From: Actinocatenispora rupis
Lineage (GTDB): Bacteria; Actinomycetota; Actinomycetes; Mycobacteriales; Micromonosporaceae
Direction: 5' to 3'
Assembly (NCBI RefSeq): GCF_016861975.1
Contig: NZ_BOMB01000003.1
Location: 124,001 to 188,000, forward strand
Length of the DNA stretch: 64,000 nucleotides
Part shown: piece by piece, positions 1 to 64,000 of the stretch
How positions within the stretch are numbered: the stretch's first letter is position 1
Layout of the letters: every line of letters begins with the position of its first letter
The notes under the pieces: generated by a model
Told to the model about the DNA's origin: nothing
Seen by the model: the letters and a program-made list of their open reading frames with translations, nothing else
Databases searched by the model: none
Program-made: the position numbers and the translations under genes

Positions 1-239
1 TGAAGACCACCAGCGGCGCCTCGCTCAACGTCCGGTCCGGCCCGCACACCTCGTCGACGGTCGTCGGCTCGGTGGCGAACGGCGCGACCGTGACGATCAC
101 CTGTCAGACCCAGGGCGACTCGGTGAGCGGCACGTACGGCACGACGACGCTCTGGGACAAGATCACCTCGCCGGCCGGGTACGTGTCGGACGCCTACGTC
201 TACACCGGATCCGACCAGCAGGTCGCGCCCAACTGCTGA
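1..239 (+). CDS. Secreted SH3-module protein, C-terminal part only
   Basis: The gene starts left of the window; reading is in frame from base 3 and stops with TGA at 237-239, giving 78 visible residues. They form one bacterial SH3-like module: NVRSGPHTSS, then VVGSVANG, a Cys, and a YVSDAYVYTG end. The same module forms the N-terminal half of the next gene and of the protein at 1101-1910, so three paralogs lie side by side. Modules of this kind usually bind peptidoglycan or wall polymers. No catalytic domain is visible in the part present; one could lie upstream. Confidence 0.75.
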   Translation, partial: KTTSGASLNVRSGPHTSSTVVGSVANGATVTITCQTQGDSVSGTYGTTTLWDKITSPAGYVSDAYVYTGSDQQVAPNC

Positions 240-260
240 CGCTCGACGGAAGGAGCGATC

Positions 261-1025
261 ATGTCGTTCATCAGGGCCCGATCCCTACGAGTGGTCATCG
301 GCGGACTCGCCGCGGCGGCCGCCGGGGTCCTCGCGTTCGCCGCGCCGGCCGCGGCGGCGACCGGCACCGTACACACCGACTCGGGTGCCGCGGTCAACGT
401 CCACTCCGGCCCGCACACCGGTGACTCCGTCGTCGGCTCGGTGGCCAACGGCGCCGGCATCACCATCGACTGCCAGACCTACGGCGACACCGTCACCGGC
501 AAGTACGGCACCAGCAACGTGTGGGACCACATCTCCACCGGCTACATCACCGACACGTACGTCTACACCGGCTCCGACGGGCTCGTCGCACCGCTCTGCG
601 CCGGTACCTCCACGGCCTGCTCCACCAGCGGGCTGAACGACCCGCGCACCTGCGCGCAGGCGGTGTCGTGGGCGGTCTCGCACGAGACCACCTCGTACGT
701 CGCGGACTACTACAACCGCTGCGACCACGTCGTCGGCCTGGCGTACGGGTTCTCGGCGAGCGGCTCGACCACCGCGTACAACCACTGGTTGGCGGTACCG
801 GCGTCGCTCAAGCACGCGGGCGACACGAACGTCCCGCCGGGCGGTCTCGCGTTCTTCTCCGGCGGGGCCGGCCACGTGATGATCTCGATCGGTGACGGCA
901 AGTTCGTCTCGAACGACATCCACGGCAACGGAACCCTCACCGAGACGACGATCAGCGAGATCAAGTCCACGTGGGGCAAGCCGTACCTGGGGTGGACCCA
1001 GCCCTGGTTCCAGGCCAACCACTGA
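261..1025 (+). CDS. Secreted SH3 plus papain-like (NlpC/CHAP-like) wall protein
   Basis: 254 aa. The ATG is preceded by GGAAGGAG, an excellent ribosome binding site, 21 bp after the previous stop, so the two are probably co-transcribed. Residues 1-34 are a Sec signal peptide ending APAAAA. Residues 36-105 are the SH3-like module (NVHSGPHTGD, VVGSVANG). The C-terminal half (130-254) has Cys154 (NRCDHVVG) and His205 (GHVMISIGDG), laid out as in NlpC/P60- or CHAP-type papain-like peptidases. A muralytic or peptide-cleaving role outside the cell is inferred. The family assignment of the C-terminal domain is weaker than that of the SH3 module. Confidence 0.75.
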   Translation: MSFIRARSLRVVIGGLAAAAAGVLAFAAPAAAATGTVHTDSGAAVNVHSGPHTGDSVVGSVANGAGITIDCQTYGDTVTGKYGTSNVWDHISTGYITDTYVYTGSDGLVAPLCAGTSTACSTSGLNDPRTCAQAVSWAVSHETTSYVADYYNRCDHVVGLAYGFSASGSTTAYNHWLAVPASLKHAGDTNVPPGGLAFFSGGAGHVMISIGDGKFVSNDIHGNGTLTETTISEIKSTWGKPYLGWTQPWFQANH

Positions 1026-1044
1026 CACCAACCACCCCCAAGGG

Positions 1045-1084
1045 AAACGGCCCGCCGTCCTTCCGCGAGGACAGCGGGCCGTTT
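1045..1084. terminator. Bidirectional hairpin terminator
   Basis: The arms AAACGGCCCGC (1045-1055) and GCGGGCCGTTT (1074-1084) are perfectly complementary, and CGTCC/GGACA extends the stem. It lies between the convergent genes ending at 1025 and 1101. The A-run on one side gives a U-run on transcripts from either direction. Confidence 0.8.
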
Positions 1085-1100
1085 CGCGTACGCGGGCGGG

Positions 1101-1910
1101 TCAGGCGACTGGGCTGGAGTACCCGAGGATGCCGGTGCCGGACAGCGAGATCGTCTTCTGCGCGATCGCGTCGATGTTCCCGGTCGACGGGTTCGTCGTG
1201 TTCCCCGAGATGTACGTGACGTCCGACGAGGTCGCCGACACGACGATCCCGACGTGGTTCTCGAACACGATCGCGTCGGCCTTCTTCGGCCCGCTCGTGT
1301 GCCAGGTCCCGTGGTCCTGGCCGTACGTGCGGAAGCTGATCGCGGACGGGTCGGAGCCGGACGTGTCCGCGCCGGCCTGACCCCACACCCACTTGGTGAA
1401 GTCGGCGCACCATTCCTCGGTGTGCCAACCGTTCGAGCAGGAGTCGCCGGTACCCGGCTCGCCGAGGGCCGTCGTGTAGTAGTTGCAGTTGTACCCGCCG
1501 ATCTCGTGGTTGCGGCTGTCGTCGCCCATCTGCTGCTGGGCGATCGTCAGGATCCGCGCGGCGAGGTCGCCGTCCGGCGGCGGTGTCGAGTCGCAGGCCG
1601 GGACCGACGCGCCACCGGCGTCCACGTACGCGGCGCTCAGGTAGCCGGACGCGATGTGGTCCCAGAGGTCCGTCGTGCCGTACCGGCCGGTGACGGTGTC
1701 GCCGTGGGCCTGACAGTCGACCGAGATGCTGGCACCGTCGGCGACCGACCCGACGGCCGCGTCACTGGTGTGCGGTCCGCTGCGGACGTTCACCGACGAG
1801 CCGGAACTGGTGTGCACGGTGGCCGTCACCGCCGCCCAGGCGGCACCGGCCGGCAGCAGTACCGCGGCGGCGGCCACCGCAACGACGATCGGGACACGGA
1901 AACGGGGCAC
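1101..1910 (-). CDS. Secreted SH3 plus CHAP-domain amidase/endopeptidase
   Basis: 269 aa from a GTG at 1910, chosen because GGGAGGACGAC sits just before it; an ATG 13 codons upstream lacks such a site. Residues 1-27 are a signal peptide (AVLLPAGAAWA). Residues 32-100 are the same SH3 module as in the two divergent neighbours. Residues 115-269 are a CHAP-type domain: Cys168 (EEWCADFTKW), His219 (ENHVGIVV) and Asn237 (ISGNT) fit the Cys-His-Asn triad. CHAP proteins cleave peptidoglycan cross-bridges or stems. It probably acts on the cell's own wall; substrate not readable. Confidence 0.85.
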   Translation of the reverse strand: MPRFRVPIVVAVAAAAVLLPAGAAWAAVTATVHTSSGSSVNVRSGPHTSDAAVGSVADGASISVDCQAHGDTVTGRYGTTDLWDHIASGYLSAAYVDAGGASVPACDSTPPPDGDLAARILTIAQQQMGDDSRNHEIGGYNCNYYTTALGEPGTGDSCSNGWHTEEWCADFTKWVWGQAGADTSGSDPSAISFRTYGQDHGTWHTSGPKKADAIVFENHVGIVVSATSSDVTYISGNTTNPSTGNIDAIAQKTISLSGTGILGYSSPVA

Positions 1911-2106
1911 GTCGTCCTCCCTCCGACGGGTGTCCCGCCGGGGCCTCACCGCGAGGGCCGGCCGGGGACACCAGAACGCTCGATCGTGTCAAAACGGACT
2001 ACAGTGTGACTACATCGAAAGGCTGCCGTGCCGGATGTTTCGCTGGTTTCCGGCATTCGTCTGCTCTTACCATGAGGCCCCAGCACGATCACCAGTGGAG
2101 CGTCCG

Positions 2107-2178
2107 ATGGCTGCCGACCGGTTGGTGTTCGAACGGGTGCCCGGTGCGACCTGCGCCGAGGTGTGCCGTGGACGCTGA
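2107..2178 (+). CDS. Possible 23-aa upstream peptide overlapping the SARP start
   Basis: A short reading frame starts with ATG six bases after GGAG (2097-2100) and ends with TGA at 2176-2178, running 11 bp into the regulator that starts at GTG 2168 in another frame. The arrangement would suit translational coupling or a leader peptide. The peptide begins MAADRLVFER and has no recognisable domain. It may be chance. The rest of 1911-2167 holds the divergent promoters; a TACAGT hexamer at 2000-2005 is a possible -10 for the regulator. Confidence 0.3.
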   Translation: MAADRLVFERVPGATCAEVCRGR

Positions 2179-5026
2179 CCGTCCGGTCTTCCGGGTCCTG
2201 GGGCCGCTGTCCATCCACGGCGACGCCGGGCCGCTGACCGTACCGGGGCTCAAGCGCCGGGTCCTGCTCGCGCACCTGCTGCTGCGCGCCAACCAGGTGG
2301 TACGTCCGGACGAGCTGGCCGACGCGGTGTGGCCGACCGACCCGCCCCGCTCCGCCCGCGCCAACCTCCAGACGTACGTGTCGGGGCTGCGCCGGGTGCT
2401 GCCGCCGGGCAAGGACGGGCCGCGGATCGTCACCCGCGGCACCGGGTACCTGCTGGAGGCGGCGCCGGACGAGCTGGACTCGACCCGGTTCGAGGACCTG
2501 GTCGCGGCGGCCCGGCAGGAGCAGCTGCGCGGCGACCCGGAGCGGGCGCTCGCGCTGCTCGACGACGGGCTGCGGCTCTGGCGCGACGACCCGCTGTGCG
2601 ACCTGCCCGACCACCGGCCCTGGCGTACGGCGGTGGACCGGCTGGTGGAGCTGCGGCTCGACGCCCGCGAACTGCACGCCACGATCCGCGTCGGCCTCGG
2701 CCAGTACGCGGCGGCCGCGGGTGAGCTGCGCGCGCTGCTCGACGCGCACCCGTTCCGGGAGAGTCTGTGGGAGCACCTGCTGGTGGCGCTGTCGGCGGGC
2801 GGGCAGCGGGCGGCGGCGCTCGCGGCGTACCGGCAGGCGCGGGAGCTGTTCGTCGCCGAGCTGGGCGTGGAACCCGGGCACCGGCTCACCGACCTGCACC
2901 GGGCCGTACTCGCCGGCGGACCGGTCGCGGGTGACGTGACGCCGGACGACCCGCCGGTACGGCAGCTGCCGGCCGACATCCCCGACTTCGTCGGCCGGGC
3001 CGACCACCTGGCCGCGCTGCGCGCCGTGCTCGCCCCCGTCGACAGGTACGCGCCGCCCGTGGCGCTGATCGTCGGGGCCCCCGGTACGGGGAAGACAACG
3101 TTGGCAGTGCACGCCGGGCACGAGGTCGCGGACCGGTTCCCGGACGGCCAGCTGTACCTGGACCTGCGCGGATGTACCGCGTCGCCGCGGGCGCCGACGC
3201 ACGTGTTCCGGGAGGTGCTGCGGGCGCTGGGGGTGAGCGGGCCGGCGATCCCCCGGCGTACGGCGGAGCGGGCCGCGCTGTACCGGTCGATGCTGGCGCA
3301 CCGGCGGATGCTGCTCGTACTGGACGACGTGGCGGAGGCGGCGCACGTCCGGGAGCTGCTGCCGTCCGGCGGCACCTGCGCCGTACTGGTGACGAGCCGC
3401 CGGCAGTTGGCGACGATCCCGGGCGCGCACTCGATCGTGCTGGACGCGTTCGCGGCGGTGGAGGCGCGGCAGCTGCTGTCCCGCATCGCCGGGCCGGACC
3501 GGGTGGCCGCGGAGCCGGCCGAGGCCGCCGCGATCTGCCGCGCCTGCGGGCATCTGCCGCTGGCGATCCGGGTCGCCGGCGCGAAGCTCGTGGAGCGGCG
3601 CACCTGGACCCTCGGCGTACTGGCGGAGCGGCTCGCGGACGAGTCGCGCCGGCTGGGCGAGCTGCACGCCGACGACGTGTGGCTGCGCGCCAGTTTCGAG
3701 CTGAGCGTGCGGCACCTGCCGGCGGAGGCGGCCGTGGCGTTCCGGCGGCTCGGCCTGCTGACGAGTACGGCGCTGCCGGGGTGGGCGGTGGGCGCGCTGC
3801 TCGCCCGGCCCGACCCCGACGACGTACTCGACGCGCTGGTCGACGCGAACCTGCTGCTGCCGCTCGGCCCGGACGCGAGCGGCCAGCCGCACTACCGGAT
3901 GCACGACCTGCTGCACTGCTACGCCGCCGAGGCCGCCGCGGCCGACCCGCCGGAGGTACGCCGGGAGGCGGTGGCGCGGGTGATCTCCGGCTGGCTGGCG
4001 CTGGCGGAACGGGCCGGTCAGGCGCTGCCGCCGTGCGTGTTCCGTCCCACGCCGGGCGATTCGCCGCGCTGGTGTCCGGACGCGGCCGGCGCGGCCCGGA
4101 TCGTACGGAACCCGCTGGGCTGGTTCGACGCGGAGCGGCAGTCGCTGGTCGACGCGGTGGAGCTGGCGGCCCGGTCCGGGCTGGCCGCGCTGGCGTGGGA
4201 GCTGGCCGTCGCGCTCGTCCCGTACTTCGACCACCGGAGCTGGTACCCGGACTGGCAGCGTACGCACGACAGCGCGCTCGCCGCGGTCCGCGCGGCCGGC
4301 GACCTGCACGGCGAGGCGGCGCTGCTGCGCGGCATCGGCCAGATCCTGCTCTACCAGGACCGGTACGAGCAGGCCCGCCGAACGATGCGGCACTGCTGGA
4401 CGCTGAGCCGGCGGATCGGCGACCGGCGCGGCGCCGCGATCGCCGCGACCGGGCTCGCCTCGGTGTACCGGATCACCGGCGACCACGAGCGCGCGGTGCG
4501 GCACTACCGGGAGGCCCTGACCGACCTGGCCGTACTCGGGGACGCCAACACCGAGGCCCAGGTACGCAACGCGATGGGGATGATCTGCCGGGACCGCGGC
4601 CGGTACGCGGAGGCCCGCGGCTGGTTCGCGGAGGCGCTCGGGCTGGCGCGCGGCACGGGTGACGCGCACCGCGAGGCGACCGTACGCAAGGAGATCGGGG
4701 CGCTGCACCTGGACGAGGGCCGGCCGCGACCGGCCCTGCGGCAGTTGAGCCGGGCGGTCGCGGTGTTCGACGCGCTGGACGACGCGCACTGCGCCGGGTA
4801 CGCGCTGGCCTCGGTCGGCCGGGCCGAACTCTGCCTCGGCGACACGCCCCGGGCGCAGCGCGCACTCGACCGCGCCCTGTCGATCTTCCGTACCACCGGG
4901 GACCGGCGCGGGCAGGCGATCGTGATCGACCTGCTGGCCGAGGTGCACCGCAACCGGCACGACGTACCGGCCGCCCTGACCTGCCGCGCGGACGCCTCCC
5001 GGCTGCGCGCGGAGCTCGGCCGCTGA
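2168..5026 (+). CDS. AfsR/SARP-family transcriptional regulator with NB-ARC and TPR domains
   Basis: 952 aa from GTG 2168, preceded by GAGG; the frame stays open upstream but that part has no homologous look. Order of domains: OmpR-like winged helix (about 5-95, FRVLGPLSIHG then YVSGLRRVLP), bacterial transcriptional activator domain (about 100-245, ending VELGVEPGHRL-like), STAND/NB-ARC ATPase with Walker A GAPGTGKTTLA near 303 and Walker B LLVLDDV, a CGHLPLAIRVAG motif, then TPR repeats to the end. This matches AfsR-type regulators (about 990 aa), which activate secondary metabolism or development by binding direct repeats. No biosynthetic cluster is adjacent, so the target is unknown. It may read nucleotide state through the ATPase and partners through the TPRs. 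Confidence 0.93.
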   Translation: MDADRPVFRVLGPLSIHGDAGPLTVPGLKRRVLLAHLLLRANQVVRPDELADAVWPTDPPRSARANLQTYVSGLRRVLPPGKDGPRIVTRGTGYLLEAAPDELDSTRFEDLVAAARQEQLRGDPERALALLDDGLRLWRDDPLCDLPDHRPWRTAVDRLVELRLDARELHATIRVGLGQYAAAAGELRALLDAHPFRESLWEHLLVALSAGGQRAAALAAYRQARELFVAELGVEPGHRLTDLHRAVLAGGPVAGDVTPDDPPVRQLPADIPDFVGRADHLAALRAVLAPVDRYAPPVALIVGAPGTGKTTLAVHAGHEVADRFPDGQLYLDLRGCTASPRAPTHVFREVLRALGVSGPAIPRRTAERAALYRSMLAHRRMLLVLDDVAEAAHVRELLPSGGTCAVLVTSRRQLATIPGAHSIVLDAFAAVEARQLLSRIAGPDRVAAEPAEAAAICRACGHLPLAIRVAGAKLVERRTWTLGVLAERLADESRRLGELHADDVWLRASFELSVRHLPAEAAVAFRRLGLLTSTALPGWAVGALLARPDPDDVLDALVDANLLLPLGPDASGQPHYRMHDLLHCYAAEAAAADPPEVRREAVARVISGWLALAERAGQALPPCVFRPTPGDSPRWCPDAAGAARIVRNPLGWFDAERQSLVDAVELAARSGLAALAWELAVALVPYFDHRSWYPDWQRTHDSALAAVRAAGDLHGEAALLRGIGQILLYQDRYEQARRTMRHCWTLSRRIGDRRGAAIAATGLASVYRITGDHERAVRHYREALTDLAVLGDANTEAQVRNAMGMICRDRGRYAEARGWFAEALGLARGTGDAHREATVRKEIGALHLDEGRPRPALRQLSRAVAVFDALDDAHCAGYALASVGRAELCLGDTPRAQRALDRALSIFRTTGDRRGQAIVIDLLAEVHRNRHDVPAALTCRADASRLRAELGR

Positions 5027-5068
5027 CCCCGGCCCCGTTCATCTGGTGGACTGTTGCAGGATGGCCGG

Positions 5069-7888
5069 GTGGAGACCGTGACGGGACTGGTGGACGGGCT
5101 GCGCCGCGCGGGGGTCCGGGAGGTGGACACCTCGACCCGGCGTCGCGCCGAATACTCGTCGGACGCCTCGCTGTACCGGGTGCCGCCGGAGGCGGTGGTG
5201 TTCCCCCGGGACGACGACGAGGTGGCCGCGACGCTGGCGGTGTGCCGGGAGCAGGGCGTGCCGCTGACCTCCCGCGGCGCCGGTACGTCGATCGCCGGCA
5301 ACGCGGTCGGCCCCGGCGTGGTGCTCGACTTCAGCCGCCACCTGAACCAGGTGCTCGCCGTCGACCCCGACGCCCGCACCGCCCGGGTACGCCCGGGTCT
5401 GGTGCTGGACGCGTTGCAGCGCGAGCTGAAGCAGTACGGGCTGCGGTTCGGGCCGGAGCCGTCGACGCACAGCCGGTGCACGTTCGGCGGCATGATCGGC
5501 AACAACTCGTGCGGCTCGCGCGCGCTGGCGTACGGGAAGACGTCGGACAACGTGGTGGACCTGGACGTGCTGGCCGGCACCGGGGAGCGGCTGACCGCCA
5601 CCCGCGGCGCCGACCCGGCGTCCTCGCCGGTGCTGACCTCGGTGCACGAGGCGGTCCGGGCGCACCTGGCGACGATCCGCACCGAGCTGGGCACGTTCGA
5701 CCGCCAGGTCTCCGGGTACTCGCTGGAGCACCTCCTGCCGGAGAACGACTTCGACGTGGCGCGCGCGCTGGTCGGCACCGAGGGCGGCTGTGCCGTACTG
5801 CTCGGCGCGACGGTCTCTCTGGTGGAGAGTCCGGCGGCGGCGCTGATCGTGGTGCTCGGCTACCCGGACATGGCCGCGGCGGCGGACGCGGTGCCGGCGC
5901 TGCTGCCGTACCGGCCGACGTCGTTGGAGGGGATGGACCACCGGATCGTCGACGCGGTGCGCGGCAAGCGGGGCGACTCGGCCGTACCGGCGCTGCCGGG
6001 CGGGCAGGGCTGGCTGTTCCTGGAGCTGGGGGGCGCGTCGGTGGCGGAGCTGCTGCCGACCGCGCGGCAGGTGATCGCCGACGCGGGCGCGGTGGACAGC
6101 GAGATCGTCACCGACCCGGGCCAGCAGGCCGCGCTGTGGAAGATCCGTGAGGCGGGCGCCGCGCTGTCGCAGCGCTCCACCGAGAACAAGCCGGCGTACG
6201 CGGGGTGGGAGGACGCGGCGGTCCCGCCGGCCAAGCTCGGCGCGTACCTGCGGGAGTTCGACGCGCTGATGGCCGACCGGGGCCTGTCGGGCATGCCGTA
6301 CGGGCACTTCGGCGACGGGTGCGTGCACGTCCGGGTCGACTACCCGCTCACCGACGGCCCGTCCGGCGTGCGGGTGTTCCGCGACTTCCTGACCGACGCG
6401 GCCCGGCTCGTCGCGTCGTACGGCGGGTCGATGTCCGGCGAGCACGGCGACGGCCGCGCCCGTGGCGAGCTGCTGCCCCTGATGTACTCCCCCGCCGCGC
6501 TCGCCGCGTTCGCCGCGGTGAAGGACGCGTTCGACCCGGACGGCGTGCTCAACCCGGGCGTGATCGTACGGCCCGCGCCGCTCGACGCCGACCTCCGCGT
6601 GGCGCAGGCGCCGCCGGTACGTACCGGGCTGGGCTTCACGTACCCGCACGACCACGGTGACCTGACGACGGCCGTGCACCGCTGCACCGGGGTGGGCGTG
6701 TGCCGGGCGGACAACACCGGTTCCGGCGGCGTGATGTGCCCGTCGTACGTGGCGACGCGGGACGAGAAGGACTCGACCCGCGGCCGCTCCCGGGTCCTGC
6801 AGGAGGCCATCAACGGCACGCTGGTGTCCGGCCTGCGTTCCCCGGAGGTACGCGAGTCGCTGGATCTCTGCCTGTCGTGCAAGGGATGCTCGTCGGACTG
6901 CCCGGCCGGGGTAGACATGGCGACGTACAAGGCGGAGGTGCTGCACCAGACGTACCGGCGGCGGGTGCGGCCGGCGTCGCACTACACGCTCGGCTGGCTG
7001 CCCCGGTGGGCGCGGCTGGCGGCGCACGCGCCGGCGCTGGCGAACGCCGCGCTGCGCGCGCCCGGACTGTCCACTGTGGCCAAACGGTTCGGCGGCATCG
7101 ACGCGCGCCGGTCGCTGCCGTCCTTCGCCCGCACCACGTTCCGGCGGTGGTTCGAGCGGCACCGTCCACAGTCGACGGACGGCGATCCGGTACTGCTGTG
7201 GGTGGACACCTTCACCGACCACTTCACCCCGGAGGTCGGTGTCGCCGCGGTGCGCGTGCTGGAGGACGCCGGCTTCACCGTACGGTTGCCGCGGCGTGGC
7301 CTGTGCTGCGGACTGACGTGGATCTCCACCGGGCAGCTCGACGCCGCCAAGCGGATCCTCGGCCGGTCCGTCGGCGCGCTCGCGCCGGCCGCCGCCGACG
7401 GCGTACCGATCGTGGGACTGGAGCCGTCGTGTACCGCGGTGTTCCGTGGCGACGCGCCGGATCTGTTGGGTGACAAGGAAACCAGCGCGGTGAGCGGCGC
7501 GTTCCACACCCTCGCCGAGCTGCTGACCCGGCACCGTCCACAGTGGACACCACCGGACCTGACCGGTACCACCGTCGTCGCGCAGCCGCACTGCCACCAG
7601 CACGCCGTGATGGGCTGGGAGACCGACCGGGCGCTGCTGGCCGCGGCCGGCGCGGAGGTCACCGCGGCCGGCGGCTGCTGCGGGCTGGCCGGCAACTTCG
7701 GCGTCGAACGCGGCCACTACGAGGTGTCCGTCCAGGTCGCCGAGAGCGCCCTGTTCCCCGCCGTACGCGCGGCCGGCGAGGACGCGACGGTGCTCGCCGA
7801 CGGCTTCTCCTGCCGTACCCAGCTCGACGACCTGCTGGACCGGCGCGGCGTACACCTGGCGGAGTTGCTGGCGGCGAAGCGGTCCTGA
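5069..7888 (+). CDS. FAD-linked oxidase fused to iron-sulfur/CCG domains (D-lactate or D-2-hydroxyglutarate dehydrogenase type)
   Basis: 939 aa from GTG 5069, seven bases after AGGA; a TTG at 5054 is the alternative. Residues 35-175 are the FAD-binding PCMH fold (SRGAGTSIAGNAVG), followed by the FAD-oxidase C-terminal domain with the DGCVHVRVD and SGEHGDGRA motifs. Next is a 4Fe-4S part with CLSCKGCSSDCP preceded by a second Cys set, then a heterodisulfide-reductase-like region with CCG motifs (GLCCG, GGCCGLAGNFG). The three parts are separate subunits (GlcD/GlcF-like) in many bacteria; here they are one chain. It likely oxidises a D-2-hydroxyacid and passes electrons to quinone or another carrier. 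Exact substrate unknown. The gene holds three copies of the TCCACWGTGGA-type palindrome. Confidence 0.9.
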   Translation: METVTGLVDGLRRAGVREVDTSTRRRAEYSSDASLYRVPPEAVVFPRDDDEVAATLAVCREQGVPLTSRGAGTSIAGNAVGPGVVLDFSRHLNQVLAVDPDARTARVRPGLVLDALQRELKQYGLRFGPEPSTHSRCTFGGMIGNNSCGSRALAYGKTSDNVVDLDVLAGTGERLTATRGADPASSPVLTSVHEAVRAHLATIRTELGTFDRQVSGYSLEHLLPENDFDVARALVGTEGGCAVLLGATVSLVESPAAALIVVLGYPDMAAAADAVPALLPYRPTSLEGMDHRIVDAVRGKRGDSAVPALPGGQGWLFLELGGASVAELLPTARQVIADAGAVDSEIVTDPGQQAALWKIREAGAALSQRSTENKPAYAGWEDAAVPPAKLGAYLREFDALMADRGLSGMPYGHFGDGCVHVRVDYPLTDGPSGVRVFRDFLTDAARLVASYGGSMSGEHGDGRARGELLPLMYSPAALAAFAAVKDAFDPDGVLNPGVIVRPAPLDADLRVAQAPPVRTGLGFTYPHDHGDLTTAVHRCTGVGVCRADNTGSGGVMCPSYVATRDEKDSTRGRSRVLQEAINGTLVSGLRSPEVRESLDLCLSCKGCSSDCPAGVDMATYKAEVLHQTYRRRVRPASHYTLGWLPRWARLAAHAPALANAALRAPGLSTVAKRFGGIDARRSLPSFARTTFRRWFERHRPQSTDGDPVLLWVDTFTDHFTPEVGVAAVRVLEDAGFTVRLPRRGLCCGLTWISTGQLDAAKRILGRSVGALAPAAADGVPIVGLEPSCTAVFRGDAPDLLGDKETSAVSGAFHTLAELLTRHRPQWTPPDLTGTTVVAQPHCHQHAVMGWETDRALLAAAGAEVTAAGGCCGLAGNFGVERGHYEVSVQVAESALFPAVRAAGEDATVLADGFSCRTQLDDLLDRRGVHLAELLAAKRS
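7537..7547. repeat. TCCACWGTGGA palindrome, copy inside the FAD dehydrogenase gene
   Basis: Exact copy TCCACAGTGGA, extended to a perfect 13-mer by G and C. One-mismatch copies lie at 7070-7080 and 7165-7175 in the same gene. Other exact copies are at 33284, 39404, 50267 and 62328. Confidence 0.6.
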
Positions 7889-8274
7889 GCCCGGCGTCCG
7901 GCGCCGGAAACGGTGTCCGGACAGGGATCCCGCGTGCGGCGCGGGCGCTCCACCGCGCCCGGCAACGCTCGTCGCCGCTCGACGGCGCGGGAGTGCGGAC
8001 CACGCCCGACGGCGCGGGAGTGCGACCGGCGGCCCGGTCGCACCGGCAACGAGGCAGAGGCGTTTTACGTTGCTCTTGCCTCGTGAACCTCCCGTGAACG
8101 GCACGGGGCCCTCCATGAACGAATACGGAATTACTTGCCCTGTCGCCCGATTCGGGCCCGACGGGTGCTTACGATCTGGCCGAAGCCGCCACCCGGGGTG
8201 TTCCCCGCGTGGCGGTCCGGAGGTTCCGCCACCGGTACAACGGGCGGAACGTGCGCAGACGTAAGGGAAATCGC
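7889..8274 (+). other. Intergenic region with a 27-bp direct repeat and a small palindrome
   Basis: No credible gene. A 17-bp sequence starting GACGGCGCGGGAGTGCG occurs at 7981-7997 and again at 8008-8024, a 27-bp period. GCCCGA-T-TCGGGC at 8145-8157 is a perfect 13-bp inverted repeat. TACGAT at 8170-8175 could be the -10 of the downstream glycosyltransferase operon, giving a leader of about 95 nt; the inverted repeat would then lie in the promoter. Confidence 0.45.
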
Positions 8275-9228
8275 ATGGCACCGCTGCTGTCGGTCGTCGT
8301 CCCGATGTACAACGAACAGGACGCCCTCGGACCGCTCACCGACCGGTTGCGTCCCGCCCTCGACGCCATCACCGCCGACTACGAGGTGGTCGCGGTCGAC
8401 GACGGGAGTACCGACGGGACGGCGCGGCAGGTGGCCGAGCTGATGGCGGACTGGCCGCAGGTACGGCTGATCCGGTTGCGCCGCAACGCGGGTCACCAGG
8501 CGGCGCTCACCGCGGGGCTGCACCGGGCGCGCGGGGAGTACGTGGTGAGCATCGACGCGGACCTCCAGGACCCGCCGGAGAAGATCGGCGAGATGCTGGC
8601 GCTGGCCCGCCGCGACCACCTCGACGTCGTGTACGGGGTGCGCGCCGACCGCGGCACCGACACGGTCTTCAAGCGCAGCACCGCCGGGGCGTACTACGTT
8701 CTCATGCGGCGACTGGTGGGGTCGTGGGTGCCGCGCGACGCGGGCGACTTCCGGCTGTTGAGCCGGACCGCGGTCGACGCGCTGACCGCGCTGCCCGACC
8801 ACCAGCCCGTGTACCGGCTTCTGGTGCCGGCACTGGGATTCCCCAGCGGCACCGTGCGCTACGTACGGGAGGAGCGCGTCGCCGGGACCACGAAGTACCC
8901 GGTGGGCAAGATGATCCGGCTCGCCGTGGACAGCGTCACGAACTTCTCGGCCGCCCCGTTGCGGCTCGCGACCTGGCTCGGCGTGCTCAGCTTCTGCGGC
9001 TGCCTGGTGATGATCGTCTTCGGCGTCGTGGTGTACGCGGTGGGTTCGACCGTGCCCGGCTGGACGTCGCTGTTCGTCGCGGTCCTGTTCCTCGGCGCGC
9101 TGCAGCTGACCTGCCTCGGCCTGCTCGGCGAGTACGTGGCGCGGATCTACTCGACGGTGCAGGCGCGCCCGACGTACCACATCGGGACGGACACGGCGGC
9201 GCGCGCGGAGGAGAAGACCCCGGCGTGA
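8275..9228 (+). CDS. Family 2 glycosyltransferase, polyprenyl-phosphate sugar synthase type (GtrB/DPM1-like)
   Basis: 317 aa from ATG 8275, preceded by AAGGGAAA. Residues 5-170 are a GT-A fold: SVVVPMYNEQ, VDDGSTDGT with Asp42/Asp43, and the metal-binding DAD at 94-96 followed by LQDPPE. Two hydrophobic helices near 235-260 and 270-295 (CGCLVMIVFGVVV; LFVAVLFLGALQL) are typical of GtrB/ArnC/DPM-like enzymes, which load a sugar on undecaprenyl phosphate at the inner face of the membrane. The stop overlaps the next start as GTGA, so the next gene is coupled and likely uses the lipid-linked sugar. Sugar identity unknown. Confidence 0.9.
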   Translation: MAPLLSVVVPMYNEQDALGPLTDRLRPALDAITADYEVVAVDDGSTDGTARQVAELMADWPQVRLIRLRRNAGHQAALTAGLHRARGEYVVSIDADLQDPPEKIGEMLALARRDHLDVVYGVRADRGTDTVFKRSTAGAYYVLMRRLVGSWVPRDAGDFRLLSRTAVDALTALPDHQPVYRLLVPALGFPSGTVRYVREERVAGTTKYPVGKMIRLAVDSVTNFSAAPLRLATWLGVLSFCGCLVMIVFGVVVYAVGSTVPGWTSLFVAVLFLGALQLTCLGLLGEYVARIYSTVQARPTYHIGTDTAARAEEKTPA

Positions 9229-11618
9229 CCCGGCAGACCTCGCTGCCGCCGTCCCGCGCGGCACGACCCGACGACGCGACACCGCAGCGCGACGATACGA
9301 CCGGACCGCGGAATCGCTTGCGCCGCACGGCATTCGCGGCCCTACCGTGGGCGCTCGTCGCCGCCACCCTCGTCGCCGCACTGCTCGTCACCGGTACGCC
9401 GGTCGGCGCGATCGCCCGCTACGCCGCGTACTGGCTGCTGGCGGTGCTGCTGCCCGGCACGCTGGTGTACCGGGCGCTCCGCGGCTCCACCGGCAACCTC
9501 CCCGAGGACCTCGGGTACGGCGCGGTCACCGGGCTGCTGTGCGAACTCGTCGCCTGGGCGATCGGTACCGCCACGGGATTCCAGCACCTGCTGTGGGTGT
9601 GGCCGGTCGCGGTCGCCGCGGCGTTCCTGGCGGTACCGCCGATGCGCCGGCACTGGCGGATCGCCGAGCCGCGACCGTTGCCGCTCCGGTGGTCCTGGGG
9701 TGTGGCGGCGGCCTGCGTCGGCGCGATCGTCTGGGCCGCAGGCGAATGGGCGCACACCCCGCTGCCCCCGACCACCGCCGACTACTACCCCGACCTGCTG
9801 TACCACCTGGGTCTGGTGCACGAGCTGACCCGTACGATGCCGTTCCAGGTGCCGCAGGTGGCCGGCGAGGTGCTGCGCTACCACTACCTGTCCGACGCGC
9901 ACCTGGCGTCGGCGAGCCTGGTCACCGGCGTCGACCCGGCCGTGGTGCTGTTCCGCCTGTGGTTGGGCCCGGTCCTGGTGGTGAGCGCGGTCGTGATCGC
10001 CGCGCTGGCCCGCCAGGTCACCGGTCGCTGGTGGGCCGGCCCGGTGACCGCCGGCGTCGCGCTGCTGGCCCGGCCGCTGCTGCCGGGCGGCCCCGCGGCA
10101 GTACCGGGCGGGTTGCCGGTGTCGCTGCTCAGCCCGTCCCAGACGTACCTGGTCCCGTTCCTGGTGGTGCTGACCGCGCTCGGCGTCGACCTGGTACGCG
10201 GTCGCCCGCTCGGTCGTGCCTGGTGGCTGGTCGGGCCGCTCGCGCTGGCGTGCGCCGGCGCCAAGTCCAGCGGGCTGCCGCTGCTGGTCGCCGGGCTCGC
10301 GCTCGCCACGGTCGCCCGCGCGGCCACCGCCCGTTCCCGCCGAACCGTTGCGGGAGAAGGCATCGACGCCAGACCGGCGTGGTGGCCGCCGCTGCTGGCC
10401 CTCGGCGTACTGCTGGCGGCGATGGGCCTGGGCTCGACCGTGTTCGTCGGCGGCGGTGCGGGCGGCCTGACCGTGCAGGTGGGCAGCCAGCTCCAGTGGA
10501 TCGAGCCGTACGTGGCGATGTTCCGGCCGCTCGGCCCGACCGCGCCCGGCCCGCTGCCGCCCGGCCTCGCGCACCCGCACCCGGCCGGAGTGCTGTTCGC
10601 CCTCGGCATCGTCGCCTGGTGGATACTGCTGCAAGCGCCCCGGATCGTCGGCCTCGCCGTACCGCTGGGGCGGTCCCGGCGCGATCCGGCGGTGTGGCTG
10701 CTGGCCGGGGCCACCGTCGCCGGCACCGGCGCGATGTGGCTGCTGTTCCACCCCTCCGACAGCCAGGCGTACTTCTTCCTGCCGACCCTGCCGTACGCGG
10801 CGGTGCTGACCGTACTGCTGCTGACGCCGCGGCCGGGCGCCACCCGCTCCGCGCCCCGGGTACTGCTCGCCGCCAGCGCCGTCGGGCTGCTCGCCGCGGG
10901 GCTGCTGCGGATCGCGTCCGGGCACGCGCCCGAGCCGGCGCACACGTACCGGGCGTGGGCGGCCGGGATGGCGCGGCCGGTCCTCGCCGCCGCGGTCGTC
11001 GCCGTCGTCCTCGCCGCCGCCTGGCTGCTGGTACGCCGCCGTCCCGGTCTGCGCGGGCACGGGACCGCCGTCGCCGTCTCCGCCGTACTCGGGGCCAGCC
11101 TCGCCGCCGGCGCCATCGGTACGCTGCCGCGCGCCGCCGCCGTGGTCACCGGAGTACCGGCGCCGACCGCGGCCGCGGGACCGGTGTGGGCGGCCGAGAT
11201 CCGCGCCGCGCAGTGGCTCGACGGGCACGCCCGCCCCGACGACGTGGTCGCCACCAACGTGCACTGTCTCCACCTGCGTACCCGGCCGTGGTGCGACAGC
11301 CGCGCGTTCTGGGTGTCCGGGTTCGGCGGGCACCGCACCCTCGTCGAGAGCTGGGCGTACACCGACGCCGCGATCGCCGCGCACGGGCGGCACGGCCACG
11401 CGTACCCGGCTCAGCCGTTCGGCGACCGGTCGCTGTACGAGGAGAACGAGCGCGCGTTCGCCGCACCCGACGCCGCGACCCTCGCCACCCTGCGCCGCCG
11501 GTACGCGGTGCGGTGGCTGTTCGCCGACACCCGCGCCGCGCCCGTCTCGCCGCGCCTGCCCCGGTTCGCCCACCGCCGGCACACCGACGGCCCGGTCACC
11601 ATCTACGAACTCCCGTAG
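9225..11618 (+). CDS. Large polytopic membrane protein, possible GT-C-type glycosyltransferase
   Basis: 797 aa. GTG 9225 overlaps the stop of the upstream glycosyltransferase by four bases, so translation is coupled. After a charged N terminus there are roughly a dozen hydrophobic helices from residue 40 to 600, with a loop containing TTADYYPDLLYHLGLVHE and LRYHYLSDAH, then a soluble C-terminal part with conserved-looking Trp, His and Cys. The acidic loop early in the protein and the partnership with a polyprenyl-phosphate sugar synthase suggest a GT-C enzyme that uses the lipid-linked sugar outside the membrane. I do not recognise a named family, so this role is inference. It ends 10 bp before the convergent GntR gene. 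Confidence 0.7.
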   Translation: MTRQTSLPPSRAARPDDATPQRDDTTGPRNRLRRTAFAALPWALVAATLVAALLVTGTPVGAIARYAAYWLLAVLLPGTLVYRALRGSTGNLPEDLGYGAVTGLLCELVAWAIGTATGFQHLLWVWPVAVAAAFLAVPPMRRHWRIAEPRPLPLRWSWGVAAACVGAIVWAAGEWAHTPLPPTTADYYPDLLYHLGLVHELTRTMPFQVPQVAGEVLRYHYLSDAHLASASLVTGVDPAVVLFRLWLGPVLVVSAVVIAALARQVTGRWWAGPVTAGVALLARPLLPGGPAAVPGGLPVSLLSPSQTYLVPFLVVLTALGVDLVRGRPLGRAWWLVGPLALACAGAKSSGLPLLVAGLALATVARAATARSRRTVAGEGIDARPAWWPPLLALGVLLAAMGLGSTVFVGGGAGGLTVQVGSQLQWIEPYVAMFRPLGPTAPGPLPPGLAHPHPAGVLFALGIVAWWILLQAPRIVGLAVPLGRSRRDPAVWLLAGATVAGTGAMWLLFHPSDSQAYFFLPTLPYAAVLTVLLLTPRPGATRSAPRVLLAASAVGLLAAGLLRIASGHAPEPAHTYRAWAAGMARPVLAAAVVAVVLAAAWLLVRRRPGLRGHGTAVAVSAVLGASLAAGAIGTLPRAAAVVTGVPAPTAAAGPVWAAEIRAAQWLDGHARPDDVVATNVHCLHLRTRPWCDSRAFWVSGFGGHRTLVESWAYTDAAIAAHGRHGHAYPAQPFGDRSLYEENERAFAAPDAATLATLRRRYAVRWLFADTRAAPVSPRLPRFAHRRHTDGPVTIYELP

Positions 11619-11627
11619 CGCCTGCGG

Positions 11628-11879
11628 CTAGGTCGGCTCGACGTACGTCCCGCGTTGGGGGATCGTCCGGACGAGCCCGTCGTCGGCGAGCAGCCGGTAC
11701 GCCTTGCGCACGGTCAGCCGGGCCACGCCGGTCATCTGGGAGACGTCGGTTTCGGAGGGAAGCCGAGAACCGGGCGCGTACTCGCCGGACTCGATCGCCG
11801 CTTTCATCGCATCGTGGATCTGGACGTACAGCGGCGTCGCCGCGCCGGGTTGCAGGCCATCGAGATCCACCACGCCCAT
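11628..11879 (-). CDS. Mini GntR-family regulator (winged helix only), second of a pair
   Basis: 83 aa, a bare GntR winged-helix domain with no effector domain: LYVQIHDAMKAAIESGEY, GSRLPSETDVSQMTGVARLTVRKAYRLLADDGLV, then RGTYVEP. Starts 7 bp after the stop of the paralog at 11887-12117, so one operon. The pair is about 50% similar by eye. Without a ligand domain these may respond to concentration or to a partner, or act as simple repressors that compete for the same operator. Function otherwise unknown. Confidence 0.85.
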   Translation of the reverse strand: MGVVDLDGLQPGAATPLYVQIHDAMKAAIESGEYAPGSRLPSETDVSQMTGVARLTVRKAYRLLADDGLVRTIPQRGTYVEPT

Positions 11880-11886
11880 GGCGGGT

Positions 11887-12117
11887 TCAGTCCTTGACCC
11901 AGGATCCGCGCTGCGGCGCGGTCACGATCAGCCCACGATCCCGGAGGATCGCGATGGCGTGCCGGACGGTCTGCCGGGCGGCTCCGGTCTCCTGCACGAG
12001 AGTGGACTCGCTCGGCAGCTTGTCTCCAGGTGCCAGCGAGCCTGACTCGATCTGCGCCGCAAGGGCATCCGCAATCTGGATGTAGACCGGGGTTGGCGCC
12101 TTCGGGTCGATGTCCAC
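11887..12117 (-). CDS. Mini GntR-family regulator (winged helix only), first of a pair
   Basis: 76 aa from GTG 12117: VYIQIADALAAQIESGSL, GDKLPSESTLVQETGAARQTVRHAIAILRDRGLI, RGSWV. It is the DNA-binding half of a GntR protein only. TAGGTT ends six bases before the GTG and there is no Shine-Dalgarno sequence, so the transcript is probably leaderless. Four 9-bp direct repeats lie 39-74 bp upstream and are the obvious candidate operator. The paralog follows after 7 bp. Confidence 0.87.
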   Translation of the reverse strand: MDIDPKAPTPVYIQIADALAAQIESGSLAPGDKLPSESTLVQETGAARQTVRHAIAILRDRGLIVTAPQRGSWVKD

Positions 12118-12123
12118 GCCAGG

Positions 12124-12129
12124 AACCTA
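12124..12129 (-). promoter_or_regulatory. -10 box of a leaderless promoter for the GntR pair
   Basis: Read on the minus strand this is TAGGTT, six bases before the GTG at 12117. No ribosome binding site intervenes. No good -35 was seen, as is common in activator- or repressor-controlled actinomycete promoters. Confidence 0.55.
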
Positions 12130-12155
12130 GCCAGCGACCAGACGTGCCGTACTTT

Positions 12156-12191
12156 AGATACGAGTCAGACGAGCTAGACGAGTTATACAAG
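12156..12191 (-). promoter_or_regulatory. Four tandem 9-bp direct repeats, probable GntR operator
   Basis: Minus-strand units read CTTGTATAA, CTCGTCTAG, CTCGTCTGA, CTCGTATCT, consensus CTYGTMTNN, with no gaps. They lie upstream of the leaderless GntR promoter and between it and the divergent small gene at 12279. Half sites like GTMT are typical of GntR proteins; the direct, uninterrupted 9-bp spacing is unusual. Confidence 0.55.
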
Positions 12192-12222
12192 TTGCCGTAG
12201 GGTCAAGGGGTCGACACGAAGC

Positions 12223-12254
12223 GGAACCGGAGGCATAGCCGCCGAACCGGTTCC
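12223..12254. other. Inverted repeat upstream of the small gene pair
   Basis: GGAACCGG (12223-12230) pairs with CCGGTTCC (12247-12254) around a 16-base loop; GAACCGGTTC at the right arm is itself a palindrome. It could be a hairpin in the 5' leader of 12279 or a protein site. Confidence 0.4.
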
Positions 12255-12278
12255 CTGACACGAATCGAGGCCCGGCAC

Positions 12279-12524
12279 ATGCAGAAGGGTGTCGTTCGGA
12301 GGACTTCGGTACCACCGCGGGCAGGCGACCAGGTCTGGATCTCGCCGGCCGCCGGCGTGCACGGACGTGGCACGTGGTGGGCGGTGGTGGTCAGCACGAC
12401 GGCGGCGATCGTCGACGGCACCGCGTACCTGCGGGTCGTGCCGCTCGACGACATCGGCGGGGACGCCCGGGTGCAGACCTGTTACGTGCGGCTCGCCGGC
12501 CTGCTCGTCCGGAGTACGCCGTGA
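12279..12524 (+). CDS. Small hypothetical protein next to the GntR pair
   Basis: 81 aa from ATG 12279, eight bases after CGAGG. It contains GDQVWISPAAGVHGRGTWWAV, then two beta-rich stretches and a single Cys (QTCYVRLAG); it looks like a small beta-barrel-type fold, but I recognise no family. Its stop overlaps the next small start as GTGA. It is divergent from the mini-GntR operon and shares its control region, so it is a likely target of those regulators. Confidence 0.6.
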   Translation: MQKGVVRRTSVPPRAGDQVWISPAAGVHGRGTWWAVVVSTTAAIVDGTAYLRVVPLDDIGGDARVQTCYVRLAGLLVRSTP

Positions 12525-12604
12525 TCGACGTCGTCGTCGGCTGGGTGCTGTCGCTGACCGTCGCGTTCGTCCTCGGCGGCGTCCACTCGCAACGGGACGG
12601 GTGA
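12521..12604 (+). CDS. Possible 27-aa membrane peptide coupled to 12279-12524
   Basis: GTG 12521 overlaps the upstream stop (GTGA). The 27-residue product is one hydrophobic helix, VVVGWVLSLTVAFVLGGV, followed by a polar tail SQRDG. Its size, overlap and hydrophobicity suggest a genuine small membrane protein, but no homolog can be claimed. Confidence 0.45.
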   Translation: MIDVVVGWVLSLTVAFVLGGVHSQRDG

Positions 12605-12623
12605 CTCGTCCCTCCGGAAGTCG

Positions 12624-13223
12624 CTAGCGGTTGACGCCGGCGAGGTCGAGGAACTCCTGTCGGGACCGCGGATCCGAGCGCAGGGTACCGAGCAGCGTCG
12701 AGGTGAGCGTGGTGGCGCCGGCCGCGCGTACGCCGCGCAGGGTCATGCAGGTGTGCTCGGCGTCGATGACCACCCCGACACCCTTCGGGCGCAGCTGCTC
12801 GTCCAGCCAGTCGGCGACCTGCTTGGTGAGGCGCTCCTGCACCTGCGGCCGACACGCGAAGTACTCCACCACCCGGGCCAGCTTGCTCAGCCCGAGGATC
12901 CGCTCGCCCGGCAGGTATCCGACGTGGGCGACGCCGACGAACGGCAGCAGGTGGTGCTCGCACACCGACCGGATCGGGATGCCGCGCGCGAGCACCAGCT
13001 CGTCGTACCCCTCCTCGTTCGGGAAGGTGGTGAGATCGAACGACCGCGGCGTGAACAGCTCCACGTACGCCCGGGTCATGCGGCCGGGGGTGCCGCGCAG
13101 GCTCTCGGTGTCGAGGTCGATGCCGAGGGCGCGCAGGAACCCGGCGGCGTGCCGTTCCGCGGCGGCCAGGTCCACCCCGTCGACGGGGTCGGGCACGACG
13201 CGCATCGCGGACGAGGACGGCAC
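12624..13223 (-). CDS. folE: GTP cyclohydrolase I
   Basis: 199 aa from GTG 13223, which follows GGGAGGT by six bases; ATG 13205 is a less likely start. It converts GTP to 7,8-dihydroneopterin triphosphate, the entry to folate or pterin synthesis. Zinc ligands are Cys88, His91 (SVCEHHLLPF) and Cys159 (EHTCMTLRG); the 71-residue spacing equals that of the E. coli enzyme (Cys110 to Cys181). GERILGLSKLARVVEYFACRPQ is the typical core. No other folate gene is near, so it may serve a pterin-dependent step elsewhere or be a second copy. A sigma-70-like promoter lies about 100 bp upstream. Confidence 0.95.
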   Translation of the reverse strand: MPSSSAMRVVPDPVDGVDLAAAERHAAGFLRALGIDLDTESLRGTPGRMTRAYVELFTPRSFDLTTFPNEEGYDELVLARGIPIRSVCEHHLLPFVGVAHVGYLPGERILGLSKLARVVEYFACRPQVQERLTKQVADWLDEQLRPKGVGVVIDAEHTCMTLRGVRAAGATTLTSTLLGTLRSDPRSRQEFLDLAGVNR

Positions 13224-13322
13224 GGCAACCTCCCGGGGCGGCACCTGACCCACCGCGTACCGGCGCGAAACGGGCGCCCCGCCCGGGGTGCCCGCCGCCG
13301 ACCGGCGGGTATTTCGCCAACG

Positions 13323-13352
13323 AGTATTGGTCTTATCGGCGCCGGGGGTCAA
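13323..13352 (-). promoter_or_regulatory. Promoter of folE
   Basis: On the minus strand, TTGACC (13352-13347) and AATACT (13328-13323) are separated by 18 bp, a good sigma-70-type (HrdB-like) promoter and one of the best in the window. The rest of 13224-13528 holds no gene; it is the divergent control region for folE and the ABC operon. Confidence 0.6.
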
Positions 13353-13528
13353 GGCGCAGTGGCCAACCACGCAGCAGTACGCCGGCGGCGTGGCAGCGCG
13401 GAGGCACGACCGTACGCGGAGTGCACCGGGCGGGTCACGGGGTGAGCCGATCGGTGCATGCGCGGATGCGCCACGGGCGAGCCGTGCGGTCGATTCGGCG
13501 TACCCGGGCCGGACGGGACGCTTCCGGT

Positions 13529-14437
13529 ATGGCAATCATCGAGGTGGCCGGCCTCGTCAAACGCTACGGCGCGCACCTCGCGGTGAACGAGGTCGGCTTC
13601 GCCGTCGAGCCCGGCGAGATCTTCGGCATCCTAGGCCCCAACGGGGCCGGCAAGACCACGACCGTCGAGTGCGTCGAGGGGCTGCGCCGCCCGGACGCCG
13701 GCACCGTACGGGTCTGCGGCATCGACCCGCAGCGCGACCACGGCGAGCTGCGCCAGGTACTCGGCGTCCAGCTCCAGGAGACGGAACTGCCCGACCGGCT
13801 CCGCGTCGGCGAGGCGCTGGCGCTGTACAGCTCCTTCTACCGCGCGCCGGTCGACTGGCGCGAGCTGGTCGACACGCTCCACCTCACCGACCGCCTCGGC
13901 ACCCCGTTCCGGCGGCTGTCCGGCGGGCAGAAACAGCGGCTGTCGATCGCGCTCGCCCTGATCGGCGACCCGAAGGTCGTCGTACTCGACGAGCTGACCA
14001 CCGGACTCGACCCGCAGGCCCGCCGCGACGTGTGGGACCTGATCGAACGGATCCGCGCCCGCGGCGTCACCGTACTGCTGGTCACGCACTTCATGGCGGA
14101 GGCCGAACGGCTCTGCGACCGGCTGGCCCTGATCGACGCCGGCCGGGTCGTCGCGGTCGACAGTCCCGCCGGGCTCGTCGCCCGGGTCGACGGCCGGCAG
14201 CGGCTCCGGTTCCGCCCGTCCGCCCCGTTCGACGACGCGCTGCTGACCGCGCTGCCCGAGGTCACCTCCGTCGAGCACGCCGGCGGCCACCTCGTGGTCA
14301 CCGGTACCGGCGAGCTGGTGGTCGCGGTGACCACGGCACTCGCCCGCCACCACGTCACCGCCACCGACCTGCGCGTCGAGCAGACCACGCTGGACGACGC
14401 GTTCATCGCGCTGACCGGCCGCCCGATCGAGTACTGA
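13529..14437 (+). CDS. ABC transporter ATP-binding protein, drug/lipid exporter type
   Basis: 302 aa from ATG 13529. Walker A LGPNGAGKTTT, Q-loop near GVQLQE, signature LSGGQKQRLS, Walker B VVVLDELTTGLD and the switch THFMAEAE are all present. The C-terminal 80 residues are the DUF4162-like tail of CcmA/DrrA-type subunits. It energises the permease 12 bp downstream. The operon continues with a histidine kinase and response regulator, as in export systems that sense cell-envelope stress or antibiotics. Confidence 0.93.
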   Translation: MAIIEVAGLVKRYGAHLAVNEVGFAVEPGEIFGILGPNGAGKTTTVECVEGLRRPDAGTVRVCGIDPQRDHGELRQVLGVQLQETELPDRLRVGEALALYSSFYRAPVDWRELVDTLHLTDRLGTPFRRLSGGQKQRLSIALALIGDPKVVVLDELTTGLDPQARRDVWDLIERIRARGVTVLLVTHFMAEAERLCDRLALIDAGRVVAVDSPAGLVARVDGRQRLRFRPSAPFDDALLTALPEVTSVEHAGGHLVVTGTGELVVAVTTALARHHVTATDLRVEQTTLDDAFIALTGRPIEY

Positions 14438-14449
14438 GGGGATTCCTGG

Positions 14450-15190
14450 ATGTCCGCCCTGTTCCGGCTCACCGTCACCGAGACGAGGCTGTTCCTGCGC
14501 GAACCGATCGTGCTGTTCTTCGCGGTCGCGTTCGCGCCGGCGCTGCTCGTCGTACTCGGCCTCGTCCCGTCGATGCGCGAGCCCAGCGCCGACCTGGGCG
14601 GCGCGCGGCCGATCGACGCGTACCTGCCGGTCGTGGTCACGATGGGTGTCGCGCTGTTCGGGCTCAGCGGCCTGACCCAGCTGTTCGCCGGCTACCGCGA
14701 GAAGGGCGTGCTCCGGCGGATGCGGACGACGCCGGTACGGCCGGTGGCGATGATCGGCGCGCAGCTGCTGATGGCCCTGGTCCTGTCCGGCGTGACGATG
14801 GTGGTGATGCTGGTCGTCGGCCGGCTGGCGTTCGACGTGCACCTGCCGCGGCGGCTGCCGGCGTTCCTGCTCGGCTACCTGCTGGTGGCGCTGGCGGTGT
14901 TCGCGATCGGGCTGCTCGTCGGCGCGCTCGCCCCGAACGGTCGGGCGGCCAGCGCGATCGGTTCCCTGGTGTTCTTCCCGCTGGTGTTCCTCGCCGGGCT
15001 GTGGGTGCCGCGCGCCACCATGTCCGGCGTACTGCTGCGGATCAGCGACGGCAGCCCGCTCGGTGCGGGCGTGCAATCATTGCAGGACGCAACAGCAGGT
15101 CAGTGGCCACATCCGCTGCACCTGGCCGTACTGCTGGCGTGGACGGTCGTGGCCGGCGGGCTGGCCGCGCGCCACTTCCGCTGGGAGTGA
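14450..15190 (+). CDS. ABC-2 type permease partner
   Basis: 246 aa from ATG 14450 after GAGGGG. Six hydrophobic helices with the ABC2_membrane layout: RLFLREPIVLFFAVAFAPALLVVL, a cytosolic YREKGVLRRMRTTPV elbow, and FPLVFLAGLWVPR before the last helix. It forms the transmembrane half with the ATPase just upstream. Substrate unknown; small hydrophobic drugs or lipids are typical. Confidence 0.92.
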   Translation: MSALFRLTVTETRLFLREPIVLFFAVAFAPALLVVLGLVPSMREPSADLGGARPIDAYLPVVVTMGVALFGLSGLTQLFAGYREKGVLRRMRTTPVRPVAMIGAQLLMALVLSGVTMVVMLVVGRLAFDVHLPRRLPAFLLGYLLVALAVFAIGLLVGALAPNGRAASAIGSLVFFPLVFLAGLWVPRATMSGVLLRISDGSPLGAGVQSLQDATAGQWPHPLHLAVLLAWTVVAGGLAARHFRWE

Positions 15191-15193
15191 ACG

Positions 15194-16477
15194 GTGGGGA
15201 TCGTGGCCGGGCCGCGGGGCGGGACCGAGCGGTGGGAGCGCCGGGAGGGCATCGCCTTCCGGGCCCTGCCGTACCTGCTGCTCGCGGTCAGTACCGCGGT
15301 GACGGTGCTGCAACCGCTCTGGCAGCATCCCGTACGCCTGCCGGCGGTGCTCGGGCTGTCGGCCGCGGCGACGCTGTGGCTGCTGTGGTTCCACACCCTG
15401 CACCCGGACCGGCACGACGACCGCCGCCGCATGACCCTGTACTACGCCGGTCTCGCCGCGCTCACCGCGACGCTCGTCGCCATCGCCCCGTGGTACGGGT
15501 TCTTCGCGTTCGTCGGGTACCCGCAGGCGTTCCACTACCTGCACGGCCGCTGGCGGTACGCGGGGGCGACCGTGACGGCGATGATCTCGGCCGCGGCGTT
15601 CCTGGGCGGGGTGGCCGGCATCAGCGCCGACCACCTGTGGTGGGGGTGGCTCGCCGTCGGGCTGCTGTCCGCGCTGCTGGCCGCCGCGTTCTTCGCGTTC
15701 TTCGAGCAGCTCGACCGCCGCGCCGAACGCCAGCGCCGGTCGCTCGCCGACCTGCACGAGGCCAACGTACGGCTGGAGGCCGCGCTGGCCGAGAACGCCG
15801 AACTGCACGCGCAACTGCTCGTCCAGGCGCGCGAGGCCGGCGTCCAGGACGAGCGGCAGCGGATGGCGCGCGAGATCCACGACACGCTCGCGCAGGGACT
15901 CGCCGGCATCCTCACCCAGCTCCAGGCCGCCGAACGGGCCACGGCCGAACCCGCCGCGCTGCGCCGGTACGTGGCGAACGCGACGGAACTGGCGCGGGAC
16001 AGCCTCACCGAGGCCCGGCGTACCGTGCACGCGGTGGAACCGGCCGTCCTCGCCCGGGCGCGACTCCCGGAAGCCATCGGCGACGTGGCGCGGCAGTGGG
16101 CGCGGGCCAACCGCGTCGACGCCACGCTGACCACCACCGGCGACGCCCGCCCGATGCGTACCGACATCGAGGTGGCACTGCTGCGGACCGCGCAGGAGGC
16201 CCTCGCGAACGTGGCGAAGCACGCGCACGCCCGCCGGGTCGGCCTGACCCTGTCGTACATGGAGGACGTGGTGACGCTCGACGTGGTGGACGACGGGGTG
16301 GGTTTCGAGCCGAAAGCCCCGCGTACCAACGGATCCGGGCACGGCGGGTTCGGGCTCGCCGGGATGCGGCAGCGGGTGCAGCGGCTCGCCGGCCGGCTCG
16401 ACATCGAGTCCGAACCCGGCGGCGGCACGGCGATCTCCGCCGCTGTGCCGGCGATCCCCGCGGGAGGCCGGGAGTGA
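15194..16477 (+). CDS. Sensor histidine kinase, HisKA_3/NarL class
   Basis: 427 aa from GTG 15194, 4 bp after the permease stop. Five or six membrane helices (20-175) lead to a coiled segment and the phosphoacceptor motif RMAREIHDTLAQGLAG. The ATPase part has N-box EALANVAKHA, G1 DVVDDGVGF and G2 GFGLAGMRQR. Little extracytoplasmic sequence is left, so it likely senses a membrane event or the transporter state (intramembrane-sensing kinases are often coded with ABC exporters). It overlaps its response regulator by 4 bp (GTGA). Confidence 0.93.
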   Translation: MGIVAGPRGGTERWERREGIAFRALPYLLLAVSTAVTVLQPLWQHPVRLPAVLGLSAAATLWLLWFHTLHPDRHDDRRRMTLYYAGLAALTATLVAIAPWYGFFAFVGYPQAFHYLHGRWRYAGATVTAMISAAAFLGGVAGISADHLWWGWLAVGLLSALLAAAFFAFFEQLDRRAERQRRSLADLHEANVRLEAALAENAELHAQLLVQAREAGVQDERQRMAREIHDTLAQGLAGILTQLQAAERATAEPAALRRYVANATELARDSLTEARRTVHAVEPAVLARARLPEAIGDVARQWARANRVDATLTTTGDARPMRTDIEVALLRTAQEALANVAKHAHARRVGLTLSYMEDVVTLDVVDDGVGFEPKAPRTNGSGHGGFGLAGMRQRVQRLAGRLDIESEPGGGTAISAAVPAIPAGGRE

Positions 16478-17112
16478 TCAGGCTGCTCATCGTCGACGAC
16501 CACCCCGTCGTACGGGACGGGCTACGCGGCATGTTCGCCGCCGACCCGCGCTTCGAGGTGATCGGCGAGGTCGGCGACGGCGCCGCCGCCATCGACGCCG
16601 GCGTACGGCTCCGCCCCGACGTCATCCTCATGGACCTGCGCATGCCCGGCACCGACGGCGTCACCGCCATCCGCGAACTCGCCCGCCGCGACGTGCCGTC
16701 CCGCGTCCTCGTCCTCACCACGTACGACACCGACAGCGACGTACTGCCCGCCGTCGAAGCCGGCGCCACCGGGTACCTGCTGAAGGACGCGCCGCGCGAC
16801 GAACTGTGCCGCGCCGTGGAAGCCGCCGCCGCCGGGCAGGCCGTCCTCGCGCCGTCCGTCGCCACCCGGCTGCTGGGGCAGATGCGCCAACCCGGCCAGG
16901 CGCCGCAACCCCCGCTGTCCCCCCGCGAACTCGAAGTGCTCGACCTCGTCGCCGGTGGCGCCACCAACCGCGAAGCGGCGAAGCGGCTGTTCCTCAGCGA
17001 GGCCACCGTCAAGCGGCACCTGCTCCACGCGTACGCCAAGCTCGGCGTCAACGACCGCGCCGCCGCCGTCGCCACCGCCTTCTCCCGCGGCTACCTGACC
17101 CCCCGCCCCTGA
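16474..17112 (+). CDS. Response regulator, NarL/LuxR class
   Basis: 212 aa from GTG 16474, overlapping the kinase. Receiver domain 1-120: acidic VDDH, phosphoacceptor Asp in VILMDLRMPG, Thr in LVLTTYDTD, Lys in YLLKDAP. LuxR helix-turn-helix at 145-205: LSPRELEVLDLVAGGATNRE, LFLSEATVKRHL. It probably controls the ABC operon it ends, and perhaps itself. Confidence 0.94.
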   Translation: MIRLLIVDDHPVVRDGLRGMFAADPRFEVIGEVGDGAAAIDAGVRLRPDVILMDLRMPGTDGVTAIRELARRDVPSRVLVLTTYDTDSDVLPAVEAGATGYLLKDAPRDELCRAVEAAAAGQAVLAPSVATRLLGQMRQPGQAPQPPLSPRELEVLDLVAGGATNREAAKRLFLSEATVKRHLLHAYAKLGVNDRAAAVATAFSRGYLTPRP

Positions 17113-17152
17113 CCCCACCACCCGCTGGGCCCGCCACCCGGAACCCCTTGCC

Positions 17153-17342
17153 GCGCACACACTTCCGCTCCGGGCCCCCCAGCGCCTCGACCGCCCCAAC
17201 ATTTCACTCCGAGCCGGCGGGCTTCACAACCCCAACACTTCCGGTCCGGGCCTGCCGACCCGGAGCGCGCGCCGCTCGTGCACTGTCCGGGCCGGCCCCT
17301 CAGCACCTTGACCGCCCCAGCACTTCCGCACCGGGCCTGCCG
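17153..17342. repeat. Degenerate interspersed repeats in the intergenic region
   Basis: A block CAGCRCCTYGACCGCCCCARCAYTTC, followed by YCNCWCCGRGCC, occurs at 17180-17215 and 17301-17337. Shorter copies of CAACACTTCCGNTCCGGGCC lie at 17153-17175 and 17228-17257. These are not coding and separate the response regulator from the convergent RNA-repair-like pair. Confidence 0.5.
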
Positions 17343-17351
17343 TCCGTGCCG

Positions 17352-17813
17352 TCAGAAGTCGCCGTCGGCGACCTGCAGGACCGTCAGCCCGAGGTCGCGC
17401 CAGGCGCGGACGACCTGGTTTCGGTCGTCCAACACCAGCAGCACCCGGTACCGCGGGGCGATGTGCCGGCGGTACAGCTCGGTCTTCACGACGCTGTCCT
17501 TGCGGGTGTCCCCCACCGGGCGCATGTGCAGCGCCTCGTACGGCACGGCCACGTGCTCGGCCAGCCACCGCTGCGTCGCCTCCCGGCACCCCTCCGTACG
17601 CCCGGAGCAGTACACGATCCGGTGCCCCGCCGCCGCCAGCGCCCGTACCGTCGCCACCACCGGATGGTTCGGCGTGTCCCGATGCACCCGCCGCTCGTCG
17701 TACGGCGAGCGGTCCCCGCGCAGCGCCACCGTCCCGTCCACGTCCACCAGGACGGCACTCGGCCACCCGCCGGTGCCCGCGGGAGAAGGGAAGTCGGCGG
17801 GACTGGCGGTCAT
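17352..17813 (-). CDS. Polynucleotide 3'-phosphatase, T4 Pnkp phosphatase-domain type (HAD fold)
   Basis: 153 aa, a stand-alone copy of the HAD phosphatase half of T4 polynucleotide kinase-phosphatase. Matching motifs in order: DVDGT (Asp24, Asp26) then RSPYD; HRIVYCSGR (70-72); GDTRKD (Lys105); HIAPRYRVLLVLDDR (Asp129, Asp130); and the family's VADGDF ending. Such enzymes remove 3'-phosphate or 2',3'-cyclic phosphate from RNA ends before ligation. ATG 17813 overlaps the stop of the nucleotidyltransferase upstream (ATGA), so the two are made together. A more general HAD phosphatase is possible but fits the motif set less well. Confidence 0.82.
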   Translation of the reverse strand: MTASPADFPSPAGTGGWPSAVLVDVDGTVALRGDRSPYDERRVHRDTPNHPVVATVRALAAAGHRIVYCSGRTEGCREATQRWLAEHVAVPYEALHMRPVGDTRKDSVVKTELYRRHIAPRYRVLLVLDDRNQVVRAWRDLGLTVLQVADGDF

Positions 17814-18493
17814 GCCACCGCCAGGTGTGCGGCGCGTACGGCGCGGAGCCAGCGTTCGACGGCCTCGTCGTCGGGACGGTCCGGCAGCGGGGAGCGGCCC
17901 CGGTCCAGGTCGTCGCCCGCCTCGGCCAGCAGCCGGTACGCCGCGGCCAGGTCACCGCCCGCGACCCGCTCGCCGAACCGCCGCACCGGTTCCGGGTCGG
18001 CCAGCCGGATCTCGACGGTACCGGTCCGGTAGAGCTGGCGGCCCTGCGCCACCAGCCGCGCCAGGTGCCGCGCCGCCTTCGCCACCCGCGGGTTGGCGCC
18101 GCCCGGCCCGGTGAGGCGTCGTTCCACGGTACGGAGCTGGCGCGCGGCGTACCCGAGGTAGGCGGCGCGGACCCGCGGCGCGCACAGGAACGCCCGGCGC
18201 AGCGCGACGAGGTCGTCGCCGAGCGCGGTACGCGTCTCGTACAGGTCGGGCGGCAGCCAGGCGAGTTCGGTGGCGGTCGGGTTGGCGCCGAGCGCGAGGC
18301 GGCACCACTTCGCGGCCTCGTGCAGGGTGACGTCGGGCCGCGTCGTCACGTACGATTCGCGCGGCGCGCGCAGGCCGTGCAGCTCGACCGTGTCGACCGC
18401 GAACACGCCGATCCGGTCGACGTCCGAGCCGGGCCCGGCCAGCCCGTACGCGGTCGAGCCGATGATCCCCGCCAGCAGTACGTGTCGCGCCAC
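17810..18493 (-). CDS. Predicted nucleotidyltransferase, COG3541/RlaP-like
   Basis: 227 aa from GTG 18493, seven bases after GGAGGT. The N terminus carries the Pol-beta nucleotidyltransferase signature: GSTAYGLAGPGSDVD, with Gly12-Ser13 and metal-binding Asp24 and Asp26. The rest is helical, with Arg-rich segments. The pattern fits the predicted nucleotidyltransferases of COG3541, which I recall being named RlaP and linked by gene neighbourhood to RNA ligases and RNA-end phosphatases. Here it overlaps a Pnkp-type phosphatase, supporting RNA-end repair. No ligase gene is in the window. Confidence 0.75.
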   Translation of the reverse strand: MARHVLLAGIIGSTAYGLAGPGSDVDRIGVFAVDTVELHGLRAPRESYVTTRPDVTLHEAAKWCRLALGANPTATELAWLPPDLYETRTALGDDLVALRRAFLCAPRVRAAYLGYAARQLRTVERRLTGPGGANPRVAKAARHLARLVAQGRQLYRTGTVEIRLADPEPVRRFGERVAGGDLAAAYRLLAEAGDDLDRGRSPLPDRPDDEAVERWLRAVRAAHLAVA

Positions 18494-18727
18494 CGTCCCC
18501 ACCTCCCGGACGCGGACCGTACCGATCCCGGCCGTACCACGCCACGGCGTTTCACCGTCGCCCCGGGTCGTGCGACCCATCGCGGCTCCGGCGCGCACGG
18601 TCGGCCGCCGGCGCGCGGTGCCACGGACAGGTCACGCACGGCCACCCGTGGGCGCGCGGATGCCATACCGGGGAAGGAATGCAGGAACCGCGAGGGGTAC
18701 GGTCGGTCCCGGACTCCGGGAGGTCTG

Positions 18728-19456
18728 ATGGCGGACAGCAGGGCGGCGGTCGTCACGGGTGGCTCGCGCGGCATCGGCCGCGCCATCGTGGAACGACTGT
18801 GCCGGGACGGCGTCGACGTCGTGTTCAGCTACGCGAGCGGTGTCGACGCCGCCGACGAGGTGGTGCGGGCGACGGGCGGCCGGGCCACCGCGGTCGCCGC
18901 CGACCTGACCGAGCCGGACGCCGCGGAGGCGTTGATGGCGCGGGCGACGGAGACGCTCGGCGGGCTGGACATCCTGGTGAACAACGCGGCGCTGCGGTTC
19001 ACCCCGACGCCGCTCGCCGACACCGATCCGGAGACGTACGACCGGGTGCTGGCGGTCAACGCCCGTGCCGCGTTCACCACCATCCGGTACGCGGCACGGC
19101 ACATGCGCGACGACGGTCGCATCGTCAACATCTCCACGCTGAACACGGTGCGCGCCGCACCCGGCATCGCCCCGTACGCGGCGAGCAAGGGCGCGATCGA
19201 GCAGCTCACCGCGGTCGCCGCCGTCGAACTGGGCGAGCGCGGCATCACCGTCAACACCGTCTCGCCGGGCGCGACCGACACCGAACTGCTGCGCGACACC
19301 AACCCGCCGGAGCGGCTGGCGATGATCCCGGCGCTGACCCCGCTTCGCCGCATCGGTACGCCCGAGGACGTCGCCGACGCGGTCGCCATGCTGCTCGGCC
19401 CGGACGCCCGTTGGATCACCGGCCAGAACGTGCGCGCCAGCGGCGGCCTCACCTGA
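18728..19456 (+). CDS. SDR-family oxidoreductase (FabG-like)
   Basis: 242 aa from ATG 18728. Classical short-chain dehydrogenase: TGGSRGIG cofactor loop at 10-17, NNAA near 86, catalytic Ser136, Tyr150 and Lys154 (YAASK), and PGATDTE after the active site. NADP(H) is likely from the basic residue after the Gly motif. Substrate unknown. The 234 bp upstream hold only the divergent start region of the nucleotidyltransferase gene. Confidence 0.92.
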   Translation: MADSRAAVVTGGSRGIGRAIVERLCRDGVDVVFSYASGVDAADEVVRATGGRATAVAADLTEPDAAEALMARATETLGGLDILVNNAALRFTPTPLADTDPETYDRVLAVNARAAFTTIRYAARHMRDDGRIVNISTLNTVRAAPGIAPYAASKGAIEQLTAVAAVELGERGITVNTVSPGATDTELLRDTNPPERLAMIPALTPLRRIGTPEDVADAVAMLLGPDARWITGQNVRASGGLT

Positions 19457-19463
19457 CCACCGC

Positions 19464-19678
19464 GCCAGCGGTCACGTCGGCGCCCGCGGCCACTCCGATG
19501 CGGGCGGCCACTCCGATGCGCGCGGTCATGTCGGCGCCCGCGGCCACGTGGATGCCAGCGGTAGCTTCGACGCCGCGGTCACTTCGACGCCGCGCTCATT
19601 CCGATGCGCGCGGTCACTTCGGCACCCGCGCTCACTAGATGCCCGCGGACACTTCGATGCCAGCGGTCACTTCGACCT
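19464..19678. repeat. About twelve imperfect 17-18 bp tandem repeats
   Basis: Units such as GCCAGCGGTCACGTCGGC, GCCCGCGGCCACTCCGAT and GCGCGCGGTCACTTCGGC follow one another from just after the SDR stop to the last codons of the convergent L,D-transpeptidase gene. Consensus GCSNGCGGYCACTTCGAY. No start codon with a binding site is linked to it, so it reads as a non-coding minisatellite in a convergent gap. Confidence 0.7.
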
Positions 19679-20659
19679 GGCGTGCACGGCGCCGCCACGT
19701 ACCCAGGTGTTCCAGTCGAGGTTCCAGTCGCCGTAGCCGTCCCAGGACGGCATCGGCTTGCCGCCGGTGTGCGCGTACGTGACGACGTCGCCGACCGCGG
19801 AGAAGCCGTAGAACCACTTCGCGTCGGCGACGTTGAGGTTGGTGCAGCCGTTGGACGTGGACCGGGAGCCGATGTTGCCGGTGTTCCACGACGCGGCGTG
19901 CACGTACTCCCCGGAGTTCGTGACCCGCACTGACCAGGGCACGATCTCGTCGTACCTGTTGCCGGGGGTGTTGGAGGTCATCCGCACCTCGCCGTCCGGG
20001 CGCATCTTCCCGGTCTTCGGGTCGTTCTCCCCCTTCTGCATCAACACCTTCGTCCCCGTGTACGTCGGGGTGGTGGCCTTGCCGCAGGAGGTGGGCAGCG
20101 TACGGACGGTGCGGCCGTCGGAGACCACGGTCATCTTCTCGGCGGAGCAGTCGACGGACGACACGTTCGCCGCACCGGTGGAGACGGCGAGGGTGAGGCT
20201 GTCGTCGTAGATCAGGCCGGGCCCGGCGGACAGCCCCTTCACCGGGAAGTCCACCTTGATCGACGCGTGCGCCGGCCAGTACGTCCTCGGCCGGTAGTGT
20301 GCCTCCAGCGCCTGCCCGTCCCGTCCGGTGTTCTCGAAGTACCAGGCGCCGCCGGCCGACTTGCCGTTGACGGTGACCTTCACGGCCTTGGTGAACGCGG
20401 ACGAATCGGTGATCTTCCGGTTGAAGTACGCGATGAGTGGCATACCCACGCCGTACACCCCGCCGTCGGACTCCAGCAGGGAGACGTGCACGGGGGCGCC
20501 GGTCGGCTTCGGCGACGGCGAGCTGCTGTGCCGTGTCGCCGCGGACGCGGCGGGATGTCCGCCGCCACCGCCGGACGAACACGCCGCCGCGGCCAACACC
20601 AGGACCGCGGCACCGACGACACCCAGGATGCGCGCTCTGCCACCACTCATGCTCGCCAC
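19667..20659 (-). CDS. Lipoprotein L,D-transpeptidase (YkuD domain)
   Basis: 330 aa. Signal peptide with lipobox LAAAAC, Cys27. A Gly/Ser/Pro linker (30-55) leads to one or two Ig-like domains (57-170) and the YkuD catalytic domain, with His254 in YVHAASW and catalytic Cys272 in STSNGCTNL. This is the layout of actinobacterial Ldt enzymes (LdtMt2-like) that make 3-3 peptidoglycan cross-links outside the membrane and are inhibited by carbapenems. Start is GTG 20659; ATG 20650 is equally possible. Strong match on motifs. Confidence 0.93.
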   Translation of the reverse strand: MASMSGGRARILGVVGAAVLVLAAAACSSGGGGGHPAASAATRHSSSPSPKPTGAPVHVSLLESDGGVYGVGMPLIAYFNRKITDSSAFTKAVKVTVNGKSAGGAWYFENTGRDGQALEAHYRPRTYWPAHASIKVDFPVKGLSAGPGLIYDDSLTLAVSTGAANVSSVDCSAEKMTVVSDGRTVRTLPTSCGKATTPTYTGTKVLMQKGENDPKTGKMRPDGEVRMTSNTPGNRYDEIVPWSVRVTNSGEYVHAASWNTGNIGSRSTSNGCTNLNVADAKWFYGFSAVGDVVTYAHTGGKPMPSWDGYGDWNLDWNTWVRGGAVHARSK

Positions 20660-20740
20660 GCTGCCCCGTCGCGCCCCGTTGCGTCAACGTGACAGCTGTG
20701 ACCCGTTCGTACCGAACGCATGGCAGTCACCGCCCGGCGC

Positions 20741-21916
20741 TCAGGCCGCGCGCAGGGTGAGCACGGTGATCTCGCTCGGCGCGAAGATCCGCAGCGGCGG
20801 ACCCCAGAAACCGGTGCCGCGGCTGGTGTAGAGCTGGGTGCGCTCGCCGTGCCGGGTGAGGCCGGCGAGGGCGGGCTGGTCCAGCCGTACGAGGTAGTGG
20901 AACGGCCAGATCTGCCCGCCGTGGGTGTGCCCGGAGAGCTGGAGGTCGACGCCGTGCTCGACGGCGGCGCCGATCTGCTGCGGTTGGTGCGCGAGCAGCA
21001 GGACCGGCAGGTCGGGGTCGGCGCCGGCGAGCGCGGCCGCGTGGTCGGCGCGGTGCCCGGTCTTGGACGACGCGGCGGTCCGGTCGTCGACACCGGCGAC
21101 GACCAGCCGGGCGCCGTCCCGTTCGACGACGACGTGCCGGTTGTGCAGCGTCTCCCAACCCAGCTCGCGCATGTGGTCCAGCCACTCCTGCGCCTCGCCG
21201 AGGTACTCGTGGTTTCCCGTCACGTACGCCCGGGTGAGGCGGGCGCGGATGTCGGCGAGCGGCGCCGCCTGGGCGAGCCGCTGAGTCACGGAACCGTCGG
21301 CGATGTCGCCGGTGTGGCAGACGATGTCGGCGTCGAGTCCGTTGACGATCTCGGTGACGCGGGCGGACCAGCGGGCGCGGTCGATCGGGCCGTAGTGCGT
21401 GTCGGTGATGAGCACGACCCGTACGCCGTCGAGGCCGGCGCCGAGCCGGGACAGCGGCACCGACACCGAACGGACCCGCGGTACGCGCATGGCCTCCACG
21501 TATCCCCAGGCGACGAGGACGGCGGAGACGACGAGGACCGCGGCGGCGGCGATCCGGGAGCGGGTCGGGTCGGCGACCCCGGCGAGGCCGAGGACCAGGC
21601 GCAGCAGGGTGCCGGCGACGGACCAGACGAACACCACCCAGATGACGCCCAGGATGGTGTCGCCGATGCGGGCGGCCCAGTCCTGGCGTCGCGCGTGGCC
21701 GAGGAACATGGTCAGCGGGAACGCGACCAGGGCGGCGGCGAGCAGGATCGTGCCGGCCACGGTCACGCCGGCGGGCCAGGCGGTCCCGGCGCGCAGCAGC
21801 GTCCACCACGGCACGCCGAACAGCAGCGCGAGCGCCACGACGAGCGTCACGCCGAACAGCAGCGGACGCAGTGACCGCCGCCCGGCCGGTGCCTGTACGT
21901 CCTCGGTCGCGGTCAC
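20741..21916 (-). CDS. Membrane-anchored metallophosphoesterase
   Basis: 391 aa from GTG 21916 after GAGGGG. Four or five hydrophobic helices fill residues 15-135; the rest is a calcineurin-like phosphoesterase with DTHYG, HTGDIAD, GNHEY and SGHTHGGQ. This is the YkuE-like layout, whose characterised members act at the membrane on phospholipid head groups or related phosphodiesters. Substrate here not known. Not obviously in an operon. Confidence 0.9.
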   Translation of the reverse strand: MTATEDVQAPAGRRSLRPLLFGVTLVVALALLFGVPWWTLLRAGTAWPAGVTVAGTILLAAALVAFPLTMFLGHARRQDWAARIGDTILGVIWVVFVWSVAGTLLRLVLGLAGVADPTRSRIAAAAVLVVSAVLVAWGYVEAMRVPRVRSVSVPLSRLGAGLDGVRVVLITDTHYGPIDRARWSARVTEIVNGLDADIVCHTGDIADGSVTQRLAQAAPLADIRARLTRAYVTGNHEYLGEAQEWLDHMRELGWETLHNRHVVVERDGARLVVAGVDDRTAASSKTGHRADHAAALAGADPDLPVLLLAHQPQQIGAAVEHGVDLQLSGHTHGGQIWPFHYLVRLDQPALAGLTRHGERTQLYTSRGTGFWGPPLRIFAPSEITVLTLRAA

Positions 21917-22075
21917 CCGACACCCCTCGCTCACCGCCCCGGCGCCGGTGCGCCCGGGTGCGGTCAAAAGCATGGCACGCGGTACGGCCGGTCAACCAAC
22001 GGCGCCGCGGCGATCCTGTGGACACCCGGCGACCCGACGCTGTGGACAACCCACAAAACCGCCCCCGACCTGCGG

Positions 22076-22564
22076 TTACTCAGGGGTGCCGGCGCCGTCC
22101 GCCGTGGCCCCGCCGTACGGGTCGGCGTCGGCGAGGCGGTCCATCAGGTCGCCGGCGATGGCCAGCAGTTCCCGCTCGGCGGGGGTGAGACCGGTCATCG
22201 CCGCGGCGAGCCAGGTACGCCGGGCGCGGCCGTCGGCGGCGAGCGCGTCGCGGCCGGCGTCGGTCAGCGAGACGAGGCTGGCCCGTCGGTCACGCGGATC
22301 GGTACGCCGGGCGACGAGGCCGCGTTCCTCCAGGCCGGCGAGGATCCGGGTCATCGACTGGGGCGCCGCGCCGATCGACTCGGCCAGCTCGCCCGGCATC
22401 ATCTCGGGCCGGTGGGCGAGCCGCAGCAGAACGCCGAGCATGCCCATGCTGAGCCGGGTGCCGCGGGGCCGCTCCGAGCGCATCCGGCTGCCGAGCCGGA
22501 CCACGCCGGACAGCACCCGGTCCGCGGCACGTACGGTCGCCTCGTCGGGTGCCGGTTCGCCCAT
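22076..22564 (-). CDS. MarR-family transcriptional regulator
   Basis: 162 aa. Winged-helix core: MPGELAESIGAAPQSMTRILAGLEERGLVARRTDPRDRRASLVSLTDAGRDAL, with flanking helices for dimerisation. Begins 9 bp after the exporter gene 22574-24361 in the same direction, so it is the second gene of that operon and probably represses it. GTTGAGT/ACTCAAC elements in front of the operon are the candidate operator. Confidence 0.93.
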   Translation of the reverse strand: MGEPAPDEATVRAADRVLSGVVRLGSRMRSERPRGTRLSMGMLGVLLRLAHRPEMMPGELAESIGAAPQSMTRILAGLEERGLVARRTDPRDRRASLVSLTDAGRDALAADGRARRTWLAAAMTGLTPAERELLAIAGDLMDRLADADPYGGATADGAGTPE

Positions 22565-22573
22565 CCGCGCAGC

Positions 22574-24361
22574 TTATCCGGCCGCGGGCGCCGGCCCGAG
22601 CACGAGCCCCGCGTACCGGCCGCCGGCGGCGAGCAGGTCGTCGTGGGTGCCGCGTTCGACGATGCGGCCGGCGTCCAGGACGACGATCTCGTCGGCGCCG
22701 CGCACGGTGGACAACCGGTGCGCGATCGCGATCGTGGTACGCCCGGCGGACAGCGCGTCGAGTGCCGCCTGCACCTCGCGTTCGGTGGCGGTGTCCAGCG
22801 CGCTGGTCGCCTCGTCGAGGACGAGTACCGGGGGGTTGCGGAGCATGGTGCGGGCGATGGCGACGCGCTGGCGTTCCCCGCCGGAGAGGCGGAACCCGCG
22901 CTCACCGACGACCGTGTCGTACCCGTCGGGCAGGGCGGCGACGACGTCGTGGATGCGGGCCGCGCGGCAGGCGGCGACCAGCTCGGCGTCGGTGGCGTCG
23001 GGGGCGGCGAAGCGCAGGTTGGCGGCGACCGTGTCGTGGAACAGGTACGTGTCCTGCGCGACGAGGCCGACCGCGCCGGACACCGACGCGAGCGTCGCGT
23101 CCCGCAGGTCCGTACCGTCGATGCGGACCGCGCCGCGGGTCGGCTCGTACAGGCGGGCCAGCAGGTAGCCGAGGGTGGTCTTGCCGGAGCCGGTCGCGCC
23201 GACCACCGCGAGCGTCCCGCCGGGCGGTACGCGCAGGTCGATGCCGCGCAGCGTCCACGCGCCGTCGCCGTCGCCGCCGTCGTCGCCGTCGCCGTCGTAG
23301 GAGAACCAGACGTCATCGAGCCGCACCTCGCCCCGCCGTACGGTGAGGGGCCGGGCGCCGGGGCGGTCGGTGATGTCCACCGGCAGGTCGAGTACCTCGA
23401 AGATGCGGCCGAAGAGGGCGAGCGAGCCGGACAGCCCCTGCCCGACGGACTGCACCGTCGTGACCGGGCCGACGAGGCGGTTCAGCATGCTGGTGAAGGC
23501 GACGATCGTGCCCAGCGTGGCGGGGCTGACGCCGTGCGCCACCTCCAGCCCGGCCAGCCAGTACACGACGGCGGGGACGGCGACCAGCGCGGCGCGGCGG
23601 GACGCGGTGGTCCACCGGCCGATCAGCGCCGACGCCGCGTCCAGCCGGGACACCTCGGCCGACTCCGCGGCGAACCGGCGGCGCAGCCCGGCCGCGTCCC
23701 CGCTGGTCTTCGCGAGGAGTACGCCGGAGACCGACAGGGACTCGGTGACCAGCGCGGTCAGCCCGGACAGCCGCCGTTGCCGGCTGCCGGTCACGGCCCG
23801 CCGGCGCCGCCCCAACCGCGGCGTGAGCAGCAGCATCGCCGGTACGACGACGAGCGCGACGAGCGCGAGCTTCCAGTCGAGTACGAGGAGGGCGGCGGCG
23901 ACGGCGAGCGCGGTGACGCCGTTGGACGCCAGCGCGGCGGCGGTGCCGCTGACGACGCCGTCCACGCCGCCGATGTCGTTGGTGATGCGGGAGACGGTGT
24001 CGCCGGACCGGGTCCGGGTGAAGAACGCCAGCGACATCGACTGGAGGTGGTCGTACACGGCGACGCGCAGGTCGTGCAGCACGCCCTGGCCGACGACCGT
24101 GGCGAGCCGGCTGGCGTACGCGCCGAGGACGGCGGTGCCGGCGGCGGACGCGAGCATGCCCAGCGCCAGCACGCTCAGCAGCGCCGTGTTCCGCTGCGGG
24201 ATCGCGGTGTCCAGGATCTCCCGCAGCAGGAACGGCGCCGACACGTTCACCGCGCCCTGCACGACGACGAGCGCGAGCAGCCCCACCACCCGCCACCGGT
24301 ACGGCCGGAACAGCCGCACGATCCGCCGCAGCGGCACCCGCTCCTCCGATTTGGTACTCAT
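22574..24361 (-). CDS. ABC exporter half-transporter (membrane domain plus ATPase)
   Basis: 595 aa. Six-helix exporter membrane domain (20-310), then a linker and the ATPase: Walker A VVGATGSGKTTLG, signature RLSGGERQRVAI, Walker B VLVLDEATSALD, H-loop IAHRLSTV. A short Asp/Gly repeat (DGDGDDGGDGDG) precedes Walker A, an odd low-complexity insertion. It likely forms a homodimer that exports a lipid or drug, under control of the MarR protein in the same operon. ATG 24361 has no Shine-Dalgarno; TAAGAT lies 9 bp upstream, so the mRNA is nearly leaderless. Confidence 0.93.
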   Translation of the reverse strand: MSTKSEERVPLRRIVRLFRPYRWRVVGLLALVVVQGAVNVSAPFLLREILDTAIPQRNTALLSVLALGMLASAAGTAVLGAYASRLATVVGQGVLHDLRVAVYDHLQSMSLAFFTRTRSGDTVSRITNDIGGVDGVVSGTAAALASNGVTALAVAAALLVLDWKLALVALVVVPAMLLLTPRLGRRRRAVTGSRQRRLSGLTALVTESLSVSGVLLAKTSGDAAGLRRRFAAESAEVSRLDAASALIGRWTTASRRAALVAVPAVVYWLAGLEVAHGVSPATLGTIVAFTSMLNRLVGPVTTVQSVGQGLSGSLALFGRIFEVLDLPVDITDRPGARPLTVRRGEVRLDDVWFSYDGDGDDGGDGDGAWTLRGIDLRVPPGGTLAVVGATGSGKTTLGYLLARLYEPTRGAVRIDGTDLRDATLASVSGAVGLVAQDTYLFHDTVAANLRFAAPDATDAELVAACRAARIHDVVAALPDGYDTVVGERGFRLSGGERQRVAIARTMLRNPPVLVLDEATSALDTATEREVQAALDALSAGRTTIAIAHRLSTVRGADEIVVLDAGRIVERGTHDDLLAAGGRYAGLVLGPAPAAG

Positions 24362-24459
24362 GTGTTGAGTATCTTAGAGGCGTGCTGCGCGCAAAAGCGA
24401 ATTAACTCAACCGAACTATGCGAGGAGACGTGACGAAAAAGTCAGCAGATGTTGAGTGA
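24362..24459. promoter_or_regulatory. Control region with three GTTGAGT elements; MarR operator candidate
   Basis: GTTGAGT at 24364-24370, its reverse complement ACTCAAC at 24405-24411, and GTTGAGT at 24451-24457. The first overlaps the gap between a minus-strand -10 (TAAGAT, 24376-24371) and the exporter start, ideal for repression. The forward strand also has AGGAGAC plus GTG at 24430 with only nine codons, perhaps the stub of a lost gene. Confidence 0.5.
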
Positions 24460-24460
24460 A

Positions 24461-25018
24461 TCAGCGAACGAGGTCGGCCGCGAGCGCGGCGTAGACGTAC
24501 TCGCTGCCCCAGCGGTCGCCGTCCAGGTCGTTCTCCACCAGGTGCGCCTCGCGGCGCATGCCGAGCCGTTCGCACAGCCGCACCGACGCGGTGTTCTCCA
24601 CGTCCAGCCGGGCGAACACCCGGTGCACCCCGAGCACGTCGAACGCGCGGGCCGCGAGCGCGCGCGCCGCCTCCGTCGCGTACCCGTGGCCGGCGTGCGC
24701 CGGATGGAACACCCAGCCGATCTCCGCCTGCCGGGCCCGCGCGCTGCGCAACGTCAGCACCACCGAGCCGAGTACGCCCGGCTCGTCCCGCCGGCACACC
24801 GCCAGCCCGATGTCGTCCCCGTCGACCGCCCAGCGCAGCTCCGCCGCGGCCCGCCGCGCGACCAGCTCCGCGCACTGCGCCCGGCTCAGCGGCGGCCGGT
24901 ACAGGTAGCGCGCGACCTCGGGGAGGCGCTGGTAGGCGTACACGTCGGCGACGTCGTCGGGGGCGAAGCGGCGCAGCACCAACCGGTCCGTGCCGACCGG
25001 CGTCGCGAGCACGTCCAC
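24461..25018 (-). CDS. GNAT-family N-acetyltransferase (RimJ/RimL-like)
   Basis: 185 aa from GTG 25018, five bases after GAGGAG. Typical RimJ-like order: TDRLVLRRFAPDDVADVYAY at the N terminus, GSVVLTL, IGWVFHPAHAGHGYATEAARALAARAF as the acetyl-CoA loop, and RLDVENTASVRLCERLGMRREA at the end. It would acetylate a protein N terminus or a small amine; substrate not readable. Its promoter region is shared with the divergent TrmH-type gene. Confidence 0.9.
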   Translation of the reverse strand: MDVLATPVGTDRLVLRRFAPDDVADVYAYQRLPEVARYLYRPPLSRAQCAELVARRAAAELRWAVDGDDIGLAVCRRDEPGVLGSVVLTLRSARARQAEIGWVFHPAHAGHGYATEAARALAARAFDVLGVHRVFARLDVENTASVRLCERLGMRREAHLVENDLDGDRWGSEYVYAALAADLVR

Positions 25019-25120
25019 AGGGCTCCTCGGGTCCTCGGCATCGGTACGGCCGGGCGCCCCACGGTACCCGGCACGCGGCCGGATAACCTGGTCCGTCGGA
25101 CGTACGAGGGGGCGGCAGCG

Positions 25121-25972
25121 GTGGCAGGCCGGCACGACGACACGGGGCAACGGAACCCGAAGGACACGTTCATCACGGTGTACGGCCGGATGCCCGTGCT
25201 GGAGGTGCTGTCCGACCGCGCCCTGCGCGTCGACAAGCTGGTCGTCGCGGACTCCGCGCGCGGCGGCAACCTCGACCGGATCCTCGACCTCGCCGCCCGC
25301 CAGGGCGTACCGGTGCGGACCGCGCCGGCTCAACGGGTCAAACTGCTCGCCGGCAACGGAAAGCACGACCAGGGCATCATCGCCGACGTGGTCGCGCCCC
25401 GGATGCGCGGCCTCGCCGAGTTCGTCCGGAGCATACGGTCCGGGGGCCGGCACGACGTGCTGATCCTCGACGGCGTCAACAACCCCGCCAACGTCGGCAT
25501 GATCATCCGTACCGCGACCGCGGCCGGTGTGTCCGCCGTCGTACTCCCCCGCGCCGGCTCCCCCGACATCGACCCGCTCGTCATCAAGGCGTCCGCGGGC
25601 GTCGCGTTCCGCGCGTCCATCGTGCGCTGCCGTACCGCGGCCGAGGCGGTGCGCGAACTGTCCCGCATCGGCTTCCGCGTGCACGGGCTGTCCGGCGACG
25701 GCCGGTCCACCCTCTACCGCGAACGGTTCCCCGGACTGTCCGCGTTCGTCCTCGGCAACGAGACCGAAGGGCTGTCCCGCGAGACCGCCGAGCTCGTCGA
25801 CCGCTGGATCTCCATCCCGATGGCCGGCGGCGTCGAGTCCCTCAACGTGGCCAGCGCCGCCGCCGTCCTCTGCTTCGATCTGGTACGCCGCGCCGAGGAG
25901 CGCGCCGACGCCCCCGCCGACCGCCCGCGCCCCACGCGCCAGACACGTCCCCCGGCGCGCCGCCGCCGCTGA
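25121..25972 (+). CDS. SpoU/TrmH-family RNA 2'-O-methyltransferase
   Basis: 283 aa from GTG 25121 after GAGGGGG. N-terminal substrate-binding domain (25-100, YGRMPVLEVL... GKHDQGIIADV) and SPOUT knot with the three SpoU motifs: NNPANVGMIIRTA, FVLGNETEGLS, IPMAGGVESLNVASAAAVL. It methylates a ribose 2'-OH on rRNA or tRNA, as RlmB or TsnR-like enzymes do; some relatives give thiostrepton-type resistance. The target cannot be chosen from sequence. TAACCT at 25084-25089 is a possible -10. The C terminus is basic (Arg/Pro-rich). Confidence 0.92.
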   Translation: MAGRHDDTGQRNPKDTFITVYGRMPVLEVLSDRALRVDKLVVADSARGGNLDRILDLAARQGVPVRTAPAQRVKLLAGNGKHDQGIIADVVAPRMRGLAEFVRSIRSGGRHDVLILDGVNNPANVGMIIRTATAAGVSAVVLPRAGSPDIDPLVIKASAGVAFRASIVRCRTAAEAVRELSRIGFRVHGLSGDGRSTLYRERFPGLSAFVLGNETEGLSRETAELVDRWISIPMAGGVESLNVASAAAVLCFDLVRRAEERADAPADRPRPTRQTRPPARRRR

Positions 25973-26021
25973 CCCGAGTGGCGGGGTCCTCCACACCGGG
26001 ATCCGTTGCGTACCAAGGGGG

Positions 26022-27272
26022 TCAGGTGGCTACCGGCGCCACGGTGAGGGTGCCGGCGGTGGCGTCGAGGGCGGCGGACACGCCGAGCGGTACCGGGGCC
26101 GTGACGCCGCCGAGTACCGGAACGCCCAGGTCGGTGAGGCGGTCGGCGAGCACGTCGACGAGCGTCCAGCCGCGGTCCTCGTACCCGTCGAAGCCGGGAA
26201 ACCGGCCCAGCACCACCCCGCGTACGCCATCGAGGAGGCCGGACCGGCGCACCTGCGTGAGCTGCCGGTCGACCTCGCCGAGGCCGATCACGCGCGGGTC
26301 CGTCAGGTACAGCAGCGCACCGTCGAGGCGCGGCGGATCCACGCCGAGCGTGCCGCGCAACCCCGCCAGGCTGCCACCGAGCAGCGTCCCCTCGGCACGC
26401 CCCGCCACCGACACCGCACCCGACGGTACTGCCCGGTCGCGGTGCAGCGTCACCGACTCGGCGCCCGTCACGAGCGGACGGAGCGCGGTGGTGGGCTCGC
26501 CGTACACGGTGGGGATCCGGCCGGCGCGCCACAACGCCAGATGCAGCCGGGTCGCTACGCCGATCACCAGCTTCGGATCGCGGCACGCGGCGGGCAGATC
26601 GATCCGGTCCACCAGCCGGCCGCCCCGGCGCTCGACGATGCGATGGTCGGGAACCGGGCCGGGCGTCACGACCGCACGTACCCGGGGGTCACGCAACGCG
26701 GCGTCGACCGCCGCCACCCACGCCTCCCCCGCCCGCGCCACCGACCCCCGACCGGCACGCCCCACGCGGGGATCCGCACCTTCCGACGCACGATCCGCAG
26801 GTACCGCAACGGATTCCCGTCCCGTCTGCGCACGATCCTCGCTCACCGCACCGGATTCCCGTTCCGCCCACGCACGATCCGCGCTCACCGCAACGGACTC
26901 CCGCCCTGCACGCGCACGGTCCTCATTCACCACAACGGATTTCCGACCCGCCCTCGCACGATCCTCGCTCACCGCACCGGATTCCCGTCCCGCCCGCGCA
27001 CGATCCGCGCTCACTGCAACGGATTCCCGCCCTGCACGCGCACGGTCCTCATTCACCCCAACGGATTTCCGACCCGCCCTCGCACGATCCGCGCTCACCG
27101 CACCGGATCCCTGCCCCGCCCGTGCGGCGGGCGCGTCCGGGACGGCGATCTCCACCTGGAGGCCCCAGTCGGCCAGGAGACGCGCGATCGCGCTCAATGG
27201 AGCCGGATCCGCACCCACCGGCGGTACGACGCGGACCACGTCGCCGGCGCGCAGCCGCCGCGGCGCGGTCAT
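26022..27272 (-). CDS. Catalytically dead S66 (LD-carboxypeptidase) paralog with an inserted repeat domain
   Basis: 416 aa from ATG 27272, which overlaps the stop of the intact paralog (ATGA). Residues 1-50 and 180-416 align with the neighbour at 27269-28177, but all three catalytic positions are gone. The nucleophile motif GFSDIT is replaced by GVAT (238-241, two residues shorter), the Glu of IEDN is Thr324 (LTDP), and the His segment LPFGHLPDQ is reduced to VTAPVP. Residues 52-163 are eight 14-residue repeats (AGRESVAVSADRAR type), replacing the loop YLAGRDRDRLADLN of the neighbour. The frame stays open across the repeats. Likely a regulatory or binding partner of the active enzyme, or a decaying copy. 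Confidence 0.8.
   Translation of the reverse strand: MTAPRRLRAGDVVRVVPPVGADPAPLSAIARLLADWGLQVEIAVPDAPAARAGQGSGAVSADRARAGRKSVGVNEDRARAGRESVAVSADRARAGRESGAVSEDRARAGRKSVVVNEDRARAGRESVAVSADRAWAERESGAVSEDRAQTGRESVAVPADRASEGADPRVGRAGRGSVARAGEAWVAAVDAALRDPRVRAVVTPGPVPDHRIVERRGGRLVDRIDLPAACRDPKLVIGVATRLHLALWRAGRIPTVYGEPTTALRPLVTGAESVTLHRDRAVPSGAVSVAGRAEGTLLGGSLAGLRGTLGVDPPRLDGALLYLTDPRVIGLGEVDRQLTQVRRSGLLDGVRGVVLGRFPGFDGYEDRGWTLVDVLADRLTDLGVPVLGGVTAPVPLGVSAALDATAGTLTVAPVAT
26784..27119 (-). repeat. 42-bp coding minisatellite, 8 units, with 126-bp higher-order period
   Basis: Eight in-frame 42-bp units code 14-residue repeats. Units 2-4 (RKSVGVNE, RESVAVSA, RESGAVSE) recur as units 5-7 (RKSVVVNE, RESVAVSA, RESGAVSE), so a 126-bp block was duplicated; for example CCCTGCACGCGCACGG occurs at 26904 and again exactly 126 bp on at 27030. 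Local GC looks lower than in neighbouring genes. Confidence 0.9.
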
Positions 27273-28177
27273 CGACGCACCGCCGTGGTGAGGGTGCCGG
27301 CGGTGGTGTCGAGTACGGCGGGGGCGCCGAGTGGCAGGCAGGTCTGGTCGGGCAGGTGCCCGAACGGCAGCCCGGCGAGCACCGGTACGCCGAGCGCGCC
27401 GAACCGGTCCCGGCACACCGCGGCGACGGCCGCCCGGTCGGCGTCGGAACCGGCGGGTCCGAGGTCGCCCAGCGCGATCCCGCGTACGCCCGCCAGCGCG
27501 CCGGATCCGCTCAACTGCGCGAGATGCGCGTCGAGGCGGAGGGGGTCGGCGCCGCACCGGTTGTCCTCGATGCACAGTAGCGCGCCGGTCAGGTCGGGCA
27601 GTCCGGCGCCGACGAACCCGACGAGCGCGCTCAGGTTGCCGCCGAGCAGTCGGCCCGTCGCCCGCCCGGGTACGACCACGTCGGCGAGCGGCGCGGCCGG
27701 ATCCCGGCGTACGGTGACGGGTTCGTCGGTGGTGAGCAGCCGGCGCGCGGTGCGCACCGCGTCGGAGCCGGAGAGGCAGCCGTGCACGGTCGGCAGCCCG
27801 CATCGCGCCCACAGCGCCAGATGCAGGTTGGTGATGTCGCTGAACCCCACCACCGGTTTCGGGTCGGCTCGCACCGCGTCGACGTCGATCCCGTCCACGA
27901 TCCGGTACGCCCCGGCACCGCCCCGCGTCGCCACGATCCCGCGTACGCCCGGGTCGCGGAACGCGTCGTTGAGGTCGGCGAGCCGGTCGCGGTCCCGGCC
28001 GGCGAGGTAGCCGCGCCGGTCGAGGGCGTGCGCGCCGGCCTCGACCCGCAGGCCCCAGCCGGTGAGGACCCGTGCCGCGTCGGCGAGCCAGTCGGCCGGC
28101 GGCCAGCTCGCCGGCGACACGAGCCGTACCCGGTCGCCGGGCCGGATCCGGGGCCACCGCAGGACATCCGCAGGCAT
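27269..28177 (-). CDS. LD-carboxypeptidase, peptidase family S66
   Basis: 302 aa. Intact S66 catalytic set: nucleophile Ser113 in VVGFSDITNLHLALW, Glu204 in LCIEDNRC, His274 in PFGHLPDQ; E. coli LdcA uses Ser106 in GHSDFT, a Glu and a His. The RGGAGAYRIVD segment matches the RGGYGASRLL motif. S66 enzymes cut L,D-peptide bonds in muropeptide recycling (LdcA) or inactivate microcin-type peptide-nucleotides (MccF). Which applies is unknown. ATG 28177 lacks a strong binding site. The downstream paralog overlaps it by 4 bp. Confidence 0.9.
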   Translation of the reverse strand: MPADVLRWPRIRPGDRVRLVSPASWPPADWLADAARVLTGWGLRVEAGAHALDRRGYLAGRDRDRLADLNDAFRDPGVRGIVATRGGAGAYRIVDGIDVDAVRADPKPVVGFSDITNLHLALWARCGLPTVHGCLSGSDAVRTARRLLTTDEPVTVRRDPAAPLADVVVPGRATGRLLGGNLSALVGFVGAGLPDLTGALLCIEDNRCGADPLRLDAHLAQLSGSGALAGVRGIALGDLGPAGSDADRAAVAAVCRDRFGALGVPVLAGLPFGHLPDQTCLPLGAPAVLDTTAGTLTTAVRR

Positions 28178-28345
28178 CCGGCGATGATGCCAGACCCACG
28201 GACCCGACGCGCCGCGACGACCGCCGCCACGCCCGCGACGGCACCCCGAACCACGACTCGCCGCACGGGCGCCGGCGTCACCGACCGGACTGCCACCACA
28301 CCGCCCAACGCACAGCCAGACGCCAGGCGCGACACCCGGCGGCGG

Positions 28346-29440
28346 TCAGGCGAGGGCGGTACGGGACCAGTCGGCGAGCAGGGTGACGACGGGGGTCAGG
28401 GCGGCGACGACGGCGGCCGGCGACGTCTGCGTCCGGTACGCGGAGGAGCCGAGGTCACCGCGGACCGCGCGCCCGACGTACGCCGGGGCGAGCCAGGCGT
28501 ACTTGGCGGCGCCGCAGCGGGCGACGGCGGCGCGTACCGCGTCGGGCCGGCCGGTCCAGCCGCCGTCGCGGAGGCCGTCGAGGTACCGGTCGGTGGCGTG
28601 GGTGGCGAGGTCGGGCAGCAGCGCGGAGTCGAGCAGCCCGTCGGTGAAGCTGTCGAGTACCAGGTTGGCGAGGTCCTCGCCGAGCGCGCCGGTACCGACG
28701 AACGACCAGTCGAGCAGGACGGGCCCGGTGTCGGCGGCGAGCAGGTTGGCGGGCCAGACGTCGAGGTGGCAGAGGGTGGGTTCGGCGGCTTCGGCGGCGG
28801 CGAGCGCCCGGTCCCGGTGGGCCCACAGCCGGCGCAGCTCCTCCCGTACGGCCCGGGGCCAGGCGGCGAGCAGCGGGTGGTCCCAGTCGGCGTCGCGTAC
28901 GTCGACGGAGCGGCTCGGCCCGTCGGTGAGGTAGCCGCCGAGCCAGCGCCGGGACAGCCAGCCGTACTCCGGGGTCCGCCCGGCCCAGCGCGCCTGCCCG
29001 ACGCCGAGCCGGTACGCGAATCCGGCGAGGTCCGGTACGGGCCACTCGAAGCCGTCGGTGCCGGTGACGTCGGCGAGCCACAGTTCGACGGCGCCGTCGC
29101 TGCGGTCGGCGGACGCGAGCAGGTCGGGTGCCGCGATCCCGCCCGCCGCGTACGCCGAGCCGGCGAGCCCGCTCCGGTACGCGAGGGCCTCGCGCCGCCA
29201 GTGGTTCCAGTGGGTCGGTTCGTCGCTGGTCGGCCAGTAGCCGCCGGTGGGTCCGGCGGGCGGCCGGGCGACCTTGAGGACGGCGCTGCCGCGGGTGCCG
29301 CGGATCCGCCAGATGCCGGCGGTGGCGTCGTTCTTCGCATTGTGCCGCAACGGTTCCGCGGCGACCACCGGGCCGACCGCACCGGGCGGCCGGGCGGTGC
29401 GCACGGTGTCGGGGAGTACGCCGGGCTCGTGGTGGGTCAC
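28346..29440 (-). CDS. Aminoglycoside phosphotransferase-like (APH) kinase
   Basis: 364 aa from GTG 29440. Protein-kinase-like fold: a nucleotide-binding N lobe with VLKVARPPAG, catalytic loop LCHLDVWPANLL (Asp and Asn), and metal-binding LLDWSFVGTGALGEDLANLV. This group (APH/choline kinase) phosphorylates small hydroxyl-bearing molecules; members in actinomycetes include resistance enzymes and many of unknown substrate. No resistance gene neighbours. The 168 bp between it and the S66 gene hold nothing clear. Confidence 0.88.
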   Translation of the reverse strand: MTHHEPGVLPDTVRTARPPGAVGPVVAAEPLRHNAKNDATAGIWRIRGTRGSAVLKVARPPAGPTGGYWPTSDEPTHWNHWRREALAYRSGLAGSAYAAGGIAAPDLLASADRSDGAVELWLADVTGTDGFEWPVPDLAGFAYRLGVGQARWAGRTPEYGWLSRRWLGGYLTDGPSRSVDVRDADWDHPLLAAWPRAVREELRRLWAHRDRALAAAEAAEPTLCHLDVWPANLLAADTGPVLLDWSFVGTGALGEDLANLVLDSFTDGLLDSALLPDLATHATDRYLDGLRDGGWTGRPDAVRAAVARCGAAKYAWLAPAYVGRAVRGDLGSSAYRTQTSPAAVVAALTPVVTLLADWSRTALA

Positions 29441-29536
29441 GCCCCGAGACTAGGGCGTGTCTGCCCAGGTTCGGCCAGCGATCTGCGCAGACAAGCCGTA
29501 CCGGTCACCGGCGGGGCGTGGCATGCGCGCGGCCGC

Positions 29537-29542
29537 TACGCT
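29537..29542 (+). promoter_or_regulatory. -10 box TACGCT of a leaderless promoter
   Basis: TACGCT ends six bases before GTG 29549; no ribosome binding site intervenes. The same hexamer precedes the starts at 43031, 50313 and 60497. Confidence 0.55.
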
Positions 29543-29548
29543 GCGCGC

Positions 29549-30328
29549 GTGAAACGGATCTTGGTGGCGGCCGGGGTGGCACTGCTGACGCTGACCTCCG
29601 CCTGCGGTACGACGGATGCCACGTTCCGGCCGGCGCGGCCGATGGACAAGAGCATCGAGAAGTTCGACCTGGACACGGTCGACGGGATGCACGACGGGAA
29701 GCAGCAGATCGGCGACGGCTGGGGCGCGACCCGCATCACCCGCGGCGACGTGTACTTCGCGGACGTGGACGCCGACAACGTCGAGGACGCGCTCACCTCG
29801 TACACGACGAACGGGGGCGGCAGCTCGTCGTTCACCGACTGGTTCGTGTACCGCGGGGGTGGGCCCGGGAAGGTGCACAAGGTGCGGCGGCCGGTGCTGT
29901 CCGGCTTCGAGGACGCCAGCTACGTCGAGCGGGTGCGGCCGGTCCGCGGCGGCTTCGAACTGCACTACTACGTGTGGGACGGCCGCGACTGCAACGCCTG
30001 CGACAACCGGGTGCCGGCCACCATGACGGTCGCGTTGCGGGACGGCTTCCCGGTGCGGGTGAAGCCGCGCTTCGGCGCCCCGCAGACGTGCTACGTGCCG
30101 ATGATGCCGCACACCGCGGCCGTGCACGGCCGCCTCACCGTACGGGTCGCGCCGGATCCGAAGGCGCCGCAGGTCACCGCGGCGCGGGCGTACACGTCGG
30201 CGCGGTTCGCCGATCCGACCGCGGATCCGGACCTGCCGGGCGACATCCACTGGGTACTCGCGCTGCTGTCCGGCGGCGGTGACCCGGTGTGCGGCTGGGT
30301 CCGGGCGAGCGACGTGGGGCTGTCGTGA
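29549..30328 (+). CDS. Lipoprotein coupled to a membrane Hsp70-like protein
   Basis: 259 aa from GTG 29549, apparently leaderless. Signal peptide with lipobox TLTSAC, Cys19. The exported part has an FADVDADNVEDALTSYTTNGG stretch like FG-GAP or calcium-loop repeats, two Cys pairs (DCNACDN, QTCYV...PVCGW) and a C-terminal SH3-like segment (VHGRLTVRVAPDPKAP, GWVRASDVG). No named family recognised. The stop overlaps the Hsp70-like gene (GTGA), so a stable partnership outside the membrane is likely. Confidence 0.75.
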   Translation: MKRILVAAGVALLTLTSACGTTDATFRPARPMDKSIEKFDLDTVDGMHDGKQQIGDGWGATRITRGDVYFADVDADNVEDALTSYTTNGGGSSSFTDWFVYRGGGPGKVHKVRRPVLSGFEDASYVERVRPVRGGFELHYYVWDGRDCNACDNRVPATMTVALRDGFPVRVKPRFGAPQTCYVPMMPHTAAVHGRLTVRVAPDPKAPQVTAARAYTSARFADPTADPDLPGDIHWVLALLSGGGDPVCGWVRASDVGLS

Positions 30329-32076
30329 CCGACCGGCTCGCGATCGACTTCGGTACGTCCACCACGGTCGCGGTGGTCGGCGGTGCCGACCGCACCCGTA
30401 CGGTGCTGTTCGACGGGGCGCCGCTGCTGCCGTCCGCCGTGTACGCCGGGCCTGGCGGCGAGCTGTACACCGGGCGCGACGCGGTGCACATGGCGCGGCT
30501 CGACCCGGCCCGGTTCGAACCGAACCCGAAGCGCCGCGTCGACGACGGTACGGTCCTGCTCGGCGACCGCGAGTACCCGGTGGTGGGGTTGGTCGCGGCG
30601 GTGTTGGGACGCGTCGCGCGGGAAACCGTACGGGCGGTCGGCGCGCTGCCACCGGCGATCCTGACCTGCCCGGTCGGCTGGGGCGCCACCCGCCGCGGCA
30701 TCCTCACCGACGCCGCCCGGCGCGCCGGCCTCACCGTACTGGGGCTGGTGACGGAGCCGGTCGCCGCCGCGGCGTACTTCACCGGCGTGCTCGGGCGGCG
30801 GCTGCCGGTGGGACACGGGCTGGTGGTGTTCGACTTCGGCGGCGGCACGCTCGACGTCGCCGTGCTCCGGCACGCCGCGGACGGCGACACCGTCGTCGGT
30901 TCCGGCGGCCTCGACGACCTCGGCGGCCTCGACTTCGACGCCGCGGTCGTCGACCACCTGCTGGCCCCGCTGCCCGACGGCCGGCGCACCGTGCCCGACG
31001 TGGCCGCGCGGCAGGCGTTGTGGGCCGACGCGCGCTCCGCGAAGGAGATCCTGACCCGGGCGTCGACCGCGGCGGTGCAGGTGCCGGGCCGGCCCGCCGG
31101 TACGCACCTGACGCGGGCCGAGTTCGAGACGCTGGCCCGGCCGCTCGTCGACCGCGCGGTCGCCGCCACCGTGCGCATCGTCCACGACTCCCGGGTACCA
31201 GCGGGCGCGCTGGCCGGGGTGCTGCTCGTCGGCGGCGCCAGCCAGGTACCGATGGTCGCGGGGGCGCTGCACACCGCCACCGGCGTCGCGCCGACCGTAC
31301 TGGAGCAGCCGGAGCTGGCCGTCGCCGAGGGCGCGCTCGCCGCCGACGCCGGCACCGCGCCGCTGTCGGCCCGGGCCGAGGCGGCACTCGACGCGCTGTC
31401 CGCACCGCGCTCCGCCGTGCCGGTACCTGAGGCCGTACCGGAGTCGCCGTCGCGCCGCCGGGTGCTGCTGCCGGTGGCGGCGATCGCCGTCGTCGCCGCG
31501 CTGCTCGCGCTCGGTACCACCGCCCTCGTCCAGCGGTACGCCCGCGCGGACGGCGGGGGCGCGCCGTCGTCCGGCGGGCACCCGACACCCAGTCCCAGCT
31601 TTCGGCCGGTCGAGCCGAGCGCCCTCGCCAGCGCCGCGCTGCGGGACTTCGTCCACGGCTGGGACGCGTACGGGTGGTCGGGGGCGGACGGCTGCCGGGT
31701 CGTCCACGACGAGCCCGAGTACCAGCCGGACGGGCACGTGCACAACCCGCGCGCCACCGAACCGCTGAGCACGCCGGTCGAGACCGTGCACTGCCGCGCC
31801 GGCACGGACCTGGAGGTCGTGTTCGCCCGGTACGCCAGCCGGCAGGACGCCCGGGCGGTGTTCGACGCGTACCGGGCGAGCGGCACGGACGTCGCCGCCT
31901 CCGGCGCCGACCTGCCGGGCGGGGCCGCACCGACCGGCGAGGCGTTCCAGCTGAGCCGATGGACCTCGACGACGCACGCGCTGGTCTGGACGCGGCCGGA
32001 CGCCGCCGCCGTCGGCTACCTGAGTACCGGTGGCAACGCGGACCTCGCCTGGAACTGGCGCAAGTTCGCCGGCTGA
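30325..32076 (+). CDS. Membrane-anchored Hsp70-like ATPase with an extracytoplasmic domain
   Basis: 583 aa from GTG 30325. Residues 1-350 are an Hsp70/actin-type ATPase: IDFGTSTTVAVV (phosphate 1), ILTCPVGW, VFDFGGGTLDVAVL (phosphate 2) and GVLLVGGASQVPMV (adenosine). The substrate-binding domain of DnaK is missing; instead there is one transmembrane helix near 379-400, a Ser/Pro/Gly linker and an exported domain of about 150 residues with two Cys and many Trp. It could convey a wall or envelope signal to an ATP-driven cytosolic switch. Role unknown. Confidence 0.85.
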   Translation: MTDRLAIDFGTSTTVAVVGGADRTRTVLFDGAPLLPSAVYAGPGGELYTGRDAVHMARLDPARFEPNPKRRVDDGTVLLGDREYPVVGLVAAVLGRVARETVRAVGALPPAILTCPVGWGATRRGILTDAARRAGLTVLGLVTEPVAAAAYFTGVLGRRLPVGHGLVVFDFGGGTLDVAVLRHAADGDTVVGSGGLDDLGGLDFDAAVVDHLLAPLPDGRRTVPDVAARQALWADARSAKEILTRASTAAVQVPGRPAGTHLTRAEFETLARPLVDRAVAATVRIVHDSRVPAGALAGVLLVGGASQVPMVAGALHTATGVAPTVLEQPELAVAEGALAADAGTAPLSARAEAALDALSAPRSAVPVPEAVPESPSRRRVLLPVAAIAVVAALLALGTTALVQRYARADGGGAPSSGGHPTPSPSFRPVEPSALASAALRDFVHGWDAYGWSGADGCRVVHDEPEYQPDGHVHNPRATEPLSTPVETVHCRAGTDLEVVFARYASRQDARAVFDAYRASGTDVAASGADLPGGAAPTGEAFQLSRWTSTTHALVWTRPDAAAVGYLSTGGNADLAWNWRKFAG

Positions 32077-32241
32077 CGGCCGGTGGGTGATGCGTACGGC
32101 CCTGCGGAGCGGGTTCCGCACACCTCCACGCATCCCCGGACGGCGCACCGTCCCCCGGTGGCCGGCGGCACCCCGCGCGGGGCCGGTCGCCCGCTCCGGC
32201 ATCCCGCCAGGAACAGTGACACCGATCGGGGGAGGCGGACG

Positions 32242-33177
32242 ATGGCCGGACGGCGGGCGTGGCGCGCGGCGGTGGCGCTGCTGGTGGGACCGGCGCTGGT
32301 GGCGGGGCTGGTGTTGGTGGCGGGCTGCACCGCGCCGGCCGAACGGCCGGGTCACCGTCCGAGACTGTCCGATGTGGACAGTTGGGTGTACCAGTTGCAG
32401 GGGTATCCCGGCGGGAGGCTGGACCGGCTGGCGAAGGCGCCGCAGCCGCTCGCGGTGATCGACCTGACGCGCGACGGCCGCCGCTCGTACTTCTCCCGCG
32501 CCGAGGTCGGTGCGCTCCGCGACTCCGGCAAGCTCGTGCTGGCGTACTTCGAGGTGGGGTCGATCGAGGACTTCCGCCCGGAGTACGCGGGGCTGGACCG
32601 GGGGTTGCTGCTCGACGACGTGTCGGGCTGGCCGGGCGAGCGCTTCGTCCGGTACTGGTCGGACGACTGGTGGCGCACGGTGGTGCGACCGCGGATCGAC
32701 CGGGCGATCGCCGCCGGGTACGACGGCGCGTACCTGGACACGCTGCTGGCGTACCAGGAGATCGACCTGGCGCGGGTGCCGGGCCGGGACCGGGCGGGGT
32801 TGGCGGCCGACGCGGTCGCGCTGGTGCGCCGGATCAGCGCGTACGCGAAGGCGCGCCGGCCCGGGTTCCTCGTCGTGCCGCAGAACTCGCCCGAACTCGG
32901 CCGGCGCGCGGACTACCGGCGCGCGATCGACGGGATCGGCATCGAGGAGCTGTACTTCCAGGACACGGACGAGGCGTGCCGGGCGGACTTCTGCGCCGAG
33001 AACCGTACGGACGTGCGGCGGCTGCGGGACGCGGGCAAGCTGGTGCTCGCGGTCGACTACGCGCGCCGGCCGGCGAACCGCGCCGCGGCGTGCGCGGCGT
33101 ACCGGCGGGAGGGGTTCGCCGGATATGTCACGACCGTCGATCTGGACACCGTGTCGGCGCCCTGCCCCGGCACCTGA
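32242..33177 (+). CDS. Secreted GH114-like lipoprotein (endo-alpha-1,4-polygalactosaminidase family)
   Basis: 311 aa from ATG 32242 after GGGGGAGG. Lipobox LVAGC, Cys29. The mature part is a TIM-barrel of the GH114 type: SWVYQLQGYP, VIDLTRDG, LAYFEVGSIEDFRPEY, GYDGAYLDTLLAY, VVPQNSPEL, and GIGIEELYFQD, with acidic residues at the strand ends. GH114 enzymes cleave galactosaminogalactan-like polymers, which occur in fungal walls; whether this protein is an active glycosidase is not shown. Not coupled to neighbours: 165 bp upstream and 103 bp downstream are non-coding. Confidence 0.85.
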   Translation: MAGRRAWRAAVALLVGPALVAGLVLVAGCTAPAERPGHRPRLSDVDSWVYQLQGYPGGRLDRLAKAPQPLAVIDLTRDGRRSYFSRAEVGALRDSGKLVLAYFEVGSIEDFRPEYAGLDRGLLLDDVSGWPGERFVRYWSDDWWRTVVRPRIDRAIAAGYDGAYLDTLLAYQEIDLARVPGRDRAGLAADAVALVRRISAYAKARRPGFLVVPQNSPELGRRADYRRAIDGIGIEELYFQDTDEACRADFCAENRTDVRRLRDAGKLVLAVDYARRPANRAAACAAYRREGFAGYVTTVDLDTVSAPCPGT

Positions 33178-33280
33178 CCGACGAGGTGACGCGGACGTAC
33201 CCGGGTGGCCGGGTCGGACAGTACTGTGGCGGACACGGCGGGCCGCGCCGGCAGCCCGCGGACGGCACCCGGGAGGACCA

Positions 33281-33766
33281 GTGTCCACAGTGGACGATGA
33301 ACAGCTGGCACGGCTGGACGCCCGGTACGCGCGCAGGGACGCCACCCCGACGCTCGACGAGCAGTTCGTCAGCGCCTCGCTCGGCCCGTACCAGCAGCCG
33401 TTCGTGCCCGACACCACCGCGTACTTCTTCGTCGCGCCGTTCCCGCTGACGATCGTGACGGGCTTCTTCTACCTGTACAGCGGGGTCACCGCGAGCGACA
33501 CCGACTACCTGAGCATCGGGCTCGGCCGCCGGCACGCCGGGGCGTACGCGACGATCGTCGAGGGCCGGACCCGCCGCTCGGGCGCCGACTCCTGGGCCGG
33601 CAACCTCCCCTACGGCTACGCGTACTCGTGGAACGCGATGGTGTGGAACGCCGCGGCGGCCAACCTGGATCCGGGCGACACGCTCGGCTTCACGGTCCGG
33701 AGTACGGGTGCGGCCAAGCTGCCGCACGGGCCCGCAGCCGTCACGGTCGGAATCGTGCCCCGATGA
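33281..33766 (+). CDS. Hypothetical beta-rich protein, first of a coupled trio
   Basis: 161 aa from GTG 33281, just after GGGAGGACCA. No signal peptide. N terminus is charged (RLDARYARRDATPTLDEQF), the rest is aromatic and beta-rich (TTAYFFVAPFPLTIVTGFFYLYSG, GYAYSWNAMVWNAAAANLDPGDTLGFTV). It looks like a small beta-sandwich, perhaps of the kind found in phage tail accessory proteins, but no homolog can be named. ATGA overlap to the metallophosphoesterase. Its first codons contain an exact TCCACAGTGGA palindrome. Confidence 0.65.
   Translation: MSTVDDEQLARLDARYARRDATPTLDEQFVSASLGPYQQPFVPDTTAYFFVAPFPLTIVTGFFYLYSGVTASDTDYLSIGLGRRHAGAYATIVEGRTRRSGADSWAGNLPYGYAYSWNAMVWNAAAANLDPGDTLGFTVRSTGAAKLPHGPAAVTVGIVPR
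33284..33294. repeat. TCCACWGTGGA palindrome at the start of 33281-33766
   Basis: Exact copy TCCACAGTGGA (13-bp perfect with flanking G and C), forming codons 2-5 of the gene. Confidence 0.6.
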
Positions 33767-34872
33767 GCACCCGCACCGACACCACCCGGGGCAGCGACGC
33801 CACCCGGGGCGACAACGACTCCCGGGGAAACGACGCCACCCGGGACGACGATGACTTCCGCGGCAGCGCCGCCAGCCGGGGCGACGACGACACCCGGGGG
33901 ACGCGCGCCAGCCGGGGCACCGGTACGACGCGGGTGTGGCGGCCGCCGGTCGGCGGGACCACCGTGCACCTGGTCGGCGACCTGCACAACGAGGTGCCGT
34001 CGGTGGCCGGGCACACCCGTACCGAGGCGGTCCGGCACGACATGCTCCGGTTGCCCGCCGCGGTCACCGGGGTGAGCGTCCGGGTGCAGATCGGCGACGC
34101 CATCCACAGCGGCCTCGCCGGCCAGGCCGACTCGCAGATACCGATCGCGCAGAACCTGTTCGGCGTGTTCGCCGCCGCGGACTCCGCGCCGCTGGTGTAC
34201 GCGGTGGGCAACCACGAGACGAACTGGGGCGGCTCGGGCGACCAGATGGCCCTGACGCTGGGCGGGCGCCCGGAACGCAACTACGTCACGGACGTCGGCC
34301 CGCTGCGGTTCGTGGTCTACTCCCCCGCCGACAACGCCGAGACGGGCGTGCCCTGGGACGGCCCGCCGACGAACTGGGTCGTACCGGCCGACGTGCTCGC
34401 CTGGCTGGACGAGCAGCTCGGCGCGACGACCCGGCCGGTGGTCCTGGTGTCGCACTGCCCGCCGTACGAGGCGTACGCGGACGACACCGTCGGGTACTTC
34501 CTCACGCCGGTCGACGCGATCACCGCGCTGGTCGCCCGGCACGGCAACGTGGTCGCCTGGATGTCCGGCCACCGGCACCGCTGGTACCAGGATCCGAACC
34601 TGTTCAAGGCGGTCCGGTACGGCGACCACACGGTGGCCCTGATCCAGGCGGGCGCCTGCGGCGGCACCATCGACCCCGACGTACGGCCGGTCGGTCATCC
34701 GGTGGATGCGGTGCGTACCAACGGATCGGTGTTCTGCACGTACTTCGGCGCGGACGACCCGGGCGGGCACCGCTGGGAGTGCCGGGTGCGCGACCACTCG
34801 ATCGGCTGCTGGGGCACCCTGAGCACGAACTACCGGTACCTGTGGACGATCCCGCTGGAGGGCACGGCATGA
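33763..34872 (+). CDS. Metallophosphoesterase with hexapeptide-repeat N terminus
   Basis: 369 aa from ATG 33763, overlapping the stop before it. Residues 5-58 are nine hexapeptides of the form xx(D/A)(T/S)RG, probably disordered. The rest is a calcineurin-like phosphoesterase: VGDLHNEV, QIGDAIHSG, VGNHETNWGG, VLVSHCPPYE, SGHRHRWYQ. No signal peptide. Coupled by ATGA to the amidohydrolase downstream. Substrate unknown; the fusion to low-complexity repeats is the unusual part. Confidence 0.82.
   Translation: MSTRTDTTRGSDATRGDNDSRGNDATRDDDDFRGSAASRGDDDTRGTRASRGTGTTRVWRPPVGGTTVHLVGDLHNEVPSVAGHTRTEAVRHDMLRLPAAVTGVSVRVQIGDAIHSGLAGQADSQIPIAQNLFGVFAAADSAPLVYAVGNHETNWGGSGDQMALTLGGRPERNYVTDVGPLRFVVYSPADNAETGVPWDGPPTNWVVPADVLAWLDEQLGATTRPVVLVSHCPPYEAYADDTVGYFLTPVDAITALVARHGNVVAWMSGHRHRWYQDPNLFKAVRYGDHTVALIQAGACGGTIDPDVRPVGHPVDAVRTNGSVFCTYFGADDPGGHRWECRVRDHSIGCWGTLSTNYRYLWTIPLEGTA
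33775..33936 (+). repeat. 18-bp coding tandem repeat, 9 degenerate units
   Basis: In-frame units give TDTTRG, SDATRG, DNDSRG, NDATRD, DDDFRG, SAASRG, DDDTRG, TRASRG, TGTTRV. The DNA repeats a CCCGGGG core every 18 bp. Confidence 0.75.
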
Positions 34873-35762
34873 CCGACGACGTACTCGCGGCCCAACGTGC
34901 GCGGGTGGACGCGTTCCGCGCCGCGCTCGGCCTCGACCACCTCGTCGACGTGCACACCCACTTCATGCCGCCCCGCCTGCTCGCCAAGGTCTGGGCGTAC
35001 TTCGCGGCCGCCGGGCCGCTGGTCGGCCGGGACTGGGGCGTCGCGTACCAGCAGGAGGAGGCGGAGCGGGTGGCGATCCTGCGCGGCTTCCGGGTGCGCG
35101 CGTTCACGTCGCTGCTCTACCCGCACAAGCCGGGCATGGCGCGCTCGCTCAACGACTGGGCCGCCGACTTCGCCGCGCGTACGCCGGACTGCCTGCACAG
35201 CGCCACGTTCTTCGCCGAGCCGTCCGCCGCCGACGACGTACGCCGGGCGCTGGCGCAGGGCGCGCGGGTGTTCAAGTGCCACCTCCAGGTCGGCGGTTTC
35301 GACCCGAACGACCCGCTGCTCGACGAGGTGTGGGGGATGCTCGCCGACGTGGGCGTACCGGTGGTGACGCACTGCGGGTCGGGTCCGGTGCCCGCCGCGT
35401 ACACCGGGCCGGCGCCGGTCGCCGCGCTGCTCGCCCGGCATCCGCGGCTGCGGCTGGTCGTCGCGCACCTCGGCGGCCCCGAGTACGAGGAGTTCCTGGA
35501 CCTGGCCGAGCGGTACGGGCGAGTCATGCTCGACACGACCATGGCGTTCACGGAGTTCACCGAGGAGGCGGCGCCGTTCCCGCGGCGGGCCCTGCCCCGG
35601 CTCGGCGCGCTCGGCGACCGGGTGCTGCTCGGCACCGACTTCCCCAACATCCCCTACCCGTACCCGGCGGCGCTGGAGGCTCTGGGCGCCGCGGGCCTCG
35701 GTACGGACTGGCTGCGCGCGGTCTGCCACGACAACGCCACCCACCTCTTCGCACTCTCCTGA
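34869..35762 (+). CDS. Amidohydrolase family 2 metal-dependent hydrolase
   Basis: 297 aa from ATG 34869 (ATGA overlap). TIM-barrel hydrolase with HTHFMPP metal motif, FKCHLQVGGF, VTHCGSGP, VVAHLGGPEYEE and GTDFPNIPYPY, the ligand order of the amidohydrolase-2 group (decarboxylases and lactonases). It ends the trio with the hypothetical protein and the phosphoesterase, suggesting a short catabolic route whose substrate I cannot name. Confidence 0.88.
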   Translation: MTDDVLAAQRARVDAFRAALGLDHLVDVHTHFMPPRLLAKVWAYFAAAGPLVGRDWGVAYQQEEAERVAILRGFRVRAFTSLLYPHKPGMARSLNDWAADFAARTPDCLHSATFFAEPSAADDVRRALAQGARVFKCHLQVGGFDPNDPLLDEVWGMLADVGVPVVTHCGSGPVPAAYTGPAPVAALLARHPRLRLVVAHLGGPEYEEFLDLAERYGRVMLDTTMAFTEFTEEAAPFPRRALPRLGALGDRVLLGTDFPNIPYPYPAALEALGAAGLGTDWLRAVCHDNATHLFALS

Positions 35763-35763
35763 A

Positions 35764-35894
35764 TCGCGTTGCGCGGGACGGGCGTTGCGCTGATCGGCGT
35801 TGCACTGATCGGCGTTGCCCTGTTGGCGATTGGCTGGTTGGCGTTGCGCTGATTCGCGTTGCGCTGATTTCGTGTTGCGCTGGTTGGTGTTGCG
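35764..35894. repeat. About nine imperfect 15-bp tandem repeats
   Basis: Consensus ATCGGCGTTGCGCTG, repeated with drift directly after the amidohydrolase stop and up to the hairpin at 35895. Period is a multiple of three, but no start codon is linked, so it is read as non-coding. Confidence 0.7.
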
Positions 35895-35919
35895 CTGACA
35901 GTCCATAGTGGACTGTCAG
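35895..35919. terminator. Perfect hairpin between convergent genes
   Basis: CTGACAGTCCA, loop TAG, TGGACTGTCAG: 11-bp perfect arms. The right arm covers the stop codon of the LanC-like gene on the minus strand. Its core (TCCATAGTGGA) is one mismatch from the recurring palindrome. Confidence 0.7.
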
Positions 35920-37121
35920 GCGGGCGGATGGTCCGGCCAGGGCACCGCGTACCCGGCGTCGGGCCGGGCGTACCGGAGCAGTTCGCGGACGATGCCCGCG
36001 GTCCCCATCGCCCAGCCCGTACGGGGTTCCAGCACGCTCGGCGTGGCCCGGTGCTCCACGTTCGACCAGCGCGCGCCGGCGGCGTCCAGGGTCGCGCGCG
36101 CGGCGAGGTCGGCCACCAGTACGTCCGCGAACTCCGCGCCGCCGGCACCCCGGTCGCACGCCAGCGCGAGCACGCCGGCAGTACCGCAGCAGTGGCCGTT
36201 GTTGTCCCAGAAACCGGGCCACAACCGTTGCGGCACGCCGGATCCGGTGACGGTGTGCCAGCAGCGGTCGGCCAGCGCGGACCACTCCGGGTCGCCCGTC
36301 ACGTCCCGCAGCCACCGGAACGCCTGCGCGTCGCCCGCCGGCCCCTGGCACCAGCCGTAGTTGTACCGCTCGACGTCGTCCTGCAACGGATCCGAGTGCG
36401 GGACGAGGAAGCCGTCCGGGCCGGCCTCGTTGCGGGCCACCACGTCCGCCGCGGCCGACAGCGCCAGCTCGACCAGGTCCGGCCGGTCCGCGGCGCGCCC
36501 GGTCGCGGCCAGCGCCGCCGCGATGCCCAGCGTGCCGTGCGAGACGTGGTGCTGCCGCGCGGCCCGGCCGACCCGCGTCTCCCAGTGCACGCCGTACGCG
36601 GTGCGCTCCGCGGTCCGCCGGTACGGTTCGGTGGCGAGCAGCGCGAGGTCGACGTCGCCGACGGCCAGCGCGCCGAGCGCGATCCCCGCGTTCCCGCCCA
36701 GCAGCTCGAACTGCGGCCCCCACCGCGTCCCGTCGAACCGCCCCGCCACGGTACGCAGCGCGCGCCGTGCCGCGACCCCCGCGCCGGCGTCACCGAGTAC
36801 GTCGTGGACCGCGTGCAGGGCGACCGCCATGCCGGTGAGCCCGAAGTACAGGGAGGCGGTGTCCCAGTCGGCGGCGACGGCGGCGAGTCCGGTCGCCCCG
36901 CGCAGCGCGGCGTCCGCGTACCGCTCGTCGCCGAGGTGCCGGTATCCGTCCAGCAGCGTCAGGACGATCCCGGCGGTCCCGCTGTACAGCATGGGGTCGG
37001 TCCCGGCGTCCCCCGGCCGGTTGGGCCAGGCGAGGCCGGCGCCGTCCGGGCGGGCGACGCCGAGCAGCCACTCCAGCCCGGCGACGGCCAGTTCGCCGGC
37101 GCGCGGGTCGGGGCCGGTCAC
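35916..37121 (-). CDS. Stand-alone LanC-like cyclase-fold protein, CCG type
   Basis: 401 aa from GTG 37121, overlapping the sirtuin stop (GTGA). Alpha/alpha toroid with seven GxxG turns (SGTAG, GLTG, GGNAG, HGTLG, QGPAG, CGTAG, MGTAG). Zinc ligands: Cys258 (GWCQG) and Cys311-Cys312 (HCCGTAG). Most LanC proteins have CHG here; CCG, which gives a three-Cys zinc site, is known from ProcM-like lanthionine synthetases. No dehydratase, precursor peptide or protease gene is present, so it is probably not making a lantipeptide here. It may act on Cys adducts or another electrophile, as proposed for LanC-like proteins. Confidence 0.85.
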   Translation of the reverse strand: MTGPDPRAGELAVAGLEWLLGVARPDGAGLAWPNRPGDAGTDPMLYSGTAGIVLTLLDGYRHLGDERYADAALRGATGLAAVAADWDTASLYFGLTGMAVALHAVHDVLGDAGAGVAARRALRTVAGRFDGTRWGPQFELLGGNAGIALGALAVGDVDLALLATEPYRRTAERTAYGVHWETRVGRAARQHHVSHGTLGIAAALAATGRAADRPDLVELALSAAADVVARNEAGPDGFLVPHSDPLQDDVERYNYGWCQGPAGDAQAFRWLRDVTGDPEWSALADRCWHTVTGSGVPQRLWPGFWDNNGHCCGTAGVLALACDRGAGGAEFADVLVADLAARATLDAAGARWSNVEHRATPSVLEPRTGWAMGTAGIVRELLRYARPDAGYAVPWPDHPPA

Positions 37122-38002
37122 GCGGTGGCCGGCAGCAGCCGCGCGAGGTCGGTGAGGGCGCGGCCGAGCGGCAGCTCGACGCGGACCGCCGCGTACCGGT
37201 CGCCGCGGGTCTGGCCACGGTTGACGATCAGCACCGGCTTGCCGGCGTCGGCCGCGCGCCGGACGAACCGCAGCCCGGACATGACCGCCAGCGACGAGCC
37301 GAGGACGACCAGCGCCGCCGCGCCGTCCACCAGCGCGTGACACCGGTCGACCCGGTCGCGCGGCACGCTCTCGCCGAAGAACACCACGTCGGGCTTGAGT
37401 ACGCCGGAGCCGCAGCCGGTGCAGCCCACCAGCCGGAACCCGCGTACGTCCTCGTCGCCGAGTTCCACGTCGCCGTCCGGGTTGACGCGGACGGCGGTGG
37501 CGTCGAACCCCGGGTTCGCCCGCCGTAGCCGCCGGTCCAGGTCGTCCCGCCCGCTGGTACGCCGGCAGCCGAGACACACCACGCGGGACAGGCTGCCGTG
37601 CAGTTCCACCACGTCCGGCGTACCGGCGGCCTGGTGCAGACCGTCCACGTTCTGCGTGATGACGCCGGCGAGGTAGCCGCGGCGGGCCAGGTCGGCCACC
37701 GCGCGGTGCCCGTCGTTCGGGGCGGCGCCGGTGATGGTGCGCCAGCCGAGATGGCTGCGCGCCCAGTACCGCCGGCGGTTCTGCTCGGTGCCCACGAACT
37801 CGTCGTACGTCATGGGGACGTGCCGGCGCAGCTGCCCGGACTCGCCGCGGTAGTCGGGAATGCCGGACTCGGTGGACAGCCCGGCGCCGCTGAGCACCAG
37901 CACCCGGCCGCCGGCCACCACCCCGGCCAGCTCGTCGAGCGACGTGGTCGTCGGCGCGGACGCCCCGGTCGGCGTCCAGCTCAGGATCGGTCGGGTCCGC
38001 AC
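37118..38002 (-). CDS. Sirtuin (SIR2-family NAD-dependent protein deacylase)
   Basis: 294 aa. NAD-binding GAGLSTESGIPDYRG (39-53), TQNVDGLH (116-123), catalytic His135 in VELHGS, zinc Cys143, Cys146, Cys194, Cys197, and GSSLAVMSG. It removes acyl groups from lysines using NAD. The start is GTG 38002, only 34 bp after the MFS gene, so transcription may continue from there. It overlaps the LanC-like gene by 4 bp, so the two proteins are made together. Confidence 0.93.
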   Translation of the reverse strand: MRTRPILSWTPTGASAPTTTSLDELAGVVAGGRVLVLSGAGLSTESGIPDYRGESGQLRRHVPMTYDEFVGTEQNRRRYWARSHLGWRTITGAAPNDGHRAVADLARRGYLAGVITQNVDGLHQAAGTPDVVELHGSLSRVVCLGCRRTSGRDDLDRRLRRANPGFDATAVRVNPDGDVELGDEDVRGFRLVGCTGCGSGVLKPDVVFFGESVPRDRVDRCHALVDGAAALVVLGSSLAVMSGLRFVRRAADAGKPVLIVNRGQTRGDRYAAVRVELPLGRALTDLARLLPATA

Positions 38003-38036
38003 CAGCCCAGCGTACGAGGTCCCACCGGGCGGCGGC

Positions 38037-39335
38037 TCAGGTGAACCGGTCCGAGCCGCTGTACCGCAGCAGCGCCGGCACCCGCAGCGCGAGTACCGCG
38101 AGGAACGTCACGAGCAGGACGCCGGAGACGACCGCGGTGCCCGCCACCCCCAGGTACTCCGCGGCGGCTCCCAGGCCGATCGTCGCGACCGGCATGACCC
38201 CGATCGCCAGTTCCTGCAACCCGAGCGCGCGCCCCTGTACGCCCGGCTCGGTCATCATCAGCAGCAGCGTCGTCTGCAGCACCCCGAACGCGGAGCTGGC
38301 CAGCCCCACGCCGGCGATCAGGACGAACGACACACCCGTGGTACGCGACAGCGCGAACAGCACCCACAGCGCGCCCCACGTCGCCGTACCGACGACGAAC
38401 AGCGCGCCCTTGCGCCGGAAGTCGCCGAGCGCGGCGATCACCAGCGAGCCGACGAGCCCGCCGAGGCCGCAGCAGGTCAGCAGCCAGCCCAGGCCGGTCG
38501 CGTCGAGGCCCAGGTTCACCTTCGCGAACACCGGCATGAACGCCTGGTAGATCGGCCACAGCAGGATGTTCGCCACGAGCGTGATGAGCAGGACGGCAGC
38601 GGCCAGCCGGTTGCCGAGCACCGCGCGTACGCCGGTGGACAGCAGCGTGCCGAACGACTCGCCGGTGTGCGGACGCGCCGCCCGCCGACCGGTACGCCGC
38701 AGCCGCCACAGCGCCACCAACGACAGCGCGTACCAGAGGGTGGAGATCCAGAGGGCGGTCGGGGCGCCGAGCGCGCCGATCATCGCGCCGCCGATCGCCG
38801 GGCCGATCACCTGCGTCATGTTCATGACGATGGAGTTGAGGGCGTTGGCATTGCTGAGGCTCTCCCGCCCGACGTAGTCGAGGACCAGCGTCGACCGGGC
38901 CGGTTGCGACGGCGACTGCGCGAGCCCGAGGCACAGCCCGCCCACCACGAGCACCCAGTACGCGGTGTGCCCTGTGGACACGCCCGTCGCCACCACGACC
39001 ACCGCGGCGAGCGCCCACCCGGACGCGACCAGCAGCATCGTGACCCGGTCGAACCGGTCGGACAGCACGCCGCTGAGCGGCCCGAGCATCATCGGCGCCA
39101 GCCGTACCGCGGTGAACACGGCCAGCCGGAACTCCGAGCCGGTCACGTCGAACACCAGCCAGCTCAGGATCAGCGTCTGCACCCAGACGCCGCCGAAGAA
39201 GAACAGGTTCGACAGCCACAGCCGCCGGAAATCCGGGTAGCGCACCAGGGAGGCGAACATCCGCCCGCCGAGCCGGCCCCGCGCGGGCCGGGTCTCCCCC
39301 GGCGCCTCGGTCAGCCGGGCACCCGATCCACCCAC
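38037..39335 (-). CDS. MFS transporter, enterobactin-exporter/DHA3-like
   Basis: 432 aa from GTG 39335, eight bases after GAGGGAG; an ATG at 39392 abuts a 31-bp palindrome and has no binding site. Twelve helices; loop 2-3 motif GVLSDRFDRV, and SQPARSTLVLDYVGRESLSNANALNS typical of the DHA3 group (EntS-like). Drug or siderophore export is likely. The sirtuin and LanC-like genes follow at 34 bp. Confidence 0.88.
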   Translation of the reverse strand: MGGSGARLTEAPGETRPARGRLGGRMFASLVRYPDFRRLWLSNLFFFGGVWVQTLILSWLVFDVTGSEFRLAVFTAVRLAPMMLGPLSGVLSDRFDRVTMLLVASGWALAAVVVVATGVSTGHTAYWVLVVGGLCLGLAQSPSQPARSTLVLDYVGRESLSNANALNSIVMNMTQVIGPAIGGAMIGALGAPTALWISTLWYALSLVALWRLRRTGRRAARPHTGESFGTLLSTGVRAVLGNRLAAAVLLITLVANILLWPIYQAFMPVFAKVNLGLDATGLGWLLTCCGLGGLVGSLVIAALGDFRRKGALFVVGTATWGALWVLFALSRTTGVSFVLIAGVGLASSAFGVLQTTLLLMMTEPGVQGRALGLQELAIGVMPVATIGLGAAAEYLGVAGTAVVSGVLLVTFLAVLALRVPALLRYSGSDRFT

Positions 39336-39393
39336 CCGCCGTACTCCCTCTCGCGCAATCGAGCCCACCGCAACCGATCCCGACACCACCATG

Positions 39394-39424
39394 CCCCGGT
39401 ACGTCCACAGTGGACGTACCGGGG
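39394..39424. terminator. 31-bp perfect palindrome, probable terminator after the amidohydrolase
   Basis: Arms CCCCGGTACGTCCAC and GTGGACGTACCGGGG meet at a single A (39409). It begins 8 bp past the amidohydrolase stop on the minus strand. It contains an exact copy of the TCCACWGTGGA core (39404-39414). A hairpin terminator is likely; protein binding is also possible. Confidence 0.7.
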
Positions 39425-39432
39425 CGGCGTGG

Positions 39433-40605
39433 TCAGGGGGTGCCGGAGACGACCCGGCCGGCGACGAGTACCAGCTCGCGGGCCGGTGCGCGGGTCACGG
39501 CGTCCTGCGGGTTCTCGGCGTCGAGCAGCACGATGTCGGCCGGCGCACCCGGTACGAGATCGTGCACCGGCCGGCCCACGAACCCGGCCGCCGCCGACGT
39601 CGCGATCGCCAGCGCCGCATGCAGATCCTCGTCCCGGCGCCACCCGGCGAGCTGCGCGAGCGTACCGGCGAGGCGCAGCACGTCGCCGTCGCCGAACGGC
39701 CCCCACAGGTCACGGATGCCGTCCGTGCCCAGCCCCACCGGTACGCCGGCGTCGTGCAGGGCGGCGAACGGCAGCCTCGGCGCCGTCGGCGACGCGACCG
39801 TGGACACCGACACGCCGGCCTCGACGAGCCGCTCGACCAGCGCCTCCTGCCGCGCCGCCGGCAGCTCGCCCAGCGCGAACCCGTGCGCGATGTTCACCCG
39901 GCCGGACAGCCCGGCGGCCAGCGTCCGTTCGATGATCAGCTCGTACTGGAAGGCGCCCAGCTCGCCGCGGTCGTGCAGGTGGATGTCCAGGCCGACACCG
40001 CGCCGGTCGGCGATGTCGAACAGCGCGTCGAGCTGCCCCACCGGGTCGCGGTCGATCGACGCCGGGTCCAGCCCGCCGACGTGGTCCGCGCCCTCCGCCG
40101 CCGCCCGGTCCAGCAGATCGAGTACGCCGGGGCGGCGGAGCACGCCGTCCTGCGGGAACGCGACGATGCTCAGCGCCAGCCCCGGATCGACCGCGGCGAC
40201 GGCCTCGCGTACGACGTGGATGCCGTCGAGACCGACACCCAGGTCGACGTCGACGTGGCTCCGGAACGCCGTGGTACCAAAGCGAACCAGCTCGCGGACC
40301 AGCCCGACCGTACTGTCCGGGCTCGGGATCCCCAGCTCTCCGCGGTGCGCCCGCTCGTGCGCGATGCGGCCCTGCGTTGTCGGCTCCCCGCCGTACGACA
40401 CCCAGGGGCGTCCCCACCAGCTCTTGTCCAGGTGGGCGTGCGCGTTGACCAGTCCGGGGACGGCGAGCAGGCCGCGGCCGTCGATCACCTCGGCGGAACC
40501 GTCCGCCGGGGCCGTACCGACGGCGGCGATCGTGCCGTCCTCGATGACGACGTCGCCGGCCGCGCCGCCCCAGGGCCGTACGTTCGCAAGGACGGTGCGG
40601 GCCAT
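39433..40605 (-). CDS. Amidohydrolase, cytosine deaminase-like
   Basis: 390 aa from ATG 40605 after AGGTGAG. Composite barrel hydrolase: VPGLVNAHAHLDKSWWG (metal His pair and Lys), FRSHVDVDLG, DIHLHDRGE, NIAHGFALG, GTDGIRDLWGPFG, then the small beta-domain. The HAHLDK and GTDG.RD motifs fit cytosine/isoguanine deaminase relatives, though no purine specificity can be read. A GntR-type operator 50 bp upstream and a divergent FCD-type GntR gene point to induction by substrate. Confidence 0.9.
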   Translation of the reverse strand: MARTVLANVRPWGGAAGDVVIEDGTIAAVGTAPADGSAEVIDGRGLLAVPGLVNAHAHLDKSWWGRPWVSYGGEPTTQGRIAHERAHRGELGIPSPDSTVGLVRELVRFGTTAFRSHVDVDLGVGLDGIHVVREAVAAVDPGLALSIVAFPQDGVLRRPGVLDLLDRAAAEGADHVGGLDPASIDRDPVGQLDALFDIADRRGVGLDIHLHDRGELGAFQYELIIERTLAAGLSGRVNIAHGFALGELPAARQEALVERLVEAGVSVSTVASPTAPRLPFAALHDAGVPVGLGTDGIRDLWGPFGDGDVLRLAGTLAQLAGWRRDEDLHAALAIATSAAAGFVGRPVHDLVPGAPADIVLLDAENPQDAVTRAPARELVLVAGRVVSGTP

Positions 40606-40655
40606 CTCTCACCTCTCGCCGCTCGGGTCGCCCGCCACCCGGCGGGCCAGCCAAA

Positions 40656-40665
40656 TGGTATACCA
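40656..40665. promoter_or_regulatory. FCD-type GntR operator TGGTATACCA
   Basis: Perfect 10-bp palindrome flanked by A/T-rich AAA and AAAT, an island in GC-rich DNA. TGGTATACCA-like sites are typical for FadR/FCD GntR regulators, and such a gene starts at 40882. On the minus strand it overlaps a possible -10 (TACCAT) for the amidohydrolase. Confidence 0.7.
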
Positions 40666-40868
40666 AATGTGGGCCCCGTCCACGCGAGCCGCGTCACCGT
40701 ACGGACACCGCTCCGGCACGCCGACGAACCCCGGGCCCAGCGAGGACATCCGGTGGGGCGCACCGGAGCCAGCGCACGGCCCACCCCGCGGTACGGGCCG
40801 GCCCTGTGCACCGCCCAGCCGGACCGCGGCGCGGCGGTACGTACCGGCGGCGGCGCGCGGGCGGCTCC

Positions 40869-40874
40869 TAGACT
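40869..40874 (+). promoter_or_regulatory. -10 box TAGACT of a leaderless promoter
   Basis: TAGACT ends seven bases before GTG 40882; no ribosome binding site lies between. Confidence 0.55.
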
Positions 40875-40881
40875 GGCCGGC

Positions 40882-41550
40882 GTGACGGGCGACGGCGCCG
40901 GGACGGACGGCGGACGCGGAGCGGGACGGCGGGCCGGCGAGGCCGAGTCGACGCGGGTCGCGCGGATCCTGCGCGGGCAGATCGTCGACGGTGCCCGCGC
41001 CCCCGGCTCCCGGCTCGTCGAGCGCGACCTGTCCGCCGAGCTGGGCGTCAGCCGCGTCCCCGTACGGGAGGCGTTGCGCGCGCTCGCCGCCGAGGGCCTC
41101 GCCGTACCGCGGCCGAACAGTTGGATGACCGTCCGCGAGTTCACCGACCGGGACGTCGACGACCTGATGGAGGTCCGCGCCGCGCTCGAACCCCTCGCCG
41201 TACGGCGGGCCACCGAGCGCCGTGATCCCGTTGCGCTGCAACGGATGCGCGCCTGTCTCGACGAGCAGCGACGGGCCGCCGAGCGGGGCGACGGTACCGC
41301 CGCGCGGCGCGCCGCCGCCGACTTCCACGAGGCGATGACCACGGCCGGCGGCAACACGCTGCTCGACGAGATCGGCGCCCTGCTGTCCGGCCGGATGCGG
41401 TGGCTGCTCGGCCAGCACGACGACCTCGCCGGCGTGTACGCCGAGCACGAGGCCCTCTACCGCGCCATCGAGGCCGGTGACGCGGCCGGCGCCGCCACCC
41501 TGGCCCGCCGCCACCTGCGTACCAGCGTCACGCACCGTCGGCGCGCCTGA
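40882..41550 (+). CDS. GntR-family regulator, FCD subfamily
   Basis: 222 aa from GTG 40882, leaderless. Winged helix (25-90): RLVERDLSAELGVSRVPVREALRALAAEGLAVPRP. FCD effector domain follows, with an acidic metal/ligand set in VDDLMEVRAALEPLA, DFHEAM and the EHEALYRAIEAGD helix. Divergent from the amidohydrolase; most likely its repressor through the TGGTATACCA site. The 219 bp after it hold no gene. Confidence 0.92.
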   Translation: MTGDGAGTDGGRGAGRRAGEAESTRVARILRGQIVDGARAPGSRLVERDLSAELGVSRVPVREALRALAAEGLAVPRPNSWMTVREFTDRDVDDLMEVRAALEPLAVRRATERRDPVALQRMRACLDEQRRAAERGDGTAARRAAADFHEAMTTAGGNTLLDEIGALLSGRMRWLLGQHDDLAGVYAEHEALYRAIEAGDAAGAATLARRHLRTSVTHRRRA

Positions 41551-41769
41551 CGCGACCACCGTTCGGCCCGGTGGAGCCGGATCCGGTCGTCGGCGGGTCC
41601 GCGACCGCGGCATCTCGGCGTCACCCTTGGGCGATCCGGGAGTCCCACCACCAGAGGGCGATCACCGGCCCCGACCGCGACGGAGACGGCGAACCCGGTG
41701 CAGTCGAAGGACCGTGACTCGAACCAGGGTCTGGCGTCGGCGCGGCCGGAGGATCTGGTAGGAGCCCGG

Positions 41770-42957
41770 TCAGTCCGGGAGGAGGGGGACGGTGGGGCCG
41801 GCGTCGCGGCCGAGGAGGGTGCCGCGGGTGATCGCGGTCGTGCCGAAGCGGTCCCGTACCGAGTCGACCGCGGTGTCCACCGCCGCGTCCCGTACGTCGG
41901 CGAACGGCAGTTCCAGCTGCTCGGGCCCGTCGTCGAGGTTGCCGACGGACACCCCGAGCAGGGTGAGGCCGCGGCGGGTGACGAGCGGGTCGGCGGCGGC
42001 GAGCAGCCCGCGCGCCGCGTCCAACAACAACCGGGTACGCGAGGTCGCCTGGCGGAGCGTGGTGGAGCGGGTGGCCCGGCCGTAGTCGGCGAACCGCAGC
42101 CGGAGCACGACCGTACGCCCGCGGCGGTGGGCGCGGCGCATCCGCCGGCCGATCCGCTCGATCAGCAGCGCCAGCACGGCATCCAGCTCGGCCGGCGACC
42201 GCGGACGGCGGCCGAGCGCGTGCTGCGCGCCCATCGAGTGCCGGCGCCGCCCGGTGTGTACGGGACGGGGGTCGCGGTTGTGTGCCAGGGCGTGCAGGTG
42301 CCGGCCGACCGCGGCGCCGAGGATCGACACCAGGTCGGCCTCGCCCAGCTCGGCGACCTGGCCGACGGTCGTGATGCGCAGCTCGGCGAGGCGCTGCGCG
42401 GTCACCGGCCCGACGCCCCACAGCCGGCCCACCGGCAGCGGGTGCAGGAACGCCAGCTCTGCGTCGGGCGGGACGACGCGCAGCCCGTCCGGTTTGCTGA
42501 CCCCGCTGGCCACCTTGGCGAGGAACTTGGTCCGCGCCACGCCCACCGTGATCGGCAGCCCGACCCGGTCGCGGACCTCGCGGCGCAGCCGGGCGGCGAT
42601 GGCGGCCGGCTCACCGTGGATCCGGCGCAGCCCGCCGACCTGGAGGAACGCCTCGTCGATCGACAGCGGCTCCACGATCGGCGTGGTACGCCGGAACACC
42701 TCGAACACCGCGCGGCTCGCCGCCGAGTACGCGGACATGCGGGGTGGTACGACGATCGCGTCGGGGCAGAGCAGCCGGGCCTGCCGCCCGCCCATCGCGG
42801 TGCGCACGCCGTGGGCGCGGGCCTGGTAGCTGGCCGCGAGCACGACGCCGCCGCCGACGATCACCGGACGGCCGCGCAGCCGCGGGTCGTCGCGCTGCTC
42901 CACCGACGCGTAGAACGCGTCCAGGTCGGCGTGCAGGATCGTCGCCTCGTCGGACAC
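41770..42957 (-). CDS. dinB: DNA polymerase IV, Y-family
   Basis: 395 aa from GTG 42957. Y-family lesion-bypass polymerase: HADLDAFYASVEQ (metal Asp11), GGGVVLAASYQARAHGVRTAMGG, PLSIDEAFLQVGG (Asp-Glu), VGVARTKFLAKVAS and helix-hairpin-helix LWGVGPVTAQRLAELRI, then the little-finger domain. The C terminus DGPEQLELPF holds QLELPF, which fits a beta-clamp binding motif. The start lacks a good binding site; there is no LexA-like box that I can see just upstream. Confidence 0.95.
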   Translation of the reverse strand: MSDEATILHADLDAFYASVEQRDDPRLRGRPVIVGGGVVLAASYQARAHGVRTAMGGRQARLLCPDAIVVPPRMSAYSAASRAVFEVFRRTTPIVEPLSIDEAFLQVGGLRRIHGEPAAIAARLRREVRDRVGLPITVGVARTKFLAKVASGVSKPDGLRVVPPDAELAFLHPLPVGRLWGVGPVTAQRLAELRITTVGQVAELGEADLVSILGAAVGRHLHALAHNRDPRPVHTGRRRHSMGAQHALGRRPRSPAELDAVLALLIERIGRRMRRAHRRGRTVVLRLRFADYGRATRSTTLRQATSRTRLLLDAARGLLAAADPLVTRRGLTLLGVSVGNLDDGPEQLELPFADVRDAAVDTAVDSVRDRFGTTAITRGTLLGRDAGPTVPLLPD

Positions 42958-43017
42958 CCGCCGATTTTCGCACACCTGTTCGAACGGCGTCGACTCCGCG
43001 GACGGCGTACCTGCGGC

Positions 43018-43023
43018 TACGCT
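43018..43023 (+). promoter_or_regulatory. -10 box TACGCT of a leaderless promoter
   Basis: TACGCT ends seven bases before GTG 43031, same hexamer as at 29537, 50300 and 60485. Confidence 0.55.
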
Positions 43024-43030
43024 GCGCGTC

Positions 43031-45377
<2,347 letters not shown>

Positions 45378-45391
45378 CCGACACGCACCTC

Positions 45392-45418
45392 GGGCCGGTA
45401 CCGCTGCGGTGCCGGCCC
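45392..45418. terminator. Terminator between argG and the Lrp-type gene
   Basis: GGGCCGGTACCG, loop CTG, CGGTGCCGGCCC: 12-bp stem with one T-G pair, in the convergent gap. Confidence 0.8.
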
Positions 45419-45450
45419 GCCGTCGTGCGTCGCGCGGCGCCCGTGGGTGG

Positions 45451-45960
45451 TCAGCGCACGGTGCGTTCGTCGGGCAGCGGCGCCGGACGCGGCGGTACGG
45501 GGGACGAGACGATCACCGAACTGGTCGTCTGGCCGTACGGCAGGAAACGGTCGAGGACGTCGGCGAGCCGGTCCAGTGCCGGCACGTGCACCCGCATCAG
45601 GAAGCAGTCCTCGCCGGTGATGCGGTGGCACTCCGTCACTTCCGGCGTGTCCCGGGCGAGGTCGGCGAGCTTGGGCAGCTGGCCGGGACCGGGCCGGACC
45701 CGTACCCAGGCGGCGACGGGGAGGCCGAGCGCGGCCGGGTCCACGTCGAGGCGGTACCCGCGGATCACGCCGGCGCGTTCCAGCCGGCCGACGCGTTCGG
45801 TGACGGTCGGCGCGGACATGCCGACGCGGCGCGCGAGGGCGGACATGCTCAGCCGCGGGTCGTCGCGCAGCGCGGCCAGCAGCCGCAGGTTCGCCGGGTC
45901 GAGCAGGTCGTTGGAGTTCTGAAAGCGTTCGCCGGATCTGGCCGGTCTCCTCGACGACAT
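45451..45960 (-). CDS. Lrp/AsnC-family regulator
   Basis: 169 aa from ATG 45960, right after AGGAGG; an ATG nine codons upstream is less likely. HTH: NLRLLAALRDDPRLSMSALARRVGMSAPTVTERVGRLERAGVI, then the RAM (effector) domain VTECHRITGEDCFLMRVHVPALDRL. It usually binds amino acids. Divergent from an EamA-type exporter, so it most likely controls amino-acid or metabolite export. Confidence 0.93.
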   Translation of the reverse strand: MSSRRPARSGERFQNSNDLLDPANLRLLAALRDDPRLSMSALARRVGMSAPTVTERVGRLERAGVIRGYRLDVDPAALGLPVAAWVRVRPGPGQLPKLADLARDTPEVTECHRITGEDCFLMRVHVPALDRLADVLDRFLPYGQTTSSVIVSSPVPPRPAPLPDERTVR

Positions 45961-46009
45961 CTCCGCCTCCTGCCTTACGTTTGCCATGGTGGCAGCGTCA
46001 TCCGCATCG

Positions 46010-46015
46010 CAGACT
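46010..46015 (+). promoter_or_regulatory. -10-like CAGACT of a leaderless promoter
   Basis: CAGACT keeps the A at position 2 and T at position 6 of a -10 box and ends seven bases before GTG 46023; no ribosome binding site. Confidence 0.4.
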
Positions 46016-46022
46016 CTATGCC

Positions 46023-46880
46023 GTGCCCAGCCCCCGTGTGCCGCCGCAGGTGTACTTCGTCGGATCGGCCGTCTGCCACTACCTCGGGCCCGCGTTCGCG
46101 GTGCTGCTGTTCCCGCGGGTGGGGCCGCTCGGCGTGGCGTGGCTGCGGATCGCGTCCGCGGCGGCGGTGTTCGGCGGGTGGCGGCGGCCGTGGCGGTCGC
46201 TGCCGCGGCACGGGGCCGGTGCACCGCTGGGCGCCGCGTGGCTGCCGGTCCTCGCCCTCGGCCTCGTACTCGCGGCCATGAACGTCGTGTTCTACCAGGC
46301 GATCGCGCGGCTGCCGCTCGCCACCGTCGGCGCGATCGAGTTCCTCGGGCCGGTCGCGCTCGCCGCGGCCGGGCTGCGCGGCCGGCGCAACCTGGCGGCG
46401 CTGGCGTTCGCGGTCGGCGGCGTCGCGCTGCTGGCCGACGTACGGCTGCGGGACGAGCCGCTGGGATTGGTGCTGGCGTTCGCCAACTGCGCCCTGTTCG
46501 TCGCGTACGTGGTGCTGAGCAAGCGGATCGCGGCCACCGGCGCGGGCGTCGACCGGCTCGGCGCCGCGATGCTCGTCGCCGCGGTGGTGGTGTCGCCGGT
46601 GGCGCTCGGGTCCGCCGCGCCCGCCTTCGCCGACCCGGTACTGCTCGCGGCCGGCGCGGCGGTCGGCGTCTGCTCGTCGGTCCTGCCGTACGTGCTGGAC
46701 CAGCTCGCGCTCGCCCGGCTGTCCCGCGCCGGTTTCGCGCTGCTGCTGGCTCTGCTGCCGGCGACCGCCACGGTCATCGGTCTGGTCGTCCTGCGCCAGG
46801 TGCCGCGCCCCGCGGACCTGGCCGGGATCGTGTTGGTGGTCGCGGGAGTCGCGCTCCACCGGGAGGGAAGGACAGCATGA
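46023..46880 (+). CDS. EamA-family transporter (RhtA-like exporter)
   Basis: 285 aa from GTG 46023. Ten helices in two EamA repeats: GVAWLRIASAAAVFG, NVVFYQAIARLPLATVGAIEFLGPVAL, and in the second half LPYVLDQLALARLSRAGFALLLALLPATATVIGL. Most like RhtA-type threonine/homoserine exporters. Divergent Lrp-type regulator supports amino-acid export. ATGA overlap to the aldo/keto reductase. Confidence 0.88.
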   Translation: MPSPRVPPQVYFVGSAVCHYLGPAFAVLLFPRVGPLGVAWLRIASAAAVFGGWRRPWRSLPRHGAGAPLGAAWLPVLALGLVLAAMNVVFYQAIARLPLATVGAIEFLGPVALAAAGLRGRRNLAALAFAVGGVALLADVRLRDEPLGLVLAFANCALFVAYVVLSKRIAATGAGVDRLGAAMLVAAVVVSPVALGSAAPAFADPVLLAAGAAVGVCSSVLPYVLDQLALARLSRAGFALLLALLPATATVIGLVVLRQVPRPADLAGIVLVVAGVALHREGRTA

Positions 46881-47818
46881 CGGTACCGCTGGGTCGGGAC
46901 GGGCTCACCGTCTCGCGGCAGGGACTCGGCTGCATGGGCATGGGCCACTCGTACGGCCGCGCGGACGACCGGGAGTCGGTCGCCACCATCCGCCGCGCCG
47001 TCGAGCTCGGCGTCACGCTGCTCGACACCGCCGACCTGTACGGCTCGTCCACCGGTGACCCCGGCAGCAACGAAACCCTTGTCGGACAAGCGATCCACCA
47101 CATCCGGGACCAGGTCGTCCTGGCCACCAAGGTCGGATTCGTGTACGCCGACGGCGAGCGCCGGCTGTGCGGCCGCCCCGAGTACGTGCGGGCGGCGTGC
47201 GACGCGTCGCTGCGGCGCCTCGGCACCGACCGCATCGACCTGTACCACCTGCACCGCGTCGACCCGGCCGTACCGGTCGAGGACAGCGTCGGCGCGCTCG
47301 CCGAGCTGGTCGCCGCCGGCAAGGTACTCCACATCGGACTGTCCATGGTGGACGCCGACCAGCTCCGCGCCGCCCACGCCGTGCACCCCGTCAGCGCGGT
47401 CCAGTCCGAGTACTCGCTGTGGCGGCGCGACATCGAGCACTCGGTACTCCCCGCGGCGCGGGCGCTCGGCGTCGGCCTCGTCCCGTACTCCCCGCTCGGC
47501 CGCGGCTTCCTCGCCGGTGCCGTCGCGGCCGGCGACGACGTCGGCCGGTTCCGGTCGACCCTGCCCCGGTTCGGGCCCGCCGCACTCGCCGCGAACGCGC
47601 ACATCGCCGACACCGTACGGGATGTGGCGGAGGAACTGGGTGCGACCGCCGCACAGGTGGCGCTGGCCTGGGTGCACAGCCGCGGCGCCGACGTGGTACC
47701 GATCCCCGGCACCCGGCACCGCCGCCACCTCACCGCGAACGTCGGCGCGCTCGACCTGACGCTCTCCCCCGCCCAGCTCGACCGGCTGGATCGCTTGCAC
47801 CGCACCGTAACCGAGTGA
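46877..47818 (+). CDS. Aldo/keto reductase
   Basis: 313 aa from ATG 46877. TIM-barrel AKR: LGCMGMGHSYG, LLDTADLYG (catalytic Asp and Tyr), VVLATKVGF (Lys), DLYHLHRVDP (His) and VVPIPGTRHRRHLTANVGA near the NADPH site. It is made with the EamA exporter. Reduction of an aldehyde before or after export is possible; substrate unknown. Confidence 0.93.
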   Translation: MTVPLGRDGLTVSRQGLGCMGMGHSYGRADDRESVATIRRAVELGVTLLDTADLYGSSTGDPGSNETLVGQAIHHIRDQVVLATKVGFVYADGERRLCGRPEYVRAACDASLRRLGTDRIDLYHLHRVDPAVPVEDSVGALAELVAAGKVLHIGLSMVDADQLRAAHAVHPVSAVQSEYSLWRRDIEHSVLPAARALGVGLVPYSPLGRGFLAGAVAAGDDVGRFRSTLPRFGPAALAANAHIADTVRDVAEELGATAAQVALAWVHSRGADVVPIPGTRHRRHLTANVGALDLTLSPAQLDRLDRLHRTVTE

Positions 47819-47904
47819 CAGCAACGGTCGGCGGCCGGGCGCAGCATGGCGGGCACTCCGCCCGCGCCGCCGGCACGCGCCCGCGGTGCCCGGCGAGCGC
47901 GTCG

Positions 47905-48330
47905 TCAGACGGCGAAGACCTGGGTGTCGTCGGCGAACGCCTTGAACTCCAGCGCGTTGCCGGCCGGGTCGTGCAGGAACATGGTCCACTGCTCGCCCGG
48001 CTGGCCCGCGAAGCGCAGGTACGGCTCGATGACGAACGTGACGTCGGCGGCGCGCAGCCGCTCGGCGAGCCGGTGGAACTCCGGTACCGGCAGGATCAGC
48101 CCGAAGTGCGGCACGGGCACGTCGTGGCCGTCGACCGGGTTGTGCGCGCCGCCCCCGGCGCGGGCCGCGGCCAGGTGGGTGACGAACTGGTGGCCGTGCA
48201 GGTTCCAGTCGATCCAGGTGTCGGTGCTGCGGCCCTGCGCCAGGCCGAGGACCTCGCCGTAGAACCGGCGGGCGGCGGCGAGGTCGTCGACCGGCATGGC
48301 CAGGTGGAACCGCGGGATCGGGGTACTCAT
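47905..48330 (-). CDS. VOC-family (glyoxalase-like) protein
   Basis: 141 aa. Two paired beta-alpha-beta-beta-beta units: [24 protein letters not shown], and [18 protein letters not shown]..., [15 protein letters not shown]. The HFHE-like metal set (two His and Glu of LEFK) is present. Divergent from an FCD GntR gene across a 28-bp palindrome, so probably induced by its own substrate. Dioxygenase, lyase or resistance roles are all possible. Confidence 0.88.
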
Positions 48331-48350
48331 CGGTCGGCACCTTCCGGTTG

Positions 48351-48378
48351 GTTGTCGCAATGTTAACATTGCGACAAC
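48351..48378. promoter_or_regulatory. 28-bp perfect palindrome, GntR operator with face-to-face promoters
   Basis: Arms GTTGTCGCAATGTT and AACATTGCGACAAC are fully complementary. TAACAT can act as -10 on each strand inside it (48364-48369 and, reversed, 48365-48360). It is 20 bp from the VOC start and 12 bp from the GntR start, so one bound dimer would block both genes. Confidence 0.8.
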
Positions 48379-48390
48379 GGGAGGAGACAC

Positions 48391-49107
48391 ATGGTCGAAC
48401 AGCGCAGGGTGGCCGTCGAGAAGCGCAGGACGGCCGTCGAGCAGCGCACGGTGGCGCCCGCCCGCCGCCGCGGCCTCGCCGACGAGGTCGCCGACAGCAT
48501 CCGCGACGCGGTCTTCGCCGGGACGTACCCGCCGGGTGCGCAGCTGCGCGAGGTGGAGCTGGCCGCCGCGCTCGACGTCAGCCGCGGACCCGTCCGCGAG
48601 GCGCTGCTCCGCCTCGAACGCGAGGGACTCGTCCGCACGTCGTGGCACCGCGGGGCCACCGTCACCACGCTGTCCGCCGACGACGTCGCCGAACTCGACA
48701 GCCTCCGCGGCGCGCTCGACCGGCTCGCCGTCGAACAGCTCGTCGCGCACGCGTCCGACGCCGACCTCGACGCGGTCGCCGACGCCGCCGACCGGATCGG
48801 CCGTACGAGTGACGAGCACGCCATGGTCGGCCACGACATCGCCTTCCACGACGCGGTGTACGCGGCGAGCCACCATCGGCGGCTCCAGGACGCGTGGCGC
48901 GCGGTCCGGTCCCAGGTGCATCTCTACCTGCTGACCCGGATCGGCCACAGCACCGACGACTACCTGGCGCACGTACCGGACGAGCACCGGGCACTCGCCG
49001 CCGCGCTGCGCGCCCGCGACGCGGACACCGCGCTCGACCTGTTCGCCGCGCACCGCCGGCACGCGTTCGAGGTCCTCACCGCCGGCGACGCCGAGCGCCG
49101 CCCCTGA
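48391..49107 (+). CDS. GntR-family regulator, FCD subfamily
   Basis: 238 aa from ATG 48391 after GGGAGGAG. N-terminal 20 residues repeat ([18 protein letters not shown]) and look like a short coiled helix. Winged helix: [41 protein letters not shown] domain with [32 protein letters not shown] and [13 protein letters not shown], the metal-binding Asp/His pattern. It should bind the 28-bp palindrome before it and control itself and the VOC gene. Confidence 0.92.
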
Positions 49108-49325
49108 CCGCGCCCGTTCGTACGAGGCGGCCGCTCCGGCGCGCCGGCCGATCCGGCCTGCGGCACGCGGTCGCCACGACGCGGACCCGCGCCGCCGTAC
49201 CCACGACGGCGCCGAGCGACGCCGATCCGTGACGTGGCACGGAAACCCGGGTCCACGCTGCCGCGGCGCGATGTGGATCCGTTGCGCCGCAAGGCATCAC
49301 GGTCCCACGACCAAACCCGGGACGG

Positions 49326-50165
49326 TCAGGCGACGCCGGAGAAGCCCGCCGGACGACGTGGAGTACGGCGGGCGGCGGTGCGCTGGCCGCAGACGTCGAC
49401 GCGGTCGGAGTCGCCCTCGATCCAGGCACGCAGCCCGGCGAGCGTACGGGTGATGAGGCGGGAGACGTGCATCTGCGACAGGCCGACCCGGGCCGCGATC
49501 TGGCTCTGCGTCTGGTTTTCGAAGTACCGGAGGAACAGCAGTTCGCGTTCGCGGTCGGGCAGCTGGTCGAGTGCCGGCCGCAGGGAGACGCGGTCGGCGA
49601 CGAGTTCGACGCGCTCGTCCCGGGCGCCGATCAGGTCGCCGACCTCGCAGCTCTGGCCGTCCCGCCGGACGGGCAGGTTCAGCGAGGCGGTCGAGTACGC
49701 GCGGTCGGAGCCGAGGGCGGCGAGTACCGCGCGGCGGTCGACCCGCAGGGCCGCGGCGACCTCGGCGCTGGTGGGGTCGTGCCCGGCACGCTGGGCCAGC
49801 TCGTCCACGGTGCGCTGCACGTCGCGGCGCAGTTCCTGGAGTTCGCGGGGGACGCGTACATCCCAGCACTGGTCACGGAAGTAGCGTTTGAGTTCGCCCT
49901 GGATGGTGGGCACGGCGTAGCCGAGGAAGCCGCCGAGCGCGGGGTCGAAGCCGTCGACCGCCTTGACCAGGCCGACCCGCGCCACCTGGACCAGGTCGTC
50001 GGGCGACTCGCCGCGGTTCGCGTACCGCCGGGCGATCCGGTCGGCGACCGGCACCAGCCCCTCGATCGCCGTGGTACGCAACGTTGTCCGGCGCGTACTG
50101 CCGCTGGGCAGTGCGGCCATCCGTCGCAGCATTCTCTCGTGGTAACGGACAGGGTCGTCACGCAT
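49326..50165 (-). CDS. RNA polymerase sigma factor, SigB/SigF (group 3) type
   Basis: 279 aa from ATG 50165. Region 2: VPVADRIARRYANRGESPDDLVQVARVGLVKAVDGFDP and GYAVPTIQGELKRYFRD; region 3; region 4: LPDRERELLFLRYFENQTQSQIAARVGLSQMHVSRLI. This is the stress/sporulation SigB/F/G group; actinomycetes have several. No anti-sigma or anti-anti-sigma gene lies beside it, unusual for the group. The 218 bp between it and the convergent GntR gene hold no feature I can support. Confidence 0.93.
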   Translation of the reverse strand: MRDDPVRYHERMLRRMAALPSGSTRRTTLRTTAIEGLVPVADRIARRYANRGESPDDLVQVARVGLVKAVDGFDPALGGFLGYAVPTIQGELKRYFRDQCWDVRVPRELQELRRDVQRTVDELAQRAGHDPTSAEVAAALRVDRRAVLAALGSDRAYSTASLNLPVRRDGQSCEVGDLIGARDERVELVADRVSLRPALDQLPDRERELLFLRYFENQTQSQIAARVGLSQMHVSRLITRTLAGLRAWIEGDSDRVDVCGQRTAARRTPRRPAGFSGVA

Positions 50166-50266
50166 CGCCGCACACACCCCCGGGGCGTCGTACGCCGCGG
50201 TCGGCCGCGACGCTGCCGATCTGTCATCACGGGATCGGTTACCCCGTCGGCGGTCCCGCGAAACCG

Positions 50267-50277
50267 TCCACTGTGGA
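50267..50277. repeat. TCCACWGTGGA palindrome, intergenic copy
   Basis: TCCACTGTGGA in the divergent region between the sigma factor and the VOC gene at 50313. Confidence 0.55.
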
Positions 50278-50299
50278 TGGAATGCACCGCGTCGACCGG

Positions 50300-50305
50300 T
50301 ACGCT
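50300..50305 (+). promoter_or_regulatory. -10 box TACGCT of a leaderless promoter
   Basis: TACGCT ends seven bases before ATG 50313 with no ribosome binding site between. Confidence 0.55.
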
Positions 50306-50312
50306 GCGGCGA

Positions 50313-50693
50313 ATGCATCGCAGTCGCGCGTACGCCGTCCTGATCGACACCCCGGCCGACGAGGCACCGCGGGCCGCCGCGTTCTGGTCGGCGGCACTCG
50401 GCGCGACGGCCCGGCCGTTCGGCCCGGCGCCGCAGTTCACGTCGCTGCACGACGCGCTGCCCGGATTGGTGGTCGCCGTACAGGCCGTCGACGACACGCC
50501 GCGCTACCACCTGGACATCGAGACCGACGACGTCGGGGCGGAGACCGCGCGGCTGGTCGCGCTGGGCGCCACCGAGATCGCGCGGTGGCAGGAGTGCCGC
50601 GTGCTGCGCGCGCCCGGCGGCCACCTGCTGTGCGTACTGCCGGTGGAGACCCCGCCCGACGAGTTCGCCGCGGCGGCGAACGTGTGGCCCTGA
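50313..50693 (+). CDS. VOC-family (glyoxalase-like) protein
   Basis: 126 aa from ATG 50313, leaderless. RAYAVLIDTPADEAPRAAAFWSAALGATARPF and, in the second half, HLDIETDDVGAETARLVALGATEI, RVLRAPGGHLLCVLPVE: the glyoxalase/bleomycin-resistance-like fold with the usual actinobacterial FWSAALG motif. Metal ligands are incomplete. Ends 4 bp before the convergent ATP-grasp gene. Confidence 0.87.
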   Translation: MHRSRAYAVLIDTPADEAPRAAAFWSAALGATARPFGPAPQFTSLHDALPGLVVAVQAVDDTPRYHLDIETDDVGAETARLVALGATEIARWQECRVLRAPGGHLLCVLPVETPPDEFAAAANVWP

Positions 50694-50697
50694 GGCC

Positions 50698-51561
50698 TCA
50701 GCCGGTCAGCAGCGCGGCGAACCCGGCCCGGTCGACGTCCGGGTGCAGGTCGCTGACCTGGCCGGAGCCGGCCTCGACCACCCGCCATGCCCCGTCGGTA
50801 CGGCGGGCCAGGTCGGTGGCGACGAGCCCGCCGCCGAGCGCCTCGACCGCGGGACGTACGGCGGCCAGATCCGGTTCGGGGCAACGGATCCGGGCGCTGT
50901 CCGGGTGCGGGGTCACCAGCTCGGGGCTGCCGTCCCGCCACCAGACGCGTACCTCGGGGTCGTCGAAGGGCTCGAACGCGCGCAGCACGATGCCGCCGGC
51001 CAGGTCGTCGCCCTGCAGGTCGAGGAAGCGCCGCACGACCCGGCCCAGCCGTACGGTGTCGGCGAGGTCGGGGACGAAGCACGCCTCGTGCCACTCGTGC
51101 TTGCGGGACTTGACGAAGTCCTTGACGATGCCCGGCCCGGCCGGCAGCCGCGCGGCCAGCTCGGCGAGTTCCTCGTCGGCGACCGTCGCGCCCGGGGTCA
51201 CCGGCAGCCAGGCGCTCGCCGGCGTCACCGCCTCGAACGCCCGGTACCAGCCGGGCAGCTCGTGCACCGCGCGGTACCTCCCGGGCGGCACGCGCAGCCG
51301 TACCCCGCGCCGGGCCAGCGCGTCGGCCAGCTCCGCGTACCGGTCGGTCGGCACCATCCAGCCGCGGTACCAGGCGGCCTCGGGCAGGTCCACCGGTACG
51401 GAGGCGACGGCCCGGTCGGGTTCGCCGGCGAGCAGCGCGTCGTGGTCGACGAGGGCGACGGCACCGCCGGCCGCGCGGACGGCCGCGGCCTCCGCCGCGA
51501 AGTGCTCGTCGACCCGCTTCGGCCGCAACGGGTCGCGGCAGTACAGGACGGGGGTGGGCAT
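50698..51561 (-). CDS. ATP-grasp-fold protein (DUF4343-like)
   Basis: 287 aa. N-terminal sugar-like substrate region (VLYCRDPLRPKRVDEHF), then GPGIVKDFVKSRKHEWHEACFVPDL with lysines for ATP, GGIVLRAFEPFD, VRVWWRDGSPELVTPHP and WRVVEAGSGQVSDL with the Glu and Asn/Asp-type metal positions. Such proteins join a carboxylate to an amine or thiol using ATP; the substrate is unknown. Divergent from the SDR gene 51629. Confidence 0.78.
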   Translation of the reverse strand: MPTPVLYCRDPLRPKRVDEHFAAEAAAVRAAGGAVALVDHDALLAGEPDRAVASVPVDLPEAAWYRGWMVPTDRYAELADALARRGVRLRVPPGRYRAVHELPGWYRAFEAVTPASAWLPVTPGATVADEELAELAARLPAGPGIVKDFVKSRKHEWHEACFVPDLADTVRLGRVVRRFLDLQGDDLAGGIVLRAFEPFDDPEVRVWWRDGSPELVTPHPDSARIRCPEPDLAAVRPAVEALGGGLVATDLARRTDGAWRVVEAGSGQVSDLHPDVDRAGFAALLTG

Positions 51562-51615
51562 GACTCCGGACGGTACCGCGCCGGCGCGGCTTGACCTCGA
51601 CCGCGCTCGAAAACC

Positions 51616-51621
51616 TACCGT
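51616..51621 (+). promoter_or_regulatory. -10 box TACCGT of a leaderless promoter
   Basis: TACCGT ends seven bases before ATG 51629; TTGACC 19 bp upstream could be the -35. Confidence 0.55.
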
Positions 51622-51628
51622 CGAGGTC

Positions 51629-52339
51629 ATGACGACGACACTGGTCACCGGCGCGAACAAGGGTCTCGGGTTCGAGACCGCCCGACAGCTCGTGGCCGCG
51701 GGGCACACCGTGCACCTCGGCAGCCGCGACCTCGAACGCGGCCGGCGGGCGGCCGAGGCGATCGGCGCCCGCGCGGTGCAGCTCGACGTCACCGACGACG
51801 CCTCCGTGGGCGCCGCGGTACGCACGATCGAGGCGGCCGGCGGGCTCGACGTCCTGGTCAACAATGCCGGGATCCAGGCCGAGATGCGCGACGGCACGGT
51901 GGTCGTCGGCGCCGCGGACCTGACCGCCGACGTGCTGCGCGAGACGTTCGAGACGAACGTGTTCGGCGTGGTGCGCGTGCTGCACGCGTTCCTGCCGCTG
52001 CTGGCGCGGTCGGCGGCGCCCGTCGTGGTCAACGTGTCCAGCGGCCTGGCCTCGATCACCCGCGCCACCACCCCCGGCAGCCCCGGGTACGACTACCGCG
52101 GCGTCGCGTACCCGGTGTCGAAGACGGCGGTCAACATGCTGACGGTGCAGTACGCGAAGGCGTTTCCGGAGATGCGGATCAACGCGGTCGAGCCGGGCTT
52201 CACGAGTACCGACCTGAACCAGGGCACCGGGACGAAGACGGTCGAGGAGGGCGCGCGGGCGATCGTGCAGCTCGCGCGGATCGGTCCGGACGGCCCGACC
52301 GGCAGCTACCGTACGCTCGACGGCACGCTGCCCTGGTAG
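51629..52339 (+). CDS. SDR-family oxidoreductase (carbonyl-reductase-like)
   Basis: 236 aa. TGANKGLGFETARQL cofactor loop, NNAGIQAE, VVNVSSGLASI (Ser), YPVSKTAVNM (Tyr, Lys) and PGFTSTDLN. The layout is that of carbonyl reductases acting on small aldehydes and ketones with NADPH; several actinomycete relatives exist. No operon. Confidence 0.92.
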   Translation: MTTTLVTGANKGLGFETARQLVAAGHTVHLGSRDLERGRRAAEAIGARAVQLDVTDDASVGAAVRTIEAAGGLDVLVNNAGIQAEMRDGTVVVGAADLTADVLRETFETNVFGVVRVLHAFLPLLARSAAPVVVNVSSGLASITRATTPGSPGYDYRGVAYPVSKTAVNMLTVQYAKAFPEMRINAVEPGFTSTDLNQGTGTKTVEEGARAIVQLARIGPDGPTGSYRTLDGTLPW

Positions 52340-52372
52340 CCGGAATCCCTTCACCGGCAACGGAATCCGGCG

Positions 52373-53032
52373 TCAGCGCGTCAGCCCGGCCTCCCGCGCC
52401 AGCAACCCCGCCTGGGTACGGTTCGCACAGGCGAGCTTCACCAGCAGGCGCGAGACGTACCCCTTGACGGTGGCCTCGCTGAGGTGCAGCCGCTGGCCGA
52501 TGCGCGCGTTGGGCAGGCCCTCGCCCAGGCAGGTGAGGACCTCGCGCTCGCGCTCGGTCAGCTCGGCGACCAGCCGGCCGGCGCCGTCCGGTACGGGGCC
52601 GGTGGCGGCCAGCAGCCGGCGGGTCGCCGCGGCCGACAGTACGGTGTGGCCGTCGGCGGCCACCCGTACCAGACCGATCAGGTCCTCCGGCGGTGTCGAC
52701 TTCAGCAGGAACCCGGCGGCACCGGCGCGCAACGCCCGCGTCACGTACTCGTCGGTGTCGAACGTGGTGAGCACGACGACGGCGGGGGCGTCCGGCCGGG
52801 CGGTGATGTGGCCGGTGGCGGTGAGCCCGTCCATGCCGGGCATCCGCAGGTCCATCAGCACCACGTCGGGCCGGAACCGGGCCACCGCCTCGATCGCGGC
52901 GGCGCCGTCCGCGGCCGTCCCCACCACCTCGACGTCGTCCGCGGTACCGAGGATCGTGGACAGGTACGCGCAGACCAGCTCCTCGTCGTCGACGAGCAGG
53001 ACACGGACGCGGCGGTCAGCGGCTGGACACAT
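52373..53032 (-). CDS. Response regulator, NarL/LuxR class
   Basis: 219 aa from ATG 53032, overlapping the kinase end by 17 bp; ATG 53050 is also possible. Receiver: VDDEELV, VVLMDLRMPGMDG (Asp), VVLTTFDTDEYV, FLLKSTP. HTH: LTEREREVLTCLGEGLPNARI, LHLSEATVKGYVSRLL. Pairs with the kinase 53016-54203; likely target is the divergent membrane protein gene. Confidence 0.94.
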   Translation of the reverse strand: MCPAADRRVRVLLVDDEELVCAYLSTILGTADDVEVVGTAADGAAAIEAVARFRPDVVLMDLRMPGMDGLTATGHITARPDAPAVVVLTTFDTDEYVTRALRAGAAGFLLKSTPPEDLIGLVRVAADGHTVLSAAATRRLLAATGPVPDGAGRLVAELTEREREVLTCLGEGLPNARIGQRLHLSEATVKGYVSRLLVKLACANRTQAGLLAREAGLTR

Positions 53033-54203
53033 GGGAAGGCATTGTCGCATTCACCCGGAACCCGCCGGACTCCGCCGGGCCGGCCGTCAGTGTGCCGCCC
53101 AACGCCTCGACCCGGCGGCTCAGCCCGAGCAGCCCGGTGCCGCTCCCGGTGTCCGGCAGCCCGGCCGGTCCCGCCGCGGGTCCGTTGCGCACCACCACCT
53201 CCACCCGGTCCGTCCGGTACCGGACGGTCACGTCGACCGCCGCGCCCGGCGCGTACCGGTGGACGTTGGTGAGGGCCTCCTGCACGATCCGGTACGCGGT
53301 GCGGCGGACGATCGGCGACGCGACGCCCGGGTCACCGTCCTCGGCGAGTACGACCGGCAGGCCGACGGCGCGGGAGTCGGCGACCAGGGCCGGCAGGTCG
53401 TCGGCGGGCGGTGCCGTGACCGCTCCGGTACCGGTGTCGCCGCGCCGGATCATCCCGAGCAGGTCGCCCAGCTCCTGCAACGCCTGGCAGCCGGTGAGGC
53501 GCAACGCCTCCGCCGCGTCCCGTACGGCCGGATCCGGGGTGGTGAGCCGCAACGCGCCCGCCTGCAGCACCATCAGGTTCACCCGGTGCGCCACCGAGTC
53601 GTGCAGTTCCGAGGCCAGGCGGCTGCGTTCCTGGGCGCGGGCCTGCTCGGCGAGCAGTACGCGCTCCCGTTCGGCCTGCTCGGCGCGGTCCCGCAGGGCT
53701 TGCACCATCTGCCAGCGTGCCGCCAGGTACAGGCCGAGCAGGGCGGGGACGGCGGTGTGCAGGATGCCGACCGGGGTGCCGGACCACGTCGGGCGCCACG
53801 GGTGCGCGGCGAGCACGGTGGCCACCGCGATCAGTACCCAGAGGGCGGGTGCGCGGGTGCGCGGCGCGTACCGGCGGAGGCCGACGACGGCGCTGAACAG
53901 GGCGATCGGCGGCCACAGATTCACCGCGGCGTACCGGTCGGTCAGCGCGCCGGGTGCCACCACCGACGGCAGCAGGCCCACCACGACCACCGCGGCGACC
54001 AGTACGGAGACGGCGACCGGCCGCGCCCGCAGCGCCGGTACCGCCGCCGAGGTGACCACCTGCAGCGCCGTCACCGCCCACACCACCGCCGACCCGGTAC
54101 CGCCCGCCAGCGGCACGGAGCCGAGGGCGGCCAGCACGAGCAGCGCGACCGCCACCCCGTCGACGACCCCGTCCCGTCTCGTCCGCCCAGCACACTCCGG
54201 CAC
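53016..54203 (-). CDS. Sensor histidine kinase, HisKA_3/NarL class
   Basis: 395 aa from GTG 54203 (leaderless; TACCGT box six bases upstream). Four to six helices in residues 15-150, then ERSRLASELHDSVAHRVNLMVLQAGAL (phosphoacceptor His) and ATPase with N-box EALTNVHRYAPG and G2 GSGTGLLGLSRRVEALGG. Short extracytoplasmic loops suggest intramembrane sensing. Divergent from the membrane protein at 54393. Confidence 0.93.
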   Translation of the reverse strand: MPECAGRTRRDGVVDGVAVALLVLAALGSVPLAGGTGSAVVWAVTALQVVTSAAVPALRARPVAVSVLVAAVVVVGLLPSVVAPGALTDRYAAVNLWPPIALFSAVVGLRRYAPRTRAPALWVLIAVATVLAAHPWRPTWSGTPVGILHTAVPALLGLYLAARWQMVQALRDRAEQAERERVLLAEQARAQERSRLASELHDSVAHRVNLMVLQAGALRLTTPDPAVRDAAEALRLTGCQALQELGDLLGMIRRGDTGTGAVTAPPADDLPALVADSRAVGLPVVLAEDGDPGVASPIVRRTAYRIVQEALTNVHRYAPGAAVDVTVRYRTDRVEVVVRNGPAAGPAGLPDTGSGTGLLGLSRRVEALGGTLTAGPAESGGFRVNATMPSHVSSR

Positions 54204-54209
54204 ACCGAC

Positions 54210-54215
54210 ACGGTA
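54210..54215 (-). promoter_or_regulatory. -10 box TACCGT of a leaderless promoter
   Basis: Minus-strand TACCGT ends six bases before GTG 54203. Confidence 0.45.
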
Positions 54216-54392
54216 CTGAGCCGGCGGCACCGTACGGGTGCGTCACGCGCGGACAGCGACGAAGGTCGTGTCCGGTCGCGACCTTCGTCGGGCCGGAACG
54301 CGACGTTTCCCGCTCGCGGCGGGGTACCGGCGGGCGGTGTGATCGACGCACGGCGCCGGAGCCGGCGCCCGCCGATCACCTGGGGGTACGAC

Positions 54393-55409
54393 GTGACGCA
54401 CCACCGACCCGCCGGACGCCGCCGGGCCGCCCTGACCCTGGCCGTACTCACCCCGGTCGTGGCCGAGCTGGGGCTCGGCAGTACGCCGATGCACCTGGCC
54501 TTCCTGCTCCTGCTGTGGCTGCCGATCTACGGGGCGGGCGTGCTGCTCATCCGCGAGGCCGTACGCCGGGTCGGCGGCGGCTGGGCGAGCCTCGTGCTGC
54601 TCGGCGTGGCGTACGAGCTGGTCGAGGACGGCATCGGGTTGCAGGCCCTGTCCAGCCCGCACCTGTACGGCGCCGCCGGGTGGGCGCCGCGCCTGTTCGG
54701 CCTGAACACCGCGTACTGGGAGGTGAACGTCGTCTACCACGTGGTGTTCAGCGTGCTGGTCCCGATCGCCCTCACCGATCTGATCTTCCCCGCGCACGCC
54801 GACCGCCCGTACCTGAAGCGCGGCGGGCTCGTCGGCGTCGCGGTCTGCGCCGTGGTCGGGGTGGCCCTGCTGCGGGTCAGCGTGCCGCCCAGCCAGGACC
54901 CCGGCTACGTCGCGCCCGCCTGGGTACTCCTCGGCTGTGTCGCCGCCGTCGCTCTCCTCGCCGTCGTCGCCCTCCGGGTACTCCCCCGGCGCGCCGCCCG
55001 CCCGCTGCCCGCCGGCCCCGCCCCCGCGCCGTGGCTGGCCGCCGCCGTCGGGGCGGGCGCGACTCTGGTGTTCTTCGCGCTGGCGTACCCGGCGTTCGGC
55101 GCGAAGCAGCCGGCCTTCACGCACGGGGCGTGGGCCCTCGTACCGATGGCCGTCGCGGCGCTCGTCGCCGCCGGCACCACGCTGCTGGTGTACCGGTGGT
55201 CCGGCCGGCGCGGCTGGAACGACCGGCACCGGATCCGGCTCGTCGGCGGCGCGCTGCTCGCGCACACCGCGTACGGCGTGGCGGGTGTCGTGCACACCCT
55301 GTTCGACCGCGTCGGGCTCGCCGTACTCGGGCTGCTCACGCTGGCGCTGCTGGCCGCCCTGGACCGCCGCCGTACCCCGGCGTTGCCGCAACCCGCCGCC
55401 GCCCGGTGA
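54393..55409 (+). CDS. Polytopic membrane protein of unknown function
   Basis: 338 aa from GTG 54393 after GGGGGT. About nine hydrophobic helices; polar residues in the early helices (WLPIYGAGVLLIREAVRRVGGG, YELVEDGIGLQALSSPHL, NTAYWEVNVVYHVVFSVLVPI). No family recognised with confidence. Divergent from the two-component system at 52373-54203, which is likely to control it. Ends in a hairpin. Confidence 0.7.
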   Translation: MTHHRPAGRRRAALTLAVLTPVVAELGLGSTPMHLAFLLLLWLPIYGAGVLLIREAVRRVGGGWASLVLLGVAYELVEDGIGLQALSSPHLYGAAGWAPRLFGLNTAYWEVNVVYHVVFSVLVPIALTDLIFPAHADRPYLKRGGLVGVAVCAVVGVALLRVSVPPSQDPGYVAPAWVLLGCVAAVALLAVVALRVLPRRAARPLPAGPAPAPWLAAAVGAGATLVFFALAYPAFGAKQPAFTHGAWALVPMAVAALVAAGTTLLVYRWSGRRGWNDRHRIRLVGGALLAHTAYGVAGVVHTLFDRVGLAVLGLLTLALLAALDRRRTPALPQPAAAR

Positions 55410-55442
55410 CCGGTTCCCCGCCGGGCTGGTGTGGCGGTCGGT

Positions 55443-55459
55443 CCCGTGCCCGGCACGGG
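55443..55459. terminator. Hairpin in a convergent gap
   Basis: CCCGTGC, loop CCG, GCACGGG: 7-bp perfect stem between the genes ending at 55409 and 55465. Confidence 0.55.
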
Positions 55460-55464
55460 TGGGG

Positions 55465-57462
55465 TCAGGTGGGCGCGCCGGTCGGGAGGACGGCGACGGG
55501 CGCGAGGTCCAGCGACCGCCAGTCCCGCCACCCACCGGCCGGTACGTCCTGGACGCGCTCGCGCAGGGTGCCGTCCGGTGCCAGGGCGACGACGTGGATG
55601 CGGCCGGTGGCGTCGGTACCGACACTGGGCGTGCCGGCGAACGGGCCGGTGCCGAACTCCTCGATCGCGGACCAGCCGCCGTCGGCGTCCTGCCAGCGGT
55701 GCGTGAGGACGGCGCCGCCGGGCGGTACGAGGAAGGCTTCGAGTCGGCCGTCGGCGTTGACGGCGACCGTCGGCGAGGCGTCGGCCCAGAGCGCGAACCC
55801 TTGCCACGGCGCCCATCCGCCGCTCGGGGCGGCCTGCGGGCGGAGGTTCACCCCGGTGCCGACGGGCGCGACGGCGAACACGGTGAGCAGGCCGCGCAGG
55901 TCGCGTTCGATGGTCGGGGCGGAGCCGGCGGGGGTGGGGCCGAGGGTGGTGTCCCAGTCGCTCCAGTTGCCGTTCGGCGCGTTCTGCCAGCGGTGCGCCA
56001 GGTACGCCGCGGCCGGGCCGAGCGCGAGTACCTCCAGGCGGCCGTCGGCGTTGACGCCGACCACGGGCGGGCCGCCGGCCGGTCCGCCGAAGGTCGCCCA
56101 GTCGCTCCAGTCGCCGCCGGGCGCCAGCTGCCAGCGGTGGCTCAGGTACGCCCCGGCCGGGCCGAGCGCGAACGCCTCCAGCCGGCCGTCGGCGTTGCGG
56201 GACACGGCCGGTGCCGCGCCGGCCGGCCCGCCGAACGGCAGCCAGTCGTCCCAGCTCCCGTCCGCCCGCTGTACGCGCGTCGTCAGGTCCCGCCCGTCGA
56301 CGCCGAGGGCGAACACCGCCAGCCGCCCGTCCACCTCCCGCGCCACCGTGGGCACGGCACCGGACGGCGGCCCGAACCGTTGCCACGTACCGGAACCGGA
56401 CGCTGTCAGTACACAGTGGAGGGTGGTGTGGTCGGTGCGGTCGAGGGCGAACAGGTGCAGCCGGCCGGCGCCGTCGAGCGCCACCGCGGGGTTCGCCGGG
56501 CTCTGCCAGGGCGGCGGGGACGACCGCCAGCGCAGCGGCGCAAGGTACACCCCGCGCTCGAACGAGCCGGCGCCGGTGACCCACCAGTCGTCCCCGTCCG
56601 CGACGACCTCGGCCGCGTGCGCCGGTACGTGCCCGGCCCAGTCGGACACGGTGAAGTGCAAGGGATCCCGGCTGCGGAACACGTCGGTGCCGACGTACCC
56701 GTTGCGGGGGCCGACGAACAGGTACCAGAAGCCGTCGCGGTACACGACGAACGGTGACTCGGTGACGGAGGCCGAGTCGTCGTCGGTGGCCGGGTCGGTG
56801 AACGCGGTGCCCGGCTCGCTCCAGTGCACCAGGTCGGTACTGGTCCGGTACGCGACGATGTGGTTGCCGTGCCAGGCTGCCAGCTCGCAGTAGTACATGA
56901 CCCAGCGGTCGCCGACGCGCACCACGTACGGGTCGCGCGCGACGAGGCCGCGGAACAGCGGGCCGGACGGCAGCCGGGTCCAGGTGGTCAGGTCGGTGGA
57001 GGTGGCCAGGTTGACCGCGGCGCCGTCCCCGCCCGCCGCGTAGAACATGTGGTACGTCCCGGCGTGCTCGACGACGTGCGGCGCCCACAGGTGCACCTCG
57101 CCGAAGTACGAGGGGTCGACGGTGAGGGCGTCCGGCAGGGTGGTCCACGGTCCGGCGAGGTCGGGCGCGCTGGCGTGCGCGAAGCTGATCTCCCTGGCCC
57201 CGTCCGGGAACTGGCCGGGCGGCGCGGCGTCGCCGACGATTCCGAACAGGTGCCAGCTGCCGTCGGCGGCGCGGACGACGGTGTGGTCGTTGATGTACCG
57301 GGCCGGTCCGCCGGCCGGCGTCGGGTCGTACACGTGCCGGAACGGGCCGGCGCCGACCCACCACGCGGTGTCCTGCGCGGCGGCGGGGCCACCGGTCAGC
57401 AGCGGGGCCACGGCCGTCCCGCCGAGCGCCGCCAGCACCGTTCTGCGTGTCATCCGGACCAT
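55465..57462 (-). CDS. Secreted GH43/GH32-like five-bladed propeller fused to a PLL-type lectin propeller
   Basis: 665 aa from ATG 57462 after GGAGG. Tat-like signal peptide MTRRTVLAALGGTAVAPLL. Residues 30-345: a glycosidase-type propeller with the three acids of clan GH-F/J in order, INDHT (Asp), ARDPYVV (Asp), and TESPFVV (Glu). Residues 345-665: repeats of DGRLEAFALGPxGAYLSHRW...W, as in PLL-like and fungal fucose-binding seven-bladed lectins. It probably binds and cuts an extracellular fructose- or arabinose/xylose-containing glycan. Precise substrate unknown. Confidence 0.8.
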   Translation of the reverse strand: MVRMTRRTVLAALGGTAVAPLLTGGPAAAQDTAWWVGAGPFRHVYDPTPAGGPARYINDHTVVRAADGSWHLFGIVGDAAPPGQFPDGAREISFAHASAPDLAGPWTTLPDALTVDPSYFGEVHLWAPHVVEHAGTYHMFYAAGGDGAAVNLATSTDLTTWTRLPSGPLFRGLVARDPYVVRVGDRWVMYYCELAAWHGNHIVAYRTSTDLVHWSEPGTAFTDPATDDDSASVTESPFVVYRDGFWYLFVGPRNGYVGTDVFRSRDPLHFTVSDWAGHVPAHAAEVVADGDDWWVTGAGSFERGVYLAPLRWRSSPPPWQSPANPAVALDGAGRLHLFALDRTDHTTLHCVLTASGSGTWQRFGPPSGAVPTVAREVDGRLAVFALGVDGRDLTTRVQRADGSWDDWLPFGGPAGAAPAVSRNADGRLEAFALGPAGAYLSHRWQLAPGGDWSDWATFGGPAGGPPVVGVNADGRLEVLALGPAAAYLAHRWQNAPNGNWSDWDTTLGPTPAGSAPTIERDLRGLLTVFAVAPVGTGVNLRPQAAPSGGWAPWQGFALWADASPTVAVNADGRLEAFLVPPGGAVLTHRWQDADGGWSAIEEFGTGPFAGTPSVGTDATGRIHVVALAPDGTLRERVQDVPAGGWRDWRSLDLAPVAVLPTGAPT

Positions 57463-57472
57463 CGCGGCCTCC

Positions 57473-57492
57473 GATGTACATCGTTGTACATC
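57473..57492 (-). promoter_or_regulatory. Two adjacent TGTACA-centred sites before the propeller gene
   Basis: GATGTACATC (57473-57482, perfect palindrome) and GTTGTACATC (57483-57492) touch each other and abut the ribosome binding site. A repressor site near the transcription start is likely; the regulator is not in the window. Confidence 0.5.
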
Positions 57493-57531
57493 GTTTCTAG
57501 CAAACCGGACGGGACCGTCCAAGCCCCGCGG

Positions 57532-58548
57532 TCAGCGCTCCGGTACGAGTGCCACCTTGCCGCGCCGACCCTCGTCCGCCACCCGGTACGCCAGCTCGGC
57601 CTCCGCCAACCCGTACGTGTCGGTGACGACGCGTGCCGGGTGCAGGTCCCACCGGGCCAGGTTGTCCAGCAGCTCCGACATCCGCACGATGCTCGTGACC
57701 CACGAGCCGTACACGGTGATGCTGCGGTGGATCAGGGCCGCGGACACGTCGACCGGGCCGAGCGTCCCGCCCTCGCCGACGAACACGCAACGGCCCCAGC
57801 GCCGGGTGTGCGCGAGCGCCCCGGCCTGCGCGGCGCCCACCCCCGAACACTCCACGCTCACCTCGTACTCCCCGGTCGGGGTCGGGCGCGCGTCGGTCAC
57901 CGCGGCCAGCTCGCCGGCCAGCTCGCGGCGAGAGGCGACCGGGTCGACGCCGACCACCTCGGCGGCGCCGAGCGCCCGCGCCAGCATCCCCACCGCCAGG
58001 CCGACCGGACCCAGCCCGGTCACGAGTACCCGGTCCGCGCCGGACACCCCCGCCCGCCGCAGCGCCTCGTACGCGGTGCCGAAGCCGCACGCCACGCACG
58101 CGCCGTCCAGGTACGACAGGGTGTCGGGCAGCGGCACCAGGTCGTCCTCGTCGGCCAGCAGGTACTCGGCGTGCCCGCCGTCGCGCTGCCACCCGTACGC
58201 CCGGCGGCCGGCGCCGGTGCAGCTGATCCGGTAGCCGGCGCGGCAGTCGTCGCAGCGCCCACACCCCGAGATGTGGTACACCACCGCCCGGTCACCGACC
58301 GCCGTACGCCGGCAGCCCTCCCCCACCGCGGTCACCTGGCCGCACGGCTCGTGCCCCGCCACGACCCCCTGGTACGCCTCGGGTCCGGTGCCCAGGTGCT
58401 CCCGGTAGATGGCCCGCAGGTCGCTGCCGCAGATCGTCGACGCGCCGACGCGCAGCAGCACCTGCCCGTACCCGGGCTCCGGCACGTCGACCGTCCGGAG
58501 ATCGACGACGCGCCCGCCCGGCAGGTACACACCTCTCATCCGGACCAT
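57532..58548 (-). CDS. Zinc-dependent alcohol dehydrogenase (MDR family)
   Basis: 338 aa; ATG 58548 or ATG 58539 (nine bases later, with AGGATGG before it). Catalytic zinc: ICGSDL and GHEPCGQV; structural zinc: SGCGRCDDCRAGYRISC (four Cys); Rossmann GLGPVGLAVG. It oxidises a secondary alcohol or sugar alcohol with NAD(P). Upstream of the propeller gene by 69 bp in the same direction, so the two may act on one carbohydrate. Confidence 0.93.
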   Translation of the reverse strand: MVRMRGVYLPGGRVVDLRTVDVPEPGYGQVLLRVGASTICGSDLRAIYREHLGTGPEAYQGVVAGHEPCGQVTAVGEGCRRTAVGDRAVVYHISGCGRCDDCRAGYRISCTGAGRRAYGWQRDGGHAEYLLADEDDLVPLPDTLSYLDGACVACGFGTAYEALRRAGVSGADRVLVTGLGPVGLAVGMLARALGAAEVVGVDPVASRRELAGELAAVTDARPTPTGEYEVSVECSGVGAAQAGALAHTRRWGRCVFVGEGGTLGPVDVSAALIHRSITVYGSWVTSIVRMSELLDNLARWDLHPARVVTDTYGLAEAELAYRVADEGRRGKVALVPER

Positions 58549-58609
58549 CCTGCCACCCGCCGCGGCCCACCGGGAATCACGCGCGGACACCGTTGCGGCG
58601 CAAGGGAAG

Positions 58610-60118
58610 TCAGCGGACCCGGAAGTTGGCCATCATCATCATGTCCTCGTGTTCCAGGTTGTGGCAGTGGAACACGTACCGGCCGCGGTAGCCGTCGAAG
58701 CGGAGCAGCACCTCGACCGCGTCCCCGCTGGACAGGTCGACGGTGTCCTTCCACCCGCGGGAGTACCGGTCGGCGTTTCGTACCTGGAACGGCGCCAGGT
58801 GGACGTGCACCGGGTGCGGGACGTTCTGCGCGTGCAGCCGCCAGAGTTCGACAGTGCCGAGTTCCGGCTCGGCGGCCATGCGGTCGGGGTCGAAGAGGTG
58901 CCCGTCGACCGTCCACGGCGTCACCCCGTGGTGTTCCGGACCGCCGCGCCGGAACGTGAACTCGCGGCGCCGCACCGCCTCCGACACCCCCAACGGCCGG
59001 TACTCCGCCAGCCGTTCCGGTACGTGGCTGTCGTCGTGCCCGCGCCGCGCCACCACGAACCGCATGACCCGCGCCGTACCGCCGGAGCCGAGCCGGTTGA
59101 CGAGCGTGACGCGCTGGCCGACGGAGTACCGGGAGAAGTCGACGACGACGTCGAACCGCTCGGCCTGGGCGATGCGCAGCGTGTCGTGCCCGATCGGCGC
59201 CGGCAGCAGCCCCTGGTCCCCGCCGACCTGGACGAACGCCCGGCCGTCCGGCGGCGGCGGATCCAGCGCCAGCTCGTACCGGCGGGCGTTGGAGGCGTTG
59301 AGCAGCCGGAACCGGTAGCGGACCGCGGACACCTCCATCGTCGGCCACGGCGCGCCGTTGACCAGGATGCAGTCGCCGAGCACCCCGCTCATGAACTCCG
59401 CCCGCACGCCCGGCATGCCGGTCAGCGACGGATCGAGCGCCGGGTACGCCAGCGCGCCGTCCGCGCCGAACGACCGGTCCGCGACCATCAGCGGTACGTC
59501 CCGGTCGCCCCGCGGCAGCGGTAGCGCGTCCTCCTCGTCGTCGTGCACGAGGTGGAACCCGGCCAGCCCGCGCCACACCTGCGGCCCGGTGAAGTCGAGC
59601 CGGTGGTCGTGGTACCAGAGCGTCGCGGCCCGCTGCTCCACCGGATACCGGTACTCGCGGCTCCCGCCCGGCGCGACCGTGTCCGTCGGGTACCCGTCGT
59701 GCTCGGCCGGTGTACGCCCGCCGTGCAGGTGCACCACCGTCGGTACGGGCAGCGCGTTGTGGTGCCGGACCACGGTGCGCCGGCCGCGCCGCGACACGAT
59801 CGTCGGCCCGGGAAACACCCCCTCGTACCCCCAGATCGTGGTACGGGTGCCGGGCAGGATCTCCACCCGCGCGGCCCGCTGCGTGACCTCGTACGAGTCC
59901 ACCCCACCGGCGGTACGCAGCGGGCGCAGTACCGGCGGGACCGGCAGCGGGACGCGGAACGGCGCGGGCAGCCGGGCGCCGCTCACCAGCAGCGCGCCGG
60001 CACTCGACTCCGTCTCGGTGTTCCCGCCGCCCATCGACAGGCCGCCGCACCCGGCCACGGCCGGTACGAGCAGCCCACCGGCCGCCACCCGGAACAGCCG
60101 GCGGCGACTGAGACTCAC
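58610..60118 (-). CDS. Multicopper oxidase lipoprotein
   Basis: 502 aa from GTG 60118, overlapping the previous stop (GTGA). Twin-Arg start SRRRLF and lipobox VAGC (Cys24). Four copper motifs: HLHGG, WYHDHR, HPVHVHL, and HCHNLEHEDMM with the axial Met. Three cupredoxin domains, like CueO/CotA/laccase. It oxidises phenols or Cu(I)/Fe(II) with oxygen outside the membrane. Met-rich end (MMMM) fits copper handling. Confidence 0.93.
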   Translation of the reverse strand: MSLSRRRLFRVAAGGLLVPAVAGCGGLSMGGGNTETESSAGALLVSGARLPAPFRVPLPVPPVLRPLRTAGGVDSYEVTQRAARVEILPGTRTTIWGYEGVFPGPTIVSRRGRRTVVRHHNALPVPTVVHLHGGRTPAEHDGYPTDTVAPGGSREYRYPVEQRAATLWYHDHRLDFTGPQVWRGLAGFHLVHDDEEDALPLPRGDRDVPLMVADRSFGADGALAYPALDPSLTGMPGVRAEFMSGVLGDCILVNGAPWPTMEVSAVRYRFRLLNASNARRYELALDPPPPDGRAFVQVGGDQGLLPAPIGHDTLRIAQAERFDVVVDFSRYSVGQRVTLVNRLGSGGTARVMRFVVARRGHDDSHVPERLAEYRPLGVSEAVRRREFTFRRGGPEHHGVTPWTVDGHLFDPDRMAAEPELGTVELWRLHAQNVPHPVHVHLAPFQVRNADRYSRGWKDTVDLSSGDAVEVLLRFDGYRGRYVFHCHNLEHEDMMMMANFRVR

Positions 60119-60342
60119 GAGCCCGACCGGCGCCGGTGCGCCCGTACCCGACGGTCCACCACGACCGCGACGACCGCGCCGACCACCGCCAGCGCCTGCT
60201 GGCCGAACCCGATCACCAGCGCCCACGGCGTGCTCACCGGGCCCTGCGCGACGACCACCCGCGCCACGATCTCGTCGAAGACCACGAACCCGACGGCCAG
60301 GCCGACGAACAGCCCGAGCACCGCCATCCCCAGCGTACGCAT
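60115..60342 (-). CDS. Small two-helix membrane protein coupled to the multicopper oxidase
   Basis: 75 aa from ATG 60342 after GGAGGGG. Two hydrophobic helices (MRTLGMAVLGLFVGLAVGF, ALVIGFGQQALAVVGAVVAVVV) and a basic end. Encoded first, overlapping the oxidase by 4 bp. Possibly a membrane anchor or electron/copper partner; function unknown. Confidence 0.7.
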   Translation of the reverse strand: MRTLGMAVLGLFVGLAVGFVVFDEIVARVVVAQGPVSTPWALVIGFGQQALAVVGAVVAVVVDRRVRAHRRRSGS

Positions 60343-60484
60343 CGCCCCTCCACTCCGTCGCCGACCGGGCACAACGTAGGTCGGCGGGGTCCACGCGGGC
60401 ATCCGTCCCGGCTCGTCGCCACGGTCGCCCCGGTACGACCCCAGGTGTCGCCCCGAGTCGACGGTCCCTCGCGTACGGGCGGGT

Positions 60485-60490
60485 TACGCT
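60485..60490 (+). promoter_or_regulatory. -10 box TACGCT of a leaderless promoter
   Basis: TACGCT ends six bases before GTG 60497. Confidence 0.5.
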
Positions 60491-60496
60491 CCGGTC

Positions 60497-61633
60497 GTGA
60501 GCCTCGTCCGGCACCGCGCCGTACTCGGCGACGCGGCGCTGGGCGTCGGCGTGGCCGTCGTCGTCGCCGTCGCCATCGCCATGGACCTCGGCGGCGAACG
60601 CCGCCCCGACCCGGTCGCGTACCTGTTCGCCGCCGGGCTCGGCGCGCTCATGCTGGTACGCCGGCGTTTCCCGGTCCTCGCGCTCGTCGCCACCGGCACC
60701 GGCATCCTCGGGTACTACGCCGCCGGCTACCCCGCCGTCGGGCTCGCCCTGCCCGTCGCCGGCGCCCTGTACTCCGCCGCCGAGGCCGGCCGGTACCTGC
60801 CCGCCGCGCTCACCGCCGTCGCGCTCGTCGCGGTCAGTACCGGGTTCCGGCTCGCGCAGGGCGAGAGCGCCGCGTACCTGCTCGGGTTCGAGCTGGCGTC
60901 CACGGTCGGGCTGATGCTCGCCGCCATCGCGCTCGGTGCCGCCGTCCGGGCCACCCGCCTGCTCCGCGCCGAGCAGGTACGTGCCGCCCGGCGCGCCGCC
61001 GCCGAACGCGACGCCGAAGCCGCCCGCCGCGTCGCCCAGGAACGCCTGCGCATCGCCCGCGACCTGCACGACGTACTCGGGCACACCGTCGCGGTCATCA
61101 CCGTGCAGGCCAACGTCGCCGACGAGGCGCTCGACGACGACCCCTCCGCCACCCGCGCCGCGCTCGCCACCATCCGCTCCGTCGGCGACACCGCCGTCCG
61201 CGAACTCCGCGACACGCTCGGCGTGCTCCGCGACGGCGCCGACCGCGCCCCCACCGGCAGCCTCACCCACCTCGACGCGCTCGCCGACGCCACCGGCCTC
61301 ACCGTGTCCGTCCGTACCGAGGGGGAGCCGGTGCCGCTGCCGACCGTGGTCGACGCCACCGCGTACCGGATCGTGCAGGAGGCGCTCACCAACGCGCTGA
61401 AGCACGGCCACGCCACCCACGCCGACGTACTCCTCCGGTACGGTCCCGACCGCCTCCACCTCACCGTCACCGACCGCGGCGCGAACCCCGTCCACGAGGT
61501 ACCGGACGGCGGGACGGGGATCGCGGGGATGCGGGAACGGGCCGCCCTGCTCGGCGGCACGGTCACCGCGGAACCGTTGCCGGACAACGGGTTCCGGGTG
61601 ACGGCCACGCTGCCCGTGGCGGTCGGCCGATGA
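60497..61633 (+). CDS. Sensor histidine kinase, HisKA_3/NarL class
   Basis: 378 aa from GTG 60497. Five or six helices (10-155) with short loops, coiled linker, phosphoacceptor ERLRIARDLHDVLGHTVAVI, N-box EALTNALKHG, and G2 GGTGIAGMRERAALLGG. Overlaps its response regulator by ATGA. Divergent from the copper-oxidase operon, a possible target. Confidence 0.93.
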   Translation: MSLVRHRAVLGDAALGVGVAVVVAVAIAMDLGGERRPDPVAYLFAAGLGALMLVRRRFPVLALVATGTGILGYYAAGYPAVGLALPVAGALYSAAEAGRYLPAALTAVALVAVSTGFRLAQGESAAYLLGFELASTVGLMLAAIALGAAVRATRLLRAEQVRAARRAAAERDAEAARRVAQERLRIARDLHDVLGHTVAVITVQANVADEALDDDPSATRAALATIRSVGDTAVRELRDTLGVLRDGADRAPTGSLTHLDALADATGLTVSVRTEGEPVPLPTVVDATAYRIVQEALTNALKHGHATHADVLLRYGPDRLHLTVTDRGANPVHEVPDGGTGIAGMRERAALLGGTVTAEPLPDNGFRVTATLPVAVGR

Positions 61634-62289
61634 TCCGGGTCGCGCTGGTGGACGACCAGCAGCTCCTGCGCGCCGGACTCGCCGCGCTGCTCGACCGCGC
61701 CGACGACATCACCGTCGTCGGCGAGGCACCGGACGGCGCCGCCGGCGTCGCGCTCACCCGCAGCCACCGCCCCGACGTCGTCCTCATGGACATCCGGATG
61801 CCCGGCATGGACGGGATCGAGGCCACCCGCCGCATCGTCGCCGACCCCGACCTGCGCGGCACCCGCGTCGTCGTCCTGACCACGTTCGACACCGACGAGC
61901 ACATCGTCGACGCGATCCGGGCCGGCGCCGCCGGGTTCCTGCTCAAGAACACCGGACCCGCCGAACTCCGCGACGCCGTACGCACGGTCGCCGGCGGCGA
62001 GGCGCTCCTCTCCCCGTCCATCACGGCGCGGGTGATGGCCGCGCTCGCCGCCGCCCACCCGCGCGCCGATCCCGCCCGCATCACCGGACTCACCGACCGG
62101 GAACGCGAACTGCTCGCCGAGATCGCCACGGGCGCCACCAACAGCGAGATCGCCGGCCGGCTGTTCCTCAGCCCCGCCACCGTCCGCACGTACGTCAGCC
62201 GGCTGCTCACCAAGCTGTCCGCCCGGGACCGCGCCGAACTCGTCCGCGTCGCGTACGAGAGCGGCCTGGTCCGGCCCGGCGCCGACTGA
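61630..62289 (+). CDS. Response regulator, NarL/LuxR class
   Basis: 219 aa from ATG 61630. Receiver: VDDQQLL, VVLMDIRMPGMDG, VVLTTFDTDEHI, FLLKNTG. HTH: LTDRERELLAEIATGATNSEI, LFLSPATVRTYVSRLL. Partner of the kinase at 60497. Confidence 0.94.
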   Translation: MIRVALVDDQQLLRAGLAALLDRADDITVVGEAPDGAAGVALTRSHRPDVVLMDIRMPGMDGIEATRRIVADPDLRGTRVVVLTTFDTDEHIVDAIRAGAAGFLLKNTGPAELRDAVRTVAGGEALLSPSITARVMAALAAAHPRADPARITGLTDRERELLAEIATGATNSEIAGRLFLSPATVRTYVSRLLTKLSARDRAELVRVAYESGLVRPGAD

Positions 62290-62702
62290 CGCCCGACTTC
62301 GCTTGCCGCCCAAGGGATCAGAAGCTATCCACTGTGGACGGTGGTAGTGCTCGCGCCCGGGCTGGTCCGGGGCGGTCCGGGGCGCGGGCGACGGGCGCGG
62401 GAGTACGAGGTGATTGGGCCCGGTCGCGCCGTCTGTCCGCACTGACGGATCGGAGCCGGGAGTCGGGGTGTGGAACGGCGGGCGGGTGGGCTGCTAGGGT
62501 GTCGCCAGTCGTCCGGGCCCGCCTTGGTCCGGGCCCTACGTTTCTCCTCCGCCCGGTGTCGGGGCGGCGGTGTGGGCGCGTGTCCCGTCCCACCGCGGTC
62601 TTGGACGTCCCCCGGCGGGCCAGGGCCGCACCTTCTCGCTCCACTCAGGCGCCGGCGGCCCACGACGGCCCGTCCCGCCGGTCGGCGACGAAGGACACTC
62701 CC
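62290..62702 (+). other. Long structured leader of the MFS gene
   Basis: No gene in this 413-bp stretch. TAGGGT at 62495-62500 could be a -10, leaving a leader near 200 nt. GTCCGGGCCC occurs twice (62511-62520, 62527-62536) and can fold as a GGGCCC stem; a CTCCTCC run (62544-62550) could mask the GAAGGA ribosome site before ATG 62703; GCGGTG...CCCACCGC forms a further stem. This fits translational or transcriptional attenuation of a drug-efflux gene, but no known riboswitch consensus is recognised. Confidence 0.45.
62328..62338. repeat. TCCACWGTGGA palindrome, intergenic copy
   Basis: TCCACTGTGGA, 39 bp after the response-regulator stop. Confidence 0.55.
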
Positions 62703-63986
62703 ATGCCACGGGCCGTTTCCGGCTACCGTTCCCTGCTGCGCACCCCGGGCGCGGCCGCTTTCTTCCTCACCGCCGCGTTCGGGCGGATCGGCATCGCCAT
62801 GACCGGTCTCGGGCTGGTGTGGCTGCTGCACGCGCGCACCGGCTCGTACGGCACGGCCGGGCTCGCCGCGGCCGGTTTCGCGCTGGCCGAGGCGCTGGTC
62901 GGCCCGAACCTGGCCCGGCTGGTCGACCGGTTCGGCCAGACGCGGGTACTACCGCTTTCCCTTCTCGCGTACGGCATCGCCAGCGTCGGCGTGCTCACCG
63001 CGACCTCGGCGGTCCCGGCGGTCGTGGCGGCGACGTGCGCCGGCGCGGTGGTACCGCAGCTCGGTGCGCTGTCAGGGGCGCGGTGGGCGCACCTGTTGCG
63101 GGCGACGCGGTCGGACGAGCTGCCGACGGCGTTCTCGTTGGAGTCGCTGGCGAACGCGACCGCGTTCCTGGTCGGTCCGGTACTCGTCACGTCGCTCGGC
63201 GCGCTCGGCGACCCGGCCGTGGCCAGTACGATCGCGGTGGTTCTGATCGTGGGCGGGGGCGGCGCGCTCGCGGCGCAGCGGCGGACCGCGCCGCCGTCGG
63301 CCCGGGAACACCGGGCGCGGGCCGGCGACGCGGCCGGCACCGGGCGTCGGCTGTGGCGCCCGACGTTCCTGCTGCTCGCCCTGCTCAACCTGGCCATCGG
63401 CCTGTACTTCGGCACGATGGGGCTGTCCGTCAGCGCGTTCGCGACCAGCCACGGTACGCCGGGCGCCGCCGCGCCGATCGTCGCCGCGTCCAGCCTCAGC
63501 GGGCTGCTCGCCGGGTGGCTGTACGGCCTGCGCCGGCATCCCACGCCAGCCCGCCGGCAGCTCGTCGTCACGACCGCCTGGCTGGCCGGTACGGCGCTGC
63601 TGCTGCCGCTCGCACCGTCCGCGCCGTGGCTCGCCGTCGCGGTCGTGGCCACCGAGGTCGCGGTACCCCCGACGCTCGTCCTGCTCAACGTCCTCACCGA
63701 GCGCGCCGTCCACCCGATCGTGCTGACTCAGGCGTTCACCTGGGGAAACTCGGCCAGCGCTGCCGGTTCGGCGCTGGCGGCGTCACTCGCCGGCCGCGCC
63801 GTGGACTCCTGGGGCGCCTCCGCCGCGCTCGCGCAGGCCCCGGCGGCCGGCCTCCTGCTGCTCACCCTGGCCCTCGTCCTCGCCCGTACGACCCGCGACC
63901 GGTCCGCGCCACCCACCGAACCGGAGTCGCCGCCCACGACGCCCGAGCCCGCGGCGCCGGTCGCGCCACCGACACCGGCCGAGTGA
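62703..63986 (+). CDS. MFS transporter
   Basis: 427 aa from ATG 62703 after GAAGGA. Twelve helices with a central charged loop (APPSAREHRARAGDAAGTG) and NLARLVDRFGQTRVLPLSL as the helix 2-3 motif. C terminus is a Pro/Thr-rich tail. A drug-efflux role is typical for this shape, and the long leader suggests regulated expression. The last 14 bp of the window are after its stop. Confidence 0.88.
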   Translation: MPRAVSGYRSLLRTPGAAAFFLTAAFGRIGIAMTGLGLVWLLHARTGSYGTAGLAAAGFALAEALVGPNLARLVDRFGQTRVLPLSLLAYGIASVGVLTATSAVPAVVAATCAGAVVPQLGALSGARWAHLLRATRSDELPTAFSLESLANATAFLVGPVLVTSLGALGDPAVASTIAVVLIVGGGGALAAQRRTAPPSAREHRARAGDAAGTGRRLWRPTFLLLALLNLAIGLYFGTMGLSVSAFATSHGTPGAAAPIVAASSLSGLLAGWLYGLRRHPTPARRQLVVTTAWLAGTALLLPLAPSAPWLAVAVVATEVAVPPTLVLLNVLTERAVHPIVLTQAFTWGNSASAAGSALAASLAGRAVDSWGASAALAQAPAAGLLLLTLALVLARTTRDRSAPPTEPESPPTTPEPAAPVAPPTPAE

Positions 63987-64000
63987 GTCGCCGGGGACGT

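Follow-up and report, generated by a model that had tools for sequence, protein, structure and literature searches.

A catalytically dead S66 paralog beside its active partner in Actinocatenispora rupis: putative subunits of one peptidase

The DNA analyzed here—a stretch of 64,000 nucleotides from Actinocatenispora rupis, referred to as the window—carries two genes of the S66 (LD-carboxypeptidase) family in tandem, of which the active one comes first and the catalytically dead paralog starts at its stop (Table 1). Both gene boundaries and the overlap had been given exactly in a preliminary description of this DNA, and the shared ATGA suggests coupled translation. The two proteins are 41% identical over 257 aa, with a separate N-terminal match of 37 columns. 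No signal peptide is evident by eye in either of them and, hence, cytoplasmic action is expected.

Table 1 Coordinates of the S66 gene pair and its parts within the window
Feature	Position	Strand	Remarks
Active S66 peptidase (partner subunit), 302 aa	27269..28177	(-)	Domains and Ser113/Glu204/His274 present
Aligned catalytic Ser113 codon (GFSDIT)	27839..27841	(-)	
Glu204 codon of active copy	27566-27568	(-)	
His274 codon of active copy	27356-27358	(-)	
C-domain segment C2 of active partner, residues 209-262	27392..27553	(-)	Lost residues conserved in single-copy relatives
ATGA stop/start overlap, 4 bp	27269..27272	(-)	Between active and dead genes
Catalytically dead S66 paralog, 416 aa	26022..27272	(-)	Ser to Ala, Glu to Thr, His loop deleted
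Eight 42-bp (14-aa) in-frame repeats, dead gene	26787..27122	(-)	Residues 51-162; 126-bp higher-order unit
C2 of dead copy, residues 330-382, GLGEVDRQLT...DVLADRLTDL	26127..26285	(-)	Kept as in single-copy relatives

As far as sequence can tell, S66 membership of the active subunit is clear from its Ser-Glu-His triad and from both domains, which score above the Pfam cut-off (S66N, 120.9 bits; S66C, 84.8 bits). In the window's dead copy, the S66C domain exceeds this cut-off (7e-14, 52.9 bits), while the S66N match comprises the second half only and stays below it (0.0078); among the four dead copies of relatives that were scanned, S66C lies above the cut-off in all and S66N in three. The NCBIfam model of muramoyltetrapeptide carboxypeptidase matches the active and dead subunits with 115.6 and 29.1 bits, against a cut-off of 378. 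The dead subunit thus belongs to the S66 fold by its S66C domain and by the structure matches described below, but does not carry the triad. This loss had been read correctly from the window beforehand—Ser by GFSDIT to GVAT, Glu by IEDN to LTDP, and His by LPFGHLPDQ to VTAPVP—and the alignment places A/T/gap opposite S/E/H. The dead copies of six relatives bear G/T/gap (four genomes), G/D/gap (G044), and G/T/Q (G053) at these positions.

The repeat block of the window's dead gene, on which the preliminary description was silent, sits between the first β-α-β unit and the remainder of the protein. It is specific to the window: the 42-bp unit is missing from the dead copies of the six relatives, and elsewhere in the window's genome a single weak 38-bp match is found. 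Such an eight-unit repeat is possibly a strain-variable site. In the AlphaFold2 model, the repeat is predicted with low confidence and the S66 part mostly with values above 90, except for residues ~201-220. Hence, the earlier statement that the paralog keeps its fold-defining strands applies to most of the fold, but not to residues ~48-176. For the dead protein of G322, which comprises 211 aa, a pLDDT of 95.3 is predicted, and its model matches 47 S66 chains with TMq values of 0.65-0.85 on its own length; in Foldseek searches, MccF chains are the top matches for both dead-subunit models. The confident G322 model suggests that the dead protein could form a subunit that is stable even if the first unit of the N-domain is missing.

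In 354 genomes of the family, presumably Micromonosporaceae, the paralog minus its repeat block served as the first query, followed by a profile built from six dead copies. The dead-clade profile finds seven of the 354 genomes (genus codes g1, g3, and g30) at 281-395 bits, followed by a next score of 214; the next 23 ranked loci (L051-L073), read individually, all bear the triad. A profile of the seven intact partners finds the same seven genomes at 471-569 bits, with the next score at 340. These scores arise partly by construction, as six of the seven dead copies and all seven partners were part of the profiles; the dead copy of G063, which was held out, reaches 281 bits versus 214 for the next enzyme. 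In these genomes, neither clade hence occurs without the other, as judged by profile score—and a random absence of the dead copy, named earlier as an outcome that would speak against a functional pair, is not what this distribution looks like. Dead and partner genes are adjacent and overlap in all seven genomes, as ATGA in the window, as GTGA in G044, and as TGATG in the other five; the start codons of the dead genes were chosen by the analyst, and upstream GTG codons are present in four of them. A chance pairing in a single genome is ruled out by this recurrence.

The pair is known from these seven genomes only, four of which are mutually close in both genes. By score, no further dead copies are present in 394 genomes sampled from the class and 397 sampled from the order, two sets that partly overlap. 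The pair is likewise absent by score from the three congeners examined, where other S66 genes are present, and it is accompanied by two to four further S66 genes in each of the six relatives and by two in the window's genome. Both observations mark the pair as accessory rather than core.

In the six relatives, the dead proteins measure 202-281 aa. In five of them, the first ~66 residues of the S66 N-domain are gone, while G063 keeps an N-domain stub and carries a low-complexity insert of its own—parts of the N-domain were hence lost in differing ways among the dead copies. In the dead copy of G063 (L026, 1078-1920), the insert consists of SETCG repeats between the domains, at a site that differs from that of the window repeat. 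An S66 fold that is confidently predicted without a triad might also belong to a protein that acts alone, e.g., as a muropeptide or peptide binder that is merely co-expressed with the peptidase, and stand-alone dead S66 proteins in nine g3 genomes indicate that dead S66 folds can persist by themselves. However, the paired dead copies never occur without their own partner clade, by profile score, in 354 genomes; in addition, their nucleophile elbow is changed, and five of the seven have no first N-domain unit, making an independent role quite improbable.

Purifying selection acts on the dead gene, for the most part less strongly than on its partner, as judged from dN/dS, from an excess of differences at codon position 3, and from stop-free frames in comparison with a simulation. 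A dN/dS near 1 had been named in advance as speaking against a functional pair; instead, the values for the dead copies lie at 0.27-0.58 and below 1 in all 21 pairs by the NG86 method, which alone covers all pairs and probably suffers from a base-composition bias. The 21 partner pairs show 0.15-0.51 by the same method, and the dead copy exceeds its partner in 20 of the 21 comparisons; for the four close genomes, the values are 0.27-0.41 (dead) and 0.15-0.23 (partner). YN00 returned values for three of the 21 dead pairs (0.11, 0.11, and 0.17) and for six of the 21 partner pairs (0.06-0.17), and in the three pairs common to both the dead copy is higher in two and lower in one. In all eight dead pairs tested out of 21, differences are more frequent at codon position 3 than at positions 1 and 2 (p 0.0044 to 7.8e-8), including the window copy versus G044 (p 7.8e-8) and G322 (p 1.2e-5).

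All seven dead copies are free of frameshifts and internal stops, in agreement with the intact frame described for the window copy—a TGA flagged in G053 is the regular stop at the end of the gene. In DNA of 75% G+C, open frames by themselves carry little weight; yet, a neutral simulation on the seven-tip tree of the dead copies at 74% G+C yields 14 stops on average and not a single stop-free outcome in 1000 runs. An ordinary pseudogene next to its parent would fit the lost triad and the faster evolution, but none of the 1000 neutral runs stayed stop-free over seven tips, the gene is kept beside its partner in seven of seven genomes, and its motif is conserved across three genera, which leaves this reading with hardly any credibility. 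The simulation, the codon-position bias, and the retention beside the partner in 7/7 genomes together exclude a decaying pseudogene.

A different matter is whether the family is functional while the window's own copy is on its way out. This copy forms the longest branch of the dead clade, carries the eight-unit repeat and a deleted His loop, and shows NG86 dN/dS values of 0.42-0.56 in its six pairs. Still, its C2 segment is largely intact, there is no stop or frameshift, the excess at position 3 holds versus G044 and G322, and the 42-bp repeat unit preserves the frame. A local decay is, hence, very unlikely.

In a tree of 45 proteins—the repeat block was excised from the window row beforehand—the dead copies form one clade (99/97) and the partners another (100/98). 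Both clades branch alike, as window,(G044,(G063,(G037, G053, G322, G323))), where the order within the last four genomes differs between the clades or is weak. The branch of the window's dead copy measures 0.69 and 0.79 in two trees. A joint clade of dead copies and partners is not rejected in the 45-protein tree (AU p 0.304). In a larger tree, to which an enzyme of Nonomuraea and two additional stand-alone dead rows were added, the partners and the dead copies form one group with the enzymes of Nonomuraea and Promicromonospora and a fifth member (96/97), with the dead clade placed beside the Nonomuraea/Promicromonospora group (91/83). Here, uniting the dead copies with the partners alone costs 6.6 log units and comes close to being rejected (AU p 0.055), and a p of 0.082 is obtained if Nonomuraea is included. 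From this placement and the AU p of 0.055, the dead copy may not derive from its partner, and its donor is uncertain.

A second type of dead S66 protein was observed in genus g3 (L034 and L117-L124 in genomes G047, G048, G007, G034, G061, G012, G006, G044, and G039). In all nine, Ser is replaced by Arg, Glu is kept, and the His loop is deleted, with no other S66 gene within ~1.5 kb. The three that are included in the tree form one clade (100/100), apart from the paired dead clade.

Among single-copy S66 enzymes, the nearest ones found come from Nonomuraea (L125) and from six genomes of the order (L132-L137); all of them bear the triad, and their identity to the active subunit of the window is 56-59%. 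Following the catalytic Glu, they have in common a segment of the C-domain with the elements GLG, DR.LT, GRFPGFE, DR.W, and DV..DR, which is mostly present in the dead copies and missing from the partners. This contrast can be counted by calling a reference residue kept if at least five of the seven copies bear it. Relative to 11 near single-copy enzymes (80% columns), 30 residues of the N-domain are kept by the partners only and none by the dead copies only, while in C2 (209-262) one is partner-only and 11 are dead-only (Fisher 2.8e-9; within the C-domain alone, C2 versus the rest, p 0.006); the segment borders were drawn after the alignment had been seen, so that these p values are indicative. 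With the seven nearest enzymes as reference (85% columns), the counts are 50 partner-only and three dead-only in the N-domain and one and 15 in C2; with the full set of 31 single-copy enzymes in the tree, they are 29 and 0 in the N-domain and only one partner-only and five dead-only in C2. The same is seen in the identities to the seven nearest enzymes across N1, N2, C1, C2, and C3, which are 30, 49, 54, 63, and 47% for the dead copies and 60, 71, 53, 38, and 53% for the partners. The N1 side of this contrast is near trivial, as five of the seven dead copies do not contain that stretch. In the window's dead copy, the C2 residues are largely intact. A new substrate could be an alternative cause of the changed C2 in the partners.

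The losses of the two copies are, hence, complementary, which points to a dead subunit that makes up for the losses of the active copy rather than to one that merely regulates it. A pure regulator—an inhibitor, chaperone, or assembly factor that binds the active protein and remains outside of the catalytic unit—would fit the co-occurrence and the overlaps equally well, and the higher NG86 dN/dS of the dead copy in 20/21 pairs also agrees with it. It does not predict, however, that the partner loses C-domain residues that the dead copy keeps, and we consider it unlikely. The proposal of a pseudoenzyme subunit in the preliminary description thus stands as far as a conserved paired gene that is no pseudogene is concerned, given co-occurrence and dN/dS, whereas its regulatory version is disfavored by the complementary loss.

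The 15-kb neighborhoods of the six relatives delimit the conserved unit: nucleotide matches above 60 bp lie within the two genes (~1.55 kb) and reach at most ~45 bp past them. The edges of homology are equally tight between G322 and G323, which belong to one genus. Translated searches (tblastx) return 187 segments outside the pair; among the 39 matches listed, these span 15-73 residues and are scattered, and they are read as noise from G+C-rich frames. Five neighbors in the window—ORFs resembling an APH kinase, a methyltransferase, an ABC transporter, a MarR protein, and Hsp70—gave one match in the six neighborhoods, of ABC type and with 33% identity. An all-against-all comparison of mechanically picked ORFs yielded, besides S66, the same ABC pair and one pair with 35% identity (L104/L106); the picker missed many genes, the window's pair included. 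The six neighborhoods thus give no sign of a conserved wider operon. Scans for tRNA genes, promoters, and terminators found nothing.

An APH-type kinase (28346-29440, minus strand) and a SpoU methyltransferase (~25100-25972, plus strand; RlmB-like below cut-off and also TsnR-like) flank the pair in the window. Among the three congeners, one holds a weak counterpart of the kinase (37%), and the best matches of the methyltransferase reach just 31-32%; the region is hence probably accessory. Further along the plus strand (30289-32076) lies an ORF that by eye resembles an Hsp70/actin-type ATPase; behind this part come a transmembrane helix and an unassigned outer part.

Sequence identities bear on how the pair has moved, taking as reference the best-scoring other S66 gene of each genome, whose orthology is assumed. 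Between G037/G053 (g3) and G322/G323 (g30), identity amounts to 87-90% for the partners and to 78-81% for the dead copies, compared with 54-57% for the other S66 gene; within one genus, G037 and G053 show 89, 81, and 69%. This excess between g3 and g30 is as expected from transfer of the pair as a unit. For partner, dead copy, and other S66 gene, the values are 60, 52, and 53% between window and G044, 60, 51, and 62% between window and G322, and 62, 58, and 63% between G037 and G044. With little or no excess in the comparisons that involve the window, G044, or G063, transfer is visible among four genomes only. The pair hence seems to be horizontally transferred as a unit between no fewer than four of the seven genomes, while for the deeper branches common descent and old transfer would fit alike. 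Plasmid records gave 10 matches, none of which reaches at least 60% identity; the best match in this collection is the Nonomuraea enzyme, a single active gene. The respective record (NZ_LT559118.1, L125) comprises 11.85 Mb and is filed as a plasmid, and it is probably a chromosome.

Taken together, the two genes probably encode the catalytic and the non-catalytic subunit of one heteromeric S66 peptidase, a judgment that rests mainly on co-occurrence and complementary loss. In the proposed course of events, the ancestor would have been an S66 enzyme, likely homodimeric as is the known LdcA, whose gene was duplicated. One copy would have retained the catalytic N-domain with the triad and lost the conserved C-domain segment; the other would have retained this segment and lost Ser, Glu, and His and, in most members, also the first part of the N-domain. 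If each protomer of the homodimer needed the C2 of its mate, co-expressed copies would have been free to lose opposite halves. The dead subunit would then supply C2 to the active subunit, resulting in a heterodimer with one active site, where C2 might take part in binding the substrate or in contacts between protomers. With the start of the dead gene overlapping (ATGA, GTGA, or TGATG), translation of the two genes would be coupled and the synthesis of both subunits, thereby, balanced. The more specific course—an obligate heterodimer that arose by complementary degeneration and then spread between genera as a two-gene cassette—is offered tentatively, with the odds slightly against it. The substrate might be a muropeptide or a peptide antibiotic; given that the pair is accessory, a special substrate, e.g., a peptide antibiotic in the manner of MccF, is as likely as a role in recycling.

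Dead enzyme paralogs are common; to our knowledge, there are few cases where the sequence reveals which function went to which copy. As single-copy relatives with both features exist, the supply of C2 by another protomer is directly testable. If C2 is indeed supplied in this way, this would reveal the task of that segment in LdcA and MccF enzymes.

LdcA acts in the cytoplasm, in muropeptide recycling, and LdcA enzymes in general are homodimers encoded by one gene. The active subunit has the fold and the triad of LdcA (Escherichia coli 5z01, Pseudomonas aeruginosa 1zrs). In contrast to the identical subunits of LdcA, a second and dead subunit with complementary losses is present here. MccF—the immunity peptidase against microcin C—is likewise encoded by a single gene, as far as is known, and its subfamily bears a long loop insertion. 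It shares fold and family with the pair and provides the top Foldseek match of the dead models, yet its chains comprise 336-371 aa versus 302 aa for the active subunit. A modelled LdcA has also been described as dimeric (PMC11375863). Among the literature matches listed, from a search that leaves subscription journals mostly outside its coverage, there is no S66 heteromer or pseudoenzyme.

Works-like models are found elsewhere. In Helicobacter pylori, the active peptidoglycan peptidase of the M23B pair Csd1/Csd2 heterodimerizes with a paralog that bears incomplete metal ligands, as reported (PMC5053510). This resembles an active and degenerate pair, albeit in another peptidase family and with a zinc site. 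ADAT2/ADAT3 of eukaryotes combines an active with an inactive paralog in a heterodimer whose pocket lies in the dimer interface, whereas the bacterial counterpart TadA is homodimeric (PMC9643335); this second works-like model is an unrelated enzyme, and a eukaryotic one. By analogy, the putative working mode of the S66 pair is better matched outside of its family, by Csd1/Csd2 and ADAT2/ADAT3, than within.
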